DNA of 64,000 nt from an uncultured Chlorobiaceae bacterium (GTDB lineage: Bacteria > Bacteroidota > Chlorobiia > Chlorobiales > Chlorobiaceae), in assembly GCA_903866255.1 (NCBI GenBank), contig CAIPMW010000087.1:1-64000 (forward strand), given 5' to 3'. Positions 1 through 64,000 of the stretch are shown here, one piece after another; within the stretch, counting starts at the first letter, position 1; every line of letters starts with the position of its first letter. The notes below the pieces were generated by a model. That model was not told the origin of the DNA and ran no database searches. It worked only from the letters and a program-made list of their open reading frames with translations. The position numbers were made by a program, and so were the translations under genes.

Positions 1-332
1 GTGGGGAGGTTTGCCAGTGCTGACCTGTATGGGAGAGTCATTTGCGAGCCGCATGGCGGCAAGTCTGCTCAATGCCATCAGGCTGCCGGAACTCATCACC
101 ACCTCCCTGGCAGAGTATGAAGCGCTTGCCATTGAGCTGGCGCTGAACCCGGAGAAGCTGGGGGAAATCAGACGAAACCTGGAGCGGAACCGTCTGACGA
201 CACCACTGTTTGATACACAACGTTTTACGCGGCATATCGAAGCGGCATACACGGCCATGTATGAACGCTCTATGGCTGATTTGCCGCCAGAGCATATCAG
301 CATTGAGCCAATCGAAAGTTTCAGCAAGCCGG
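1..332 (+). repeat. Direct repeat copy A (OGT module end)
   Basis: Bases 1-332 match 3751-4082 at about nine of ten positions by eye (roughly 30 mismatches), without any gap. The repeat encodes the last part of the OGT-like catalytic domain and the linker to the next TPR block. The copy probably continues left of the window. Confidence 0.9.
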
Positions 333-3300
333 AGGCGAACAGCCATTATGATCATGCCACCATGCTGCCATCAGCACTTGCGTTGCACAAGCAGGGGAAG
401 TTGGCTGAAGCTGAATCAATTTACCGGGAGCTTTTGCAGTTACATCCCCGGCATGTCGATGCCTTGCAGCTTTTGGCAACCATTGCTGCGCAGAGGAGGC
501 AGTATGAGGCAGCAGTTGAGTTGTTTGACAGGGCACTCAGTATAAATCCGGACCACATCAGTTCACTGAACAATCGTGGTGTTGCATTACACGAGTTGAG
601 GCAGTATGCTGAGGCACTCCTGGCCTTCGACCGGGCAATATTATTGAGTCCTGATTATGTTGATGCTTACTACAATCGAGGAAATACGTTAAAAGTGTTG
701 AAGCGATACGGTGAGGCTTTGCTGAGTTTTGACAAGGCGATAGCGTGCAAGCCCGACAAAGCTGACGCACACTATCATCGGGGGATCACGTTAAGAAAGT
801 TGAAACGGTATAACGAGTCATTATTGAGTACCGACAAGGCAATAGCCCTCAAACCTGATTATGCTGAAGCGTATAATAGCCGGGGCGCAACATTAAAAGA
901 GTTGATGCTGTACAAAGAGGCTCTCGATAGTTATGGAAAGTCTGTTGAGCTCAATCCTGCCTGTGCGGAGGTCTATTCAAATATGGGAAATGTGTTAATG
1001 GCTTTGCGAAGGAATGAGGAGGCGCAGAGAAATTTTGAGCGTGCCATTGCACTCAAGCCAGATTATGCCGGCGGATACTGGAATCTGAGCCTGTGTTGCC
1101 TCTTGACCGGAAATTTTGAAAAAGGATGGGAATTGTATGAATGGAGATGGAAGAACGATGCTCTTGCTTTCCCAAAACGCAAATTTGAACAGCCCCTCTG
1201 GCTGGGTAGTGAAAAGATAGAGGGAAAGAGGGTTTTGTTGTACAGTGAGCAGGGGTTGGGTGACACGATACAGTTTTGTCGCTATGCAAGAATGGTTGCA
1301 GAGAAGGGGGCGAAGGTTATTCTTGAAGTGCAGAAACCACTTGTCAAACTATTGGCCAGTCTCGATGGTGTGGCGCAATTGGTTGGTTATGGTGAAGCGT
1401 TGCCGGATTTTGATGTTCAAGCCCCCTTGTTGAGCTTGCCGCTGGCATTCAAAACCACTCTTGAGACGATTCCCTGTTCAGCCGCATATCTGAAGAGCAA
1501 TGCTGAAAAGGTAAACGCATGGGCGTTACGATTAGGTGAAAAGAGAATGCCACGTATAGGTTTGGTGTGGAGTGGCAGCACCTGGCACAACAACGACCCC
1601 GTGAGAAGTGTTTTGTTGCTGGAATTGTTGAAACACCTTCCGGTTGGTTTTGAGTATATCAGCCTGCAAAAAAAGGTTCGTGACGTTGACAGGCCGGTTC
1701 TCCAGTCTCATCCAGAAATGCGTCATTTTGGTGATGAGTTGCATGATTTCAGTGATACGGCAGCGCTTTGTGAACTCATGGATATTGTTATCAGCGTTGA
1801 TACAAGTGTGGCTCATGCAAGTGGAGCATTAGGTAAGCCTACGTGGGTGTTGCTGCCATTTTCTCCGGATTGGCGCTGGCTTCTTGATCGTCCTGACAGT
1901 CCGTGGTATCCAGCGATGCGTCTTTTCCGTCAACAGAGTCTTGACGGATGGAGCGGGGTGTTTGAAGAAGTTTGTGAGGCATTGATGGATCTCTTGCATC
2001 AAACGTCCCAAGAGTTTGCTACCGGTCAACAGATCAGTTCGGCTCTGTTAGAGGGCGTTGCGCCAGAACCGGCCTCTCTGCCGGTACCTTATGCCTCCAT
2101 GTTGCCATCAGCTCATTCGCTGTATCAACAAGGGCGTTTGACTGAAGCCGCAGCGCTCTGCAGGGAGATGTTGCTGTCACAACCTGAAGATGTCAAGGTA
2201 TTGACACTGTTGGCCATAATCTGTGCAAGGGAGAGGAAGTTTGTCGATGCGATTGCCTTGTTTGATCGGGCGATTACACTGAAATCCGCTGATCCTGTGC
2301 TGTTTTATAATCTCGGCTGTGCCTTGCAGCAGATGAAGAGGTATGAAGAGGCGATAAGCAGTTATGAAAAGGCGATACAATATAAACCTGATTATGTTGC
2401 CGCATGCAATAATATGGGAAATGTCTTCTTCAAATTGACACGGTACGAGGAGGCATTACAGTGTTATGAACGGGCGATTGTGTTGAGTCCTGATTATGTT
2501 CAGGCTCACTCGAATCGTGGCAATGTATTACATCTGTTGAAGCGGTATGAAGAGTCCCTGTCAAGTTATGACAGGGCTCTGCTGCTGAGTCCTGATTATG
2601 TTGATGCGCACTATAACCGGGGTATTGCCCTGCATCATTTAAAACAGTATGAGAAGGAGCTGGAATGCTATGAGAAAGTACTGCTGCTCAAGCCCGACTA
2701 TGCCAATATATCTGGTATATGGTTGCATTCAAGGATGAGGATTTGTGAATGGAGTGATGTAGACAGGCATTGCGCTCAACTTGCGTCAAACATCAAGCGT
2801 GGCAACCAGGCATCTGCTCCATTTACGGTATTAGTGCTTTTTGACTCCCCTTCAATACAGCAACAGGCCGCCAGGATTTTTACACAGACAAGATTTCCTG
2901 CTAATCCCGTGCTTTCGGGGATTACCAAACGTGTCCCGCGTGATAAAATTCGTATTGGTTACTATTCGGGAGACTTTCATAACCACGCCACCTCGTATTT
3001 GATGGCAGGGTTGTTTAAAGAACATGACCGATCAAGGTTTGAACTGTTTGCCTTTTCATTTGGTCCAGACAAGGATGATGAAATGCGGAGACGGGTAGTT
3101 GCTGTATTTGACCATTTTATTGATGTACGGAACCAGTCTGACGAGGAGGTTGCCAGGCTTTCGCGCAGTTTGGAGATAGATATTGCCATTGACCTGAAAG
3201 GGTTTACCCGGGATTCTCGAACCGGTATCTTTGCATTGCGTGCAGCGCCGATACAGGTCAATTATCTGGGCTATCCAGGGACGATGGGTGCTGAATATAT

Positions 3301-6094
3301 TGACTATCTTATTGCTGATGCGACACTTATACCAGAACAGAGCAGAAAGTATTATACCGAAAAGATAGTTTCTCTTCCTTACAGCTATCAAGTGAACGAT
3401 GTAACGCGTGGTATAGCAAAGAGAGTGTTTACCCGAAAAGAGCTTGGGTTGCCGGAAAAAGGTTTTGTCTTCTGCTGTTTCAATAATAACTACAAAATTT
3501 CCCCAACCATCTTTGATTGCTGGATGCGCCTCCTCAAGCGTCTTGAGGGGAGTCTCTTGTGGCTCCTGGCGGATAACCCGAAAGCTGCAGATAATTTGCG
3601 TAAAGAGGCAATGCTGCGTGGTGTTGATGCAGAAAGGCTGATTTTTGCCCGGCGAATGCCTCTTGCAGAACACCTTGCCCGGCATCGATCAGCCGATCTT
3701 TTTCTGGATACACTGTCGTACAATGCTCATACTACGGCAAGTGATGCGTTGTGGGGAGGTTTGCCAGTGTTGACCTGTATGGGAGGGTCATTTGCGAGTC
3801 GGGTTGCAGCAAGCCTGCTCAATGCCATCAAGCTGCCGGAACTCATCACCACCTCACTGGCAGAGTACGAAGCGCTGGCAATTGAGCTGGCGCTGAACCC
3901 GGAGAAGCTGGGGCACATCAGACGAAAACTGGAACGGAACCGTCTGACGACACCACTGTTTGATACCCGGCGTTTTACGAGGCATATCGAAGCGGCATAC
4001 AGTGCCATGTATGAACGCTCTATGGCTGATTTACCTCCAGCGCATTTCAGCATTGAACCAATTGAACGTTTCAGCAAGCCGGGGTTTGCCAACAAGCGTT
4101 CTGATCATGCCGCCACGCTGCAATCGGCTCTTGTGCTGCATAATCAGGGGAGGTTGACTGAAGCTGATGCGATCTACAGGGAGCTTTTGCAGCTTCAGCC
4201 GAACCATAGTGAGGCTTTGAGGTTATTGGCGACACTTACTGCACAGAGAGGCCTCTTTACCGAAGCGGTGGTGTTGTTTGACCAGGCACTTGCCATCAGC
4301 CCGGATAACTCCATGTTGCTCTATAATCGCGGGTTGGCACTGCAGGAGCTGAAAAGGTATGATGACGCACTGGCAAGTTATGCAAAAACTGTTGCTGTTA
4401 ACCCCCATTATGCGGATGCGCACAATAATCGGGGAGTTATTTTCAAAGAGCTGAAGAGATATGAGGAGGCACTGTCCAGCTATGACAGGGCAATAGCTGT
4501 CAAGTCTGGTTATGCCGATGCTTACTATAATCGTGGCAACGTCTTGCTGGAGCTGAAGAGGTTTAGGGAGGCGCTGTTGAGTTATGAAAAGGCGATTGCT
4601 CTCAAGCCCGATTATGCCCGTGCGCACTGGAGTCGAGGGAATATCTTTGAAGGCATGAGGAGGTATGAAGAGGCCTTGTCAAGTTATGAAAAGGCGATAG
4701 CGGCTAATCCGGGCAATGTTGCCTGGTTTGGGATATGGTTGCATATCAGGATGATGATTTGTGAATGGAGTGATTTTGAGAAACACCTTGTTACCCTTGC
4801 GGCAATCATAGAGAGTGGCACAAGCGCGTTGGCGCCATATCCTGTTCTTGCTCTCTTTGATTCTCCCCTGCTCCAGCAAAGAGTGGCGAAGCTGTATGCA
4901 GAGACAAGATTTCCTTCCAATCAAACGCTTCCGGTGATGCCCTGGCCCGGGCGTCACAACAAAATTCGTATTGGCTATTATTCAGCGGATTTCCGCTGTC
5001 ATCCAGTCTCTTATCTGATGGTCGGGCTGTTTGAGATGCACGACAGAAGCCGGTTTGAGGTGATTGCGTTTTCATTTGGATCAGCCGAAGACGATGAGAT
5101 GCGGCAAAGGGTTGCAGCAGCATTTGACCAGTTTATTGATGTGAGCAACCACTCAGACAGCGATGTTGCGCTGCTTTCGAGAACTCTTGAGATTGATATA
5201 GCCGTTGATCTGGGAGGGTTTACGGCCGGGAGCCGCACTGGCGTTTTTGCATTGCGTGCAGCGCCGATACAGGTCAATTATATGGGCTACCCTGGCACGA
5301 CGGGAGCCGAATATATTGACTATCTCATTGCGGACAGAATAGTTATTCCGGAAAAAAGTCGGCAGTACTTTACTGAAAAGATTGTATACCTGCCCGGCAG
5401 TTTTCAGGCGAACGACTCGAAGCGTCTCATTGCCGACAGGGTGTTCTCTCGAAAAGAGTTGGGCCTGCCGGAAAAAGGTTTTGTCTTTTGTTGTTTTAAC
5501 AATAGTTATAAAATTACACCATCGGCGTTTGCAAGCTGGATGCGGATTCTTCAGCATGTCGAAGGCAGTGTGCTCTGGCTCGTTGAAAGGCATCCAAAAG
5601 AGACAGTCAATTTACGTCGGGAAGCAGCAGGTGCCGGCGTTGAAACTGAACGGTTGATTTTTGCTCAGCGTCTCCCTCTGTATGCCGATTATCTGGCCAG
5701 ATATCGGACAGCGGATCTTTTTCTGGATACTGTTGTATTCAACGCTCACACAACAGCAAGTGATGCGTTATGGGCCGGTCTGCCGGTCTTGACCTCTCCT
5801 GGTGAATCGTATATCAGTCGAGTTGCCGCAAGCCTTCTTCATGCTCTCCAACTGTCGGAACTTATTGCCACATCACCCGCAGAGTATGAAGCGCTGGCGA
5901 TAGAGCTGGCTCTGAACCCCGGGAAACTGATGCACCTTCGTAAAAAGTTGGCAGCGAATCGTCTGACCGCGTCGCTGTTTGATACACGACGCTTTACGAG
6001 GCATATCGAAGCGGCATACACTGCCATGTATGAGCGATATCAGACTGATGTGTCTCCAGACCATTTTTCTGTTGAGTCGTTCGATGGGCAGTAA
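2..6094 (+). CDS. Giant multi-module TPR / O-GlcNAc-transferase (SPINDLY/OGT-like) protein, 5' partial
   Basis: The reading frame is open to the left edge, so the true start lies outside the window; about 2,030 residues are visible. Counting from base 11, the order is: the tail of an OGT-like catalytic module (about 1-100); tetratricopeptide repeats with A-x-x-x-Y-x-R/N-G and A-I-x-L-x-P-D-Y signatures (115-390); a GT9/heptosyltransferase-like domain (390-665, motifs QGLGDTIQF and SVDTSVAHASGALGKPTWVLLP); TPRs (700-895); an OGT-like catalytic domain (GYYSGDFHNHATSYLM, IDLKGFT, FLDTLSYNAHTTASDALWGGLPVLT; 900-1345); TPRs (1365-1570); and a second OGT-like domain (1570-2013). The family transfers sugars, classically GlcNAc, to Ser/Thr of proteins in the cytoplasm. 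Modules are nearly identical in places, so the gene grew by internal duplication. The sugar donor and target proteins are unknown. Confidence 0.88.
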   Translation, partial: WGGLPVLTCMGESFASRMAASLLNAIRLPELITTSLAEYEALAIELALNPEKLGEIRRNLERNRLTTPLFDTQRFTRHIEAAYTAMYERSMADLPPEHISIEPIESFSKPEANSHYDHATMLPSALALHKQGKLAEAESIYRELLQLHPRHVDALQLLATIAAQRRQYEAAVELFDRALSINPDHISSLNNRGVALHELRQYAEALLAFDRAILLSPDYVDAYYNRGNTLKVLKRYGEALLSFDKAIACKPDKADAHYHRGITLRKLKRYNESLLSTDKAIALKPDYAEAYNSRGATLKELMLYKEALDSYGKSVELNPACAEVYSNMGNVLMALRRNEEAQRNFERAIALKPDYAGGYWNLSLCCLLTGNFEKGWELYEWRWKNDALAFPKRKFEQPLWLGSEKIEGKRVLLYSEQGLGDTIQFCRYARMVAEKGAKVILEVQKPLVKLLASLDGVAQLVGYGEALPDFDVQAPLLSLPLAFKTTLETIPCSAAYLKSNAEKVNAWALRLGEKRMPRIGLVWSGSTWHNNDPVRSVLLLELLKHLPVGFEYISLQKKVRDVDRPVLQSHPEMRHFGDELHDFSDTAALCELMDIVISVDTSVAHASGALGKPTWVLLPFSPDWRWLLDRPDSPWYPAMRLFRQQSLDGWSGVFEEVCEALMDLLHQTSQEFATGQQISSALLEGVAPEPASLPVPYASMLPSAHSLYQQGRLTEAAALCREMLLSQPEDVKVLTLLAIICARERKFVDAIALFDRAITLKSADPVLFYNLGCALQQMKRYEEAISSYEKAIQYKPDYVAACNNMGNVFFKLTRYEEALQCYERAIVLSPDYVQAHSNRGNVLHLLKRYEESLSSYDRALLLSPDYVDAHYNRGIALHHLKQYEKELECYEKVLLLKPDYANISGIWLHSRMRICEWSDVDRHCAQLASNIKRGNQASAPFTVLVLFDSPSIQQQAARIFTQTRFPANPVLSGITKRVPRDKIRIGYYSGDFHNHATSYLMAGLFKEHDRSRFELFAFSFGPDKDDEMRRRVVAVFDHFIDVRNQSDEEVARLSRSLEIDIAIDLKGFTRDSRTGIFALRAAPIQVNYLGYPGTMGAEYIDYLIADATLIPEQSRKYYTEKIVSLPYSYQVNDVTRGIAKRVFTRKELGLPEKGFVFCCFNNNYKISPTIFDCWMRLLKRLEGSLLWLLADNPKAADNLRKEAMLRGVDAERLIFARRMPLAEHLARHRSADLFLDTLSYNAHTTASDALWGGLPVLTCMGGSFASRVAASLLNAIKLPELITTSLAEYEALAIELALNPEKLGHIRRKLERNRLTTPLFDTRRFTRHIEAAYSAMYERSMADLPPAHFSIEPIERFSKPGFANKRSDHAATLQSALVLHNQGRLTEADAIYRELLQLQPNHSEALRLLATLTAQRGLFTEAVVLFDQALAISPDNSMLLYNRGLALQELKRYDDALASYAKTVAVNPHYADAHNNRGVIFKELKRYEEALSSYDRAIAVKSGYADAYYNRGNVLLELKRFREALLSYEKAIALKPDYARAHWSRGNIFEGMRRYEEALSSYEKAIAANPGNVAWFGIWLHIRMMICEWSDFEKHLVTLAAIIESGTSALAPYPVLALFDSPLLQQRVAKLYAETRFPSNQTLPVMPWPGRHNKIRIGYYSADFRCHPVSYLMVGLFEMHDRSRFEVIAFSFGSAEDDEMRQRVAAAFDQFIDVSNHSDSDVALLSRTLEIDIAVDLGGFTAGSRTGVFALRAAPIQVNYMGYPGTTGAEYIDYLIADRIVIPEKSRQYFTEKIVYLPGSFQANDSKRLIADRVFSRKELGLPEKGFVFCCFNNSYKITPSAFASWMRILQHVEGSVLWLVERHPKETVNLRREAAGAGVETERLIFAQRLPLYADYLARYRTADLFLDTVVFNAHTTASDALWAGLPVLTSPGESYISRVAASLLHALQLSELIATSPAEYEALAIELALNPGKLMHLRKKLAANRLTASLFDTRRFTRHIEAAYTAMYERYQTDVSPDHFSVESFDGQ
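3751..4082 (+). repeat. Direct repeat copy B (OGT module end)
   Basis: This is the second copy of the repeat at 1-332, 3.75 kb downstream and in the same reading frame. A third, more divergent copy of the same protein segment ends the gene at about 5767-6080. Most differences between copies A and B are single-base changes and the frame is kept. Confidence 0.9.
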
Positions 6095-6372
6095 ACAGGG
6101 TAAAGAATGAAGAGTGCAATCAAAGCCCATCTTGTCGGCAAAGAGCCGAAAGAGGGGTGGAAAATATCCAGCGCCTGTTTTGCTATTTCGTAATTATTCT
6201 TTATAATTGGGCGCAGGCTTGTTGTTTGCTTTTTTTTGGGCCACCCGGTTTTTTTATACAAGAGTTGGGTGTTGGTTGTCTGGAAATAAAAAACAGCGTC
6301 GCAGGTGTATGGCGAAATAGTCGGCTGATCGAACGTTTTTTTAGCATCCACTTACAATTAAACAGTAATAAA

Positions 6373-6558
6373 ATGAGCATAAAGAAAGAGTGGGTATCAC
6401 CAGAACTGATAGTTTTGACGCGTAATAATTCTGAAGAGGCTGTATTGACTGCCTGCAAGGGTAATGGTTCAATGAGCGGCGTGGTTTCAGATAACTTTGA
6501 ATGTATTGGTTCTGATCTTAGTGTGTGTGCGGCGTGTGATGTATCTGCTGACAGTTAG
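6373..6558 (+). CDS. Small Cys-rich peptide with PEL-type leader; candidate RiPP precursor
   Basis: The peptide has 61 residues. The first half (KKEWVSPELIVLTR, then NNSEEAVLTACK) reads like the leader of a ribosomally made, modified peptide. The second half is rich in Gly, Ser, Asp and Cys, with cysteines at 28, 44, 52 and 55. The ATG at 6373 was chosen because the leader-like segment begins there. The frame runs open further upstream (to about 6157), but that stretch is low-complexity and unlike a protein. No strong Shine-Dalgarno site is visible. It follows the giant OGT-like gene by 278 bases on the same strand. No radical-SAM, lanthipeptide or transporter gene is in the window. Leader resemblance is from memory of similar short peptides; modification is inference. 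Confidence 0.6.
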   Translation: MSIKKEWVSPELIVLTRNNSEEAVLTACKGNGSMSGVVSDNFECIGSDLSVCAACDVSADS

Positions 6559-6936
6559 TGTCATGTCACGCGTATAAATGTTGCATAGGTTTATTTTTCG
6601 CATTTCCTGTAAAGTATTTTATGGAGTAAAGGTAGTCGATTAATACTAATTCTCATAGCCATAATTCAACAGTCTCTTTATTCATCACTCAACACTGGTT
6701 TTTGGAATCTGTACTTTTGGTATTTCGTGGTGAAAGCAGATAATATTCGACAGCCTCGACTTTTTGTGGCGTTTCGCCGGAGGGTTGATGGCTGTTCGTC
6801 TATTTTTCTGTTCAGATAAAAACAGACCGTCTGTTTTTTCTCTCGCTCCGGTTTTTTTATATTCCCTCCATTGAAGCTCTGTTTTTCGGCTGCTGTGCCG
6901 AAATTTCCCTGTTTTGTTATCCGTAATAAATGTCAC
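6559..6936. other. Intergenic region upstream of bchV
   Basis: There is no convincing gene in these 378 bases. The region is AT-rich and holds one clear dyad at 6818-6838 (entered separately). It probably carries the promoter and leader of bchV, but no confident -35/-10 pair is visible. Confidence 0.6.
6818..6839. terminator. Perfect dyad with T-tract upstream of bchV
   Basis: AAAAACAGA (6818-6826) and TCTGTTTTT (6830-6838) form a perfect 9-bp stem around CCG. The A-rich and T-rich flanks let it act as an intrinsic terminator on either strand, although the GC core is short. An operator dyad for bchV, about 100 bases downstream, is an alternative. Confidence 0.4.
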
Positions 6937-7410
6937 ATGCCCCGCTATACCCCGGAACAACTTGTCAAACGAAATGCCTCCATCTGGACAGATATTCAGA
7001 TTATTCTTGCCCCAATTCAGTTTTTCTTTTTTATTGGAGGCCTGACCGTAACAACCCTCTTTGCCAATGGCCTCTTTATCTCCGGTTTTTACTGGGTAAG
7101 TCTGGCGATTCTCTTTAAAACGCTCTTTTTTGCTCTTCTCTTTATCACGGGGATGTTTTTTGAAAAAGAGGTATTTGATCAGTGGGTCTACTCCAAAGAG
7201 TTTTTATGGGAAGATATCGGGAGCACTGTTGCCGCCTTCTTTCATCTCCTCTATTTTTTTCTGGCCTGGTTTGGCGCTTCCCAGGAGGTGCTGCTCTGGG
7301 ATGCATTCCTGGCTTATGTTACCTACGTGCTTAATGCGTTGCAATATCTGGTCAGGATTATTCTGGAAAAACTTAACGAACGCAATCTCAGGATGGATGG
7401 TCAGTTATGA
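6937..7410 (+). CDS. bchV: 3-vinyl bacteriochlorophyllide hydratase (BchF/BchV family)
   Basis: This 157-residue membrane protein hydrates the C-3 vinyl group of the chlorin ring to a hydroxyethyl group during bacteriochlorophyll c/d/e synthesis. Family marks are the start [17 protein letters not shown], four predicted membrane segments (about 20-43, 50-74, 94-113, 118-142), and the motif KEVFDQW (77-83) followed by WED (91-93). Green sulfur bacteria carry two paralogs, bchF and bchV. The bchV name is chosen because, as I recall, bchV lies next to the RuBisCO-like-protein cluster in Chlorobaculum tepidum, as this gene does. bchQ, which I recall beside bchV there, is not in this window. The ATG at 6937 fits family length; no clear ribosome binding site is seen. 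The next gene overlaps by ATGA, so the two are translationally coupled. Confidence 0.85.
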
Positions 7411-7625
7411 AGTACAACTTTAAACAACTGTGGAACAGAGCATTCCTGTTTGTAGGGCCTGCCTGGTCTCTCCTGGTCTGTATGATATGGTTTTCTGGTC
7501 AATTGGTGACCATCAGCGATAAAATTATTTTTCTCTGTATAGTGATTCCAGGTTTTCTTGTTGTCTACAGCTCAGGATATTTTATTGAAGGGTGGCACGA
7601 AAAGAAAAAAAGAGAGCAGAGTTGA
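7407..7625 (+). CDS. Small two-helix membrane protein of unknown function
   Basis: This 72-residue protein starts within the stop of bchV (ATGA overlap). It has two hydrophobic segments (about 13-33 and 40-61) and a basic tail (HEKKKREQ). I do not recognise a family. Its coupling to bchV suggests a role at the membrane near bacteriochlorophyll biosynthesis, for example as an accessory subunit, but this is inferred from position only. Confidence 0.7.
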
Positions 7626-7690
7626 GCTTTGTATCTCCATATCTTTATTAATCATCATACCGTTTTTCGGTGTGAGAAGTATAATCTGTT

Positions 7691-9808
7691 ATGCAGAACC
7701 TTTGGAACGACGCTGATCTTCAACGCTCCGTGCGGGAGCAATGCAGTACGCCGGAGATGCAGTCAGAACTTGCTGAGCTGGTCTATGCATCTCGCCTGCT
7801 TGGCCGTGAAAGTTCGCTGGTGATGCATGGTGGAGGCAATACCTCGGTCAAATGTGAACTGGTCGATATGGTTGGCAATCGATCGGAGGTGCTGCTGATC
7901 AAGGGAAGCGGTGTTGATTTGAGCCGGGTTACCGGTCGCGACTATACCCCCCTCCGGCTGGGGCCTCTTCGTAAGCTTGTGGAGCTTTTTACGCACAACG
8001 ACAGGATAAGCGAAGAGTCGCTTCAGCGGTTGTCTACCAAAGAGTTTAAACATCTGTTGCTGTTGAATATGTTCAGCCTGACCGATCACATGGCTGAAAA
8101 GAGATTGACACCATCCATTGAGACGCTCCTCCACGCTTTTCTGCCCCACAGGTATATTCTTCATACCCACTCCTTTGCGCTCCTCACACTCAGTAATCAG
8201 CCGGATGGAGTCCGGCTCTGCAGCGAAACGCTTGGAGAGGGTTTTGGCTCGGTGCCCTATATCAAGCCAGGTCTTGGCCTTGCCCGTTCTGCAGCCAGCG
8301 TCTACGAAACTGACGTGAATATAAAAGGGCTGGTGTTACAGAAACATGGTCTTGTGACGTTCGGGTCAACAGCTCAGGAGGCCTACGGCAGGATGATTGA
8401 GGCGGTTACCCTGCTTGAACAGCGTATAGCTGCGGCTGGCAGAAAAAGTTTTCCATCAGTCTCCCTGCCGGCAACAATTGCCCCGGTTGAAGTGGCAGCG
8501 CCTGTTATCCGGGGCGCCTGCGTTGATGAAAAAGCTCCTGGCACACGTGAGTATCATCAGTTCATTCTGGATTTTCGTACCTCTGCCGATATTCTTGAGT
8601 ATGTGAATAGCGCCGTTCTTGTTCATATAAGTCAAAAAGGTGCCATGACGCCTGACTTTATTATAAGGACCAAGAATAAGCCGCTCGTTCTCCCAGCCCC
8701 TGATGCAGGCGATATTCCTGCCTTCAAGGCGGCGGTTCATGAGGCAGTGCAACGATATCGTCAGGAGTATCGTGAGTATTTCAAGACCCAGCAGGCCGCT
8801 ACAGCAATGCCAGTGACCATGCTTGATTCGCTCCCCCGAGTGGTTCTTGTTCCCGGTCTTGGGCTTTTCGGGCTTGGCAAAACCGCAGAATCTGCAGCAG
8901 TGAATGCTGATATTGCAACATGCACGGCTTCGGCCATTCTTGATGCCGAGTCCCTTGGTGCTTTTGAGACCATCAGTGACCGTGAGGTGTTTGAGATAGA
9001 GTATTGGGACATGGAACAGGCCAAAATGACCAAGGTGCATCACGATGTCTTTGCCGGTAAAGTGGTTATGGTAACCGGTGCAGCGAGTGGTATTGGTCTG
9101 GCAACAGCCAAAGCTTTCAGGCAGAAAGGGGCTGAACTTGTTTTACTCGACCTTACCCGTGGGGCACTCGACAAGGCGGCTGAGGCGCTCGGCGGCAATG
9201 TGCTTGCCCTCACCTGTGACGTAACATCACGAACCGACATCCGCTCGGCATTCGATACCACCTGTCGCAAATATGGTGGCGTTGATATTCTTGTTTCCAA
9301 TGTTGGTGTTGCCATTCAGGGACGCATTGGGGAAGTTTCCGACGAGTTGCTTCGCAAAAGTTTTGATATCAACTTTTTTTCACACCAGTCTATAGCCCAG
9401 GAGGCAGTAAGAGTGATGAAACAGCAGGGCACGGGTGGCGTACTGCTCTTCAATGTTTCAAAACAGGCGGTCAATCCCGGCCCGGATTTTGGCCCTTATG
9501 GTCTGGCCAAAGCGGCAACTCTTTTTCTTGTTCGTCAATATGCGCTTGATCATGGAAGAGACGGGATTCGTTCAAACGGCATTAATGCCGATCGCATTCG
9601 CACCGGCCTGCTTACCGAAGAGATGATCAAGACTCGCTCTGCCGCCCGGGGTCTGAGTGAGAGGGAGTATATGGCCGGAAACCTCTTGCAGCTTGAGGTG
9701 ACCGCTGAAGATGTGGCGGAAGCCTTTGTGCATCTTGCCCTTGAAACCAGGACAACAGGTTCAATTACCACGGTGGATGGCGGCAACATTGCGGCTGCCC
9801 TCCGTTGA
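7691..9808 (+). CDS. Bifunctional class II aldolase / short-chain dehydrogenase fusion
   Basis: The 705 residues fall into two enzymes. Residues 20-260 are a class II aldolase/adducin domain with HGGGNTSVK (46-54), KGSG (71-74) and a metal-binding HTHS near 155. Residues 455-705 are a short-chain dehydrogenase with the dinucleotide motif TGAASGIG (about 460) and the catalytic YGLAK (about 603-607). Such fusions are often annotated as rhamnulose-1-phosphate aldolase/alcohol dehydrogenase and act on sugar phosphates and the lactaldehyde-type product. There are no rhamnose catabolic genes here; instead the gene leads a run with an LsrF-type aldolase and a RuBisCO-like protein. The substrate is therefore open. 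Confidence 0.88.
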   Translation: MQNLWNDADLQRSVREQCSTPEMQSELAELVYASRLLGRESSLVMHGGGNTSVKCELVDMVGNRSEVLLIKGSGVDLSRVTGRDYTPLRLGPLRKLVELFTHNDRISEESLQRLSTKEFKHLLLLNMFSLTDHMAEKRLTPSIETLLHAFLPHRYILHTHSFALLTLSNQPDGVRLCSETLGEGFGSVPYIKPGLGLARSAASVYETDVNIKGLVLQKHGLVTFGSTAQEAYGRMIEAVTLLEQRIAAAGRKSFPSVSLPATIAPVEVAAPVIRGACVDEKAPGTREYHQFILDFRTSADILEYVNSAVLVHISQKGAMTPDFIIRTKNKPLVLPAPDAGDIPAFKAAVHEAVQRYRQEYREYFKTQQAATAMPVTMLDSLPRVVLVPGLGLFGLGKTAESAAVNADIATCTASAILDAESLGAFETISDREVFEIEYWDMEQAKMTKVHHDVFAGKVVMVTGAASGIGLATAKAFRQKGAELVLLDLTRGALDKAAEALGGNVLALTCDVTSRTDIRSAFDTTCRKYGGVDILVSNVGVAIQGRIGEVSDELLRKSFDINFFSHQSIAQEAVRVMKQQGTGGVLLFNVSKQAVNPGPDFGPYGLAKAATLFLVRQYALDHGRDGIRSNGINADRIRTGLLTEEMIKTRSAARGLSEREYMAGNLLQLEVTAEDVAEAFVHLALETRTTGSITTVDGGNIAAALR

Positions 9809-9862
9809 GAGAGAGCATGAACAGATAAACAATTACAACTGAAACAGAGGAGATTGAACGAC

Positions 9863-10744
9863 ATGGCTGAATACGACAAGGACAAACAGGCAAAAGAGTA
9901 TTACCTTGATACCCCGATTAACACCTATGGATTTTTTCTCAAGGGAGCCCACTCTCTTGACTGGGGTATGAAGAATCGTCTCTCACGAATATTCCGGCCT
10001 GATACCGGCAAAACGGTGATGCTTGCCATTGATCATGGCTATTTTCAGGGCCCGACCACCGGCCTTGAGCGTCCCGATGTCAATATTGTGCCGCTTATGC
10101 CTTATGCCGATGCTATCATGCTGACTCGTGGTATTTTGCGTACAACAGTACCACCAAGCCTTACCAAAGCTGTTGTTATGCGCTGCAGTGGAGGCCCGAG
10201 CATTCTCAAGGAGCTCTCCGATGAAGAGCTTGCTGTGGATATCGAGGATGCCATCCGCATGAATGTAGCAGCCATAACTCTCCAGATATTCATTGGCGGT
10301 GAGTATGAGACCCGTTCCATTCACAACATGACCAGGCTTGTCGATATGGGCCTTCGTTATGGCATTCCTACCATGGCTGTTACTGCTGTGGGCAAGGATA
10401 TGGTACGTGATGCCAAATATTTCAGACTGGCCTGCAGGATGGCAGCCGAGCTCGGTGCGCAGATTGTCAAGACCTATTATGTGCCGGAGGATTTCGATAC
10501 GATTATTGCTTCATGTCCGGTGCCGATTGTTATGGCCGGAGGCAAAAAACTTCCCGAATTTGAGGCGCTGACGATGTCGTGGAACGCCATTAATGAGGGC
10601 GCTTCGGGAGTTGATATGGGGCGCAACATTTTCCAGAGTGATTATCCGGTGGCCATGATGAAAGCGGTCAATAAAGTGGTTCATGAGCATCTTGATCCGC
10701 AACAGGCGTTTGACTACTTCAATTCCATCAAGGCAGAGGGATAA
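9863..10744 (+). CDS. LsrF/DeoC-FbaB-type class I aldolase
   Basis: This 293-residue TIM-barrel aldolase belongs to the class I (Schiff-base) FbaB/LsrF group. [17 protein letters not shown] near the N-terminus, the [13 protein letters not shown] strand carrying the candidate Schiff-base lysine, and the phosphate-binding PIVMAGGKK are typical. LsrF cleaves or thiolyses phosphorylated autoinducer-2 in enteric bacteria; no lsr transport or kinase genes are present, so that role should not be assumed. The ATG at 9863 is preferred over a TTG at 9854 because AGAGGAGA (9846-9853) sits about ten bases upstream of it. The gene follows the aldolase-dehydrogenase fusion by 54 bases and precedes the RuBisCO-like protein. 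Confidence 0.85.
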
Positions 10745-10880
10745 GTTGCACAGGTGGTCAGATAGTATGGCAGAAGTGGCTGGTCGCACAGAAGTACAAT
10801 TATTGGAGTCTGGTTTTATTAATAGATGCCCTTGAGCAGCGTGTGGCAGGCCAGCACACAGGGGAGTATGGTGTTTTTCT

Positions 10881-12182
10881 ATGAACAGAGAGGATATTAA
10901 AGGTTTTTTTGCCTCAAGGGAGCAGCTCGACATGGCAGACTACCTGACGCTTGATTACTACCTGGAGTGTGTGGGAGATATTGAGGTGGCCCTTGCTCAT
11001 TTCTGCAGTGAACAATCTACTGCCCAGTGGAAACGTGTTGATCATGATGAAGACTTTCGTCCAAAGTATGCAGCGAAGGTTATCAATCTCACCATTGAGG
11101 GTGAGCTGCAGGAGCTGAGTTATCCAGTGTATCATGCCACAACCGGGCCAATTCACGCTTGTCGTGTCACTATTGCACATCCTCATGGTAATTTTGGGAC
11201 AAAAATTCCCAATCTTCTCTCTGCAGTCTGTGGCGAAGGAGCATTTTTTACTCCCGGAGTGCCGGTGGTCAAGCTGCTTGATATCAGTTTTCCAGAGTCT
11301 TATCTTCTTGCTTTTGATGGTCCGAAATTTGGTATTGACGGCATTCGGGATCTTCTGAAGGCTTATGATCGCCCCATATTTTTTGGTGTCGTGAAACCAA
11401 ATATCGGCCTCAGTCCTGATGACTTTGCTGAAATTGCCCGCCAAAGCTGGCTTGGCGGGCTTGATATTGCCAAAGATGATGAGATGCTGGCTGATGTTGA
11501 CTGGTCATCCCTTGTCGAACGATCTCATGCGTTGGGAAATGCCAGAGTGAGCGCAGAGCGGGAGACTGGCGAACCAAAAATTTATCTTGCAAATATAACC
11601 GATGAGGTTGACCGCTTGATTGAGCTGCACGATATTGCCGTCAGTAATGGAGCTAATGCGCTGCTGGTGAATGCCCTTCCGGTTGGTCTCAGCGCTGTCA
11701 GGATGTTGGCAAAACATACAAAGGTCCCTCTTATCGGCCATTTTCCTTTCATTGCCGCCTTCAGCCGCATGGAGAAATATGGCGTTCACTCCAGGGTGAT
11801 GACCAAGCTTCAGCGACTTGCCGGGCTTGATTCCATCATTATGCCGGGGTTTGGCAGCAGAATGATGACTCCCGAAGAGGAGGTAAAAGAGAATATACAG
11901 GAGTGTCTTCAGGAGTTCGGACATATCCGTCGCTCACTTCCGGTTCCAGGAGGAAGCGATTCTGCGCTGACGCTTGAAGGAGTGTACCGCAAGGTTGGCA
12001 GTGTTGATTTTGGTTTTGTGCCAGGTCGTGGTGTTTTTGGTCATCCCATGGGGCCAAAAGCCGGGGCGGCCAGTATTCGTCAGGCCTGGGAGGCAATTGA
12101 GCAGGGGATTACCCTTGAAACATTCTCTCTTGGTCGACCGGAACTCCAGGCAATGGTTGAGGGTGCAAAGGGGAAAAAGTAG
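10881..12182 (+). CDS. RuBisCO-like protein (form IV)
   Basis: The 433-residue sequence follows the green sulfur bacterial RuBisCO-like protein closely from start to end. The large-subunit barrel is intact, with VKPNIGL (about 171-177) and [10 protein letters not shown] (192-201), which keeps the Lys-Asp-Asp-Glu metal/carbamate site. The loop-6 and phosphate-binding segments differ from true RuBis[17 protein letters not shown] and [10 protein letters not shown] replace the usual motifs. Form IV proteins do not fix CO2. Loss of the Chlorobaculum tepidum homologue is known to disturb sulfur oxidation and stress responses, but to my knowledge its substrate is not established. Two aldolases lie upstream and a dehydrogenase starts five bases downstream, so it probably acts on a phosphorylated sugar or keto compound. 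Confidence 0.95.
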
Positions 12183-12187
12183 TTGTT

Positions 12188-13012
12188 ATGGGTAAGCTTG
12201 ATCACAAGGTTGCCATTATTACCGGCTCTACGCGAGGAATTGGCAAAGCAATAGCTCACGAGTTTGTTCGCGAAGGTGCAAAAGTGGTCATAACATCCTC
12301 CTCAATGGCCCATGTGGAGGCTGCTGTGGCTGAGTTTCCACCGGGTACGGTTCATGGTTGCCGCTGCAATGTTGTTGCAATGGCTGATATTGAGGAGCTT
12401 CTTGCGGCTGCTGTGTCAAGATTTGGCAAGGTTGATTGCTTTATCAACAATGCAGGTATTTCTGAGCCTTTCCGAAGTATCACTGATAGTGATCCCGACG
12501 AGTGGGGAAAGGTCATTGAAACCAATATTATAGGAGCTTACAACGGTTGCCGTGTGGCAATCAGCTATTTTCTCAGGGAACATATCAATGGGAAAGTCAT
12601 TAATATGGCTGGCTCTGGTACCGAGAGAGGCTCAAATACTCCGTGGATAAGCGCTTATGGCTCCACAAAGGCCGCTATAGCGAGGTTTACCTTTGCTGTT
12701 GCTGAAGAGTACAGGCACAGAGGAATCTCTGTCATGCTGCTCCATCCAGGTCTGGTACGTACAGGAATGGTCAGCGCCGACCACCCAACCCCGGAACTGT
12801 TACGTCAGTTAGCCACGTTTAGCACGATTCTTGATATTTTCGCCCAGCCGCCCCTTGTTGCCGCAAGGCTTGCCGTGAAACTTGCCTCAAGCTGGAGCGA
12901 CTCAAAAACCGGTATCTACCTTTCCGCGTTGAATAGCCTCAGAAAAAAGAGGTTGCTTCTGACCTATCCCTTCCGTAAAATCCTGAACAGAATTGATCGT
13001 CGAACCTATTAA
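12188..13012 (+). CDS. Short-chain dehydrogenase/reductase
   Basis: This 274-residue NAD(P)-dependent oxidoreductase has the cofactor motif TGSTRGIG (13-20), NNAGI (about 88), a catalytic serine in NMAGSGTERG and the YGSTK pair near 157. It begins five bases after the RuBisCO-like-protein stop, so the two are almost certainly co-transcribed and functionally linked. The C-terminus ends in a basic stretch (FRKILNRIDRR), which could lie on the membrane surface. The substrate cannot be told from the sequence. Confidence 0.88.
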   Translation: MGKLDHKVAIITGSTRGIGKAIAHEFVREGAKVVITSSSMAHVEAAVAEFPPGTVHGCRCNVVAMADIEELLAAAVSRFGKVDCFINNAGISEPFRSITDSDPDEWGKVIETNIIGAYNGCRVAISYFLREHINGKVINMAGSGTERGSNTPWISAYGSTKAAIARFTFAVAEEYRHRGISVMLLHPGLVRTGMVSADHPTPELLRQLATFSTILDIFAQPPLVAARLAVKLASSWSDSKTGIYLSALNSLRKKRLLLTYPFRKILNRIDRRTY

Positions 13013-13026
13013 TCTCTGGAACTCTC

Positions 13027-13527
13027 ATGCGGAAAGCAGGCGCATCAGTACTTTTTGTGCTTTTTATGGCCCTTCTTCAGGGCTGTTACAGTTTTCGTGG
13101 TACAGCAGTTCCTGCACACTGTAAAACCATTGCAATTCCTGTTTTTGAGGATCGTTCAGGGGCAGGTGTTGCCGCATTTCGGGCGGAACTGACCAAAGCT
13201 CTTGTTAACAGAGTAGAGTCGCAGAGTGCCCTCCTTGTTATTCCGTCTGTTGCTCGGGCGGATCTGCTGCTTGAAGGTGTCATTATCTCATTTTCAGATG
13301 CACCGGGTCAGCTTTCCAGCATGACTGAGCGGGCCGTGAAAAATCGTATTACCCTTGTGGTACAGGTGACAGTGGCAGAGCGGGCCAAAAAGGTGCCTGT
13401 TTTTACGCATTCCTTTGTTGGGTTTGCAGAGTATCCTGTAGGGAACTATGCGGCACAGCAGGAGGCCATTCGTTTTTCTCTTAATCAGATTATTGATGAT
13501 ATTTTCGACCGGCTAATTTCGGGATAG
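13027..13527 (+). CDS. lptE: LptE-like lipopolysaccharide-assembly lipoprotein
   Basis: This 166-residue protein has a signal peptide ending in the lipobox LLQGC, so Cys-20 should be lipidated and the protein anchored in the outer membrane. The mature part starts YSFRGTAVPAHCKTIAIPVFEDRS, the usual opening of LptE-family proteins that plug LptD and deliver lipopolysaccharide to the surface. It lies 14 bases after the dehydrogenase, so it may be read from the same transcript, although a functional link to the RuBisCO-like cluster is unlikely. lptD is not in the window. Confidence 0.8.
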   Translation: MRKAGASVLFVLFMALLQGCYSFRGTAVPAHCKTIAIPVFEDRSGAGVAAFRAELTKALVNRVESQSALLVIPSVARADLLLEGVIISFSDAPGQLSSMTERAVKNRITLVVQVTVAERAKKVPVFTHSFVGFAEYPVGNYAAQQEAIRFSLNQIIDDIFDRLISG

Positions 13528-13633
13528 CAGGTTTCAGGAGTTTGTTGATTGATTTTTGTATGAAAAGAGCTGTTGTTCTCTCTCATTATTATGTCTGAAC
13601 CTTGTATACCTATGTTTATTAAAGGAGGCTGTT

Positions 13634-14059
13634 ATGGAACTGCAGAGGGATGTTGAGTATCGGCTTGAGCTGGCCCAGGGTTTTTTACATGAGGCTGAAC
13701 ATGATTATGCGCTTGAACGCTGGCGTGCCTGCGTCTCCAGCTCGATACTTGTTGTTGAAAATTCCGGTCTGGCGGTGCTCATGCTTTTTGGTGTTTCACC
13801 TTTTACCCACAAACCGGGCAGGCATTTATCACAACTGATCTCGGAGGGAACAGTTGCCAACGATGCTGCGGCGCTGATTGAACAGCTTTTGCCTGAACTG
13901 GAAACGTATGATTCTCACGAAAAAATGCTTGTAAAATATGGAGATGAATCGACATTTCGGCTTCCCTGGGAGCTGTTCGGCGCAGAGGAGGGTGGTTTGG
14001 CTATTGAGGCTGCCCGAAAGTGTATGCGAGTGAGTCAGGAAATGTCACGGAAAAAGTAA
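13634..14059 (+). CDS. HEPN domain protein
   Basis: The 141 residues are all-helical and match the HEPN fold (QRDVEYRLELAQGFLHEAEHDYALERWRACVSSSILVVENS). The start at 13634 is fixed by a strong AAAGGAGG (13621-13628) six bases upstream. HEPN proteins are often RNA-cleaving toxins paired with a minimal nucleotidyltransferase. Here no such partner adjoins, and the R-x4-6-H catalytic motif is not clearly present, so a toxin role is doubtful. The next gene, rfbA, starts 21 bases downstream, which ties the gene to the nucleotide-sugar block at least by transcription. Confidence 0.75.
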   Translation: MELQRDVEYRLELAQGFLHEAEHDYALERWRACVSSSILVVENSGLAVLMLFGVSPFTHKPGRHLSQLISEGTVANDAAALIEQLLPELETYDSHEKMLVKYGDESTFRLPWELFGAEEGGLAIEAARKCMRVSQEMSRKK

Positions 14060-14080
14060 TCAATTGTACACGGCATAACC

Positions 14081-14959
14081 ATGAAGGGAATTATTCTCGC
14101 AGGAGGCTCCGGCACCAGGCTTTATCCGGTTACCAGGGGCATATCAAAACAGCTTCTTCCTGTTTACGACAAGCCGATGATTTACTATCCCCTTACCACG
14201 CTGATGCTGGCGGGGATACGTGATATTCTGGTTATTACCACTCCTGAAGATCAGCCGATGTTCAGGAAGCTGCTTGGTGACGGAGGTGATTGGGGTATCA
14301 CCCTTTCTTATGTTGTGCAGCCCTCTCCTGACGGTTTGGCCCAGGCCTTCATCCTTGGTGAAACATTTATTGGCAGTGATGATGTTGCACTTATTCTTGG
14401 CGACAATATTTTTTTTGGATATGCCTTCACTGCAATGCTGGATGCTGCCGCCCGGTTGGCAGAGAGGGAGCGCAAGGCGACGATATTTGGTTATTATGTC
14501 AGCGAACCGGAGCGCTACGGGGTTGCCGAGCTTGATGCGGAGGGAAATGTTCTCTCTCTTGAGGAGAAACCCCTGAATCCGAAATCTAATTACGCCGTTG
14601 TTGGTCTCTATTTTTATCCCAACAGTGTTGTGGAGATTGCAAAAGAGGTGCGACCCTCCCCTCGTGGAGAGCTTGAAATCACAGCAGTTAATGAGGCCTA
14701 TCTGCTCAGGGGGCAGCTCAGGTGCTCCATGCTCGGACGGGGTTTTGCCTGGCTTGATACTGGCACGCATGAATCGTTCCAGGAGGCGGGTAACTTTATT
14801 CAGACTGTCGAAAAACGGCAGGGTTTAAAAGTGGCCTGCCCTGAAGAGATTGCCTGGCGTAACGGCTGGATCAATGATGAACAACTACTCCGCTTGTCTG
14901 AGCCTCTGATGAAGAGTCATTACGGACGGTATCTCAGGCAGTTGCTTGTTCAGAGATGA
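14081..14959 (+). CDS. rfbA: Glucose-1-phosphate thymidylyltransferase
   Basis: This 292-residue enzyme makes dTDP-glucose, the first step towards dTDP-L-rhamnose. The N-terminus [18 protein letters not shown] holds the nucleotide-binding signature, and [22 protein letters not shown] and [12 protein letters not shown] are all diagnostic for the RmlA group. Full family length. It heads the cluster rfbA-rfbC-rfbD-rfbB. Confidence 0.97.
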
Positions 14960-15065
14960 CAAGTTGTTTTTTTGTTGCCGGTCAATTAATAGTTCGTGGA
15001 GCTGATAACGTTATTTGGCATAGCCTGTTGTTATGATTGGTGATTCAATTTTTCCCCCGGCGTTT

Positions 15066-15656
15066 ATGCGAGTGATTCCTTCGGCGATATCGGATGTCCT
15101 GATTTTTGAACCGCAGGTATTCGGGGATGATCGGGGCTATTTTTTTGAATCGTTTCGCCAGGATATTATCGAACAGCATGTCGGGCATGTTGCGTTTGTG
15201 CAGGATAATGAATCGAAGTCGGGTTACGGCGTGCTTCGTGGTCTTCACTTTCAGAAGCCGCCATTCACGCAGTCGAAGCTGGTTCGGGCCCTTTACGGAA
15301 GTGTGCTCGATGTTGCCGTTGACCTGCGTTTTGGTTCTCCCTGGTATGGCCGCCATGTCACCTGTGTGCTGGATGCTGAAAAGAAAAATATGCTCTGGGT
15401 GCCGAAAGGGTTTGCGCATGGCTTTGTCGTGCTCTCCCGGGAAGCCGTTTTCGCCTACAAGTGCGACAATTACTACGCGCCTTCCTATGATGCCGGTATT
15501 ATGTGGAATGATCCCGCTCTTGGTATTGACTGGCAGCTTCCGCCCGAGGCGATTCGGGTGTCGGGCAAGGATGCTGTGCAACCAGCCTTTGCTTCGGTTG
15601 ATCTGTTTCGGTACGACGATTTCAGACAGGAAAAACTCTATCCAAAGGTTTCATAA
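15066..15656 (+). CDS. rfbC: dTDP-4-dehydrorhamnose 3,5-epimerase
   Basis: The enzyme (196 residues from the ATG at 15066) epimerises dTDP-4-keto-6-deoxyglucose at C3 and C5. The cupin-type fold is shown by FEPQVFGDDRGYFFESF, LRGLHFQ with the catalytic His, the DVAVDLR strand and WVPKGFAHGF. An ATG at 15033 would add eleven residues, but family members start at MRVIPSAI, so 15066 is preferred; neither site has a clear ribosome binding site. The stop is immediately followed by the GTG of rfbD. Confidence 0.93.
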   Translation: MRVIPSAISDVLIFEPQVFGDDRGYFFESFRQDIIEQHVGHVAFVQDNESKSGYGVLRGLHFQKPPFTQSKLVRALYGSVLDVAVDLRFGSPWYGRHVTCVLDAEKKNMLWVPKGFAHGFVVLSREAVFAYKCDNYYAPSYDAGIMWNDPALGIDWQLPPEAIRVSGKDAVQPAFASVDLFRYDDFRQEKLYPKVS

Positions 15657-16544
15657 GTGAATATTCTTGTTACGGGCAGTCGCGGCCAGCTTGGGTCGGA
15701 GTTGCAGGAACTCTCGACAGGTTGCGGCTACCACCGTTTTTTTTTCTATGATCTCCCTGAGCTTGATATTACGCTCTCTGAAAAGGTTGATGCTCTCTGT
15801 CGGGACCTTGAGATAGAGGTTATTGTCAATTGTGCGGCCTATACAGGGGTGGACGAGGCTGAAACTGATTCCACGATGGCCTTCAGGGTCAACAGGGATG
15901 GGGCCGCCGTGCTTGCTGCTTGTGCAAAAGAGCGACATGCCCTGCTGATCCATATCTCTACCGACTATGTTTTTGATGGTACCTCCAGTACTCCATATTG
16001 CGAGAGTGATTCGCCAGCTCCTCTGGGCGTCTATGGAATCTCAAAATGGGAGGGTGAGGAGTCTATCCGTCATATCGCTCCTTCATACATCATTATCAGA
16101 ACGTCGTGGCTTTATTCTTTATATGGGGTTAATTTTGTCAAAACCATGCTTCGCCTTGGCAGCGAAAGGTCTGAATTGAGTGTTGTGGCTGACCAGATTG
16201 GAACGCCAACCTGGGCGGCTGATCTTGCTGCAGCTCTTGTGTCGATTATTGATCGGTATGACAAAGATGCTCTCTATAGTGCTACATTTCATTACTCCAA
16301 CGAAGGGGTTGCGTCGTGGTACGATTTTGCAAAGGCGATTATGGAGCTGGCGGCGCTCCCCTGCCAGGTATTGCCGGTTGGCAGCGCCGACTATCCGCAG
16401 GTGGCACCACGACCACAGTACAGTGTGATGAGCAAATCCGCCATCAAAAAGGAGTGGGGTATCACCATTCCATATTGGCGTGACTCTCTGGCTCTGATGC
16501 TGCGCCGTCTGGCCGGTGAGGGTGGAGTGACGAGTAACAGTTGA
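15657..16544 (+). CDS. rfbD: dTDP-4-dehydrorhamnose reductase
   Basis: This 295-residue extended short-chain dehydrogenase performs the last step to dTDP-L-rhamnose. It has the cofactor motif VTGSRGQLGSEL (5-16), the conserved NCAAYTGVDEAE, the STDYVFDG strand and the catalytic YGISKWEGE (about 125). It uses a GTG start directly after the rfbC stop, implying coupled translation. Confidence 0.95.
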   Translation: MNILVTGSRGQLGSELQELSTGCGYHRFFFYDLPELDITLSEKVDALCRDLEIEVIVNCAAYTGVDEAETDSTMAFRVNRDGAAVLAACAKERHALLIHISTDYVFDGTSSTPYCESDSPAPLGVYGISKWEGEESIRHIAPSYIIIRTSWLYSLYGVNFVKTMLRLGSERSELSVVADQIGTPTWAADLAAALVSIIDRYDKDALYSATFHYSNEGVASWYDFAKAIMELAALPCQVLPVGSADYPQVAPRPQYSVMSKSAIKKEWGITIPYWRDSLALMLRRLAGEGGVTSNS

Positions 16545-16590
16545 AGGCACATCGGGTTATTTTGGCGAAGGTGCCGAATAACCAGGTGAT

Positions 16591-16612
16591 ATTGACAGCG
16601 GAGGGTGTCAAT
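16591..16612 (+). promoter_or_regulatory. Perfect 7-bp dyad in the rfbD-rfbB gap
   Basis: ATTGACA (16591-16597) and TGTCAAT (16606-16612) form a perfect inverted repeat around eight bases in the 145-base gap. It could be an operator or a small mRNA hairpin adjusting rfbB expression. It has no T-tract, so a terminator is unlikely. Confidence 0.3.
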
Positions 16613-16689
16613 GGAGGTAGCCCCGACGCAACTGGATCAGGCAGGAGATTAAAGGGGAAAGCTCGCAACAAACTCAAAGAGAAGTTTCA

Positions 16690-17739
16690 ATGCACATTCT
16701 TATTACAGGAGGCGCTGGTTTTATTGGCTCGCATGTTGTCCGCCATTTCCTGAACCGGTATGCCGACTATACCATTACCAATCTCGACAAGCTGACCTAT
16801 GCTGGCAACCTTGCCAATCTCCGCGATGTTGAGCATTTGCCGAACTACCGCTTTATCAAAGGTGATATCACGGACGGTGATTTTTTGATGCGCCTGTTTG
16901 CAGAGCATCACTTTGACGGGGTGATCCACCTTGCAGCCGAGTCGCATGTCGATCGCTCAATTGCCAATCCGACGGCATTTGTGGTGACCAATGTTCTGGG
17001 TACGGTCAATCTTTTGAATGCAGCCAGAGCGAGCTGGGGAGCACATGTTGATGACAAGCGGTTTTATCATATTTCAACAGACGAGGTCTATGGTTCTCTC
17101 GGCAGTGAGGGGATGTTTACCGAAGAGACGCCGTACGATCCCCACAGCCCTTACTCTGCCTCGAAAGCCTCCTCAGACCACTTCGTCAGGGCATGGCACG
17201 ATACGTTTGGTTTGCCGGTGGTGATCAGTAATTGCTCCAACAACTATGGCAGTTTTCAGTTTCCTGAAAAGCTTATTCCTCTTTTCATCAACAATATCAT
17301 CCAGAACAAACCGCTTCCGGTTTATGGAAAAGGGGAAAATATTCGCGACTGGCTTTGGGTTGTCGACCATGCCCAGGCCATTGATGTGATCTATCATCAG
17401 GGAAAAAATGGAGAGACCTACAATATCGGTGGCCACAATGAATGGAGTAACATTGCGCTGATCAGGCTGCTTTGCCGTATCATGGATACAAAGCTTGGTC
17501 GTGCAGTCGGGGAGTCTGAAAAACTGGTGAGCTATGTTACCGACAGGGCAGGTCATGATCTGCGCTACGCCATTGATTCGTCGAAGTTGCAACGAGAACT
17601 TGGCTGGATTCCTTCCATCATGTTTGAAAAAGGGCTGGAGTTGACGGTTGAATGGTATCTTGGAAATAGTGAGTGGCTCAGCAATGTCACCTCCGGCAGT
17701 TACCAGCATTACTATGAGGAGATGTATTGTGGCAGGTGA
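16690..17739 (+). CDS. rfbB: dTDP-glucose 4,6-dehydratase
   Basis: This 349-residue NAD-dependent enzyme converts dTDP-glucose to the 4-keto-6-deoxy sugar. The sequence shows ITGGAGFIGSHVVRHFL at the N-terminus, HLAAESHVDRSI, FYHISTDEVYG, YSASKASSDHFVR (about 154) and NNYGSFQFPEKLIPL, all hallmarks of RmlB. The gap of 145 bases from rfbD is the only sizeable break in the rfb run. Confidence 0.97.
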   Translation: MHILITGGAGFIGSHVVRHFLNRYADYTITNLDKLTYAGNLANLRDVEHLPNYRFIKGDITDGDFLMRLFAEHHFDGVIHLAAESHVDRSIANPTAFVVTNVLGTVNLLNAARASWGAHVDDKRFYHISTDEVYGSLGSEGMFTEETPYDPHSPYSASKASSDHFVRAWHDTFGLPVVISNCSNNYGSFQFPEKLIPLFINNIIQNKPLPVYGKGENIRDWLWVVDHAQAIDVIYHQGKNGETYNIGGHNEWSNIALIRLLCRIMDTKLGRAVGESEKLVSYVTDRAGHDLRYAIDSSKLQRELGWIPSIMFEKGLELTVEWYLGNSEWLSNVTSGSYQHYYEEMYCGR

Positions 17740-17770
17740 CAACAATTCTTGAAATCACAGAGGTAATGTT

Positions 17771-18748
17771 ATGGACATTCTGGTTATTGGTGGTGCTGGC
17801 TATATCGGGAGCCATGTGACGAGGGCTTTTCTTGACCGAGGGTATCATGTGACGGTTTTCGACAATCTGCAGAGCGGCTTCAGGGAAAATCTTTTTGAGG
17901 ATGCCCGTTTTGTCCATGGCGATATCATGCACCCCGAACAGGTACGGGCAGTTATGGCTGCCGGCTTTGACGGCTGTGTTCATCTTGCAGGATTGAAGGC
18001 TGCCGGACAGTCAATGCTGCATCCAGCGGCATACTCCCACGCCAATATTTCTGGTACGATCAATGTTCTTGATCAGCTTTCTGCTGCCCGTATTTCTCCA
18101 ATTATTTTTTCTTCATCTGCTGCGGTCTATGGTTCTCCACAATACCTGCCAATTGATGAGAATCATCCGAAAGTTCCGGAGAACTTTTATGGATTTACCA
18201 AACTTGAAATTGAGCGTCTACTCGACTGGTATGACCGATTGAAAGGGATGCGTTATGCGGCTATTCGATACTTCAACGCTGCGGGATATGATGTGCAGGG
18301 ACGCGTAAAGGGGCTGGAGTTGAATCCTGAGAATCTGCTGCCTATTGTCATGGAGGTTGCTGTGGGTATTCGGCCCAAACTCTCTGTTTATGGGGATGAT
18401 TATTCCACACGTGACGGGAGCTGTATTCGCGATTATGTGCATGTGAGTGACCTTGCCGAGGCGCATGTCATGGCTTTTGAATATATTCTCAAGCAGAAGC
18501 AGAGCTTGACGGTGAATCTTGGCAGCGAAAGCGGGGTAAGCGTCTTTGAGATGGTTGAGCGTGCTCGGGTTATTACCGGCCAGGTAATTCCCGCTGAAGT
18601 GACGGGCAGAAGGGCTGGCGATCCTGCTGAGCTTGTCGCCTCTTCCGGCAAGGCGCGTGAACTGCTTGGATGGGTGCCGAAACACAGCGATGTTGATACC
18701 CTTGTCTCGACCACCTGGAAGATGTACGAGAAGTATGTTATCCGTTAA
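17771..18748 (+). CDS. galE: UDP-glucose 4-epimerase
   Basis: This 325-residue enzyme interconverts UDP-glucose and UDP-galactose. Evidence is the cofactor motif GGAGYIGSH (7-15), FDNLQSGF, HLAGLKAAGQSM, SSSAAVYG, the catalytic YGFTK (about 140) and RYFNAAGYD. The C-terminal region has the usual SCIRDYVHVSDLAEAH. It begins 31 bases after rfbB and is likely in the same transcript. Confidence 0.93.
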   Translation: MDILVIGGAGYIGSHVTRAFLDRGYHVTVFDNLQSGFRENLFEDARFVHGDIMHPEQVRAVMAAGFDGCVHLAGLKAAGQSMLHPAAYSHANISGTINVLDQLSAARISPIIFSSSAAVYGSPQYLPIDENHPKVPENFYGFTKLEIERLLDWYDRLKGMRYAAIRYFNAAGYDVQGRVKGLELNPENLLPIVMEVAVGIRPKLSVYGDDYSTRDGSCIRDYVHVSDLAEAHVMAFEYILKQKQSLTVNLGSESGVSVFEMVERARVITGQVIPAEVTGRRAGDPAELVASSGKARELLGWVPKHSDVDTLVSTTWKMYEKYVIR

Positions 18749-18766
18749 AAAATAACCTCTTGGTTC

Positions 18767-20182
18767 ATGATTATTCCTGTGATTCTCGGTGGCGGTTCAG
18801 GTACAAGGCTTTGGCCTCTTTCCCGTGCATTGTATCCTAAACAGTTACTGTCGTTGACTGGAAAAAATAGCATGCTGCAGGATACTGTCTTTCGTCTTTC
18901 CTCAATTGATGAAATCGGTCCGATTTACTGTTCCTGTAATGAAAGTCATCGTTTTCTTGTCGCTGAACAGCTTCGTGAGACGGGCGCTGACATTGCTGAA
19001 ATTATTCTTGAGCATTCAGGTCGCAATACCGCACCAGCCGCAGCAATAGCTGCGCTGATTATCATGAAGAGGTATCCTGATGCTGTTATGCTGATTTTAC
19101 CCGCTGATCATGTTATTCTTGATCCGAAGGCGTTTGGCGCGGCTGTTACTGCAGGAAAGTCGGCGGCTGAAAAAGGTGAACTGGTTACTTTTGGAGTCGT
19201 ACCATTTTCACAACAAACCGGTTATGGCTATATCAGGGTATCCGGGAACAGTAGAGGTGATGGTGCGGTTCGTCCGGTGCTCGAGTTTGTGGAAAAGCCT
19301 GACAGGGAGATTGCCGAGCGTTATCTTGCTTCCGGTGACTATTTCTGGAACAGCGGGATATTTCTTTTCAAGGCAGAGAGCTATCTTCTTGAACTTGAAG
19401 CTTATGCTCCATTCATGCTTGCCACCTGCCGTGAAGCTGTCGAAAAATCGGTTAAAGATCATGATTTTCTGCGTCTTGATGTTCCGGCCTTTTCAGCATC
19501 TCCTTCAGATTCGATTGACTATGCTGTGATGGAGAAGACTGCCAGGGCCGTCCTTGTTCCGCTTGATGCCGGATGGAGTGATGTTGGCGCATGGTCTGAA
19601 CTCTGGGATGTTGAGAAGTCCGATGTTTCTGGTAACATCAGGAAGGGTGATGTGGTGGTGCATGATGTTAAAAACTGCTACATTCATGCCACCAGCCGGC
19701 TTGTGACCGCAGCGGGCCTTGAAGGGCTCATTATTGTTGAGACCTCGGATGCTGTGCTTGTGGCTTCGCGGGACTCAGTTCAGGATGTCAAGGAGCTGGT
19801 TGAGGAGCTGAAACGGAGTGAACGGAGTGAAGCGTTTACTCATCGTCGGGTATGCCGGCCATGGGGGACTTATGAAACTGTTGATGAGTCGGAGCGCTTC
19901 AAGGTCAAGCACATTACGGTAAAACCCGGCGCAGCACTCTCCCTCCAAAAACATAATTTTCGTGCCGAACACTGGATAGTTGTAAAGGGGAGAGCGCTTG
20001 TTACTGTTGACGAGAAAAAAATCACACTCAGCGAGGATCAATCAGCCTACATTCCTGTCGGAGTATTTCATCGTATAGAGAATACAGAAACAGTTCCGCT
20101 TGAACTGATTGAAATACAGACAGGCAGTTATTTTGGAGAGGATGATATTGTTCGGATCGATGACCGGTATGGGCGTCAGTAG
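18767..20182 (+). CDS. manC: Mannose-1-phosphate guanylyltransferase / mannose-6-phosphate isomerase
   Basis: This 471-residue two-domain enzyme makes GDP-mannose. Residues 1-350 are the nucleotidyltransferase (GGGSGTRLWPLSR, PKQLLSL, GRNTAPAAAIAAL, PADHVI, FVEKPD, WNSGIFLF). The C-terminal cupin (about 365-470: RPWGTYETVDE, KHITVKPGAALSLQKH, HWIVVKGRA) matches the isomerase half. It closes the nucleotide-sugar block; no glycosyltransferase or polysaccharide export gene follows in the window. Confidence 0.95.
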   Translation: MIIPVILGGGSGTRLWPLSRALYPKQLLSLTGKNSMLQDTVFRLSSIDEIGPIYCSCNESHRFLVAEQLRETGADIAEIILEHSGRNTAPAAAIAALIIMKRYPDAVMLILPADHVILDPKAFGAAVTAGKSAAEKGELVTFGVVPFSQQTGYGYIRVSGNSRGDGAVRPVLEFVEKPDREIAERYLASGDYFWNSGIFLFKAESYLLELEAYAPFMLATCREAVEKSVKDHDFLRLDVPAFSASPSDSIDYAVMEKTARAVLVPLDAGWSDVGAWSELWDVEKSDVSGNIRKGDVVVHDVKNCYIHATSRLVTAAGLEGLIIVETSDAVLVASRDSVQDVKELVEELKRSERSEAFTHRRVCRPWGTYETVDESERFKVKHITVKPGAALSLQKHNFRAEHWIVVKGRALVTVDEKKITLSEDQSAYIPVGVFHRIENTETVPLELIEIQTGSYFGEDDIVRIDDRYGRQ

Positions 20183-20327
20183 CGTAAATAATCGCGATGT
20201 GTTGCGTATCAGTGGCAAAGATATACAGAACATCTTCTGTTTTCCTTTGCTTTGATAGCATGAATAAATATATTACATTTCCAACGTATTGTTTTTGTTA
20301 TGCGATAACTCTAAATAACGGTGAAAT

Positions 20328-20543
20328 ATGGCTGAAGAAACGAAAGCATCCGGTCAGGATCAACAGAAGCAAAGCGATTTTGGTAAAGGAGATTTTTCTA
20401 CTATCCTTGTTGGTGTGGGCTCCCTTATTGACAGCGCGATTGAGCCGATGAGCAAGGCTCTTGCCATGGCGCTCGACTCTCTCACGACGGTTGCAAAGCA
20501 GGTGCTTGAAGGCGTGAACTCTACGCTTGGTGGCAAGAAATAA
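20328..20543 (+). CDS. Probable chlorosome envelope protein, CsmB/CsmF-like
   Basis: This 71-residue protein has a polar N-terminus, then an amphipathic, alanine-, serine- and leucine-rich stretch (STILVGVGSLIDSAIEPM, then SKALAMALDSLTTVAKQV) and a GGKK end. Size, composition and ending resemble the small CsmB/CsmF envelope proteins that line the lipid monolayer of chlorosomes. The exact member cannot be named by eye, so confidence is moderate. The gene stands alone, with 145 bases upstream and a hairpin just downstream, as expected for a strongly expressed single gene. Confidence 0.55.
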   Translation: MAEETKASGQDQQKQSDFGKGDFSTILVGVGSLIDSAIEPMSKALAMALDSLTTVAKQVLEGVNSTLGGKK

Positions 20544-20588
20544 GCGTCGAAAGGCGTTGGCATCCGGGCTCTGTTTATACTTTATGTC

Positions 20589-20621
20589 AGGCAAGCTTTT
20601 CGTTTTTTGAAAGGCTTGCCT
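20589..20621 (+). terminator. Hairpin after the chlorosome-type gene
   Basis: AGGCAAGC (20589-20596) pairs perfectly with GCTTGCCT (20614-20621), with T-rich and A-rich flanks inside the loop. It lies 46 bases after the stop. The downstream run (CTCTTGTTT) is only moderately T-rich. Confidence 0.6.
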
Positions 20622-20702
20622 CTCTTGTTTCAGCTATTATGGGTGTGATTTTTTTAATGGCAGGTACTGAGCCTGCATTCGACTGAATGACTAAGAAAAG
20701 TT

Positions 20703-23700
20703 ATGAATGCTAAATTTGTTGAGTATCCCTCAAATGTCTCATACAGCCTGGTAGAGTCTGAGGTTCTTGCCTACTGGAATGAGCGCGGGATTTTTCACAA
20801 AAGCCTTGAAGAACGATCGGCCGACAAGGTTTTCTCCTTTTATGAAGGGCCTCCGACGGTCAACGGCAAGCCTGGAGTTCACCATGTTTTCAGTCGTACC
20901 ATAAAAGATATTATCTGTCGCTACAAAACCATGCAGGGCTACAGGGTGCCCCGCAAGGCCGGATGGGATACCCACGGTCTTCCGGTAGAGATTGCGGTGG
21001 AGAAGAAACTGGGCCTGAAGAACAAGTCGCAGGTGGTTGAGTATGGCGATGGCGAGTTCAATGCCGAGGCGAGGGCGCTGGTATATCACCATATTGAGGA
21101 TAACCGCGAGGGGTGGGGAAAGCTGACGGAGCGGATGGGATACTGGGTCGATATGGACAGTCCCTATATCACCTGCACCAATGACTATATCGAATCGGTC
21201 TGGTGGGCCCTGAAAACTATTTTTGACAAGGGGCTTATCTACAAAGATTATAAAATTGTTCCGCAGGATCCGAAATCGGAGACAGTGCTGAGTTCGCATG
21301 AGCTTGCTCTGGGGTACAAAGAGGTGAAAGACCCGAGCATCTACGTAAAGTTCAAGCTTCTCGGGGCTGAAGAGTCATTTCTGGTCTGGACAACGACACC
21401 GTGGACACTCATCTCAAATGTGGCACTTTGCGTCGGCTCAGAGATCGATTACGTCAGGGTTGCTCATAGGGAGAGCGGAGAGGTTCTTCTTCTTGCCAAA
21501 TCGCGCTTGCAGGTGCTTCTTGAGAAGAATGAAGAGGGTGAATCACTCTGGAAGATTGTTGCCGAACTGAAAGGGCGCGATCTTGAGGGTATGGAATATG
21601 AGCCGCTCTTCACCTACATCCAGCCTGAAAAAAAGTGCTGGTATGTCACGGCAGGTTCTTTTGTCTCTACAGAAGATGGCACCGGTATTGTCCATATTGC
21701 TCCAGCCTTTGGCGCTGATGACTATGAGATTGCCAAAAAGTATGATTTGCCGATGCTTCAGCCGGTGGCCCGGAATGGTTGCTTTACGGCTGAGGTGAGT
21801 GATTATGACGGTATGTTTTTTAAGGATACTGATCCGCTGATTATACAGCAACTCAAAAGTGGGGGAAAACTCTACCGAAAGGAGATCATCACCCACACCT
21901 ATCCTTATTCGTGGCGTTACGATGTGCCGGTAATCTACTATGCCCGCGAGTCTTGGTATATCAGGACGACGGCAATAGCTCCCCGCATGGTGGAGCTTAA
22001 CAAAACTATCAATTGGTGCCCTCCCGAGATTGGCACAGGCCGCTTCGGTAACTGGCTTGAGGAGAACAAGGACTGGGCGCTTTCACGGGAGCGTTTCTGG
22101 GGTTCACCCCTTCCACTCTGGGTTTCTGAGGATTTTGTTATTGGTGATGATGCCGCATCGGGCAATATGTTTGCCGTTGGTTCAGTTGCTGAGTTACGCG
22201 AAGGATTTATAGATATTGAGGGTGATCGTCTTCTCCTTGGAGAGGCGCTCGACAGGGGGTTGGTGGAGCTTGATCTGCACAAGCCGTTTGTTGACAGGAT
22301 CTATTTTATCAGGGATGGCAAGCACTTTAAGCGGACTCCAGAGCTGGTCGATGTCTGGTTCGACAGTGGTTCCATGCCTTTTGCTCAGTTACACTACCCG
22401 TTCGAGAATCGCGAGCTGTTCGACAGGATGTTTCCGGCTGATTTTATTGCCGAAGGGGTTGATCAGACCAGGGGCTGGTTCTATACGCTTCACGCCATTG
22501 CAACCCTTATTTTCGACAAGCCAGCCTATAAAAACCTGATTGTCAATAGTCTTATTCTTGACAAAAGTGGTCAGAAAATGTCGAAGTCGAAAGGTAATGT
22601 GGTTGACCCTTTTGAAACAATGGAGCGTTACGGTGCCGATGCACTGCGCTGGTACCTTATGGTGACCAGTCCGCCGTGGAGGGCAAAATCCTTTAATACT
22701 GATGAGATCGAAGAGGAGCAGCGAAAGTTTTTCCGTGCCTTTATCAACAGCTACAACTTTTTTGTGCTGTATGCCAATGTTGACGGGTTTACCTTTGCCG
22801 AGCCTGAAATTGCTGTTCAGGAGCGCTCCGAGCTTGATCGCTGGGTGCTCTCCTGCCTGAACACGCTGATTGATATGGTACATATCCGTATGGAGCAGTA
22901 CGACATTACCGGCGCAGTCAGGCTGATTAACGATTTTGTCGTTGATGATCTCTCCAACTGGTATATCCGTCGATCAAGAAAGCGCTTCTGGAAAAGCGAC
23001 ATGGGGCCGGACAAGATTGCGGCCTATCAGACGCTTTATCGTGCGCTTGAGACGGTGGCAAAGTTGCTGGCTCCTGTAACTCCGTTTCTTGCGGAACGGA
23101 TATATCTGAATCTGAACGGGATAAGCCGACTTGAACCCTGGGAGTCGGTTCATCTTGCCGATTTTCCCCGGCTTCATCTTGATGCGATTGATCGGCCTCT
23201 TGAGCATCGCATGAAAAAAGCGCAAATTATCACGTCGCTGGTGCGCACGATGCGCGAAAAGGCATCGATCAAGGTTCGTCAGCCGCTCAGGCGTATTTTG
23301 CTCTCAGTGGGTGATGACGCTGTAAGAGAAGAGTATCAGTTGGTTGCGGAGATTATTCTGGAAGAGGTTAATGTACAGAAGATAGAGTATATCGAAGAGG
23401 AAGGCTCTGTGATCAGCAAAAAGGTCAAACCAAACTTTAAAACCCTCGGCCCCCGTTTTGGAAAGGAGATGAAGGCTTTGGCGGAAGCCATCAGGATGAT
23501 GAGCCATAAACAGATCGCTCGTCTGGAAAAAGAGCTCCATCTTTCACTTGAACTTGATGGCAGGGTATTTGAACTGAATCGTGAAGATGTGGAGGTCATG
23601 CACGAAGATATTGAAGGGTGGCTTGTGGCATCCGATGATCTTCATGGTATTATGGTCGCGCTTGACACGGAGATGACCGAAGAGCTGGAGATGCTTGGTA

Positions 23701-23945
23701 ATGCCCGTGAACTTGTCAGTCGTATCCAGACCGATCGGAAAGGGAATGGTTTTGCGATTACAGACCGGATTGCTATATACATCAGGACTTCAAAAGAACT
23801 TTGGAATGCGATAGAATGCAATGAAGCATATATCAAGGAGGAGACTCTTGCGTTGTCTCTTGCTGATGATATGCCACGTCCCGGCATACAGTATGTGATA
23901 AATGGTCATGAATGTGAGCTATTGCTTGATAAATATTACAGTTGA
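20703..23945 (+). CDS. ileS: Isoleucyl-tRNA synthetase
   Basis: The 1,080-residue class I synthetase charges tRNA-Ile. The N-terminal signature [18 protein letters not shown] contains the HxGH-type ATP site, [10 protein letters not shown] follows it, the editing domain includes [14 protein letters not shown], and KMSKSKGN lies near residue 624. The length and the C-terminal extension match the eukaryote-like long form (as in mupirocin-resistant IleRS2) common in Chlorobi and Bacteroidetes. That grouping is from memory of the family rather than measured. Confidence 0.96.
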
Positions 23946-24006
23946 TGGTTTGTTGAGCAAGCTGTTTTTTACAGGATTCTGATAGAACAAGTAAACAAGG
24001 TCTGTT

Positions 24007-24441
24007 ATGGTAAAAAAACATGAGAGCACTTTCAGCAAAGAGAGTGAAATAATTGAAGAACCAGTCTTGACGAAAACGTATTTAACTGATGAAGAACTCG
24101 ATCATTTCCGGGTTCTGTTGCTTAAAAGGCGTGAGGAGGTGCTGCGCGATCTGGATATTTTGCGCTCTTCACTTTCCGACGAAAACGTGGAAGATTCAAT
24201 CAATTCGAACTACTCCATGCACATGGCCGATCATGGAACGGATACCATGGATCGTGAACAGCGCTTTATGTTTATTGCCCGTGACGAGAAGTATGTCAAT
24301 TACATTGATCAGGCTCTCGACAGAATCAGAAACAAGACTTATGGTATCTGTATCAAGTCGGGCAAACCTATTCCGAAAAAGAGACTTGAGGCAGTGCCCC
24401 ACACCTCGGTGAGGATTGAGTTCAAGCAGGGGAAGAAGTAG
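24007..24441 (+). CDS. DksA/TraR family protein with degraded zinc finger
   Basis: The 144 residues have the coiled-coil of DksA/TraR proteins, which bind in the RNA polymerase secondary channel (LTDEELDHFRVLLLKRREEVLRDL and the acidic MADHGTDTMDREQ tip-side motif). The C-terminal finger reads YGICIKSGKPIPKKRLEAVPHTS: only one of the four usual zinc cysteines remains. Zinc-independent DksA homologues exist, so it can still be functional. It follows ileS by 61 bases and ends before a hairpin terminator. Confidence 0.85.
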   Translation: MVKKHESTFSKESEIIEEPVLTKTYLTDEELDHFRVLLLKRREEVLRDLDILRSSLSDENVEDSINSNYSMHMADHGTDTMDREQRFMFIARDEKYVNYIDQALDRIRNKTYGICIKSGKPIPKKRLEAVPHTSVRIEFKQGKK

Positions 24442-24625
24442 GAGGTCGGCTCAGTGTTACTCTGCAATGCTCCTTGCTGACAGTCCAGAGTTTAAAATCA
24501 GGGTTTTTCTGCGAGGCGCTGTTTCGTCCGGGCCAAAGAGCCCTGTGATTTTCCAGGATACCGAGCCAGCACCGCTTCAGACACATGCAATGGAATTGAT
24601 TCGTCTATTCGTCTGTGCCCGGTAG

Positions 24626-24650
24626 ACGGAAGTTTATTTTCCGTTTTTTT
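24626..24650 (+). terminator. Intrinsic terminator after the dksA-like gene
   Basis: ACGGAA (24626-24631) and TTCCGT (24639-24644) form a stem followed by TTTTTT. It lies between the dksA-like gene on the plus strand and the convergent menD stop. Confidence 0.6.
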
Positions 24651-24698
24651 GTTTTCGCTATAAAGAGTTATCGGTTTTATCAATGGGAGACTTCGTGC

Positions 24699-26453
24699 TT
24701 AACGAGGCAAGAAATATTCTGTTGCCAGCCCCATAATCCTTCTTCGCAAAGCACGGTGCTGGAGCACATTCTCAGCTCGCGAACTTTTCACCTCAATAAC
24801 AATACTTCGGGGACTTACACAGGCCGCGCGGTAGGCCTCGCTGAATTCCCGGTTCGTCTGCGGGCAGGCGTAGTCGAGCCCAAAGGTTTCAGCGGCTGCG
24901 CGAATGCTGTAGTTCTGGGGGGTGGCGAAGTGGGTTTCAAAGACATCCTGACATTCTGAAACAGGAAGGAAAGAAAAGATAGCGCCACCGTTGTTGTTAA
25001 GAACGATGATCTGAATCGGAAAGGGAGGTGTGCCGATCAGCGACAGGGCGTTGAGGTCGTGCAGGAAGGCAATGTCTCCGATCATCAGGGTGGCTGTTTT
25101 CTGGTGCCCTGCAGTAAAACCGGCAGTGGTGGAGATGATGCCGTCAATACCGCTTACTCCACGATTGATGGCTGTTGCAATGCCGCTGGCATGGCTGCTG
25201 CTGGCGTAGTTGTCCATGTCCCTGACCGGCATGCTGTTGGAGACAAAGAGCACCTGTTGCCTGGTGATAAGCTGTGAAACCAGGCGGGCAGCAGAGATAT
25301 CGGTGACCGGTTTGTCGGGGAGCAATTCGGTTTGAATCTCTTCCGATACAGTCCTGAAAAAGCGCTCTGAAGTGTTGCTGTCAAGTGTTGGCGGAGTGGT
25401 ACGGCACCCTTTCAACTGGGCGGCGGTCAGTGCGATAGATGCTTCAACACGGCAGGTAACGTTGTGATCCGGGGAAAAACGGGCTGGTTGTGGCTTGACG
25501 ACAATATAGTGTTCCGGTTGCCACTCTTTCAGCGCGGTCGAGGGGTGTTTTGCAATGACGCTGCCGCCAAAGTGCAGGACAAGATCGGCTTTGAAGGATT
25601 TTCGGAATTCCGGTGACTGGAGCAGGAGCTGCCATGGTTGGACTGAGGCCACCATGCTCAGGCCGGATGAAAAATCGGCATAGAGCGGAATGTTCAGGTC
25701 GTTGGCCAGTTCACTGACCGCCAGGGCATCGGTACGGCTCGTCATGCTGCCGGCAATAATCATTGGCTGCTTTGCTTCGGCGAGCAGTTTGCGCAGCATG
25801 GTGATAGAGCCTGCATCGGGCCCTTTTTCAGGGACTATTGTACTGCTGAATGGCTTTCCGTTTTTAAGCCAATGATGAAGGGGAGCGACCCAGGGATCGT
25901 TGAGATCCGGAGCTGCCGGTTCAAGAGGTTCGCGGAATGGCTGGTTCAGATGGACCGGGCCTGCTGACTCTCCAATCGATTTTGCGACCGCATAAGCGAC
26001 CGCTGAGAGGAGTGCCTTCAGGGGAGTCTCTGTTGAAGGCGCTGGCAACTGTATGCTCCATCGGGAATAGCTGCCGAAGATATTTTCCTGCCTTATCGTC
26101 TGGTTGGCGCCACAATCAAGCAGCTCGAAGGGGCGATCGGAAGAGAGCACGATCATCGGCTGAAAGTCCGTCGAAGCTTCAACCACAGCGGGGAAGTAGT
26201 TCACGACGGCCGTACCTGAGGTGCAGAGCAGCACGGCGGGCCTGCCTGTTGCCCTTCCGTATCCGAGTGCAAAAAATCCGGCGGAGCGTTCATCGACAAA
26301 CATCTTCCATCGCGCTTTCGGGTTTCGTGCGATGGCAATGGTGAGCGGTGTTGAACGTGAGCCGGGGGAGATGCAAAAAAAACCTGCGCCCTGGCGAATC
26401 AGCTCTTCAATAATGAAGCCGCTCCAGAGTGTGGTTATCTGGCGGTTATTCAT
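24699..26453 (-). CDS. menD: 2-succinyl-5-enolpyruvyl-6-hydroxy-3-cyclohexene-1-carboxylate synthase (MenD)
   Basis: This 584-residue thiamine-diphosphate enzyme condenses isochorismate with 2-oxoglutarate on the way to menaquinone. The N-terminus (NNRQITTLWSGFIIEELIRQ, then FFCISPGSRSTPLTIA) and VDERSAGFFALGYGRATGRP are typical, and the ThDP region (MIGDIAFLHDLNAL ... VLNNNGGAIFSFLP) is intact. The ATG at 26453 is preferred over longer forms: it overlaps the menF stop as ATGA, showing translational coupling, and the extra upstream residues are Cys/Arg-rich and not protein-like. Confidence 0.96.
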   Translation of the reverse strand: MNNRQITTLWSGFIIEELIRQGAGFFCISPGSRSTPLTIAIARNPKARWKMFVDERSAGFFALGYGRATGRPAVLLCTSGTAVVNYFPAVVEASTDFQPMIVLSSDRPFELLDCGANQTIRQENIFGSYSRWSIQLPAPSTETPLKALLSAVAYAVAKSIGESAGPVHLNQPFREPLEPAAPDLNDPWVAPLHHWLKNGKPFSSTIVPEKGPDAGSITMLRKLLAEAKQPMIIAGSMTSRTDALAVSELANDLNIPLYADFSSGLSMVASVQPWQLLLQSPEFRKSFKADLVLHFGGSVIAKHPSTALKEWQPEHYIVVKPQPARFSPDHNVTCRVEASIALTAAQLKGCRTTPPTLDSNTSERFFRTVSEEIQTELLPDKPVTDISAARLVSQLITRQQVLFVSNSMPVRDMDNYASSSHASGIATAINRGVSGIDGIISTTAGFTAGHQKTATLMIGDIAFLHDLNALSLIGTPPFPIQIIVLNNNGGAIFSFLPVSECQDVFETHFATPQNYSIRAAAETFGLDYACPQTNREFSEAYRAACVSPRSIVIEVKSSRAENVLQHRALRRRIMGLATEYFLPR

Positions 26454-27889
26454 AGCTCCTGACGTGTTATGGCCAGCATGTCCCCTATTTTCTGCTCGAC
26501 CTCCTCCCATTCTGAAGCAGGGTCCGATCCTTTTACCAGCCCGGCGCCGGAATAGAGATAGACAAAACGACCATTGACGAGCGCAGAACGGATGGCAACA
26601 CAAAATTCAGAAGCGTCACGGCTTACCCAGCCGACAGGTGCGGCATACCAGCCACGGCTGAATGGTTCCAGTTCCAGGATATGTAACAGGGCAGGTGCAT
26701 TGGGTACTCCGCCGACCGCCGGGGTGGGATGGAGAAGCTTCAGCACTGCGGTGTCATTTTCGAACTCGGGTTTCAGCCTGGCGGCACAACGGGTATAGAG
26801 ATGTGCGAGGCGGTGGAGTTGCAGTACCTGCACCTCCACTTCCATATCAATATTGCTGCATATTTTGAGTAACTCATTATAGATCATCTCTCTGACAAAA
26901 TTATGCTCACGGATATCTTTTTCTGAATTCAAAAGTGTTTCGGAGGCGTGATGGTCATTGCCGTTGATACTCTCTTTTAAACAGGTGCCCGCAAGAGCTT
27001 CGGTGAGCAGCATTTTGGCATCCCTCCGGTAAAGTCGTTCAGGAGTAAAGCTGAAAAAGGCCTGATTCTCGACTGGTTCAAAGTAGAACCTGTAGATAGC
27101 GTTCTCCGGATAGGGGTAGTTTAACAGAAAAAGAAGGGGTGAAAAGCTGTGTCTGAATTCAAGAACGGTCTGCCGGGCAAGCATGATCTTTTCCATTTCG
27201 CCGTTCTTGAATGTCTGGATCGCCTTCCTGCACTGTATCATCCAGGTTTCCTTGTCCGGGTTATAGGAGATCTTCTGCAGTTCCGGCAGTTTCATAAACG
27301 ACCCGTCAGTTTTGGTGACAATGCGATTGAGCACGTCGGTTATCTCGCTGATTTTTGACTGAAGATCATTATGGCATTCTAACCAGAGGTGGCACGAAAG
27401 TGTGAGATTGTTGTTGTCAGAGCTTAACTGGACGAGTGGCAGTACAAAGGAAAAAGAGGGGAAGGCCTGCCAGATTGGCTCCTGTTGTTCTGTAGTGTTG
27501 AAACAAAAGCCACCGAAATAGCGTGCGTATTGATCTTTCTCAGCCAGAGAGCGCTTGAACTGCTCGAACGTGGCATTGTTATCTCCAGCTCCCTCACACT
27601 GGATAGAGTCAGCAACTCCTACTCCCGCAACTGAAAAGTCCTGTTCCCTGTTCATCCAGAAAAGTCGAGGATAGACTGTCTGATGGTAAAGCCATTCAGG
27701 CAGCTTTGCAGGTTTCACTCGCTGACAGAATGTTACGAGTTTTGTATGACCCGTACTGTTTAATCGATGGTTCTCATCATAAAGGTGAAGTGCCGCAACA
27801 AGGCTTGAAACCGCCACTCCCATGGGCAAGAGGTCTGTTGAAGGGGTAATGATATAGTGGTTTTCATTCATGGATGCAGTTGTCGGCAT
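26450..27889 (-). CDS. menF: Isochorismate synthase (MenF-type)
   Basis: This 479-residue chorismate-utilising enzyme supplies isochorismate to MenD. The C-terminal half holds the active-site fold: EKIMLARQTVLEF, FSFTPERLYRRD, LTEALAGTC, HPTPAVGGVPN, GWYAAPVGWVS and YSGAGLVKGSDPASEWEE. The N-terminal third is variable, as usual. It is the first gene of a menF-menD pair on the minus strand. Green sulfur bacteria use menaquinone-7 and chlorobiumquinone in electron transfer. A start six codons further in (MNENHYI) is possible. Confidence 0.93.
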   Translation of the reverse strand: MPTTASMNENHYIITPSTDLLPMGVAVSSLVAALHLYDENHRLNSTGHTKLVTFCQRVKPAKLPEWLYHQTVYPRLFWMNREQDFSVAGVGVADSIQCEGAGDNNATFEQFKRSLAEKDQYARYFGGFCFNTTEQQEPIWQAFPSFSFVLPLVQLSSDNNNLTLSCHLWLECHNDLQSKISEITDVLNRIVTKTDGSFMKLPELQKISYNPDKETWMIQCRKAIQTFKNGEMEKIMLARQTVLEFRHSFSPLLFLLNYPYPENAIYRFYFEPVENQAFFSFTPERLYRRDAKMLLTEALAGTCLKESINGNDHHASETLLNSEKDIREHNFVREMIYNELLKICSNIDMEVEVQVLQLHRLAHLYTRCAARLKPEFENDTAVLKLLHPTPAVGGVPNAPALLHILELEPFSRGWYAAPVGWVSRDASEFCVAIRSALVNGRFVYLYSGAGLVKGSDPASEWEEVEQKIGDMLAITRQEL

Positions 27890-27919
27890 TGTATTCTACT
27901 CAAACACGTTTGTCGCGTG

Positions 27920-28513
27920 TCACTGGCCTGCTTTATTGAGATGTTTTTGCAGAGAGACGGCAAGATAATTGTTTTTCTGAAGAAGCCATTCATAAATTGC
28001 CAGAGCCTCTTTCATGCGTCCAGTATGGACATAGCACACTGCAAGATTGTAGTGTGCATCAATAAATGATTCGCTGTTGTCAATAGCCTCGTTGTAGAGT
28101 GCTGATGCTTTGTCAAATTGTTTCAATTGCATATAGGCGTTGCCAAGATTGTACAGTCGCAGGGAATCTTTTGGAGATCGTTCGAGATGTTGCTGAAAAA
28201 AAGTAATGGCTTCGGTGTACTTTTTTTGGTTAAAGGCTACTGCCCCGAGGGAGTGTATGGCTTCATCAAGTTCTGGATTGATGGCAAGTGATCTTTTGAA
28301 TGATTCGGATGCCTCAGTGTAGCGCTGATTTCGCGCATAGGCTTTACCGAGAAGCAGAGAGGCTTTGGCATCCTGGGGGTTTTTCCAGACTTGCCGCTGG
28401 AGGCTCTCTATCTCATTTGGTTTGCATGCGGTGAGGAGTGTCAGCGCAGCGAGCATAACAAGCGCGGAAAAACGCGCTATGCCAGCCATCGGATGTAGTG
28501 GTAAATTATTCAT
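27920..28513 (-). CDS. TPR-repeat lipoprotein
   Basis: The 197-residue form from the ATG at 28513 has a signal peptide ending in the lipobox LLTAC, so it should be lipidated in the cell envelope. Behind it come about five tetratricopeptide units (ASLLLGKAYARNQRYTEA, LHSLGAVAFNQ-like segments, LYNLGNAYMQLKQFDKA, DAHYNLAVCYVHTGRMKEA). It is probably a protein-binding scaffold; the partner is unknown. The stop is 30 bases upstream of the menF start, on the same strand. Confidence 0.8.
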   Translation of the reverse strand: MNNLPLHPMAGIARFSALVMLAALTLLTACKPNEIESLQRQVWKNPQDAKASLLLGKAYARNQRYTEASESFKRSLAINPELDEAIHSLGAVAFNQKKYTEAITFFQQHLERSPKDSLRLYNLGNAYMQLKQFDKASALYNEAIDNSESFIDAHYNLAVCYVHTGRMKEALAIYEWLLQKNNYLAVSLQKHLNKAGQ

Positions 28514-28699
28514 ATTGGATCCAATATAAACACTCCATGAATTATCTGCCAATCTTGATTGCTGGTGGTACTGATTTGGCGCAAATATTTCCAAATGGTC
28601 ATTATGGAGTGTAACTTCACGGGGTAAGGCGTTGGTGCGTTTCTGGTCCAAACTCATTTTGTGTTGATGGGTGCTTTTATCACTATATTATCGTAAGCA

Positions 28700-28906
28700 A
28701 TGAAAAGTGAACTGCAGGTAAGCGGGATGAGTTGTGCTGGTTGTCAACTGCTTGTTAAGGAGGCTCTGGAGGAGGTGAAAGGGGTAAGGCTGGCGGAGGC
28801 CTCTTTTCGGGACGGCGTTGTTGCTGTTGACTATGACCATGAAGCGGTGAACATGGCAACCATAAAAGCGGTTATTGAAGAGCAGGGTTTCAAGGTACAG
28901 GCGTAA
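28700..28906 (+). CDS. Heavy-metal-associated domain protein (CopZ-like)
   Basis: This 68-residue protein is a single ferredoxin-like HMA domain with the metal motif GMSCAGC (9-15) and the usual ending EEQGFKVQA. Such proteins carry copper(I) or related soft metals in the cytoplasm. No copper ATPase lies next to it; the neighbour 33 bases downstream is an NYN-domain protein. Confidence 0.85.
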   Translation: MKSELQVSGMSCAGCQLLVKEALEEVKGVRLAEASFRDGVVAVDYDHEAVNMATIKAVIEEQGFKVQA

Positions 28907-28939
28907 TGCTTGCCAAAATTAAAGGAGCAGAAAAATTGT

Positions 28940-29683
28940 ATGGCAGTTGAAAAAACAGAAAGATTGGCGGTGCTTATTGATGCCGATAACACACAGGCGA
29001 CAATTATAGAGGGGTTGCTGGCAGAGGTCGCCAAGTATGGAACTGCCAGTGTTAAAAGGATTTATGGCGACTGGACATCGACAGCACTGAGAAGCTGGAA
29101 GGAGGTGCTGCTGGAACACTCTATACAGCCGATACAGCAGTTCGGCTACACCAAAGGGAAAAATGCGACGGACAGCGCAATGATTATTGATGCCATGGAT
29201 CTCTTGTACACGGGAAAGTTTCATGGGTTCTGTATTGTCTCCAGTGACAGTGATTTTACGAAACTTGCTTCCCGGATCAGGGAATCGGGATTGATTGTTT
29301 ACGGTTTTGGAGAGAAAAAAACCCCATTGGCGTTTGTGTCCGCATGTGACAAATTTATCTTTATTGAAGTACTTCGTGCAAAAATCAATGAAAATGAGCC
29401 CATTGCAAAAAAAACGATGGCAGAACTCAAGCAGGATACCCGTCTGGTACGGTTGTTGAGAAATGCGGTTGAAGCCTCTTCGGACGAAAGTGGCTGGGCA
29501 CATCTTGCAACGACGGGCAGCAATATTGCAAAGCAGTCATCTGAATTTGATCCACGGAATTATGGCTACATCAGGCTGGGTGAGCTGCTGACGGCCACAA
29601 AGCTTTTCGATTTTGAGGAGCGACTTATAGGAGAAGGTGAGTCAAAAGCCATTTATGTTCGCGATAAACGCAAGAAAAGCTGA
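28940..29683 (+). CDS. NYN-domain putative ribonuclease with C-terminal OST-HTH/LOTUS domain
   Basis: The 247-residue protein joins a PIN-like NYN nuclease domain (about 5-150; LAVLIDADNTQ, GKNATDSAMIIDAMDLL, FCIVSSDSDFTKLASRIRESG with the conserved acidic residues) to an OST-HTH/LOTUS domain (about 165-245; WAHLATTGSNIAKQ, FDPRNYGYIRLGELL). This pair is widespread in bacteria and is thought to target RNA. The ATG at 28940 has AAAGGAG (28921-28927) twelve bases upstream; a TTG at 28910 is possible but less likely. Confidence 0.88.
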   Translation: MAVEKTERLAVLIDADNTQATIIEGLLAEVAKYGTASVKRIYGDWTSTALRSWKEVLLEHSIQPIQQFGYTKGKNATDSAMIIDAMDLLYTGKFHGFCIVSSDSDFTKLASRIRESGLIVYGFGEKKTPLAFVSACDKFIFIEVLRAKINENEPIAKKTMAELKQDTRLVRLLRNAVEASSDESGWAHLATTGSNIAKQSSEFDPRNYGYIRLGELLTATKLFDFEERLIGEGESKAIYVRDKRKKS

Positions 29684-29908
29684 GTGCAATTTTTGTTCAA
29701 CGTTTGATTCGTTTTTTGCACAGCCTATCGCTCAATACCCGGTTACATATCAGTTATTGCGCAGGAGTAATGAGGATTGCAGGAACCGTCGATATTCAGA
29801 CGCAGCACCTTCTATTCAGGGGTATTGAGGCCCCGGGTAGTCTGTTCTTAGCGCTTTGTACCGCAGCAAATGTGACGGAAGGTTTTCACAAAATGGAAAA
29901 TTTTGTTT

Positions 29909-29965
29909 CAGCTCCGCAAAAAAAAACCTTCCGTTGATAACGAAAGGCTTTTTTTTGCGGAGCTG
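29909..29965. repeat. 27-bp inverted repeat overlapping the tRNA-Asp 3' end
   Basis: Arm 29909-29935 matches the reverse complement of arm 29939-29965 at 25 of 27 positions, with GAT as the loop. The right arm contains the last eight bases of the tRNA-Asp gene, so the tRNA acceptor end is present a second time in opposite orientation. The A9 and T8-9 tracts make the core a bidirectional terminator. Confidence 0.9.
29918..29956 (-). terminator. Bidirectional intrinsic terminator for tRNA-Asp
   Basis: Stem CCTTCCGTT (29927-29935) with AACGAAAGG (29939-29947), flanked by an A-run on the left and a T-run on the right. Read from the minus strand it ends the tRNA transcript; read from the plus strand it could end the NYN gene transcript. 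Confidence 0.85.
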
Positions 29966-30032
29966 ACGGGGCTCGAACCCGCGACCTCCTGCGTGACAGG
30001 CAGGCGCTCTAACCAAACTGAGCTACAGCTCC
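29958..30032 (-). tRNA. tRNA-Asp (anticodon GTC)
   Basis: On the minus strand the acceptor stem GGAGCTG pairs with CAGCTCC, the D-arm has AGCTCAGTTTGGTTAGAGC, the anticodon loop is CTGTCAC (GTC), and the T-arm has GGTTCGAACC. The discriminator base is G and CCA is not encoded. All stems pair as expected. Confidence 0.97.
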
Positions 30033-30204
30033 AGTAATAAGCTGTCAATGTATGCAGCCGCTTCATAATATCCAAAAAGTTTTTTCAAATCATTTCTTCT
30101 CTTTATAAGCGTCATATTTTGCCGGATTTTTATAAATTTGCGCTCAGAAGTGTTATTTCGAATGGCGAAGTTTCTCATCATAAACAATCAAGACAGTTAT
30201 TCTC

Positions 30205-31548
30205 ATGGCCGTTATAAACTCCAGAAATTCTCTGACCGTTACGGATAATCGTACCGGAAAAATCTTTGAATTTCCGATTGAAAATGGTTCCATAAATACG
30301 ATGGATCTGCGTCAGATCAAGTTTTCAGATGATGATTTTGGATTGCTGGGCTATGATCCCGGATTTCTTAATACCGCCTCCTGCAAAAGTCAGATCACCT
30401 ATATCGACGGAGATAAAGGCATCTTGCGCTATCGAGGCTATCCGATTGAAGAGCTTGCAGAGTACAGCTCTTTTTTGGAAAGCGCTTACCTTCTCATCAA
30501 GGGCGAGTTGCCGGACATGGAGCGACTGGCAGTCTGGACTCACAATATTCGTCATCACACCATGACCCATGCCAACATTGTCAAGTTTATGGACGGGTTT
30601 CGTTATGATGCTCATCCGATGGGTATTCTTGTTGGCACTGTTGGAGCGCTTTCGACCTTTTACCATGATGCGAAGGATATTCGAAGTGAAGAGTCCCGTA
30701 AACTCCAGGCCCACCGTCTTATAGGCAAAATACCCACCCTCGCCGCCATGAGTTTTCGTCACAGTCTTGGTTTCCCTTATGTTCTCCCTGATAACGAACT
30801 GAGCTATACCGGCAATTTTCTTTCCATGATGTTCAAGATGACAGAGCATCATTACAGGCCAAATCCGGTGCTTGAGCGTGCGCTTGATGTCCTTTTCATT
30901 TTGCATGCCGACCATGAGCAAAATTGTTCAACCAATGCTGTGCGTGCTGTGGGCAGTTCCGGTGTTGACCCCTATACGGCAATTGCAGCAGGTTGTGCTG
31001 CGCTATACGGGCCGCTGCATGGTGGTGCCAATGAGGCGGTTATTCACATGCTGCTGAAAATTGGCTCGGTTGACAAGGTGCCGGAGTTTATTCAATCGGT
31101 CAAAGATGGTGAAGGGCGCCTGATGGGCTTTGGCCACAGGGTCTATAAAAATTATGATCCACGCGCCAAAATAATCAAGGAGATTGCTTTCCAGGTGTTT
31201 GAGGAGACTGGTCGCAGCCCATTGCTTGATATCGCGCTGGAGCTTGAGAGAATTGCGCTTGAAGATGAATATTTTGTTGGACGGAAGCTCTATCCCAATG
31301 TAGACTTTTACTCCGGCTTGATCTATCAGGCAATGGGATTTCCCATGGATATGTTTCCGGTTCTTTTTGCTATTGGCCGGATTCCTGGATGGCTCGCACA
31401 GTGGATTGAGCATGTCAAGGATTCAGAGCAGAAGATTGCACGGCCACGGCAGATCTACCTTGGAGAAGATGTGCGTGAGTTTGTTTCGATGGAAAAACGC
31501 CCGAAAAATCGCCTTGACGAACAGAAGGTTGGTATTTGCAGGTTGTAA
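30205..31548 (+). CDS. gltA: Citrate synthase
   Basis: This 447-residue enzyme joins oxaloacetate and acetyl-CoA. The sequence carries DGDKGILRYRGYPIEELAE, the active-site HADHEQNCSTNAVR, the second catalytic region GPLHGGANEAVIHML and MGFGHRVYKNYDPRA. In green sulfur bacteria carbon enters through the reductive TCA cycle, with ATP-citrate lyase running the opposite reaction; citrate synthase may serve oxidative flux in the dark. It appears to be transcribed alone or with gatC, 37 bases downstream. Confidence 0.97.
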   Translation: MAVINSRNSLTVTDNRTGKIFEFPIENGSINTMDLRQIKFSDDDFGLLGYDPGFLNTASCKSQITYIDGDKGILRYRGYPIEELAEYSSFLESAYLLIKGELPDMERLAVWTHNIRHHTMTHANIVKFMDGFRYDAHPMGILVGTVGALSTFYHDAKDIRSEESRKLQAHRLIGKIPTLAAMSFRHSLGFPYVLPDNELSYTGNFLSMMFKMTEHHYRPNPVLERALDVLFILHADHEQNCSTNAVRAVGSSGVDPYTAIAAGCAALYGPLHGGANEAVIHMLLKIGSVDKVPEFIQSVKDGEGRLMGFGHRVYKNYDPRAKIIKEIAFQVFEETGRSPLLDIALELERIALEDEYFVGRKLYPNVDFYSGLIYQAMGFPMDMFPVLFAIGRIPGWLAQWIEHVKDSEQKIARPRQIYLGEDVREFVSMEKRPKNRLDEQKVGICRL

Positions 31549-31585
31549 AGATGCATTTTGCATAACTCGTTAATGATCTTTTTCT

Positions 31586-31873
31586 ATGTCGGTTACTACA
31601 AAGGATGTCACCTATATCGCAGAGTTGGCCAAGCTGAAGTTTAGTGATGATGAGATGCTGACCATGACGGACGAGCTGAACAATATTCTGCATTATATCG
31701 ACAAGCTCAACGAGGTCGATACCGAGGGTGTGGTGCCGCTCAGCAGCATTCACGATCCGGTTAATGTGCTGCGCGAGGATGTTGAACACACTCCGCTGTC
31801 ATCAGCAGAGGTGCTGCAGAACGCTCCCGATCGGCAGGATCGTTTTTTCAAGGTTCCAAAAGTGATCGGGTAA
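31586..31873 (+). CDS. gatC: Glutamyl-tRNA(Gln)/aspartyl-tRNA(Asn) amidotransferase subunit C
   Basis: This 95-residue protein stabilises the GatCAB complex that amidates mischarged Glu-tRNA(Gln) and Asp-tRNA(Asn). [34 protein letters not shown] and the C-terminal FFKVPKVIG are typical. gatA and gatB are elsewhere. The next gene starts eight bases downstream. Confidence 0.95.
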
Positions 31874-31881
31874 CTTGCGCG

Positions 31882-32172
31882 GTGCTGGATCTCCACGAAA
31901 AAAATGGCAATGTGGTTTTTATGGTCAGAGCAAAACCCCGCTCCTCGAAGACCATGGTTTGTGGCTATTATAATGGCGGTGTGAAGGTGAGCCTGAAGGC
32001 GGCACCTGTTGATGATGCGGCAAACGTGGAGTGTTGTGCCCTGTTTGCCAGGCTGTTTAAACTCTCGCCTTCGCATGTGCATGTCGTTTCCGGCAGAAGC
32101 TCCCGAACCAAAGGGGTTATGATTGAAGGGGTTGCCGCCGAAACTGCACGTCTCATTCTTGAACAATTGTGA
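31882..32172 (+). CDS. DUF167 (YggU) family protein
   Basis: This 96-residue protein starts at GTG and shows the DUF167 pattern [14 protein letters not shown] ... [17 protein letters not shown] ... [25 protein letters not shown]. The family is conserved but its role is not known. It is packed between gatC (8 bases) and kdsB (stop TGA directly followed by ATG), so all three are likely co-transcribed. Confidence 0.9.
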
Positions 32173-32922
32173 ATGTCTCTTAACGCTGTTATTCTCATAC
32201 CGGCAAGGCTTGATTCGAGTCGCCTCGAAAGGAAGATGCTTGCTGATCTTGAAGGGGAGCCTCTTCTTGTGCATACCTGGCGGCAGGCGCTGAAATCGCG
32301 TCTGGCTGAAAGGGTTGTCATAGCCACTGACAGCCAGGAGATTGCAGGCGTGCTTGAAGCTTATGGTGCAGAGGTTGTTATGACCTCCCCTGATGCCAGT
32401 TGTGGCACGGAACGTATTGCGGAAGCTGCGAGGACGATTGATGGTGATGTCTTTGTTAATCTCCAGGGCGACGAGCCCATGATCAGCCCCGAAAATATTG
32501 ATCTGGCGCTTCAGCCCTTTTTTTCTGATACACCTCCCGACTGCTCAACACTCGTTTTGCCGCTTCATCCCGATGACAGCGCCCAGATCGACGATCCCCA
32601 TCAGGTGAAGGTGGTGATGGATGCAAAGGGGTATGCGCTCTACTTTTCACGAAGCCCGATTCCCTTCAGGCGTCATAAGCTGCCGTCAACAACCCTCTAT
32701 CGTCATATCGGGCTTTATGCGTTCAGGGCTGAGGCGCTTCAGAAATTTGCGGCTCTGCCACCATCAATGCTTGAAGAGGCTGAATCACTTGAGCAGCTCC
32801 GTCTTCTGGAGAATGGTTTTCGAATCCAGTGTGTTACCACGCTGATTGACAATCCAGGTGTCAATACGCAGGAGGATCTTGAGCTGGTGCGCACTCTTCT
32901 CAGGGCAGCATCTTCTGGCTGA
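32173..32922 (+). CDS. kdsB: 3-deoxy-manno-octulosonate cytidylyltransferase
   Basis: This 249-residue enzyme activates KDO as CMP-KDO for lipopolysaccharide inner core synthesis. The start ([20 protein letters not shown]) is the nucleotide-binding segment, with the usual RLPGKPL replaced by [29 protein letters not shown] and [10 protein letters not shown] are diagnostic. Its last 23 bases overlap the end of xseA on the opposite strand. Confidence 0.95.
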
Positions 32923-34108
32923 TCACAGCAGGAAGCGTACCATCATGAAACAGCAGCTCTACCCCGTCAGACGGTTGGAGTTCTGCGGTGCCAGTCATGA
33001 ATTTCCCCTCTTTTCTGACAAGAACATAGCCACGTTCAAGTGTTTTCCGGTAATCGAGCAGTCCAAGCTGTTGCCTCACTGAGAGGTAGCATTGCAGTTT
33101 CTGCTGGTATGTTGTCGTAATGGCGCGCGACATCAGAGCAACCAGCGAGTCAAGTCGGTCGTGAAACTGCTGCATTTGCAGAGGTGGACGGTTGAAGGCG
33201 TAACTGCCGCAAATTGAGTCGACGTGACGTTCTGTCCCCTCAAGTTTTGCCATGAGCAGCCGATCCTGACGTGAACGGAGGTTGTCAATAGTTCGAAGCA
33301 ACTCCTGGGTATCGGGCACCGCAAGTTCTGCCGCAATCGAGGGGGTTCCGGCTCTCAGGTCGGCAACCATGTCGGCAATAGTCAGATCAGTTTCGTGGCC
33401 GACGGCGCTGATAACTGGTATTGCAGATCGATAGATGGCATTTGCCACCACCTCTCCGTTGAATGGCTGCAGGTCTTCCAGTGAGCCTCCTCCTCTGGCG
33501 ACAATAATCACCTCTGGCCGATGCTGCTTTTTTTTCGTGTTGTTAAAAAATGCGATGCCGGCCGCAACCTCTTCAGCCGCGCCTGTACCCTGCACCCTGA
33601 CGGGGTAAAGCAGCACTTTGGCGGCAGGAAAGCGCCGCTCCAGCACGTGACTCATATCTTCAATCACTGCGCCAGTTGGAGAGGTGATAAGGCCGATGGT
33701 CTCAGGGATTGCGGGAATGGCCCTTTTTCTTTCAGGGCTGAAATAGCCTGCCCCTGCAAGTTTTTGCAGCAGTTCAGCAAAAGCCTGTTGCAGCGCACCC
33801 TGCCCTGCCTCAATGAGCGAGGTGCAGATAAGCTGATAGCGACCAGATGGTGGATAGAGTTCAAGGCGCCCTTCAGCCACAACGTTTATCCCATCTTTTA
33901 AGGCAACGGCAATGCGGCTTGCGGTGGTTTTCCACACCACAGCGGGGATTTGGGCCCCTTCATCTTTGAGTGTCAGATAGATATGGCCCGAGCTGTGCCG
34001 TTTGCAGTTTGAAATTTCCCCCTTGATTTTAACTTGAGGAAAAAGAGTTTCCAGCCTGGTTTTGATCTGTTGGGTCAGTTCGCTGACTGAAAGGATCTCC
34101 TGATTCAT
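32900..34108 (-). CDS. xseA: Exodeoxyribonuclease VII large subunit
   Basis: This 402-residue nuclease subunit degrades single-stranded DNA. It has the N-terminal OB-fold ([41 protein letters not shown]) and the catalytic domain ([63 protein letters not shown]). The ATG at 34108 is chosen because the OB-fold begins there; the longer frame adds 39 unlike residues. The small subunit xseB is not adjacent. Confidence 0.95.
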
Positions 34109-34324
34109 TGTATTGTATTTTAAGGGGGTCGTCTGAAGGCAACAAGTTGCACTCAATAAAGTAAAAGATTTTTTAAAATCCCTTTTGATTCCCTGAATAA
34201 GATTGCAGCTTGTCTGGCCGAGCAACTTGAGAAAGGCACGGTTTTCGACAGGGATGTGTTATATTCAGTGTTTTTATTCATTGAAAGGTAAGGGCGACTT
34301 GTGCGCAAAGAGTTATGGTAACGT

Positions 34325-35332
34325 ATGATAAGTAGTGATTTGACAGAGGAGCTGGCTGACCTGCTTGGTATGGAGAGGCAGGAGACGGCATCTCTTTTCA
34401 ACGGATTTTGTGGGGCCATGGTGGCGGAGTTGCTTGCCTTTCGGAGGCTCTCTATCAAAGGGCTTGGTTCATTGTATGTCGCCCATGTCCCTGCAACTAA
34501 AAAAAGTGCAGGAGCGACCACGATATTTGCCCCTCCCGTCAATAAGTTACGGTTCGAGAGTACGCTCTCCAGTGGTGATGAGACGCTCTCCCTTGCCGTT
34601 TCGAGGTTATCCATGAGTCAGGGGGAAGCTGCAAAGTTTGCCAGGACTCTTTCCACACTTTTCTCTTCGGCGATACAGCAGGAAACAGAGATTGTACTGA
34701 ATGGACTGGGAAGATTTGCTCTTGAGGAGGGTGCGTACAGCTTTTTCCCTGAACGAGCACTGGAAGAGCTGTTGAATCGTGAGTATCAGGAGCTGAAAGA
34801 GGTTGTTCTCCCGCATCATCACGAGTCTGTGAGTGAAAAGAGAGCGTTGGGCTCTGTTGTTCCACTGATCGTCATTACTGTTCTGGCCCTGTTGTTTGCC
34901 CTGTGGTATGGAAAATCTTTCTCTTCAAAAGCGCATCCCTCAAAAGAGCTTAAGAGCCCGATTGTTCAACCACAAGCTCAAGCTCGATCCAGCATAGCTT
35001 CTGTCATCACTTCTGCAGGAACTCCGGCAGCAAGAGCGGTTGCAGACTCTCTGGTTCTTCTAAAAGGGGATTATGCGATTGTTCTTGCAACATTTGAGTC
35101 GGAAAAGAGGGCGTTGGTGGAGCTTGCCCCACTCCGATCCGCAGGAATCAATGCCTTTCTATGGCTGGCCTCTATGGACGGGATGAAATATTTCAGGGTG
35201 ATGACCGGCAAATTTGCCAGCCGCGAAGCTGCAGCAGAGCAGCTCAAAGGAATGCCACGCAACTCTGTTCGTGGCGCCTATATTCAACAGGCAAAGCAAA
35301 GCATTGTGGTTTATGGAAAAAAAGGGTTGTAA
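34325..35332 (+). CDS. HU-like / SPOR-domain membrane protein
   Basis: The 335 residues show an N-terminal region of two HU/IHF-like helical repeats (about 1-60 and 85-145: LADLLGMERQETASLFNGF ... LSIKGLGSLYV; SQGEAAKFARTL ... VLNGLGRFAL), one membrane helix (about 178-196, VVPLIVITVLALLFALWYG), a low-complexity linker and a C-terminal SPOR domain (about 245-335). SPOR domains bind denuded peptidoglycan at the division site, so the protein should link the cytoplasm and the wall. Similar HU-CCDC81-SPOR proteins are common in Bacteroidetes/Chlorobi. The last 20 bases overlap bchY. Confidence 0.8.
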   Translation: MISSDLTEELADLLGMERQETASLFNGFCGAMVAELLAFRRLSIKGLGSLYVAHVPATKKSAGATTIFAPPVNKLRFESTLSSGDETLSLAVSRLSMSQGEAAKFARTLSTLFSSAIQQETEIVLNGLGRFALEEGAYSFFPERALEELLNREYQELKEVVLPHHHESVSEKRALGSVVPLIVITVLALLFALWYGKSFSSKAHPSKELKSPIVQPQAQARSSIASVITSAGTPAARAVADSLVLLKGDYAIVLATFESEKRALVELAPLRSAGINAFLWLASMDGMKYFRVMTGKFASREAAAEQLKGMPRNSVRGAYIQQAKQSIVVYGKKGL

Positions 35333-36551
35333 CAGGTTGCACCCCCAGTCGATGTGTCCGGCATTCGGCGGGTTGAGAGTGCTGACGAGAATCGACGGTG
35401 TTCAGGTCTGTCTGGTAGCCGATCAGGGCTGTCTTTATGGTCTCACCTTTGTTTCGCACTTTTATGCGGCGCGCAAGTCGATAGTCTCGCCGGAGCTGAT
35501 GAATGTTCAGATTTCAGGCGGAACCATGATTGACGATGTTCGTCACACCATTGCGGAGATTGCGGCTGACCCTGCCGTGCGGTTTATTCCGGTTGTCAGC
35601 ACCTGTGTGGCTGAAACTGCCGGGATTGCCGAGGAGTTGCTGCCGATGAAGAGTGGTAATGCTGAGGTGCTGCTTGTTCGTCTGCCTGCCTTTCAGATCA
35701 GAACGCACCCTGAGGCGAAGGATGTTGCTGTGGCGACGCTGTTGAAGCGTTTTGCCCGTTTTGATGGGGAGCAAAAAGCAAAATCACTGGTGGTGCTGGG
35801 AGAGATATTTCCGGTGGATGCCATGATGATCGGAGCCGTTCTCCATAAAATCGGCGTTGAGTCGGTCATTACACTTCCTGGAACAGCGCTTGAAGACTAT
35901 ATCGAAGCTGGCCAAGTTGAGGCTTGTGCGGTGCTTCATCCTTTTTATGAACGTTCGGCTGTGCTGTTTGAAGAGCATGGCGTGAAGATTGTCAAAGGAA
36001 ATCCGATCGGGGCGAATGCCACAGCACAGTGGATACGTCGCATTGGTGAGGCTCTTGATCTTGATCCGGCAACGGTTCAGGCGGTGGCTGAAGAGGAGGG
36101 TCAGAAGACACGCGAAGTACTTGCCAGGTTCAGCCATCTGAAGGGCAAGGTGATTGTTGCTGGCTATGAAGGTAATGAACTGCCAGTTGTTCGCCTTCTG
36201 CTTGAAGCGGGACTTGAGGTGCCTTACGCATCAACCTCCATTGCGCGGAATTCGCTTGGTGAGGAAGATCACAATGTACTCTCCATGCTTGGTACGGAGA
36301 TTCGCTATCGTAAATATCTCGAAGAGGATATGCAGGCGGTGATTGACTATGAGCCGGATCTGGTCATTGGCACCACATCGCTCGACAGCTTTGCCAAAGA
36401 GCGGGGTATACCGGCAATCTATTACACGAACAACATCTCGGCACGGCCACTCTTTTTTGCCGCAGGGGCAGCAACGGTTCTTGGGATGATTGGTGGGCTG
36501 CTTGGGAAGAGAGAGGTGTTTCAGAAGATGAAGGAGTATTTCGAGGGGTAA
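35313..36551 (+). CDS. bchY: Chlorophyllide a reductase subunit Y
   Basis: The 412-residue protein is the nitrogenase-like NifD-type subunit that, with BchX and BchZ, reduces the C7-C8 bond of chlorophyllide. QSMCPAFGGLRV, VADQGCLYGLTFVSHFYAARK, ISGGTMIDDVRHTI and VVSTCVAETAGI contain the conserved cysteines for the 4Fe-4S cluster. The ATG at 35313 lies inside the end of the SPOR gene (20-base overlap) and lacks a clear ribosome binding site, so translation may depend on the upstream gene. bchX and bchZ are not in this window. Confidence 0.94.
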   Translation: MEKKGCNRLHPQSMCPAFGGLRVLTRIDGVQVCLVADQGCLYGLTFVSHFYAARKSIVSPELMNVQISGGTMIDDVRHTIAEIAADPAVRFIPVVSTCVAETAGIAEELLPMKSGNAEVLLVRLPAFQIRTHPEAKDVAVATLLKRFARFDGEQKAKSLVVLGEIFPVDAMMIGAVLHKIGVESVITLPGTALEDYIEAGQVEACAVLHPFYERSAVLFEEHGVKIVKGNPIGANATAQWIRRIGEALDLDPATVQAVAEEEGQKTREVLARFSHLKGKVIVAGYEGNELPVVRLLLEAGLEVPYASTSIARNSLGEEDHNVLSMLGTEIRYRKYLEEDMQAVIDYEPDLVIGTTSLDSFAKERGIPAIYYTNNISARPLFFAAGAATVLGMIGGLLGKREVFQKMKEYFEG

Positions 36552-36556
36552 GAGCC

Positions 36557-36598
36557 CACAACAAAAAAGCTGGTCTTTGCTCCGGCTTTTTTGTTGTG
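36557..36598. terminator. Bidirectional terminator between bchY and frr
   Basis: CACAACAAAAAAGC (36557-36570) and GCTTTTTTGTTGTG (36585-36598) form a perfect 14-bp inverted repeat. It separates the convergent bchY and frr genes and has A- and T-rich arms suited to both directions. Confidence 0.85.
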
Positions 36599-36615
36599 AT
36601 ACCTGAAAGCAAGTG

Positions 36616-37176
36616 CTATACCTCCATGATCTCCTTCTCTTTGGCGGCTATAAGCTCCGTAAGCTGTTTTTCAAATTTGTGGAGCATCTCGTCAGCTTCC
36701 TTTTTCCCCTTGTTTTTATCGTCTTCACTGATTGTTTTCGCTTTTTCAAGTTTCTCAATCTCATGAATCATATCGCGGCGCAGATTGCGAAGGGAGACTT
36801 TTGAGTCTTCTCCAAATTTTTTGGTGAGTTTGACAAATTCCTTCCGGCGTTCTTCGGTGAGTGGGGGAATGCTTACTCTGACATTCTGGCCATCAGCAGC
36901 AGGGTTGAGTCCAAGGTTGGCGTCGCGGATAGCTCGTTCGGTAGCGGACACCATTGATTTGTCCCATACCTGTACCATGAGGGTATGTACATCAAGAACA
37001 CTGATATTGCCTACCTGCTTGAGCGGCATCTGCTGGCCATAAGCCTCTACCTTGACACGGTCAAGCAGCGTTGTCGTTGCCTTTCCTGTTCTGATCGAAG
37101 CGATTTCGTGCTGAAAAGCCTCGATAGTTTTCTTCATTTTAGGCTCGGTTTTCTGATAAACTTCCCTGACACTCAT
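36616..37176 (-). CDS. frr: Ribosome recycling factor
   Basis: This 186-residue protein splits post-termination ribosomes with EF-G. HEIASIRTGKATTTLLDRV, YGQQMPLKQVGNISV, LGLNPAADGQNVRVSIPPLTEERRKEFVK and the C-terminal acidic helices (IHEIEKLEKAKTISEDDKNKG) are diagnostic. It ends at the shared terminator with bchY. Confidence 0.97.
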   Translation of the reverse strand: MSVREVYQKTEPKMKKTIEAFQHEIASIRTGKATTTLLDRVKVEAYGQQMPLKQVGNISVLDVHTLMVQVWDKSMVSATERAIRDANLGLNPAADGQNVRVSIPPLTEERRKEFVKLTKKFGEDSKVSLRNLRRDMIHEIEKLEKAKTISEDDKNKGKKEADEMLHKFEKQLTELIAAKEKEIMEV

Positions 37177-37228
37177 AGGGCTTCCGATGGGTTAGTGTTG
37201 ATTTGCCGCAAAAGCTCAAGTTTTTATT

Positions 37229-37453
37229 TCAGGCGCTTGCCTGTGCTGCAGTGGATTTTGCAAAGCGCTTGTTGAAGCGTTCGACGCGTCCGGCGGTATC
37301 GACAAGAGTCTGCTTTCCTGTATAGAAAGGGTGGCAGTTGTTGCAGATATCAACCTTGATGGTTGTTCTGGTTGAGCGGGTAACAAAGGAGTTGCCGCAA
37401 TTTGCGCAATTGACGGTTACTTCCTTATACTTTGGATGAATATCTTGTTTCAT
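37229..37453 (-). CDS. rpmE: 50S ribosomal protein L31 (zinc form)
   Basis: This 74-residue protein carries [20 protein letters not shown] and [13 protein letters not shown], the two cysteine pairs of the zinc-binding C+ form of L31. The ATG at 37453 matches the family start; longer frames are not protein-like. It precedes frr on the same strand by 52 bases. Confidence 0.96.
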
Positions 37454-37553
37454 GACTTTCGTTGACTTTGTCGTACAATAGATGATATGACCGGCAATAA
37501 AATTGTAAAGGTTGCAAATATACAAGAATTTCATTCCAGTTACAACCATTAAT

Positions 37554-39674
37554 ATGACCGGCTCAACATCAGTCACTTACCTGAAAGGGGTGGGAGCAAA
37601 AAAGGCATCGATCCTTAAAGAGGTGGGCATTGTGACGCTTGATGATCTTTTTGACTACTATCCCCGCCGATATCTTGACCGGAGCGCCATGAAAAGTATT
37701 GGAGCCCTTGCTGATGGAGAAACGGTAACGGTTGTTGGTACGGTGATCAGGACGCAGCTTGATGGAGATACTCCGGGCAGGGCACGTTTCAAGGCGTGGC
37801 TTGGTGATGCAACAGGCGTACTTGAGCTTACCTGGTTCCGGGGTGTCCGCTATTTTTCACGCAGTGTTGTTCAGGGTGAATCGCTGGCTGTGTATGGAAA
37901 AGTGAGTTATTTCGGGAGTCATGCCCAGATGCAGCACCCCGATTTCGATCGTCTGAGCCCCGATCGTCTTCAGGCGAGTGAGGGTGAGTGCAGCGATTTT
38001 GAGCTGTACAATACCGGCAAGATTATCCCGATCTATCCAACCAGTGAGGCTATGAAGCAGGCGAGTCTGGGCTCAAAGCAGATGCGCACTCTTCTTGCCC
38101 GGGCTTTTGAACAGGGCGCTCCGGGTCAGCGGGAAAATCTCACGCTCTCCGTGGTTGCCGATAATGGGTTACTCTCCCGCGCGGAAGCATATCGTGAGAT
38201 TCATTTCCCCTCATCCCACGAAAGACTTGAGCGGGCGCGCTTCCGGCTGAAATGGACCGAACTTTTTTATGCTCAATTGTTATTTGCTTTGCGCCACAGT
38301 GAGATCAGGCGCAACAGGGCTGCGGTGAGGTTCACTCACTCCGGTGAGGTCACTCAAAAGCTCTATGCCAGTCTTCCTTATACATTGACCGATGGCCAGA
38401 AAAATGCGGTTCGTGAAATTTATCGTGACCTCAGGAGTGGCAGTCCCATGAACCGTCTTCTGCAGGGAGATGTTGGCTCAGGCAAGACGATTGTGGCCAT
38501 GTTTGCCATGGCTCTTGCGGCTGACAATGCACTTCAATCCGCATTTATGGCTCCAACAGAAATTCTTGCGGTGCAGCACTATCTGGTGATGAAACGGTAT
38601 TTTACTCCGCTTGGGCTCCAGATTGGCATTCTGACGGGCAAGCAGGGGAAAAAGATACGTCAGGCGGTGCTTGACGCCCTCAGCTCCGGTGAACTGCATG
38701 GTGTGATTGGCACCCATGCCATGATTGAGCATGGGGTCAGTTATTCCAATCTTGGTCTGGTTATCATTGACGAACAGCACCGCTTCGGGGTGTTGCAGCG
38801 TAAAGCACTCCAGGAAAAGGCGGTCAACCCCCATGTGCTGCTGATGACGGCGACTCCGATCCCGAGAACCCTTGCCATGGGTGTGTTTGGTGATCTTGAT
38901 GTCTCGGTTATTCGCGACAAGCCTGTGGGAAGAAGGCCGATCAAGACCTTTCTGAGGCCGGAACAGGAGAAGATGAAGGTGTATGATTTTCTCCGGTCAC
39001 AAGTTGCGGAAGGAAGGCAGGGGTATATTGTCTATCCGCTTGTTGAGGAGTCTGAAAAAATGGATCTGAAAGCAGCGGTAGAAAGTTATCATGAGCTTTC
39101 TGCCTCAGTGTTTCCAGATCTCCGCCTTGGATTGATTCACGGGCAGATGAGCCCCGATGAGAAGGAGAGGGTGATGGAGCAGTTCAGGGGAGGGGAGATT
39201 GATCTGCTGGTGGGCACCACCGTGATTGAAGTCGGGGTTGATGTTCCAAATGCCACAGTTATGGTTATTGAGCATGCTGAGCGGTTTGGTCTTGCCCAGT
39301 TGCATCAGCTCAGGGGACGGGTTGGCCGTGGAGAGCACCCATCCTCCTGCTTTCTGCTGTATGCAAAAATGACGGCGGATGCCCGTGAACGGCTCGGGGC
39401 GATGGAGTCAACCAATGATGGTTTTGTTATCTCGGAAATTGATGCGAAAATAAGGGGTGCCGGAAATATTCTCGGAAAAGAGCAGTCCGGCACCATGAGT
39501 GGCTTGAGAATTGCAGATCTGAACACAGATTATACTATCATGCAGTCGGCCAGGTCTGCCGCCTATGCGCTTGTTGAACAGGACGGGCAGTTGCGTTCAG
39601 CGGAACATGCCATGGTACGTGAGTGTTATCTGCGTCTGTACCACGACCGTTTTTCTCTGGCTGATATTGGATAG
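37554..39674 (+). CDS. recG: ATP-dependent DNA helicase RecG
   Basis: This 706-residue branch-migration helicase rescues stalled forks. The wedge/OB domain ([19 protein letters not shown] ... [18 protein letters not shown]) precedes the motor, with Walker [12 protein letters not shown], the APTEILA box, [21 protein letters not shown], and the RecA2 motifs [39 protein letters not shown]. The ATG at 37554 fits the family; it faces rpmE divergently with a gap of 100 bases. Confidence 0.97.
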
Positions 39675-39827
39675 CCGGGTGTGAATTTTGAAGACAAGGG
39701 AAGTCTTGAGGTGCGGCTCATTCTGAAGAGCAATGAACAAGTTTTTTATTCCTTGATAGAACCACTTTAAAATTAATCTTTAAAGAAGGCATATTGTGAT
39801 CATTTTGATTGCAATTTTGAATAACCT

Positions 39828-40775
39828 ATGAACAGAGATCATGAAGAAGTTCCTGGCGGGATGGTCATGGAGGTATCCGGAGCCTCCTATGTTGTCATCT
39901 CCGAAAATGGAATCGAGTATCGGTGCCGTACCTTTCCTGGAACCAAAACGGAGAATGGTGATTCGACCCTCGTTGCGGTCGGAGACCGGGTTGAGCTGAA
40001 GGTGATTGAAACCGGCACATCGTTGCATGAAGCGGCAATTACACTGGTGCTGCCTCGCCACAGCGCCCTGACAAGAAAAAGGGATGTTCGCAGGAACAGG
40101 AGCAAGGAGAAGGTACAGGTGATAGCCGCCAATATTGATCAGTTGGTCGTTGTTGTTTCGGCCTTTGATCCTCCTCTCAGTACCCGACTGATCGACCGTT
40201 ACCTCGTCTTTGCTGAATCAGAGGAGATGGAGATTGTGATTGTGGTCAACAAGATGGATCTTGAGGATTCAAAGGAGACCCGCAAGTTGATGAAGCCCTA
40301 TAAGGCGCTTGGTTACAGGGTTGTCTACACCAGCGCTGAAGAGAAGCGTGGTATGGGGCTCCTTCAAAAGGTACTGGCTGGAAAACTTTCGGCTTTCAGC
40401 GGTCACTCTGGTGTGGGTAAGTCAACGTTGATCAATCAGCTCTCCGGTCAACAAGATCGGCTTCGTACGGGTGAAACCAATATGAAGACCGGAAAAGGGC
40501 TGCATACGACCACAAATTCTGTTATGCTTGCTCTGCCAAAGGGTGGATATATCATCGATACCCCGGGGATCAGGGAGTTCAATCTTTCCGGAATTACCCG
40601 CGACAATCTTCGCTTCTATTTCAGGGAGTTTCTTTTATTGATGCAGGAGTGCAGTTACTCTTCATGTTCTCATACCGTAGAGCCCGGGTGCGGGATTATG
40701 AGGGCTGTGGAGGATGGTCGTCTTGATCCCGACCGTTTCGAGAGTTATCTTGCCATCTATGAAAGCATCGATTAA
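39828..40775 (+). CDS. rsgA: Small ribosomal subunit biogenesis GTPase RsgA
   Basis: This 315-residue circularly permuted GTPase matures the 30S subunit. The OB domain comes first, then the permuted motif order G4 (VVNKMDLED), G1 (SGHSGVGKSTLINQL) and G3 (DTPGIREF), and a C-terminal zinc site (LLMQECSYSSCSHTVEPGC). Confidence 0.96.
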   Translation: MNRDHEEVPGGMVMEVSGASYVVISENGIEYRCRTFPGTKTENGDSTLVAVGDRVELKVIETGTSLHEAAITLVLPRHSALTRKRDVRRNRSKEKVQVIAANIDQLVVVVSAFDPPLSTRLIDRYLVFAESEEMEIVIVVNKMDLEDSKETRKLMKPYKALGYRVVYTSAEEKRGMGLLQKVLAGKLSAFSGHSGVGKSTLINQLSGQQDRLRTGETNMKTGKGLHTTTNSVMLALPKGGYIIDTPGIREFNLSGITRDNLRFYFREFLLLMQECSYSSCSHTVEPGCGIMRAVEDGRLDPDRFESYLAIYESID

Positions 40776-40803
40776 TTTTTTTCATTATGAACCGTTAACT
40801 CCA

Positions 40804-42177
40804 ATGATCATTACTGTTAATCCTGCTACCGAAGAGCCGATTGCCGAGTATCAGACCATGACAATCGGTGAGATTGAAGAGATCCTGCAGGCATCCCGCA
40901 GAGATGCGCTTTCATGGAAAAAGGTCTCATTAGAGGATCGTAGCACGCTGATGAGAGGCCTGGCTGAACTCATGCGCCAACAGAAAGAGCGTCATGCCGC
41001 GCTGATTACGCTTGAGATGGGTAAACCACTGGCGCAGGCTGTTGCTGAAGTGGTCAAGTCAGCCTGGGTCTGCGATTATTATGCCGACCATGCGGCAGAG
41101 TTTTTAATGCAGGAAGAGAGTCTGCTTGATGGAGGCGTTCGAGGCCTGGTTACTTTTGAGCCCATCGGTCTTGTGCTTGGCATTATGCCATGGAATTTTC
41201 CCTTCTGGCAGGTGTTTCGATTCGCTGCTCCAACAATCATGGCTGGTAATGGCATTATCGTCAAGCATGCTCCGAGTGTTACCGGTTCAGCCATTGCTAT
41301 CGAGGAGCTTTTTCGCGAAGCAGGTTTTCCTGAACATCTGTACAGAACCGTTCATATCGACCTCGAAGATGTTGACCGGTTTACTGGTTTTATGATTGAT
41401 CATCCCGCCATTCAGGGTGTGTCGTTGACGGGAAGCACCGCCGCTGGCCGTGCTGTTGCTGCAAAGGCCGGACGAGCCATCAAAAGAAGCGTGCTTGAGC
41501 TTGGAGGCAGTGATCCCTATCTTGTGCTTGATGATGCCGATATTCCCAAGGCTGTGGAAATTTGTGCGGCGGCGCGTCTGCTCAACGGTGGGCAGAGCTG
41601 TATCTCAGCAAAACGTTTTATTGTGCACACGTCAGTCATCAAGGAGTTTGAACGCCTTCTTTTGCGGAGAATCCATGCTTCGGTGATGGGTGATCCGTTT
41701 GATCCAACAGTTGACATTGGCCCTATGGCGCGCCTCGATCTTCGCGATCAACTGCACGCCCAGGTTGCCGGCAGCGTTGCACAGGGAGCCCGATTGCTTT
41801 GCGGTGGGCAAATTCCTGAAAGAAAAGGATTCTTCTATCCTCCAACACTTCTCACCGGAGTGCAGAAGGGAATGGCGGCGTACGATGAAGAGACCTTCGG
41901 GCCAGTTGCCGTGATTATTGAAGCGCAGGATGATGATGATGCCATACGCATATCCAACGATACACCTTACGGATTGGGGTCTGCGGTCTTCTCCCGAAAT
42001 ATTGACCGAGCGATTCTTGTAGCCGATCAACTTGAGGTGGGGAACTGTTTTTTGAACAGCTCAGTAAAATCGGATCCACGGCTGCCGTTTGGCGGAGTGA
42101 AAGAGTCTGGCTATGGCCGTGAGCTTTCTCGTTATGGTATCTGCGAGTTTGTCAATATCAAAAGTTTTTCCGTGTGA
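40804..42177 (+). CDS. gabD: NAD(P)-dependent succinate-semialdehyde dehydrogenase-type aldehyde dehydrogenase
   Basis: The 457-residue protein oxidises an aldehyde to an acid. MPWNFPFWQVFRFAAPT, the catalytic glutamate in VLELGGSDPYLV (about 231), the catalytic cysteine in LLNGGQSCISAKRF (about 263) and the C-terminal LPFGGVKESGYGRELS are intact. Start MIITVNPATEEP fits the short SSADH group; the frame is open further left, into rsgA, but that part is not conserved-looking. In Chlorobi the physiological substrate is unproven; succinate semialdehyde is the usual assignment for the group. Confidence 0.9.
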   Translation: MIITVNPATEEPIAEYQTMTIGEIEEILQASRRDALSWKKVSLEDRSTLMRGLAELMRQQKERHAALITLEMGKPLAQAVAEVVKSAWVCDYYADHAAEFLMQEESLLDGGVRGLVTFEPIGLVLGIMPWNFPFWQVFRFAAPTIMAGNGIIVKHAPSVTGSAIAIEELFREAGFPEHLYRTVHIDLEDVDRFTGFMIDHPAIQGVSLTGSTAAGRAVAAKAGRAIKRSVLELGGSDPYLVLDDADIPKAVEICAAARLLNGGQSCISAKRFIVHTSVIKEFERLLLRRIHASVMGDPFDPTVDIGPMARLDLRDQLHAQVAGSVAQGARLLCGGQIPERKGFFYPPTLLTGVQKGMAAYDEETFGPVAVIIEAQDDDDAIRISNDTPYGLGSAVFSRNIDRAILVADQLEVGNCFLNSSVKSDPRLPFGGVKESGYGRELSRYGICEFVNIKSFSV

Positions 42178-42724
42178 GGCAAATATGTTTTTTTAATAAC
42201 AATTCAGGAAGTCCTTTCTTTTCTGTAAGTTAAAAAATAAAAAGCCCCTCTGTGAAGCAAAAGAAAATGACCGTGTTTGGACGTGTTTGAGAACAGTTAC
42301 TCATGGATAGGTAATTTGAGCCCTGAAAGGGCGTTGTCTGTTAACACAGGGTGCAGCCCTGTGATCTTGGGGCTCCATGCGTGCAGTCCTATGAGCAGGA
42401 CTCTCTATGCGAGTGCCCCTCGTCAGTCGATGTCCTTAATCCTGCGTGGTAGTATCTGAAGTATTCGAGATCTGAATCCGTCGTTACTCTTTGACTGAAT
42501 ATCCGGTAACTCCTGCCCTGATAGATCATCGATGGGCTTCGCCCATCGTTAGCATATTCCGCCCTTTCAGGGCTCTCTCATCGGTATAAATATTCATTCA
42601 GGAACTTCTATTTTTTGCAATACTATAAACTCTTAAGTATCTACAGTCATCAAGAGGAAGAGACATGATTTTGGGGTGTATGACAAGCAGTATATCAACA
42701 ATGCGTATAAACAAGGATATGTTT
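42178..42724. other. Intergenic region with a structured repeat element
   Basis: There is no gene in this 547-base stretch. Most of it (42318-42575) is the palindrome-rich element listed separately; the rest is AT-rich. A purine-rich AAGGA just before 42725 may serve the next gene. Confidence 0.7.
42318..42575. repeat. Palindrome-rich repeat element bounded by 16-bp inverted ends
   Basis: GAGCCCTGAAAGGGCG (42318-42333) and its exact reverse complement (42560-42575) bound 258 bases full of perfect palindromes: CACAGGG/CCCTGTG (42345-42363), GTCCT/AGGAC (about 42384-42400, inside a GGGGC/GCCCC pair) and CGATGGGC/GCCCATCG with a TTC loop (42530-42548). No open reading frame of note. Similar GAGCCCTGAAAGGGCG repeats occur, from memory, in other environmental bacteria. 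It is probably a non-autonomous mobile repeat or a structured RNA. Confidence 0.75.
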
Positions 42725-43399
42725 ATGGATAAACGTCAGGCATTACTTGAATTGGCGGTCAAACGAAAACAAACAACTTATCGAGATTATAAGCGACTGA
42801 GTGATTATAATGATGGAAAGCATGAGTGTGATTACGTTACTCCTTACACGAAAGGAGCTGGGAAAGTCAATGCTGATATTTTTATCCTTTTACTGGATTG
42901 GGCATCAGATAAACAAATGAAAAAAGAAATTACGCATGAAGAGGAAGCAGAGGAGTTGCTGTTTGGACGTACCCTGAATCAAAAGACGAATATTAATCTC
43001 GAAATGTTGCTCTGTAAGCATTTTAAGATCGATCTTAAAGATACTTATGCCACCAATCTGTTTCCTTACATCAAATCCAGAGACATTCCAGACAAGGATT
43101 TGCGATGGGCGGCGAAAGAATTTGCCTTACCTCAGATAGCTATTGTGCAACCAAAACTGGTGATCTGTTGTGGATTGGATACGTTCAATGCTGTACGGGT
43201 TGCTGCTGGTCACAAGGAGGTTGATAACGTTGAGGAGGGGATTAATGCACCATTTTCTCTCTATGGTTCTGAGGTATGGTTGCAGTCGCATCCCGGTATT
43301 CTTGGAACAAACAACAGAAATAGCGGTGGAGTTGATCGTGTTAGTGGTGACTGGGAAAAAATGGCGGCATCTTTTCCTCGGCTTTGCTCTGAAAAATAA
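42725..43399 (+). CDS. Uracil-DNA glycosylase superfamily protein
   Basis: The 224-residue form (from 42725) has the UDG-superfamily look: YNDGKHECDYVTPYTKGAG, ADIFILLLDWASD, a DTYATNLFPYIK strand, FALPQIAIVQPKLVICCGLDTFNAV and a C-terminal loop with HPGILGTNNRNSGGVDRV. Such proteins remove uracil or damaged bases, but this subgroup is poorly characterised. The start at 42725 is preferred because AAGGA sits seven bases upstream and the homologous part begins there; ATG at 42665 also has a purine-rich leader (AGAGGAAGAG). Confidence 0.65.
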   Translation: MDKRQALLELAVKRKQTTYRDYKRLSDYNDGKHECDYVTPYTKGAGKVNADIFILLLDWASDKQMKKEITHEEEAEELLFGRTLNQKTNINLEMLLCKHFKIDLKDTYATNLFPYIKSRDIPDKDLRWAAKEFALPQIAIVQPKLVICCGLDTFNAVRVAAGHKEVDNVEEGINAPFSLYGSEVWLQSHPGILGTNNRNSGGVDRVSGDWEKMAASFPRLCSEK

Positions 43400-43521
43400 T
43401 TCTTTCATCCTGATTTTCCGAAAATATTATAACGAGGCTGCGCCAAACAGCACAGCAATATTTCTAATTCCATGAATTACAGGTTATTCGGTAAGGATGT
43501 ATCGAAGTCTTTGAGCTCATA

Positions 43522-43592
43522 CCCGGGAACGCCGAGCTCCAGCTCGGCATTTTATAATCCCTTTTGCCGAGCTGGAGTTCGACGCTCCCAGG
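43522..43592. repeat. REP-like inverted repeat pair
   Basis: Arm 43522-43549 matches the reverse complement of arm 43565-43592 at 24 of 28 positions, spaced by 15 AT-rich bases. The left arm contains its own perfect palindrome (GCCGAGCT-CC-AGCTCGGC). Similar CCGAGCTCCAGCTCGGC repeats are common in several bacterial genomes, from memory. No RAYT transposase is nearby. Confidence 0.8.
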
Positions 43593-43784
43593 ACGCTTTT
43601 GTTCGGCAAAAAAGTTATTATTACTACTCGCGCTCTCTTGGAAATCAGGTTTCATGCATGCAGCCGGAAGGACTTTTCTTATGAACAAGGACGCATGGAT
43701 TGGGCTTTAATTGAGCAGAAACGGAACTCTTCCATTACTTGCTGCGGAAAGCTTTATTAATGCAGTATTATTGAGAGGCTGACA

Positions 43785-43826
43785 GAAAAAGCCTCAGACT
43801 CCTCTTGAAGCCTGAGGCTTTTTCTT
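43785..43826. terminator. Strong intrinsic terminator after the small LuxR gene
   Basis: AGAAAAAGCCTCAG (43785-43798) and CTGAGGCTTTTTCT (43813-43826) form a perfect 14-bp stem. It ends the minus-strand regulator gene 26 bases before and can also act on plus-strand transcripts. Confidence 0.85.
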
Positions 43827-43851
43827 TTTGAAACCTCCTCACCTTGCCCCG

Positions 43852-44352
43852 TCAGGCTATAGCGAGTTCTGAGAGATAGGTCTTGATGGACTGATGTTTT
43901 CCAAGGCCAAGTTTTTTGTGCATTCTGTAACGAATGCTCTCCATACCTCTTGTCGAGATGCCGACAGAGCGGCCAATTTCTCTGGTATCGTAATTGAGCT
44001 TGACGAGCAGGCTTATCCTGAGTTCTCGCTGATTAAGGTTTGCATGTTTTTTCTGGAGCTTCGATAAAAAGACCGAATCGGACTCGGTCAACTCCATATT
44101 CAGCCTTTTTTCGATAGTTTCGGTCTCAATAAGGCTTAAACAGGAATCGGTCATCACTCTCTTGACGCTGCTGTCAATTTCCAGGGCATGTATCTGGTCA
44201 AGAAGGTTGCGCAATGAAGATGTTTTTTCTGCAATTGCAGTGGAAACCCTTGTAAGTTCTAAATCCTGATTTGCAATTCTCGTCCTGAGCTCTCCAATCT
44301 CTTTTTCGTATTCTGTGGGAGATTTTTTGCTCACTTCAGCTTGTGTAGTCAT
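43852..44352 (-). CDS. Small LuxR-type helix-turn-helix protein
   Basis: The 166 residues consist of a coiled-coil (about 12-60, YEKEIGELRTRIANQDLEL) and a C-terminal LuxR/GerE-like DNA-binding domain (about 100-166: LNQRELRISLLVKLNYDTREIGRSVGIS, RGMESIRYRMHKKLGL). It is a shortened paralog of the 406-residue protein at 45852-47072: from about residue 28 the two align without gaps and end in nearly the same 27 residues. It has no sensor domain, so it could act as a partner or competitor of the larger protein. The related Bacteroidetes/Chlorobi regulators often carry a TPR sensor. Confidence 0.75.
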   Translation of the reverse strand: MTTQAEVSKKSPTEYEKEIGELRTRIANQDLELTRVSTAIAEKTSSLRNLLDQIHALEIDSSVKRVMTDSCLSLIETETIEKRLNMELTESDSVFLSKLQKKHANLNQRELRISLLVKLNYDTREIGRSVGISTRGMESIRYRMHKKLGLGKHQSIKTYLSELAIA

Positions 44353-44941
44353 GGTATAATCATTCTGGTTATTTGTTGTAAAATTAAAACCTTATGCTGT
44401 TTATTCCTGCCAAACCAGCACATGCCTGCAACAGCTTCAAGTGTGCCGGTACCTCTTTAGGTATCCTCCGGGTTCACATCATTCGCCTGATTAGTTTGCG
44501 GAATAGTAACAATCAACAACACTAACCACCCTATAATGGGAACGAAGAAAATCTACATAGACGCGTTTACTTATTCATTTTTATTACGTCAATCTTTTTT
44601 CGCCATGCCTGACGTGTTCACGAGAGTAATATTTGTTTTTTTTTAGATAAATGCAAAAAATATTCGTAGTTCTATTCCAAAACACACATTTTCTTTTTCT
44701 TATACTTCAGTATGATATTTTTTTAAAACAGACTTTGATTTGGATGGCTCAATCCGGGTACTGATTTGATAGTAGCTGCTATAGTGACGTTTTTTATGGA
44801 AACGGAATGTATTAAATAAGTAATAACTGTATTTTGATAAATATGTATTTGACCGGATTTTTGGAGATTACCCTTACCATGTCAGGCTGACAAGCTGTGG
44901 TACAGTTTGTCAATATTTATTATCTCTTTCCAATTTTCCTT
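44353..44941. other. AT-rich intergenic region with a possible structured leader
   Basis: These 589 bases lie between the divergent small LuxR gene and the lipid kinase gene. No protein gene is supported. The left part (about 44410-44500) holds GC-rich inverted repeats in an otherwise AT-rich stretch; the rest is A/T runs without clear motifs. Promoters for both genes should lie here. Confidence 0.55.
44419..44470 (-). ncRNA. Candidate structured leader RNA upstream of small LuxR gene
   Basis: Read on the minus strand, a stem pairs GG-A-TACCT with AGGTACC around an AAAG loop, and directly after it CCGGCACA pairs with TGTGCTGG (one G-U pair) across 19 bases. The two adjacent stems lie about 70-120 bases before the regulator start. 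I do not recognise a known riboswitch. Confidence 0.3.
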
Positions 44942-45859
44942 ATGATGAAGAATAGTTGTCGTTACCTCTTTATTTTTAATCCAGCGGCCAATAAAGGGCG
45001 GGCCGCAGGTAAGGAGAAGGGGCTCAAATTGCTCCTTTCTGGCAGGCAAGATTCAGTACTGATGAAGACAGCGTATCCTGGTCATGCAGGAGATATTGCT
45101 CGTTCTGAGGCAGGGGAGGGCACCTGTATTATTGCCTGCGGTGGCGATGGAACTCTGCACGAAGTGGTTAATGCGGTTGTGGGGAGGGGAATCAAAGTCG
45201 GGATCTGGCCGATCGGATCGGCGAATGATTTTATTAAAACCCTGAATCACAATAAGAGGGTACCCCCTGGAGTGGCACATTTATTTTCTGCAGGCAGCAC
45301 ATCAGTTGACCTAGGCAGAATATCCTGCGGAGACGGAGATCACCTCTATTTTATCAACTCTTTGGGTATTGGTTTTACCGGGAGGATTGCAAAATGCGTT
45401 AAGCAGGCTTTCTGGTTGAAGGGAGAGTTTGTCTATGTTTATGCTCTTTTAAACGTACTTTATAGATATAAGGCATCGAAAATGTATATTAAGATAACGT
45501 TAGAGCACTCTACGCTTGAACTTTACGAGCATGTTTTTGCATTTTCAGTCTCAAACGGAAAAATTGAAGGGGGCAGGTTTCGATTAGCACCAGATGCGGA
45601 TGTATCTGATGGGTTGCTTGATGTCTGTATTCTCAAGGATATTCCAAAGCATCAACTTTTTCGTTATGTCATTAAATATCTGCGGGGAACACATATCTAT
45701 GAACCACAAGTTATTTATTGCAAGGCTAAGGCTGTCGAGGTGATGCTTGACGAGGCTGATGTCATGCATGTGGACGGAGAGGTGTTTGACAATGTCTCCG
45801 GGAGAATAGCAATTTCGATTGTTCCGCAGGGCGTTTCAGTAATACAGTGTATTACGTGA
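44942..45859 (+). CDS. Diacylglycerol/sphingosine kinase family lipid kinase (YegS/DagK-like)
   Basis: The 305-residue form from the ATG at 44942 has the DAGK catalytic domain: IFNPAANKGRA at the N-terminus, the nucleotide loop IIACGGDGTLHEVVNAVVG and WPIGSANDFIKTL; the C-terminal half has SNGKIEGGRFRLAPDADVSDGLLDV. It should phosphorylate a membrane lipid, probably diacylglycerol, at the inner membrane. A GTG at 44897 would add 15 hydrophobic residues. The last eight bases overlap the convergent regulator gene. Confidence 0.88.
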   Translation: MMKNSCRYLFIFNPAANKGRAAGKEKGLKLLLSGRQDSVLMKTAYPGHAGDIARSEAGEGTCIIACGGDGTLHEVVNAVVGRGIKVGIWPIGSANDFIKTLNHNKRVPPGVAHLFSAGSTSVDLGRISCGDGDHLYFINSLGIGFTGRIAKCVKQAFWLKGEFVYVYALLNVLYRYKASKMYIKITLEHSTLELYEHVFAFSVSNGKIEGGRFRLAPDADVSDGLLDVCILKDIPKHQLFRYVIKYLRGTHIYEPQVIYCKAKAVEVMLDEADVMHVDGEVFDNVSGRIAISIVPQGVSVIQCIT

Positions 45860-47072
45860 CAGAAAGCTCTGAAAGATAGGTTTTAATTGACTGGTGTTTT
45901 CCCAATCCAAGCTTTTTATGCATCCTGTAGCGAATACTTTCTATCCCTCTTGTCGATATGCCGATGGCGTTGGCAATCTCTGTTGTATTATAGTTTAATT
46001 TGATAAGCATACATATTCTCAGCTCCCGTTTGTTGAGTCCGGGAAATGTCTGCCGAAGTACGGATAAAAAGTGCGAATCGGCTTCAGTTAATTCCATACG
46101 GAGTTTTTTGTCTATACTATCGGTCTCAATCAGATGCAAACAGGAATCAGTCATGGCTTTTTTACTGCAGGGTTCGATATCCAGAGAGTATATCTGATCA
46201 AGCAGATTTTGTAATCCGTTGTTATTTTCTGCCGTTGATGTTGTTCTCCGTGTTAATTCACTCTCCTGAACAGCGATTCTTTTCAGAAGAGCAGCCATCT
46301 CTATTTCGGTATCATGTATCAATTTTTTGTTTGCTTCTGTTTGAGCATTCATTTTTATAACCATCTGGGTAATACGACTCTCAAAACTATGCCGAAGTAA
46401 CTGGATTTCTCTCTCTTTTTCCAACCCTTTCGCAATAAGGTCCGAACGCATAGAGTCTATTGCCTTGAAAAATGGATAATACGGGTTATCAGGCGGAGGT
46501 GTTGTTACCTCCTCGTCAAGCATATTAAGCCATGAAATTCTTGCGATTGCCTGCAGAAACTGTTTTTTCAGTGTTGGTTCATTGCTGTTCTCGAATTCAG
46601 ATTTCTCTGTCATGAGCAAACCTTTTTTGAAAGCTACTATATATTCTGTCGCATTTTCATAATTTTTCGCAAGTATGACAGTAATTTTCTGTGGCGCAAC
46701 TGCGGTAAATGTGTCCATCGTTATGCGCATGGACTCGGGAACATTGTAAAAAGCAATTACTCCGAGAATTGGATTCCAGTTAAAAAAGAGATCCGTAATT
46801 GCCTGTTTGTAGTTAAAGGTGATATCAAACACATTGCCGAGATCAAACAGAATATGAAACTGCCTGTTCAGGAGATCAGATTCAGTGAGCACAACCTGCA
46901 AAAGCTCTGTATCCATAAAGTCCAGTATGACATCACTTTTCGCATCTACCCAAGTATGGACGATATTCCCGTCAATGACGCTCATCCACTTGGTGTATCC
47001 GGCAGACGGGTGGTGGTTGAACCAGTGACTTTTTTTTGTTACGTCAAGTGCTTGCAGTGTTGCTCGATCCAT
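45852..47072 (-). CDS. Large LuxR-type regulator with N-terminal sensor-like domain
   Basis: The 406 residues comprise an N-terminal domain of about 180 residues with alternating strands and helices (HTWVDAKSDVILDFMDTE, FDLGNVFDITFNYKQAI) that I cannot assign with confidence (a STAS-like fold is possible), a linker, a long coiled-coil (about 215-300) and a C-terminal LuxR-type helix-turn-helix (about 340-406). The coiled-coil and DNA-binding parts are close to those of the small protein at 43852-44352. The two genes flank the lipid kinase gene. The N-terminal domain may read an input, but no ligand site is evident. Confidence 0.75.
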   Translation of the reverse strand: MDRATLQALDVTKKSHWFNHHPSAGYTKWMSVIDGNIVHTWVDAKSDVILDFMDTELLQVVLTESDLLNRQFHILFDLGNVFDITFNYKQAITDLFFNWNPILGVIAFYNVPESMRITMDTFTAVAPQKITVILAKNYENATEYIVAFKKGLLMTEKSEFENSNEPTLKKQFLQAIARISWLNMLDEEVTTPPPDNPYYPFFKAIDSMRSDLIAKGLEKEREIQLLRHSFESRITQMVIKMNAQTEANKKLIHDTEIEMAALLKRIAVQESELTRRTTSTAENNNGLQNLLDQIYSLDIEPCSKKAMTDSCLHLIETDSIDKKLRMELTEADSHFLSVLRQTFPGLNKRELRICMLIKLNYNTTEIANAIGISTRGIESIRYRMHKKLGLGKHQSIKTYLSELSVT

Positions 47073-47356
47073 TTTTTCTCCGCAGAAGTGTGTGATGCCT
47101 GGTTTTTTCGACGTATCTCACGGTGTAACAAAAGCATTGCGGGGAAATATAATCAGCAATTACTGTTATATAAAATATTCCTTGGTCACGTTCTCATTTT
47201 TTGATTTAAAAAACGTAGTTTCAAGTTTTACCAAGAGAGAAAAAAGTAGATGTGAAATGGTCATATTGCCTGTTTTTTTATATTGGCTAAAGGCTTTGTG
47301 ATTGATTAGCAGTCTGAGGGATCCAAAAGTCTGAAATTTACAGGGTATTTGCACTT

Positions 47357-48610
47357 ATGCAGATTGTTGTTTTTGAAGATACCAGAGTACTTGATCTTAA
47401 GCCTCTTGTCAATCTTAAACCGGTGTATGGTCTTTATACCGGTTTTCGTTCTCTTCAGGAGAAACTTGAACATTTGACAAGGGGGAGGGCAAAGTTTACC
47501 TATCACTTGCGTCGATATCTTGCTCATTTTTTTGCTGAACAGCATCCGGAATGTTTGGTCAACAGGCTTGAAGAGAGAGATGTGTTGCTGGTAAATGGTC
47601 GTATTGTTTGTGATGAGGCAGCCGCAAGAGCAATCAGTGAGGGTGCCTTTGAGTCAGGTAAGGCCTATATGCTGGGGGATACTCTACTGTTTGCAAGAGT
47701 TGACAGCTCTCTGTTGCTAACGGCTGACGGAGGTCTCATGCCAGATCTTTTTGATACATCCCGTCTTGTCCAAGAACTTGCCATTGAGACGGTAACAGGG
47801 TTTCGGGTTATCGACAATCTGTGGGATGTCATTGCTTTTCATGCAGATGAACTTTTGCGGGACGCTGAAACGCTTGAGTTAGGTCGTCTTGAGGGAGAGG
47901 TTCATCCCTCCGTTGCTCTTGTCAATCGTTCAAATATTTATGTTGGTCCTGGAGCAGTGATTCGTGCGGGTGCAGTGCTTGATGCTGAAGAGGGGTTTGT
48001 GGCTGTTGGTTCAGGTGCAATTGTTGAGCCTCAGGCAGTATTGATGCAGAATGTTTTTCTTGCCCCCTGGTCGAGGGTTAAAATTGGCTCTAAAGTATTC
48101 AGCAATGTAACCATTGGTATGGCCTCGAAAGTTGGTGGTGAGGTCGAGGACTCCCTTATTGAGCCGTTTGCCAATAAGCAGCATGATGGCTTTCTGGGGC
48201 ATTCCTATATCTCTTCCTGGTGTAATCTTGGCGCTGGCACCAATACAAGCGATCTGAAGAATAACTACAGTCAGATAAAATTGAGTATTAATGGCCAGGT
48301 GTATAAGACGGGATTGCAGTTTCTTGGTTTGTTGATGGGTGATCACAGCAAGAGTTCTATCAATTCGATGTTCAATACCGGTACGGTTGTCGGTACGGGG
48401 GCAAATATTTTTGGAGGGGGATTTCCACCCAAAGAGGTACTCTCTTTTTCATGGGGTGGGAGTGGCGGTTTTGAGAGCTATGATGTGGAAAAAGCAGTTG
48501 AAACGGCAATGAAGGTGATGGCGCGCCGCAAGGTAACCATGAGTAGCGCTTATGAGTCTATGTTTCGGTTTATCGCCGGTACAGAGGGGGCTGGTCCGTC
48601 CTATGTATAA
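47357..48610 (+). CDS. GlmU-like bifunctional sugar nucleotidyltransferase/acetyltransferase (Bacteroidetes/Chlorobi type)
   Basis: The 417 residues match the alternative GlmU family: an N-terminal nucleotidyltransferase-like half (IVVFEDTRVLDLKPLVNLKPVYGL ... FRSLQEKLEHL) and a C-terminal left-handed beta-helix (SNIYVGPGAVIRAGAVLDAEEG, FLAPWSRVKIGSKVFSNVTIG, SWCNLGAGTNTSDLKNNY, NTGTVVGTGANIFGGGFPPK). The predicted product is UDP-N-acetylglucosamine for peptidoglycan and lipopolysaccharide. The canonical GlmU N-terminal LAAGxGTRM motif is absent, as in this family. Confidence 0.83.
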   Translation: MQIVVFEDTRVLDLKPLVNLKPVYGLYTGFRSLQEKLEHLTRGRAKFTYHLRRYLAHFFAEQHPECLVNRLEERDVLLVNGRIVCDEAAARAISEGAFESGKAYMLGDTLLFARVDSSLLLTADGGLMPDLFDTSRLVQELAIETVTGFRVIDNLWDVIAFHADELLRDAETLELGRLEGEVHPSVALVNRSNIYVGPGAVIRAGAVLDAEEGFVAVGSGAIVEPQAVLMQNVFLAPWSRVKIGSKVFSNVTIGMASKVGGEVEDSLIEPFANKQHDGFLGHSYISSWCNLGAGTNTSDLKNNYSQIKLSINGQVYKTGLQFLGLLMGDHSKSSINSMFNTGTVVGTGANIFGGGFPPKEVLSFSWGGSGGFESYDVEKAVETAMKVMARRKVTMSSAYESMFRFIAGTEGAGPSYV

Positions 48611-48633
48611 ACTTTATTAATGCAGGGTGACGC

Positions 48634-49197
48634 ATGATTTTGGTTGTTGATAACTATGATTCTTTTACCTATAATCTGGTGCAGTATATAGGGGAGACAG
48701 GTGAGATTGTTGAAGTGTGTCGTAACGATGAATTTTCGGTTGGAGCTGTTCTTGCTAAAAATCCAGCTAAAATTGTTATTTCTCCAGGTCCTGGCACTCC
48801 TGATGATGCCGGAATTTCTGTTCCGCTGATTCACGCGGTCAAGGGGAAGATTCCATTGCTCGGTGTTTGCCTGGGTCATCAGTCCATCGGGGTGGCTCTT
48901 GGTGGCATAGTGAAAAGGGCTGACCGTATTATGCATGGCAAGACCTCATTAGTTTTTCATGATGGAGGCGGGATTTTCAGTGGAGTAGAAAATCCTTTTA
49001 TTGCAACGCGTTATCATTCACTTATTGTTGAAAAAGAATCGCTTCCATTTTCACTTGTTGTTCGGGCCTGGACCGATGACGGTGTGATTATGGGGATGGA
49101 TTCCGAACAACTAAAGCTTTATGGTGTTCAGTTTCATCCTGAATCTATCATGACTGCGGAGGGCAAAAAAATTATACGGAATTTTCTTGAGTTGTGA
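48634..49197 (+). CDS. trpG: Anthranilate / aminodeoxychorismate synthase glutamine amidotransferase subunit
   Basis: This 187-residue class I amidotransferase has the VDNYDSFTYNLVQYIGE start, the catalytic cysteine in GVCLGHQSIG and the His-Glu pair in YGVQFHPESIMT. It supplies ammonia to TrpE or PabB, neither of which is in the window, so trpG and pabA (both are possible names) cannot be told apart. It follows the GlmU-like gene by 23 bases; its last 26 bases overlap the convergent haem protein gene. Confidence 0.9.
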   Translation: MILVVDNYDSFTYNLVQYIGETGEIVEVCRNDEFSVGAVLAKNPAKIVISPGPGTPDDAGISVPLIHAVKGKIPLLGVCLGHQSIGVALGGIVKRADRIMHGKTSLVFHDGGGIFSGVENPFIATRYHSLIVEKESLPFSLVVRAWTDDGVIMGMDSEQLKLYGVQFHPESIMTAEGKKIIRNFLEL

Positions 49198-49615
49198 GCA
49201 ACGATTCAAGCCACTTCAGCAGTAATTCGGTTTCACTGGTACTCAGTTGAGCTTCTGGTTTATAAAGGTGATAGAGTTGCTGGTGAGCAGTCCCCTTCTT
49301 CACTATAGTTTGAATTTTTGTTGTCAGTAACGGTGTTATCTCATCGGTTTTAACTGTTGAAAAATTCAGGGCAGTTCGGCCTGATGAGACGATGCTGGCG
49401 GCAAACCATGATGCTGGAGCTATGTAGGCAATCTGTGTCCATCGGGTTTCGTATGAATGGCAGTCATAACAAGCTTTTTTCAGTAAGCTTTTTATTGCGG
49501 AGGGGATCTGGATTTCTGAGCTTGCAGGCGGATTGATACGGTTGAGAGGGAAAAACTGCACAAGTATCAACGCAATGACTGACCAGCTTGCAATAGTTTT
49601 GCTTGAGTATGTCAT
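49172..49615 (-). CDS. Haem-binding domain protein (c-type CxxCH)
   Basis: This 147-residue protein has an N-terminal membrane segment (WSVIALILVQFFPLN) and a single KACYDCHS motif, typical of the small haem-binding domain family of Bacteroidetes/Chlorobi, followed by W-rich helices (RWTQIAYIAPASWFAASIV) and LSTSETELLLKWLESL. It should sit in the periplasm tethered to the inner membrane; the electron partner is unknown. It runs against trpG and divergently from a helix-turn-helix gene. Confidence 0.82.
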   Translation of the reverse strand: MTYSSKTIASWSVIALILVQFFPLNRINPPASSEIQIPSAIKSLLKKACYDCHSYETRWTQIAYIAPASWFAASIVSSGRTALNFSTVKTDEITPLLTTKIQTIVKKGTAHQQLYHLYKPEAQLSTSETELLLKWLESLLTTQENSV

Positions 49616-49673
49616 TAATTTCGGAGACCTTTGGGTAATTGTTGTCTTATTGTTAACTCTATATGGGATTTTT

Positions 49674-50009
49674 GTGATCTTTCCTTGTGAAAATGCCGTA
49701 TGGCACTATCTCCCCCAAATCAGGGCTGATCTTGCTCTTGGGCTTGTAAAAACCGGTATGACGCAAACGCAGGCTGCCAAAAAGCTTGGTGTTACTCCAG
49801 CGGCTGTTTCGCAGTATATCCATAAAAAACGGGGTATGCAATCCCTGAAGAGCATGGTGTACCGTATTGAGATTGCCGATGCGGTCAAAAAAATCTGCGA
49901 GGGGGCCTCTATGGACGAGCTTCTTAGTATTGTCTGTAACTGCTGTCGTCTGATGCAAAAGGATGGAAAGCAAGATGCAGAGCTGTTCTGTTCTAAAGCT
50001 CAACAATGA
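49674..50009 (+). CDS. Helix-turn-helix regulator, COG2522-like
   Basis: The 111-residue form from GTG at 49674 has the pattern [20 protein letters not shown], a helix-turn-helix ([22 protein letters not shown]) and a Cys-rich C-terminus ([10 protein letters not shown]) as in COG2522-like regulators. Those cysteines could bind a metal or iron-sulfur cluster, which is inference. The frame is open back to 49533, but that part is a hydrophobic stretch overlapping the haem gene, so the GTG is preferred; the start is uncertain. Its last 17 bases overlap bshC on the opposite strand. Confidence 0.7.
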
Positions 50010-51684
50010 TATGTGCTTCAGTGGAGTGCCCGCTCAGCAGGTTTTTCAGTATCTCAATCAGTTCTATGCCGTATTTGTTCAGGTAGTAAAAAATATTAAT
50101 GAGCCGTTCCTGGGGCAATCCTTCAGGAAAAAGTGCGGTTTCTGCTTTCAGTATCTGCTCAAGCAACTCCTCGTGTTTGCGTCTGCTTGCTTTCCACACT
50201 TTTTGTTCTATACCCTCTACAATTTTTCCTGACTGGACTGATGATGCTGCCAGAAGTGGTTCAAGAGTCGGGTCTATCTTTGCAAGCACTGGCCCAAGGG
50301 AGGAAAAAGCCTTGCGAATCTCCTCTTTGGTCTCTTCGAACAGCGCCTCCAATTCAGGGTTTTCAGAGATGCCGACGGCGTTCTTTTTCAGTTGTTGCAG
50401 ATTTTCGAATATTGCATGGTAAATCTGCTTGCGCGAAAAGCCTGGCCTTCCTGTGACCTGAAGCAGCTTGTCCATGATTCGGCTGATTTTCGGTTCAACG
50501 AGGGTAAAACTTCCTCTTGGAATAATAAATGGCATAGTGATGCCGAAGAGCTCGTAATTTGTCCGGTATTGTGCCAGATAACTGACCTCTCCCGGGCCGG
50601 CAATGCACGCAAAGGTGGGTAAAACATAATCCTGGACAATCGGTCTCAGCACAACGTTTGGGCTGAATCGCTCTGGATGATCCTGGCACAACTCAAGTAT
50701 CTGATGTCTTGAATAGCGCTGTTTGTCCGGTATAATCGAAAAGGTATCCTCGGAAGGTTGCTCTATTTTTTGTCGCTGTCCATGCTGGTTGATATAATAA
50801 AGGTTGACCGCCCTGGGTTTTGTCTGGGCTGAGTATCCAAGATTTTCCAGTTGGGTGCTTTGTGCAATCACGTTATAGGATGATGCTGGCGCGGACGAGA
50901 GCTCTTTCAGGAAAATTTTTGTCGAAAGCTTTTTGAACTCGGGATCCTGGCTCGACAGCAAAATCAGTGGTTGCTGACTGAAAAGCCGCATCATGGTGCT
51001 GGCAAAACTGATTTCAAAGGTATTTCCTGGATAATAGCATTCGGTCAGAATATCCGAAATGGTCTGTTTATAGGCAGAGTCAGGCAGGAGGCGGAGAAAT
51101 TCCTCGACTGTTCGGCTGATCTCCTCGCTGAAGCAGGAGTTGGCAACCATCTGATCCGGCATTCGTCTGTATGGCTCCTGCCCAAAGTGTACAACCTGGT
51201 TTTCCGCAAAAATTGCAGTGTGTGCTGATTCCTCATAATCGTGGTCTTCACCTTCGAGCCAGAAGATCGGAACGAAATCGTATTCGGGAAAGAGTGCTTT
51301 CTGACGTTCGGCAAAAATAATCGCGGTCAACGCTTTATAGACAGTGTACAATGGTCCTGTGAAAAGTCCGAGTTGCTGGCCGGTAACAATGGCCATACAT
51401 CGTGGTGAGCGCAGCTTTTCAATCTCTCTGAGCTGGCGAGCAGTGCCTCCCCATCGGCTGTTTTGCCGCGAAAGAAGCCGCACAAGAGTTTCACGATCAT
51501 AGGTTCTCGAAGTCAAAAGACCAAGCTGTCGATAATAATCGGCTTCTCGTTGATAATCAAGGTGAAAGCTTCTGGTCATCAACTCTTCACGTTCCGGACT
51601 TTCTGCGGTATAGTCCCGAAAAAGTTTTGAAAAACCTTTTTTCGGCGTCAGAATCTGTTTATAGTCAAGCAGAAAGGTGTTCAC
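49993..51684 (-). CDS. bshC: Bacillithiol biosynthesis cysteine-adding enzyme
   Basis: This 563-residue protein joins cysteine to GlcN-malate to make bacillithiol. It shows [35 protein letters not shown], the mid-region [21 protein letters not shown] and [13 protein letters not shown], all typical of BshC. Green sulfur bacteria make an N-methylated bacillithiol as their main thiol, which suits this assignment. It is downstream of surE by four bases in a surE-bshC pair. Confidence 0.93.
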
Positions 51685-51688
51685 TTTT

Positions 51689-52486
51689 TTATTTTTTCAG
51701 ATTCCATTGCTCGAGTGTACTGATATAGCTGTGGTTGGTCAGATTGCACGATATCGGTGTTACGGTGACATAGTTATTACGGACGGCAAATTCATCTTTT
51801 TGTAATGTATCATCAAGGAGTTGCAAGGTTCCGCTCAGCCAGTAGTAGGGGTTTCCGAACATATCGTGCCGCTCAATAGTGTCCTCCTCCCAGCGTGAAC
51901 GTCCCTGTTCGGTGATCACGATGCCTGCAATTTCCGACTCCGGCACATTAGGAATGTTGGTAGAGAGAATGGTGTCTGGCGGGAGGCCCTTAAGGAGGAC
52001 TTTTTTTGCCAGTTTGCGAGCAAATTTTGCGGCGTACGTAAAATCAGCATGTTCGTAGGTGGTCAGCGAAAATGCCAGGGAGGTAATTCCCTGAATTGCC
52101 CCCTCAAGCGCTGCGGCTATGGTTCCTGAATAGATGGTATTGATAGCCGTATTGCTGCCATAGTTGATGCCTGAAACAATAAGATCGGGTTTTGATGGCA
52201 GGAGGTGACTCAGGGCAACCTTGATGCAGTCAACAGGGGTTCCAGAGACAGTGTAACCAAAAAAATGGCCGTTTTTCAGGAACTTCTTGATTCTCAGTGG
52301 CGTGCCGAGGGTCATGGCGTGGCTCATACCGCTGTGGGGCTCGGCTGGAGCAACAACCGTTACCTGTCCGATTTTTTTCATTGCCGCAGCAAGTATGTGG
52401 ATACCCTCGCCTTCAATACCATCATCATTACAGACCAGTATATGAGGTTTGCTGCGAGTATTCAATGTATTATTTTCGGCTATCAT
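51689..52486 (-). CDS. surE: 5'/3'-nucleotidase SurE
   Basis: This 265-residue phosphatase removes phosphate from nucleoside monophosphates. Metal-binding motif [13 protein letters not shown] at the N-terminus, [29 protein letters not shown] and [26 protein letters not shown] are diagnostic. It is followed by bshC four bases later. Confidence 0.95.
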
Positions 52487-52793
52487 GAGAATATTCTTGT
52501 ATCAGTTGTCGTCAGGGGCAGGCTCTTCGCGGAGCAAAAATATAAAAAACTTCTACTCAAACCATCAACTAACAATAAATAATAAAAGAAATTCACTCAT
52601 TTTCTTCCTGGTCTTGAATAAGATACGCCCATACTTTTTTCTCTTTCAGGGATATTGCTTTAGTCCGGTTAATATATTATGATTTCCGAAAGTTCGGCTC
52701 AATATGATGAACTGCTTATCATGCGGCCAAATTGTCGGTATATTATTCGGTTGTGTATTTCCATCTTAACCATAGTACAGGGAGGGAAATAGT
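52487..52793. other. Intergenic region between divergent surE and the small lipoprotein
   Basis: This 307-base AT-rich stretch holds no supported gene. It should carry divergent promoters for surE and the lipoprotein; no distinctive motif was seen besides the GGAGGG ribosome binding site at 52781-52786. Confidence 0.55.
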
Positions 52794-52973
52794 ATGAGAC
52801 TCAAATTAATTTTGGTTATAGCGTCCATCATGGGTTCGCTGGCGGGTTGTGTTGGTGACCGATACGAAGTTGTTGGCGCTGGCAACTCTTGTGCTTATAA
52901 AATGGATCGGGACTCAGGCCAGGTATGGTTCATTTCTCCGGATGGGGAACGGAAGCTTCGTGTTATTCCCTAA
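52794..52973 (+). CDS. Small lipoprotein of 59 residues
   Basis: The ATG at 52794 follows GGAGGG by seven bases. The N-terminus MRLKLILVIASIMGSLAGC is a lipoprotein signal with lipobox LAGC (Cys-19), and the mature part is only about 40 residues (GDRYEVVGAGNSCAYKMDRD, then GQVWFISPDGERKLRV). It should be anchored in a membrane leaflet. Family unknown. It is convergent with the patatin autotransporter gene, 11 bases away. Confidence 0.75.
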   Translation: MRLKLILVIASIMGSLAGCVGDRYEVVGAGNSCAYKMDRDSGQVWFISPDGERKLRVIP

Positions 52974-52984
52974 AACCATTCTGT

Positions 52985-55795
52985 TTAAAAGTTATGGCCT
53001 ATGCTGAAATAGAGGACTGTCTCTGAACCTTTTAAGGAAGGAGAGTCTTGTTTGCGATTTTGTTCAGGAAAAGGGATGATTTTAGAGATAGTGAGCCTTG
53101 CCGGGCCAACTGGAGTTTCCAATATTATGCTTGTTCCGATCCCCTGCATCAAAGAGGCCGCAGAGATGTCATCCATCCGCCTCCAGGTGTTTCCGATGTT
53201 GTAATGAAGAAACAGTGATGTCGGAAAGAGTATTTCAAATGAGGGTTTATAACCGAATTGCACGCCTGCAGCAGCCATGTTGTTGCAGGGAATGGCATTC
53301 TCTTTCAGTCCGATGAAGCGCTGGCTATATGTTGTTCCAGCCCCTCCAATAAAAAATTTCTCCGACGGAAGCATATTGTTGCTGCTTAAACCGAAAATCC
53401 CGGAAAGCTGAAAGGTAACTTTGCTTGTGAAACGAATGTTTTTTTCATGGTTCCCCGATACTTGCCAGAACAGGTCATGATTGTCAAACAGACCTGTTGT
53501 TATTGAATATCTGATATTTGTGCAGCTTCCGGATGTGGGCATGAGAGCATTATTTCTTGAATCAAGAGTGAATTGAGTTCCGATGGAGAGCATGGTACTG
53601 TTGGATCTCTCAAGTTCGGCAACTTTACTCTTTTCAGTATAGAATTGTGCATTTTGAAGAGTCATATCAGCAATAAGCTGCCCATTTTTACGGATTCTTG
53701 TTCCAAATGCCTGGTTAATGCCATATTTCTGGATCCCGTAATTGTTTGTGTTACCTGTTGACTCAAGGTGCTCAAAAACATGCTGATCATAAAAGATTCT
53801 TGAGGACATGGTCAAATGTGAGGATCCGATGCGCGGCATGGAGAGTTCAATATTTGCCCGGGAGCTGTTCCGTCCAGTTTTCAACCAGCCACCGACGGAG
53901 TTGGTTGTTCCTCTAAAATTTTCATTTCTGATATCAACAAGAAATTGGGCATCGTTTGTTTCATCATAGCGTAATCCAAGTCGCAATACTGAGGCTGGCT
54001 TTTCTTCGAAAGAAAACCAGAGGTGATGATTTCTGTCTGGCAGGGAGGCACCTGGAGGTTCTGCAGCGATGGATACCCTGTTAAAGACTCCGGTTTCATA
54101 AAGATTGTCCACCGATTCCTGAACCTTGAGGATATTGAGTGGCTGAGCAGTGTCAATTTTTATCTCTCGTGTTATTGGTGTGATTTTTGTTATATGTTTA
54201 TCACCACAGATATTGATGTTTCCAGGTTTTCCGGAAGAGAGGGTTATTTCGAGTGAGCCTCTGTCGACAGTTGTTTTTTCAATATTTACAAGGCTGTATC
54301 CTCTTTTTCGAAATTGGTTAACCAGTGATTCAAGCGCTTTCGTCGCGGCAGTGTTTGTATAGAACTCTCCTTTTATCGGCTCGAAACACTCGTCAATAAC
54401 TTCTTTTGATACTATGCCTGGTGGCCCTCCCACGATAGTTATCCTGGTTATGGCTGGAAGTGGTTTGAGATAAAAGAGAACTGTTTTGTTCCCCTTGTTG
54501 AGTTCAGCAAAAACTCTGGTAAAGAGATCTGTTGCCAGCAACTCCTGAAGGGTTTGGTTCAGGTCGGTTGCGTTGAGGATAATGGGTGCAATAATTGACT
54601 CAAGTTTCTGATTGTTCTGTTGAAAAAGAGCTGTTTTTGAATAGTACTTGATAGCGGTGCCTCGGGGACTTTTTTTTGTGATCTCCAGCCTTATCTTTTT
54701 TGCTTCAACTTTACCCTTGGTATAACCAGCTTCAATCAGTGCTTTAATATTGGAAAAGTCGGTAGCTTTATGGTTACTGAGATCGGGAGTGATAACGATA
54801 TCAGCTTTTGCAAGTTGTGCTGGATATTGTAATTTCGTGAGGATAGTCATGGATTGATCCATTGTTTTCCAGGGGAGATCAAGTTCTTCACCGTTGGTAT
54901 ACATGCTGCCGTGTGTATCGACTGCGATTTTGTAGTCGGTGTTAAAGCTTTCAAGTTCATCAACCGGAAGATTTGCAACCAGCCCACCATCAACCAGATG
55001 AAAGTTATTCTGGATGATTGGTTCATAGAGGATGGGAATGGTGCTGCTTGCCCGCATTGCCTCAGAAAGTGATCCCGAGGAGAGTGGAACGCGCATTCCT
55101 GAGATGAGATCGGTCGCAATCGCTTTGAAATTGATCGGGAGGGTTGAAAAATCACCTGAAGAGTGGTACAGTGCGTTCAGTGTCAGAATGTCGAGTTTTT
55201 CGGTTATTTTTTGGGCAGAATTAAGCGATTTCGGGATGAGCAGTTTCAGTTTTTTAAAACGGATTGCGATTGATGCACGATCCCGGATTTGCTGCTGCTC
55301 AAGAAAGATATTGGATCGGGCGTAGTCGGTGTCGAGAGAAATAATGGATTCCCAAGGGATGGTCTTTACGATCTTTTCAAGTTCCGAGGTGGTGTATCCG
55401 CTGCTGTAAAGGCCTCCTATAATAGCGCCCATGCTTGTACCTGCGATATAGTCAACGGAAATACCCTCTTCCTCCAGTGCCTTGATGATGCCAATTTGTG
55501 CAAGCCCATTGGCTCCACCACCTGAAAGTGCAAGGCCTACGCTTTTTCTGGCAGGTCTCATGGAATCGAACAAGGCGAATCGGCGTTGGGGAAGTTTGAG
55601 AGTGTCCGGATAGACAACAGTGACCTGCGACGCTGTTGTATCGTGAGGGGTTGCTATTTCCGTCAGGAGTGTGACGAAGAAAAGCGCTGTAATTGTGAGA
55701 GCTGTTCTGATATTCAACAAAAGTGTCGCTCCTGGTTCATAGTCCTGTAAAAAGGTTATATTCAGGCTGTTTTTGAGATCTGAAGCCGACTTCAT
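52985..55795 (-). CDS. Patatin-like autotransporter (type Vd): phospholipase, POTRA and outer-membrane barrel
   Basis: The 936 residues form a signal region, a patatin domain (about 85-290: GLALSGGGANGLAQIG, nucleophile elbow GTSMGAIIGG, catalytic Asp in LVDGGLVANLP), a hinge/POTRA part (about 420-560) and a BamA/D15-like barrel (about 590-936, ending in a typical aromatic YFSIGHNF). Such proteins are thought to display a lipase at the surface. The ATG at 55795 gives an unusually long N-terminus; the TTG at 55720 has AGGAG about eight bases upstream and a normal signal peptide (NIRTALTITALFFVTLLTEIA), so it may be the true start. Confidence 0.9.
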   Translation of the reverse strand: MKSASDLKNSLNITFLQDYEPGATLLLNIRTALTITALFFVTLLTEIATPHDTTASQVTVVYPDTLKLPQRRFALFDSMRPARKSVGLALSGGGANGLAQIGIIKALEEEGISVDYIAGTSMGAIIGGLYSSGYTTSELEKIVKTIPWESIISLDTDYARSNIFLEQQQIRDRASIAIRFKKLKLLIPKSLNSAQKITEKLDILTLNALYHSSGDFSTLPINFKAIATDLISGMRVPLSSGSLSEAMRASSTIPILYEPIIQNNFHLVDGGLVANLPVDELESFNTDYKIAVDTHGSMYTNGEELDLPWKTMDQSMTILTKLQYPAQLAKADIVITPDLSNHKATDFSNIKALIEAGYTKGKVEAKKIRLEITKKSPRGTAIKYYSKTALFQQNNQKLESIIAPIILNATDLNQTLQELLATDLFTRVFAELNKGNKTVLFYLKPLPAITRITIVGGPPGIVSKEVIDECFEPIKGEFYTNTAATKALESLVNQFRKRGYSLVNIEKTTVDRGSLEITLSSGKPGNINICGDKHITKITPITREIKIDTAQPLNILKVQESVDNLYETGVFNRVSIAAEPPGASLPDRNHHLWFSFEEKPASVLRLGLRYDETNDAQFLVDIRNENFRGTTNSVGGWLKTGRNSSRANIELSMPRIGSSHLTMSSRIFYDQHVFEHLESTGNTNNYGIQKYGINQAFGTRIRKNGQLIADMTLQNAQFYTEKSKVAELERSNSTMLSIGTQFTLDSRNNALMPTSGSCTNIRYSITTGLFDNHDLFWQVSGNHEKNIRFTSKVTFQLSGIFGLSSNNMLPSEKFFIGGAGTTYSQRFIGLKENAIPCNNMAAAGVQFGYKPSFEILFPTSLFLHYNIGNTWRRMDDISAASLMQGIGTSIILETPVGPARLTISKIIPFPEQNRKQDSPSLKGSETVLYFSIGHNF

Positions 55796-55837
55796 ATCTT
55801 GAGCTTTAATGTATAACCTTTACTCTTCATTGTGAAA

Positions 55838-56677
55838 ATGGTTTGGTTCAAACGGGTAAAACCATCAATACGTCCTACAGACAAGCGTGATGTGCCGGAG
55901 GGTTTGTGGTGGAAATGTGAAGAGTGTGGAGCAATGCTTCACAAAATTCAGCTTGCCGATCATCAATTTACCTGTCAGCAATGCGGTCACCATTTTCGGA
56001 TATCCCCGTATAAGTACTTTTCTATTCTTTTTGATGGCGACAAGTATTTTGAGTTTGGTGACGAGCTTCGTGCAGCCGATCCGCTCGGGTTTACTGACAC
56101 AAAAAAATATCCGGACAGGGTTCACGATACGATTGAAAAAAAAGGAAAAACCGAAGCTTGTCGCAATGCTTATGGAGAGTGCGGAGGATCACGGCTTGTT
56201 GTTTCAGCGATGGATTTTGGCTTCATTGGCGGCTCCATGGGCTCTGTTGTTGGTGAAAAAATAGCACGTGCTGTGGACAAGTCGCTTGAATTGAATGCTC
56301 CGCTTCTTGTCATCTCCCAGTCCGGTGGTGCCAGGATGATGGAGGGGGCCTTCAGCCTCATGCAGATGGCCAAGACAGCAGCCCGACTTACACGGCTCAG
56401 TGAGAAGAAACTCCCCTATATCTCTCTTTTGACGGATCCAACCATGGGGGGCATTACAGCCTCCTTTGCCATGCTTGGTGACATCAACATCAGTGAGCCA
56501 AAGGCGCTCATCGGTTTTGCTGGTCCCAGAGTGATCAGGGATACTATCAAAAGAGATCTGCCCGAGGGGTTTCAGCGAGCTGAATTTCTGCTTGAACACG
56601 GTTTTCTCGACCGCATTATTCCGCGTCGTGAGTTGAAGCGTGAGCTGGTCAGTCTTCTCAGTATGTTGAAGGTGTAG
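55838..56677 (+). CDS. accD: Acetyl-CoA carboxylase carboxyltransferase subunit beta
   Basis: This 279-residue subunit transfers the carboxyl group from biotin to acetyl-CoA in fatty-acid synthesis. The N-terminal zinc ribbon ([12 protein letters not shown] ... [12 protein letters not shown]) and [65 protein letters not shown] are typical. The ATG at 55838 fits the family start better than GTG at 55832. The last 20 bases overlap thyX. Confidence 0.97.
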
Positions 56678-57329
56678 TTGAAATCCACCCCAGAGCTGCC
56701 GCCGTCACGGGAAATTGTGTGATGAATAACTTCTGGATCTCCAGAGCAATCTCGCGATGCTCTTGTTGTGTGCTTTTGTCGGTTCGTACCTCAAGGTAGT
56801 GAATCCAGCTCCTGACCGAGCCTTTCATGTAGAGCTTCGTCCGGGTGGCAAGAGGCAATAACACGCGGGCGCACTCTTTAGCAATCCCCTTTTCAAGCGC
56901 CAGGTTGTACTGCTCAAGCGCATTGCTGGCCATCCGTTCCTGCGCTTCAGCAAACCACAGCTTTGTGGCATCATCCAAATCGTCAAAAGAGTTCTGGCGG
57001 TTCTTGCTGTCCTGGCGGCGCGGTTGATAGCGTTCAATCTCCTGTGCCTTGGCATAGCGTTGTGAGAATTCCTGAAACTGGAAGCTTTTATGGCGCAAAA
57101 TCTGTGGGGAAATAGCACGCGAGGTGATAATTTCAACACTCATATCAACCATCTCAAAAATGCTCCAGTGCCTGTGTTCAATGCAATAGGCGAGGAGCTT
57201 CTGATAGTCAACTGTCTCCTGGTGAGGGCTCGATACTCTTGCACAGTAGGCAATCAGCCCTTCTGGCGTGAGCGTCTGGTTGTCAACCTGGATGAGTGGA
57301 GCGGTGACAGCAATGAGGCGTACCTGCAT
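56658..57329 (-). CDS. thyX: Flavin-dependent thymidylate synthase
   Basis: This 223-residue FAD enzyme makes dTMP using methylene-tetrahydrofolate. It carries the ThyX motif as [15 protein letters not shown] (a variant of RHRxxSxNxxSxR), [19 protein letters not shown] before it, and [29 protein letters not shown]. The gene ends inside accD on the opposite strand. Confidence 0.95.
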
Positions 57330-57592
57330 GTTTCTTGATGTTGTGGTGGTTGTCTGACTTCGCAGAATATAGCGGAAATGGTTCCATTTTCCATCTTCTG
57401 CACAAAAGGGAAGCGAGTTCTCTTTTTTTTGCTGATTGGAACGGGAATTCTTGATTTATTGTCGTTACTGCGTATTTTACGGGTCAATGTTCTTGAGGTC
57501 GACATATTGATGATAGGCAGCTTTCAGGATGAGGCGCGTTTTCGGCCGACCTGTTTTTCAAGGGTTAACCAATTTCAAACAATAGAGCAATT

Positions 57593-58270
57593 ATGGCAAA
57601 TATTAATTTTGGTTTTGAACACCATGCCAAAAAAATGTACTCAGGCGCAATAGAGCAGGGGATTACCAACTCTCTTGTACCAATGGTCATTGAGACTTCA
57701 GGAAGAGGGGAGAGGGCATTCGATATTTTTTCAAGGCTTTTGCGTGAACGCATCATCTTTCTTGGGAGTGGTATTGATGAACATGTCGCTGGCCTGATTA
57801 TGGCCCAGCTTATTTTTCTCGAATCGGAAGATCCTGATCGGGACATTTATATCTATGTCAACTCACCGGGCGGAAGTGTTTCTGCTGGTCTCGGAATATA
57901 TGATACCATGCAGTATATCCGTCCCGAAGTATCCACAGTCTGTGTCGGCATGGCCGCAAGTATGGGCGCTTTTCTCCTGGCCAGCGGAGCCAAAGGCAAA
58001 AGAGCTTCGCTTCCCCATTCACGCATCATGATTCATCAGCCATCCGGTGGCGCACATGGACAGGAGACTGATATTGTTATCCAGGCGCGGGAAATTGAGA
58101 AGATTCGTACTCTGCTTGACGAACTGCTTGCCAAACACACCGGCAAGGATGTGCAGCAGGTAAGGGAAGATTCAGAAAGAGATCGCTGGATGAACGCACA
58201 GGAGGCACTTGATTATGGCATTATCGACGCTATTTTTGAGAAACGTCCAGCGCCTGAAAAAAAGGACTAA
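57593..58270 (+). CDS. clpP: ATP-dependent Clp protease proteolytic subunit
   Basis: This 225-residue serine protease forms the ClpP barrel. The catalytic triad is visible: Ser in [14 protein letters not shown], His in [14 protein letters not shown], Asp in [11 protein letters not shown]. The N-terminus [27 protein letters not shown] matches the mature family start. The valS gene begins 16 bases downstream. Confidence 0.97.
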
Positions 58271-58286
58271 CCTGAGCCACCATATC

Positions 58287-60998
58287 ATGAGCGATCATAG
58301 TGAAGCATTTAATCTGGAAAAAAGTTATAACCATCACGACGTAGAAGAGCGGTGGCAGAGTGCGCACTGGGAGGCGGTCGGGAGTTTTCATGCCGAGAGT
58401 TCCCGTCTCCTGAAAGAGGGTAAAGAGCCCTATACGGTGCTTATGCCGCCACCGAATGTGACCGGAAGCCTGACGCTTGGTCATGTGCTGAACCATACGT
58501 TGCAAGATATTTTTATACGCTATAACCGTATGACTGGCAAGGAGGCGTTGTGGCTTCCCGGTACCGATCATGCCGGTATTGCAACGCAGACCGTGGTGGA
58601 GAAAAAGCTGAAAAAAGAGGGGATTACCCGTCACGATCTGGGACGCAAGGAGTTTCTGCAGCATGTCTGGCAGTGGAGGGATGAGTATGGTGGCCTCATT
58701 CTCAAGCAGCTTCGCAAGCTTGGCATCTCCTGCGACTGGCGTCGCAACCTCTTTACCATGGATGATGGCGCTTCAACAGCGGTTATCAACTCTTTTGTGG
58801 CGCTCTATCGTGATGGATTGATCTATCGTGGTGCCCGTATTATCAACTGGTGTCCGGTGTCGCAGACTGCGCTCTCCGATGAAGAGGTGATCATGAAGCC
58901 GCGCCGTGACAAGCTGGTCTATGTACAGTATGCCCTTGTCAACCATCCAGGGGAATATATCACCATTGCGACCGTCAGGCCTGAAACGATTCTGGCCGAC
59001 GTTGCCATTGCCGTCAACCCCGAAGATCCTCGTTATCGTCACCTGGTCGGGCAGTATGCCATTGTTCCTGTTGCAGGGCGCCATATTCCCGTTATTGCTG
59101 ATGACTACGTAGACATTGAGTTTGGAACCGGGGCGCTGAAAATTACTCCGGCGCATGACCCAAACGACTATCAGGTTGCCCAGCGGCACAACCTCCCTCT
59201 TCTCTCCGTTATCGGTAAAGATGGCAGGATGACCGACGATTTTGGTTATGGCGGTATGGACCGATTTGATGCCCGGGCAAAAATTCTCAAGGATCTGGAA
59301 GAGCTTGGTCATCTGGAGCGCATTGAGGAGTATGAGCACAATGTGGGCTACTCCGAGCGGGCAGATGTGGTGGTAGAGCCCTATCTCTCCGAGCAGTGGT
59401 TTGTGAAGATGAAGCCTCTTGCCGAGCCAGCCCTGAAGGCGGTCAATGATGGGGAGATTCAGTTTCATCCCCGACAATGGATCAATACCTATCGCCACTG
59501 GATGGAAAATATTCAGGACTGGTGCATCTCGCGCCAGATCTGGTGGGGGCATCGTATCCCCGCCTGGTACGACACTGATGGCAGGGTATGGGTTGCCGCT
59601 TCGTATCAGGAGGCATGTCATCTCGCCGGTACCGACAAGCTGGTGCAGGATGAAGATGTGCTCGACACCTGGTTCTCGTCGTGGCTCTGGCCATTGACAA
59701 CGCTTGGCTGGACAGAGCAACAGAGTGACAATGATGATCTCAGCTCCTTTTATCCAACGAACACCCTTGTTACCGGGCCGGACATTATCTTCTTCTGGGT
59801 AGCCAGAATGATTATGGCGGGTCTCTATTTTAAAGGCACTGTGCCTTTCCGTGATGTCTATTTTACCAGCATTATTCGTGACATGAAAGGGCGGAAACTC
59901 TCAAAGTCGCTTGGTAATTCGCCCGATCCACTCAAGGTAATCGACACTTATGGTACCGATGCCCTTCGTTTTACCATTATCTATATTGCGCCGCTTGGTC
60001 AGGATGTGTTGTTCGGCGAGGAGAAGTGTGAGCTGGGCCGCAATTTTGCTACAAAAATCTGGAATGCCACCCGCCTTGTTTTCATGCAGCGCGAAAAGTA
60101 TTTCACTGATCAGGATGATTTCTCGTCGTGTTACACCGCGTTTGATCCTCGGTCACTCTCACTGGATGTTGCGGAACAGTGGGTTTTTGCAAGCTATCAC
60201 GTTATGCTTGAGCGCTATCATCATGGCTTCAGCCAGTTCAGGGTCAACGACATTGTCAAGTTGCTTCACGACTTTTTCTGGGGAGATTACTGTGACTGGT
60301 ATCTTGAGGCGCTGAAGGTGAAACTTGCGGGGGAGCTGACCAGAGAAGAGGCTCGCAACTCGGTATGCCTTGCGGTCTCTATCCTTGAGGGTACTCTTCA
60401 AGCGCTGCACCCCGTGATGCCCTTTATCACCGATGAGATATGGCATCATGTTGTGCCTCATACCCGCGAGGAGAGTATAGCCCTGTCGTCAATGCCTCTT
60501 GCTGATATAGCCATTGCCGGGGTTGATCGCCGTGGATTTGCTTTGGTTCAGAAGCTTGTTAATGAAATCAGAAGTCTGCGTTCTTTGTTCGGTGTACCAC
60601 ATAAAAGCGAAGCGAGGGTTCTTTTCAGGTCAGCCAATGAAGCAGATCGCCAGGTGATTGATGCTGCTCTTCCACTGATTGCCTCACTTGCTCAATGTAA
60701 TCCGGCGTTTATGGAGAGTGCAGAGCGCCCGAATCACGCAGCAGGGTCAGTTATTGAAGGAAATGAACTCTTTGTGCTGCTCGAGGGTTTAATATCCTTC
60801 GACAAGGAGCGTGTGCGTCTTCAGAAAGAGATTGACAATATCACCTCCTATGTTGTCTCTCGTAGCAGGAAACTTTCTTCCGGTGGTTTCGTTGATAATG
60901 CTCCCCCCGATGTGATTGAAAAAGAGCGGGAAAAACTGAGGGAGGCTGCGGATAATCTTGAAAAACTCAAAGCTAATCTTGCCGTTCTCAGCGAATGA
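58287..60998 (+). CDS. valS: Valyl-tRNA synthetase
   Basis: This 903-residue class I synthetase shows [16 protein letters not shown] (HxGH site), the [10 protein letters not shown] motif, editing-domain segments [17 protein letters not shown], the KLSKSLGN (KMSKS) loop, and a C-terminal coiled-coil (about 835-903, [13 protein letters not shown] ... [18 protein letters not shown]). The ATG at 58287 is the family start; the frame is open back into clpP but the extra residues are clpP in another frame. Confidence 0.97.
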
Positions 60999-61157
60999 TA
61001 CTGCTTTTGTTTTACCTTTTGATGAGGTTGTAGATGGTATATAAGCATATTAATTAGGTTAAGTCAGTCAAAAGTGGTACATTCCGACTTTTCTGGTTCG
61101 TCAGGAAGGCTGGTTCGACTGGTTTCAATCGCCTAAGTTCTTAAGGAGACGTTTTAT

Positions 61158-62057
61158 ATGAGGCAACTCAAAATAAGCAAACAGATAACCAATCGTGAAA
61201 GCCTATCTCTTGATCGTTATCTGCAAGAGATAGGTAAATATGATCTTTTGACCGCAGAAGATGAGGTTCGCTTGACCAAAGCGATCAAAGAGGGTTTTGA
61301 TATGCCGGTTGATACAATCGAATACAAGCGTGCCAAGCGTGCTCTCGACAAGCTGATCAAAGGTAACCTCCGGTTTGTTGTTTCTGTAGCCAAACAGTAT
61401 CAGAACCAGGGGCTTACCCTTGGTGATTTGATTAATGAAGGAAATCTTGGCCTTATCAAGGCCGCCAAGCGGTTCGATGAGACCCGTGGATTCAAGTTTA
61501 TCTCTTATGCTGTATGGTGGATTCGTCAGTCCATTCTTCAGGCCCTTGCCGAGCAGTCGAGAATTGTGAGGCTGCCATTGAATCGTGTTGGCACCCTCAA
61601 TAAAATCAGCAAGGCGTATAGTCAGCTTGAGCAGGAGTTTGAGCGCGATCCCAACACCAGGGAGCTTGCCACTCTTCTTGAGATGGATTCCCAGGATGTC
61701 GCAGATACACTCAAAATCGCCGGGCGCCATGTGTCGGTCGATGCTCCGTTTGCCCAGGGCGACGATAACCGTCTGCTTGATGTGTTGCAGAACGATGGCC
61801 ATCTGCCTGATTATGGTCTTAATCGCGATTCTCTTACCCTTGAGGTGGAGCGCTCTCTTTCAGTTCTTGCACCGAGAGAGGCTGATGTTATCAAATCCTA
61901 TTTCGGTATTGGTATGGATAACCCGCTCACGCTCGAAGAGATTGGAGAGAAGTTCAGGTTGACCCGCGAGCGTGTCCGCCAGATCAAGGAGAAAGCGATT
62001 CGGAGGCTGAGACAGTCAGCCTACAGTAAGGTACTGAAAGAGTATATCGGGAGCTGA
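61158..62057 (+). CDS. rpoD: Primary RNA polymerase sigma factor (sigma-70 family)
   Basis: This 299-residue sigma factor contains regions 1.2 ([22 protein letters not shown]), 2 ([53 protein letters not shown]), 3, and 4 ([29 protein letters not shown]). Region 1.1 and the long non-conserved insert of E. coli RpoD are missing, as is normal for short primary sigmas of this phylum. It has a strong AAGGAG (61142-61147) upstream of the ATG. Confidence 0.96.
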
Positions 62058-62084
62058 CTGATACTCTGTAAGTCACAGGGCATT

Positions 62085-62117
62085 GGAGAGTATGGCGGGC
62101 AGGAATGCTTACTCTCC
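62085..62117. terminator. Possible terminator hairpin after rpoD
   Basis: GGAGAGTA (62085-62092) pairs with TACTCTCC (62110-62117), 27 bases after the rpoD stop. The following GATGTTTAGTTTTAA is only moderately T-rich. It is convergent with the SAM hydrolase family gene. Confidence 0.5.
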
Positions 62118-62137
62118 GATGTTTAGTTTTAATACTC

Positions 62138-62935
62138 TTATGTTTCTGACATCCATACCGGCTCACCATCTCTCAGGCCAAGCAGTTTTGCCGCATTGCC
62201 ATTACGTACGGCAATTTCGATCATACCGCTGCTGCCAACATAGGCAAGAAGCTGCTGTTCGGCAACCTCTCCATAGGTAACAGAGATGGGTAATGGTGGG
62301 CAACCTGCTGTTTTTACGAACCATTCTCTTGAAAAGTCAATACTTTTGCTGTCGAGCGAGGTGACCAGATTGCCGAAATGGTCGATGGAGATGATATGGC
62401 CATTCCAGGCTTTTCCGTTATCAGATGCTGTGCAACTCGGCAATGAGATTTTGGCGCATGCTGACGGCTCAATTTCATGTCCGAGTTCCAGCGGCGAAAC
62501 CCCGGTGGCAAGATGTGCAGCAGCAGGCGAAAAAACATCCCGGCCATGAAATGTGGAGCTTTGAGTCCTGAGCATATAGTGCTCTTTGGTAATATGGACG
62601 CAGTGTCGAATGTTGTCACCCTGTAAAACGCTTGTCAGCAATCCATTGTCAGGCGCAAGAAAGGTGTATCTATCTGTTTTGATCGCTATCGCTTTGCGGG
62701 AGGTGCCGACTTCGGGGTCAACTACAGCGACAAATATTGTGCCGTCAGGGAAAAAGTATATTGACTTGCCAAGCTGGAAGGCCCCCTGTGCAATATTCTG
62801 CGGAGAGATGGCGTGAGTCAGATCAATGATCTGTGCTGCCGGTGCAAGCGAGAGAATGACCCCTTTCATCTGTCCAATGAAGGGATCAGTAAGACCAAAA
62901 TCGGTCATCAGAACAATAACGGGGAGGTGGTGCAT
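62138..62935 (-). CDS. SAM hydroxide adenosyltransferase family protein (DUF62)
   Basis: This 265-residue protein (ATG at 62935) has VIVLMTDFGLTDPFIGQMKGVI, IDLTHAISPQNIAQGAFQL, FVAVVDPEVGTSRKAIAI, FLAPDNGLLT, FHGRDVFSPAAAHLATGVSP and the C-terminal IISIDHFGNLVTSLD. The family hydrolyses S-adenosylmethionine to adenosine and methionine; its purpose in most bacteria is unclear. A TTG at 62953 would add six residues and overlap the LptF/G gene. It follows that gene closely on the same strand. Confidence 0.9.
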   Translation of the reverse strand: MHHLPVIVLMTDFGLTDPFIGQMKGVILSLAPAAQIIDLTHAISPQNIAQGAFQLGKSIYFFPDGTIFVAVVDPEVGTSRKAIAIKTDRYTFLAPDNGLLTSVLQGDNIRHCVHITKEHYMLRTQSSTFHGRDVFSPAAAHLATGVSPLELGHEIEPSACAKISLPSCTASDNGKAWNGHIISIDHFGNLVTSLDSKSIDFSREWFVKTAGCPPLPISVTYGEVAEQQLLAYVGSSGMIEIAVRNGNAAKLLGLRDGEPVWMSET

Positions 62936-62945
62936 GTGGGTTGGT

Positions 62946-64000
62946 TCAGTCAAGAGCTGTTTTATAGATTACGTAGCCGATGCCGAGAAAAAGAAGATTT
63001 GGCAGCCATGCAGCAAGCAGCGGGTTTATAGCCCCCTGGTTTCCGGCCATGGCAACAGTTTTCTGCAATCCGAGATAGAGGAATCCTGCAAACAGTGATA
63101 TGGTGATTTCAGAAGCAAGCCCTCCCCGTTTTTTTTTGGCGGAAAGGGGTACCCCGATGAGCAAGATGATAAGTGACGCGAAGGGCATTGAACTTTTGGT
63201 GTGAAAAAGAACCATTGAGGGCTCCAGACCAGCCAGGCCAGCTTTTTGTTTTTCTGAGAGATAACGGTAGTGGCGGATGATATTCATTTCGTCTGGATGC
63301 AGATTGATCTCTTTCAGTGAGGATGGCGACAGTGCAAGTTTTACCTGTTTTGAGGGCTCAACGTGAAACTCCTCCCTATCCTGAGTAAATACCCTGATTG
63401 AGGCATTCCGCATCATCCACTCCCGAGTTTTGGAATCGTACCGCATTGAGTCTGCGTCGATTCTTGAGGTAAGTCTGGCACCACTGAACTGCTCTATGGA
63501 GACCGCGATGAGAAGTGATCGGTCAGGATCAAACTCTCCAATTGAGATAATTCGATTGCCAGGTTCGCGAAGATGGATATACCGGTTTTCTTTCGCTTTT
63601 GAGTTATTTTTAATGAAATATCGCTGATCAAAGGTATGTGTTTCACTGAAAGCCGCAGGTGCTATCCACCAGGCGTTGACAATATTCATGCCAAGAATGA
63701 GAAGGCCGCCAAGCAGAAATGGTGTCAGGAGTTGGCGCATACTAATCCCGGCAGAGCGAATGGCAGGCAGCTCGCTTGAAAGAGCGAGTTTTCCTGATAC
63801 AAGTATTGATGCGAGGAGGGAGCTTATCGGGGAGGTGATCAGGATAGTGGCAGGAACAGTCAACAGAAAAAATCGACCAACCTCTGGTACCGTAAGATGG
63901 TTCTCCATGATTGCATCAAGCCTCTCAACCACCGTAATGAGGATAAAGAGGCAAACAAAGACCAGAGAGGAGAAAAAAAAGGCTTTTGCAAACTGCCCGA
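62946..64000 (-). CDS. LptF/LptG family permease, 5' partial
   Basis: At least 351 residues are visible. The frame is open beyond base 64000 (GQFAKAFFFSSLVFVCLF before the first GTG), so the N-terminus lies outside the window. The protein has the YjgP/YjgQ pattern: membrane helices near each end with a long periplasmic part (about 95-260, ETHTFDQRYFIKNN ... DEMNIIRHYRYLSEKQKAG) and SSMPFASLIILLIGVPLS. It is one of the two inner-membrane parts of the LptBFG lipopolysaccharide exporter; F and G cannot be separated by eye. Confidence 0.88.
   Translation of the reverse strand, partial: GQFAKAFFFSSLVFVCLFILITVVERLDAIMENHLTVPEVGRFFLLTVPATILITSPISSLLASILVSGKLALSSELPAIRSAGISMRQLLTPFLLGGLLILGMNIVNAWWIAPAAFSETHTFDQRYFIKNNSKAKENRYIHLREPGNRIISIGEFDPDRSLLIAVSIEQFSGARLTSRIDADSMRYDSKTREWMMRNASIRVFTQDREEFHVEPSKQVKLALSPSSLKEINLHPDEMNIIRHYRYLSEKQKAGLAGLEPSMVLFHTKSSMPFASLIILLIGVPLSAKKKRGGLASEITISLFAGFLYLGLQKTVAMAGNQGAINPLLAAWLPNLLFLGIGYVIYKTALD

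Follow-up and report, generated by a model that had tools for sequence, protein, structure and literature searches.

Radical-SAM/SPASM RiPP systems with a PqqD-type chaperone, such as those for PQQ and sactipeptides, combine a small precursor carrying a conserved leader with a cassette that encodes a radical-SAM protein (CxxxCxxC plus C-terminal Cys), PqqD, a peptidase, and an exporter. Glycocins, such as sublancin and pallidocin, derive from a short Cys-containing precursor encoded near a glycosyltransferase gene. Their clusters contain genes for a SunS-like S-glycosyltransferase, a SunT-like peptidase/ABC transporter, and thiol-disulfide oxidoreductases (PMC6405829). In the HMW1C/HMW1 system, a GT41 gene is coupled to the gene of a large surface protein; HMW1C, an N-glycosyltransferase without a TPR fold, serves a two-partner-secreted adhesin (PMC3983070). 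The system studied here resembles the first group in its precursor, leader, and cassette, the second in having its short precursor near a glycosyltransferase gene, and the third in the coupling of a GT41 gene to a surface protein gene. We conclude that the peptide gene probably encodes an orphan precursor of the radical-SAM RiPP type that is modified in trans and happens to lie beside a separate, adhesin-linked OGT.

The window, i.e., the whole stretch of 64,000 nucleotides that was analysed, comprises bases 1-64000 of contig C87 from a 2.8-Mb genome (G000) of an uncultured Chlorobiaceae bacterium, assembled in 117 contigs. An OGT-like gene lies at its left edge (Table 1), and its 5' end is lost because base 1 of the window is base 1 of the contig. 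The ORF (2-6094, plus strand) is open and encodes 2030 amino acids. Pfam comparison revealed GT41 (PF13844, E 1e-188, five stretches) and approximately 15 TPRs, while a GT9-like stretch was spotted by eye (GLGDTIQ at 1253). The order of modules is TPR + GT41, GT9-like stretch, TPR + GT41, TPR + GT41, in agreement with the combination of modules that the preliminary description had reported. The GT41 motifs IGYYS-DF--H, GYPGT, YKI, and AHTT are intact in the two complete modules; among solved proteins, human OGT and XcOGT are their nearest relatives. By its TPR array and GT41 domain with conserved catalytic-region motifs, the protein can be assigned to the OGT-like GT41 enzymes. OGT modules were found in 27 of 65 genomes of the genus, and some of the proteins are giant, reaching 3517 amino acids.

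Table 1. Features at the left end of the window
Feature	Position	Strand	Basis
OGT-like multi-module protein, 5' end missing	1..6094	+	ORF, Pfam domains, motifs
First complete GT41 module, catalytic-region motifs IGYYSGDFHNHATSY, RAAPIQVNYLGYPGT, CFNNNYKI, NAHTTASDALW	2954..3755	+	Motif positions
Second complete GT41 module, catalytic-region motifs	4970..5774	+	Motif positions, solved relatives
61-aa precursor peptide, radical-SAM/PqqD-associated family	6373..6558	+	Homology, family alignment
Presumed leader, residues 1-29, consensus KKxWxxPELxVLxRxxxEEAVLxxCK	6373..6459	+	Residue conservation
Presumed core, residues 30-61, with C44, C52, C55, C-terminal S61	6460..6555	+	Family alignment
MITE-like repeat, 140-bp, imperfect terminal inverted repeats	6556..6697	+	Repeat comparison within genome
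Conserved membrane protein mem157, 157 aa, ATG 6937	6937..7410	+	Syntenic in all 16 relatives read

The 61-residue peptide has Cys residues at positions 28, 44, 52, and 55, as had been described, and homologues in other Chlorobia genomes. The homologues favour the ATG at 6373 as its start; a longer version with a GTG start (6157) appears in the ORF list. Judged by their sequences, the peptide and OGT-like genes are both confirmed as real. When 98 Chlorobia genomes were searched at the protein level, relatives of the peptide appeared below E 1e-3 in G038 (E 9.7e-8), G058, G066, and G065. A profile built from ten peptides recovered the same genomes and added G013, from another genus of the same family, at 1.1e-8, bringing to five the Chlorobia genomes with homologues besides that of the window. 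In G038, the precursors form an array with six copies in a row, of which five are open by profile and the sixth, a region with two stops, is a decayed copy (L035 9710-9945); one more open copy was seen by eye. Protein and profile searches for a second precursor in the window's own genome gave only weak matches, which lie within long frames of contigs C2 and C112.

In all, 26 homologous loci from many phyla came out of a genome-contig scan. Their record titles cover more than a dozen phylum-level names, archaea included, with binning errors possible because nearly all are MAGs. In 23 aligned members of the family, M1, W7, P10, E22, L25, C28, K29, C44, and C55 are invariant, and C52 and S61 are present in more than 90%. 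The mean top-residue frequency in the alignment is 0.68 for residues 1-29 versus 0.33 for residues 30-61, with leader conservation favoured by the use of the leader motif as the search pattern when the 26 loci were gathered. C44, C52, C55, and S61 were outside the search patterns; their conservation therefore places the family beyond chance. The window peptide carries both parts of the leader motif (W-x2-P and EE-x-V-L-x2-C-K), the three core Cys residues, and the C-terminal Ser. The viral-contig scan contained no relative of it, and no member of the family gave a convincing match to a Pfam or NCBIfam model. We found no description of the family in the open-licence literature, although other literature may hold one. 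Two other assignments of the peptide were considered and rejected. The L-T-A-C at residues 25-28 is lipobox-like, but the leader is charged and has no hydrophobic stretch, and this place is taken by LDNC, LEVC, or LEMC in relatives. Matches to lasso peptides and SSH-type RaS-RiPPs were stray and weak (best E 0.014).

Genes adjoining the homologues indicate the kind of system to which the peptide belongs. In a neighbour scan with profiles built from Chlorobia cassettes, radical-SAM genes were detected beside 22 of the 26 loci, 20 of them with PqqD as well (L159 and L168 have radical-SAM only). The association with radical-SAM, PqqD, and S26-like genes is thus typical but not universal: L161, L167, L169, and L172 have neither radical-SAM nor PqqD, three of these four being on contigs shorter than 9 kb. 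The cassette of the relatives comprises up to three radical-SAM proteins, PqqD, an S26-like peptidase, often an NTP_transf_5 protein, and an ABC exporter. It adjoins the homologues in G038, G058, G065, G066, and G013; radical-SAM, PqqD, S24/S26-like, and NTP_transf_5 genes surround them in the first four of these genomes, and an ABC gene in G038 and G066. On one contig of G066 (L037, C227), the radical-SAM B/C set, the HprK-like gene, and the precursor are each present twice. Of the 98 Chlorobia genomes, eight have a cassette, and every one of the six that carry the peptide is among these eight, a co-occurrence with a hypergeometric probability of 2.7e-8 (3.3e-7 without the window's own genome) when kinship of the genomes is ignored. 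The two cassette genomes without the peptide are G054, whose radical-SAM C gene has a stop, and G003, represented by a single weaker match. The earlier view of the peptide as RiPP-like is strongly supported by this conserved family and its neighbours.

Radical-SAM, PqqD, and S26-like genes are absent next to the window peptide in the sequence read (window 1-12000 and the ORFs of contig C8). The same genome nevertheless has a cassette, on contig C2. Its genes are all open and encode three radical-SAM proteins (A, B, and C), PqqD, an S26-like protein and a small membrane protein, as well as NTP_transf_5 and an ABC protein. The preliminary statement that no other modifying enzyme is visible holds for the stretch of the window that was read, but the genome does have such enzymes. 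The three radical-SAM proteins have CxxxCxxC motifs and no stops, and the PqqD protein scores above its cut-off. A simple pattern search did not find the LSGGQ signature in the ABC protein. Past the ABC gene, C2 ends in an IS (L047 1-1335) with a 389-aa DDE/DUF4372 transposase, at the position of the precursor array in G038; because the contig ends in the IS, the assembly could have missed an array on its far side. G000 and G038 have in common a degraded stretch, located between exporter and array (L047 1446-1682 and L035 11151-11371; 73% over 237 bases), that by eye is a reverse-transcriptase-like remnant. The S26-like protein of the window's genome (L047 6498-7454) matches TIGR02228 only weakly, and Cys (GTCMYP) replaces the nucleophile Ser that is usual in relatives (GxSMxP), so cleavage may differ. 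Cys-for-Ser proteins of this kind (GTCM-P) are also encoded in G013 (L155 5156-6103) and, in one copy, in L162 (10335-11399).

Since the C2 cassette is full-length, an IS occupies the place of the array, and no homologue besides the window gene was found in the genome, we infer that the peptide is very probably a stray precursor for the radical-SAM peptide-modifying system encoded elsewhere in the same genome. The conserved leader (residues 1 to about 29) would probably be read by the PqqD-type chaperone, and at least one of the three radical-SAM enzymes would act on the core by radical chemistry, possibly at Cys residues. The S26-like protein may cleave the leader, and the ABC protein may export the peptide. 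Several observations count against modification in trans: the only precursor is not adjacent to its supposed enzymes, its gene has no clear Shine-Dalgarno sequence, an array may lie beyond the IS on C2, and the S26-like and ABC proteins of the cassette show the departures described above. The first two would also fit a dead relic that rearrangement or transposition brought to this site and that has lost its expression or modification, as would the MITE-like element that begins at the TAG stop codon of the peptide gene and the absence of the surrounding island from this site in relatives. Three further copies of the element, 75-81% identical to the window copy, are present in the genome (C67, C105, and C95; L200-L202). 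We consider a relic unlikely, since the peptide frame is open, every invariant residue of the family is kept, the C-terminal Ser is at the expected position, and the cassette on C2 has no stops. An orphan position also has a parallel: in a Geobacter MAG (L161), two tandem precursors (9995-10460) have no cassette within about 10 kb. This pair is a precedent for precursors apart from a cassette, another orphan case.

It had originally been proposed that the OGT glycosylates the peptide in a glycocin-like manner, on Ser or Cys. The two genes are on the same strand, 278 bases apart, the GT41 motifs are intact, and the core does contain Ser and Cys residues. The refuting observation set in advance was, however, made: not one of the 26 homologous loci has a GT41 gene beside the peptide, and radical-SAM, PqqD, and S26-like genes are found there instead, which led us to reject the pairing. 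When 59 loci around OGT genes, the syntenic flanks, and C8 (511 kb) were scanned with the profile together with the window, no peptide other than the window copy was found. Peptide and OGT occur together in the window's genome, G038, and G066, on different contigs in the latter two, and within the genus (65 genomes) the presence of OGT showed no association with that of the peptide (three of five peptide genomes, P 0.34). The neighbours of the window peptide that were read encode adhesins, OGT, mem157, and RhaD. The glycosyltransferase among them is of the GT41 type, and the SunS-like, SunT-like, and thiol-disulfide oxidoreductase genes of glycocin clusters (PMC6405829) are absent from these surroundings. 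Unlike in glycocins, the precursor thus belongs to another family with other partner genes, and its association with OGT is not conserved. A sugar-transferring pair is highly improbable, and the proximity of the two genes looks like an accident of position.

The OGT is better considered apart from the peptide. Contig C8 of the same genome carries rpsB-tsf-pyrH-recX, followed by large DUF4347/cadherin and dockerin-like ORFs, and then by the start of an OGT gene that runs off the contig. Because rpsB-tsf-pyrH-recX on C8 completes the synteny with mem157-rhaD in the window, C8 and C87 are very probably adjacent, with the OGT gene continuing into C8 across a gap of ~0.7 kb, as estimated by comparison with its other modules. 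In relatives, the old gene order leads from rpsB-tsf-pyrH-recX to mem157 and rhaD, with no OGT and no peptide. DNA similarity to 16 relatives starts between 6833 and 6937, and mem157 with a rhaD-like gene (7691-9808) forms the right flank of an island of roughly 21 kb between recX and mem157-rhaD; the island is absent from the site in the 16 relatives read. Some relatives carry other genes upstream of mem157, indicating that the site is variable. The probable start codon of the OGT gene (L154, base 991, minus strand) lies on C8, and the start overlaps the stop of the DUF4347/cadherin adhesin gene by 16 bases.

Similar neighbourhoods occur elsewhere. In L204 (G054 C79) and L206 (G079 C71), genes for giant multi-module OGT homologues of more than 2800 amino acids directly follow genes for HlyD, an ABC exporter, and an outer-membrane protein, with a Big_9/cadherin-type protein gene preceding the exporter and outer-membrane genes in G054, and one OGT homologue in G038 follows a DUF4214 protein gene. 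This arrangement, together with the overlap, makes it more likely that the window OGT serves the large surface adhesins encoded upstream, with the DUF4347/cadherin proteins as its likely substrates. Action on unrelated cytoplasmic proteins, with neither peptide nor adhesins as targets, is a real possibility, somewhat short of an even chance: in relatives, several homologues with a single module have housekeeping genes around them, against which we set the overlap with the adhesin gene and the gene surroundings in G054, G079, and G038. If adhesins are the substrates, the arrangement would still differ from that of HMW1C, in that TPR-bearing OGT-type modules follow DUF4347/cadherin proteins. Sequence comparison thus establishes the peptide family, its genomic partners, the cassette on C2, and the overlap of the adhesin and OGT genes, from which modification, cleavage, export, pairing in trans, and the substrate of the OGT are deduced.

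The peptide-modifying cassette also differs from known radical-SAM/SPASM systems. It encodes three different radical-SAM proteins, and none of those scanned reached an NCBIfam equivalog cut-off. Among solved sequences, radical-SAM C comes closest to SkfB (6efn) and PqqE (6c8v), both with low scores. GeoRSP and SynChlorMet (TIGR04302/04303 and TIGR04248/04250/04251) likewise combine radical-SAM/SPASM with PqqD-like proteins and show distant similarity; membership in either was rejected, as scores were far below the cut-offs (96 versus 400 for ScmF and 28 versus 100 for the GeoRSP PqqD). That the family constitutes an uncurated cross-phylum class of four-Cys RiPPs, with its own chemistry by three radical-SAM proteins, PqqD, and an S26-like protein, and that the single precursor of this Chlorobium-type genome moved away from its enzymes and is modified in trans, is conceivable as a whole, though on balance doubtful. 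Since the family is spread over phyla yet has no Pfam or NCBIfam model, a profile for it should find precursors in many more genomes. For the organism studied here, a guess at glycosylation based on proximity is replaced by a testable pairing, in which one precursor and one cassette, located apart in the same genome, would belong together.
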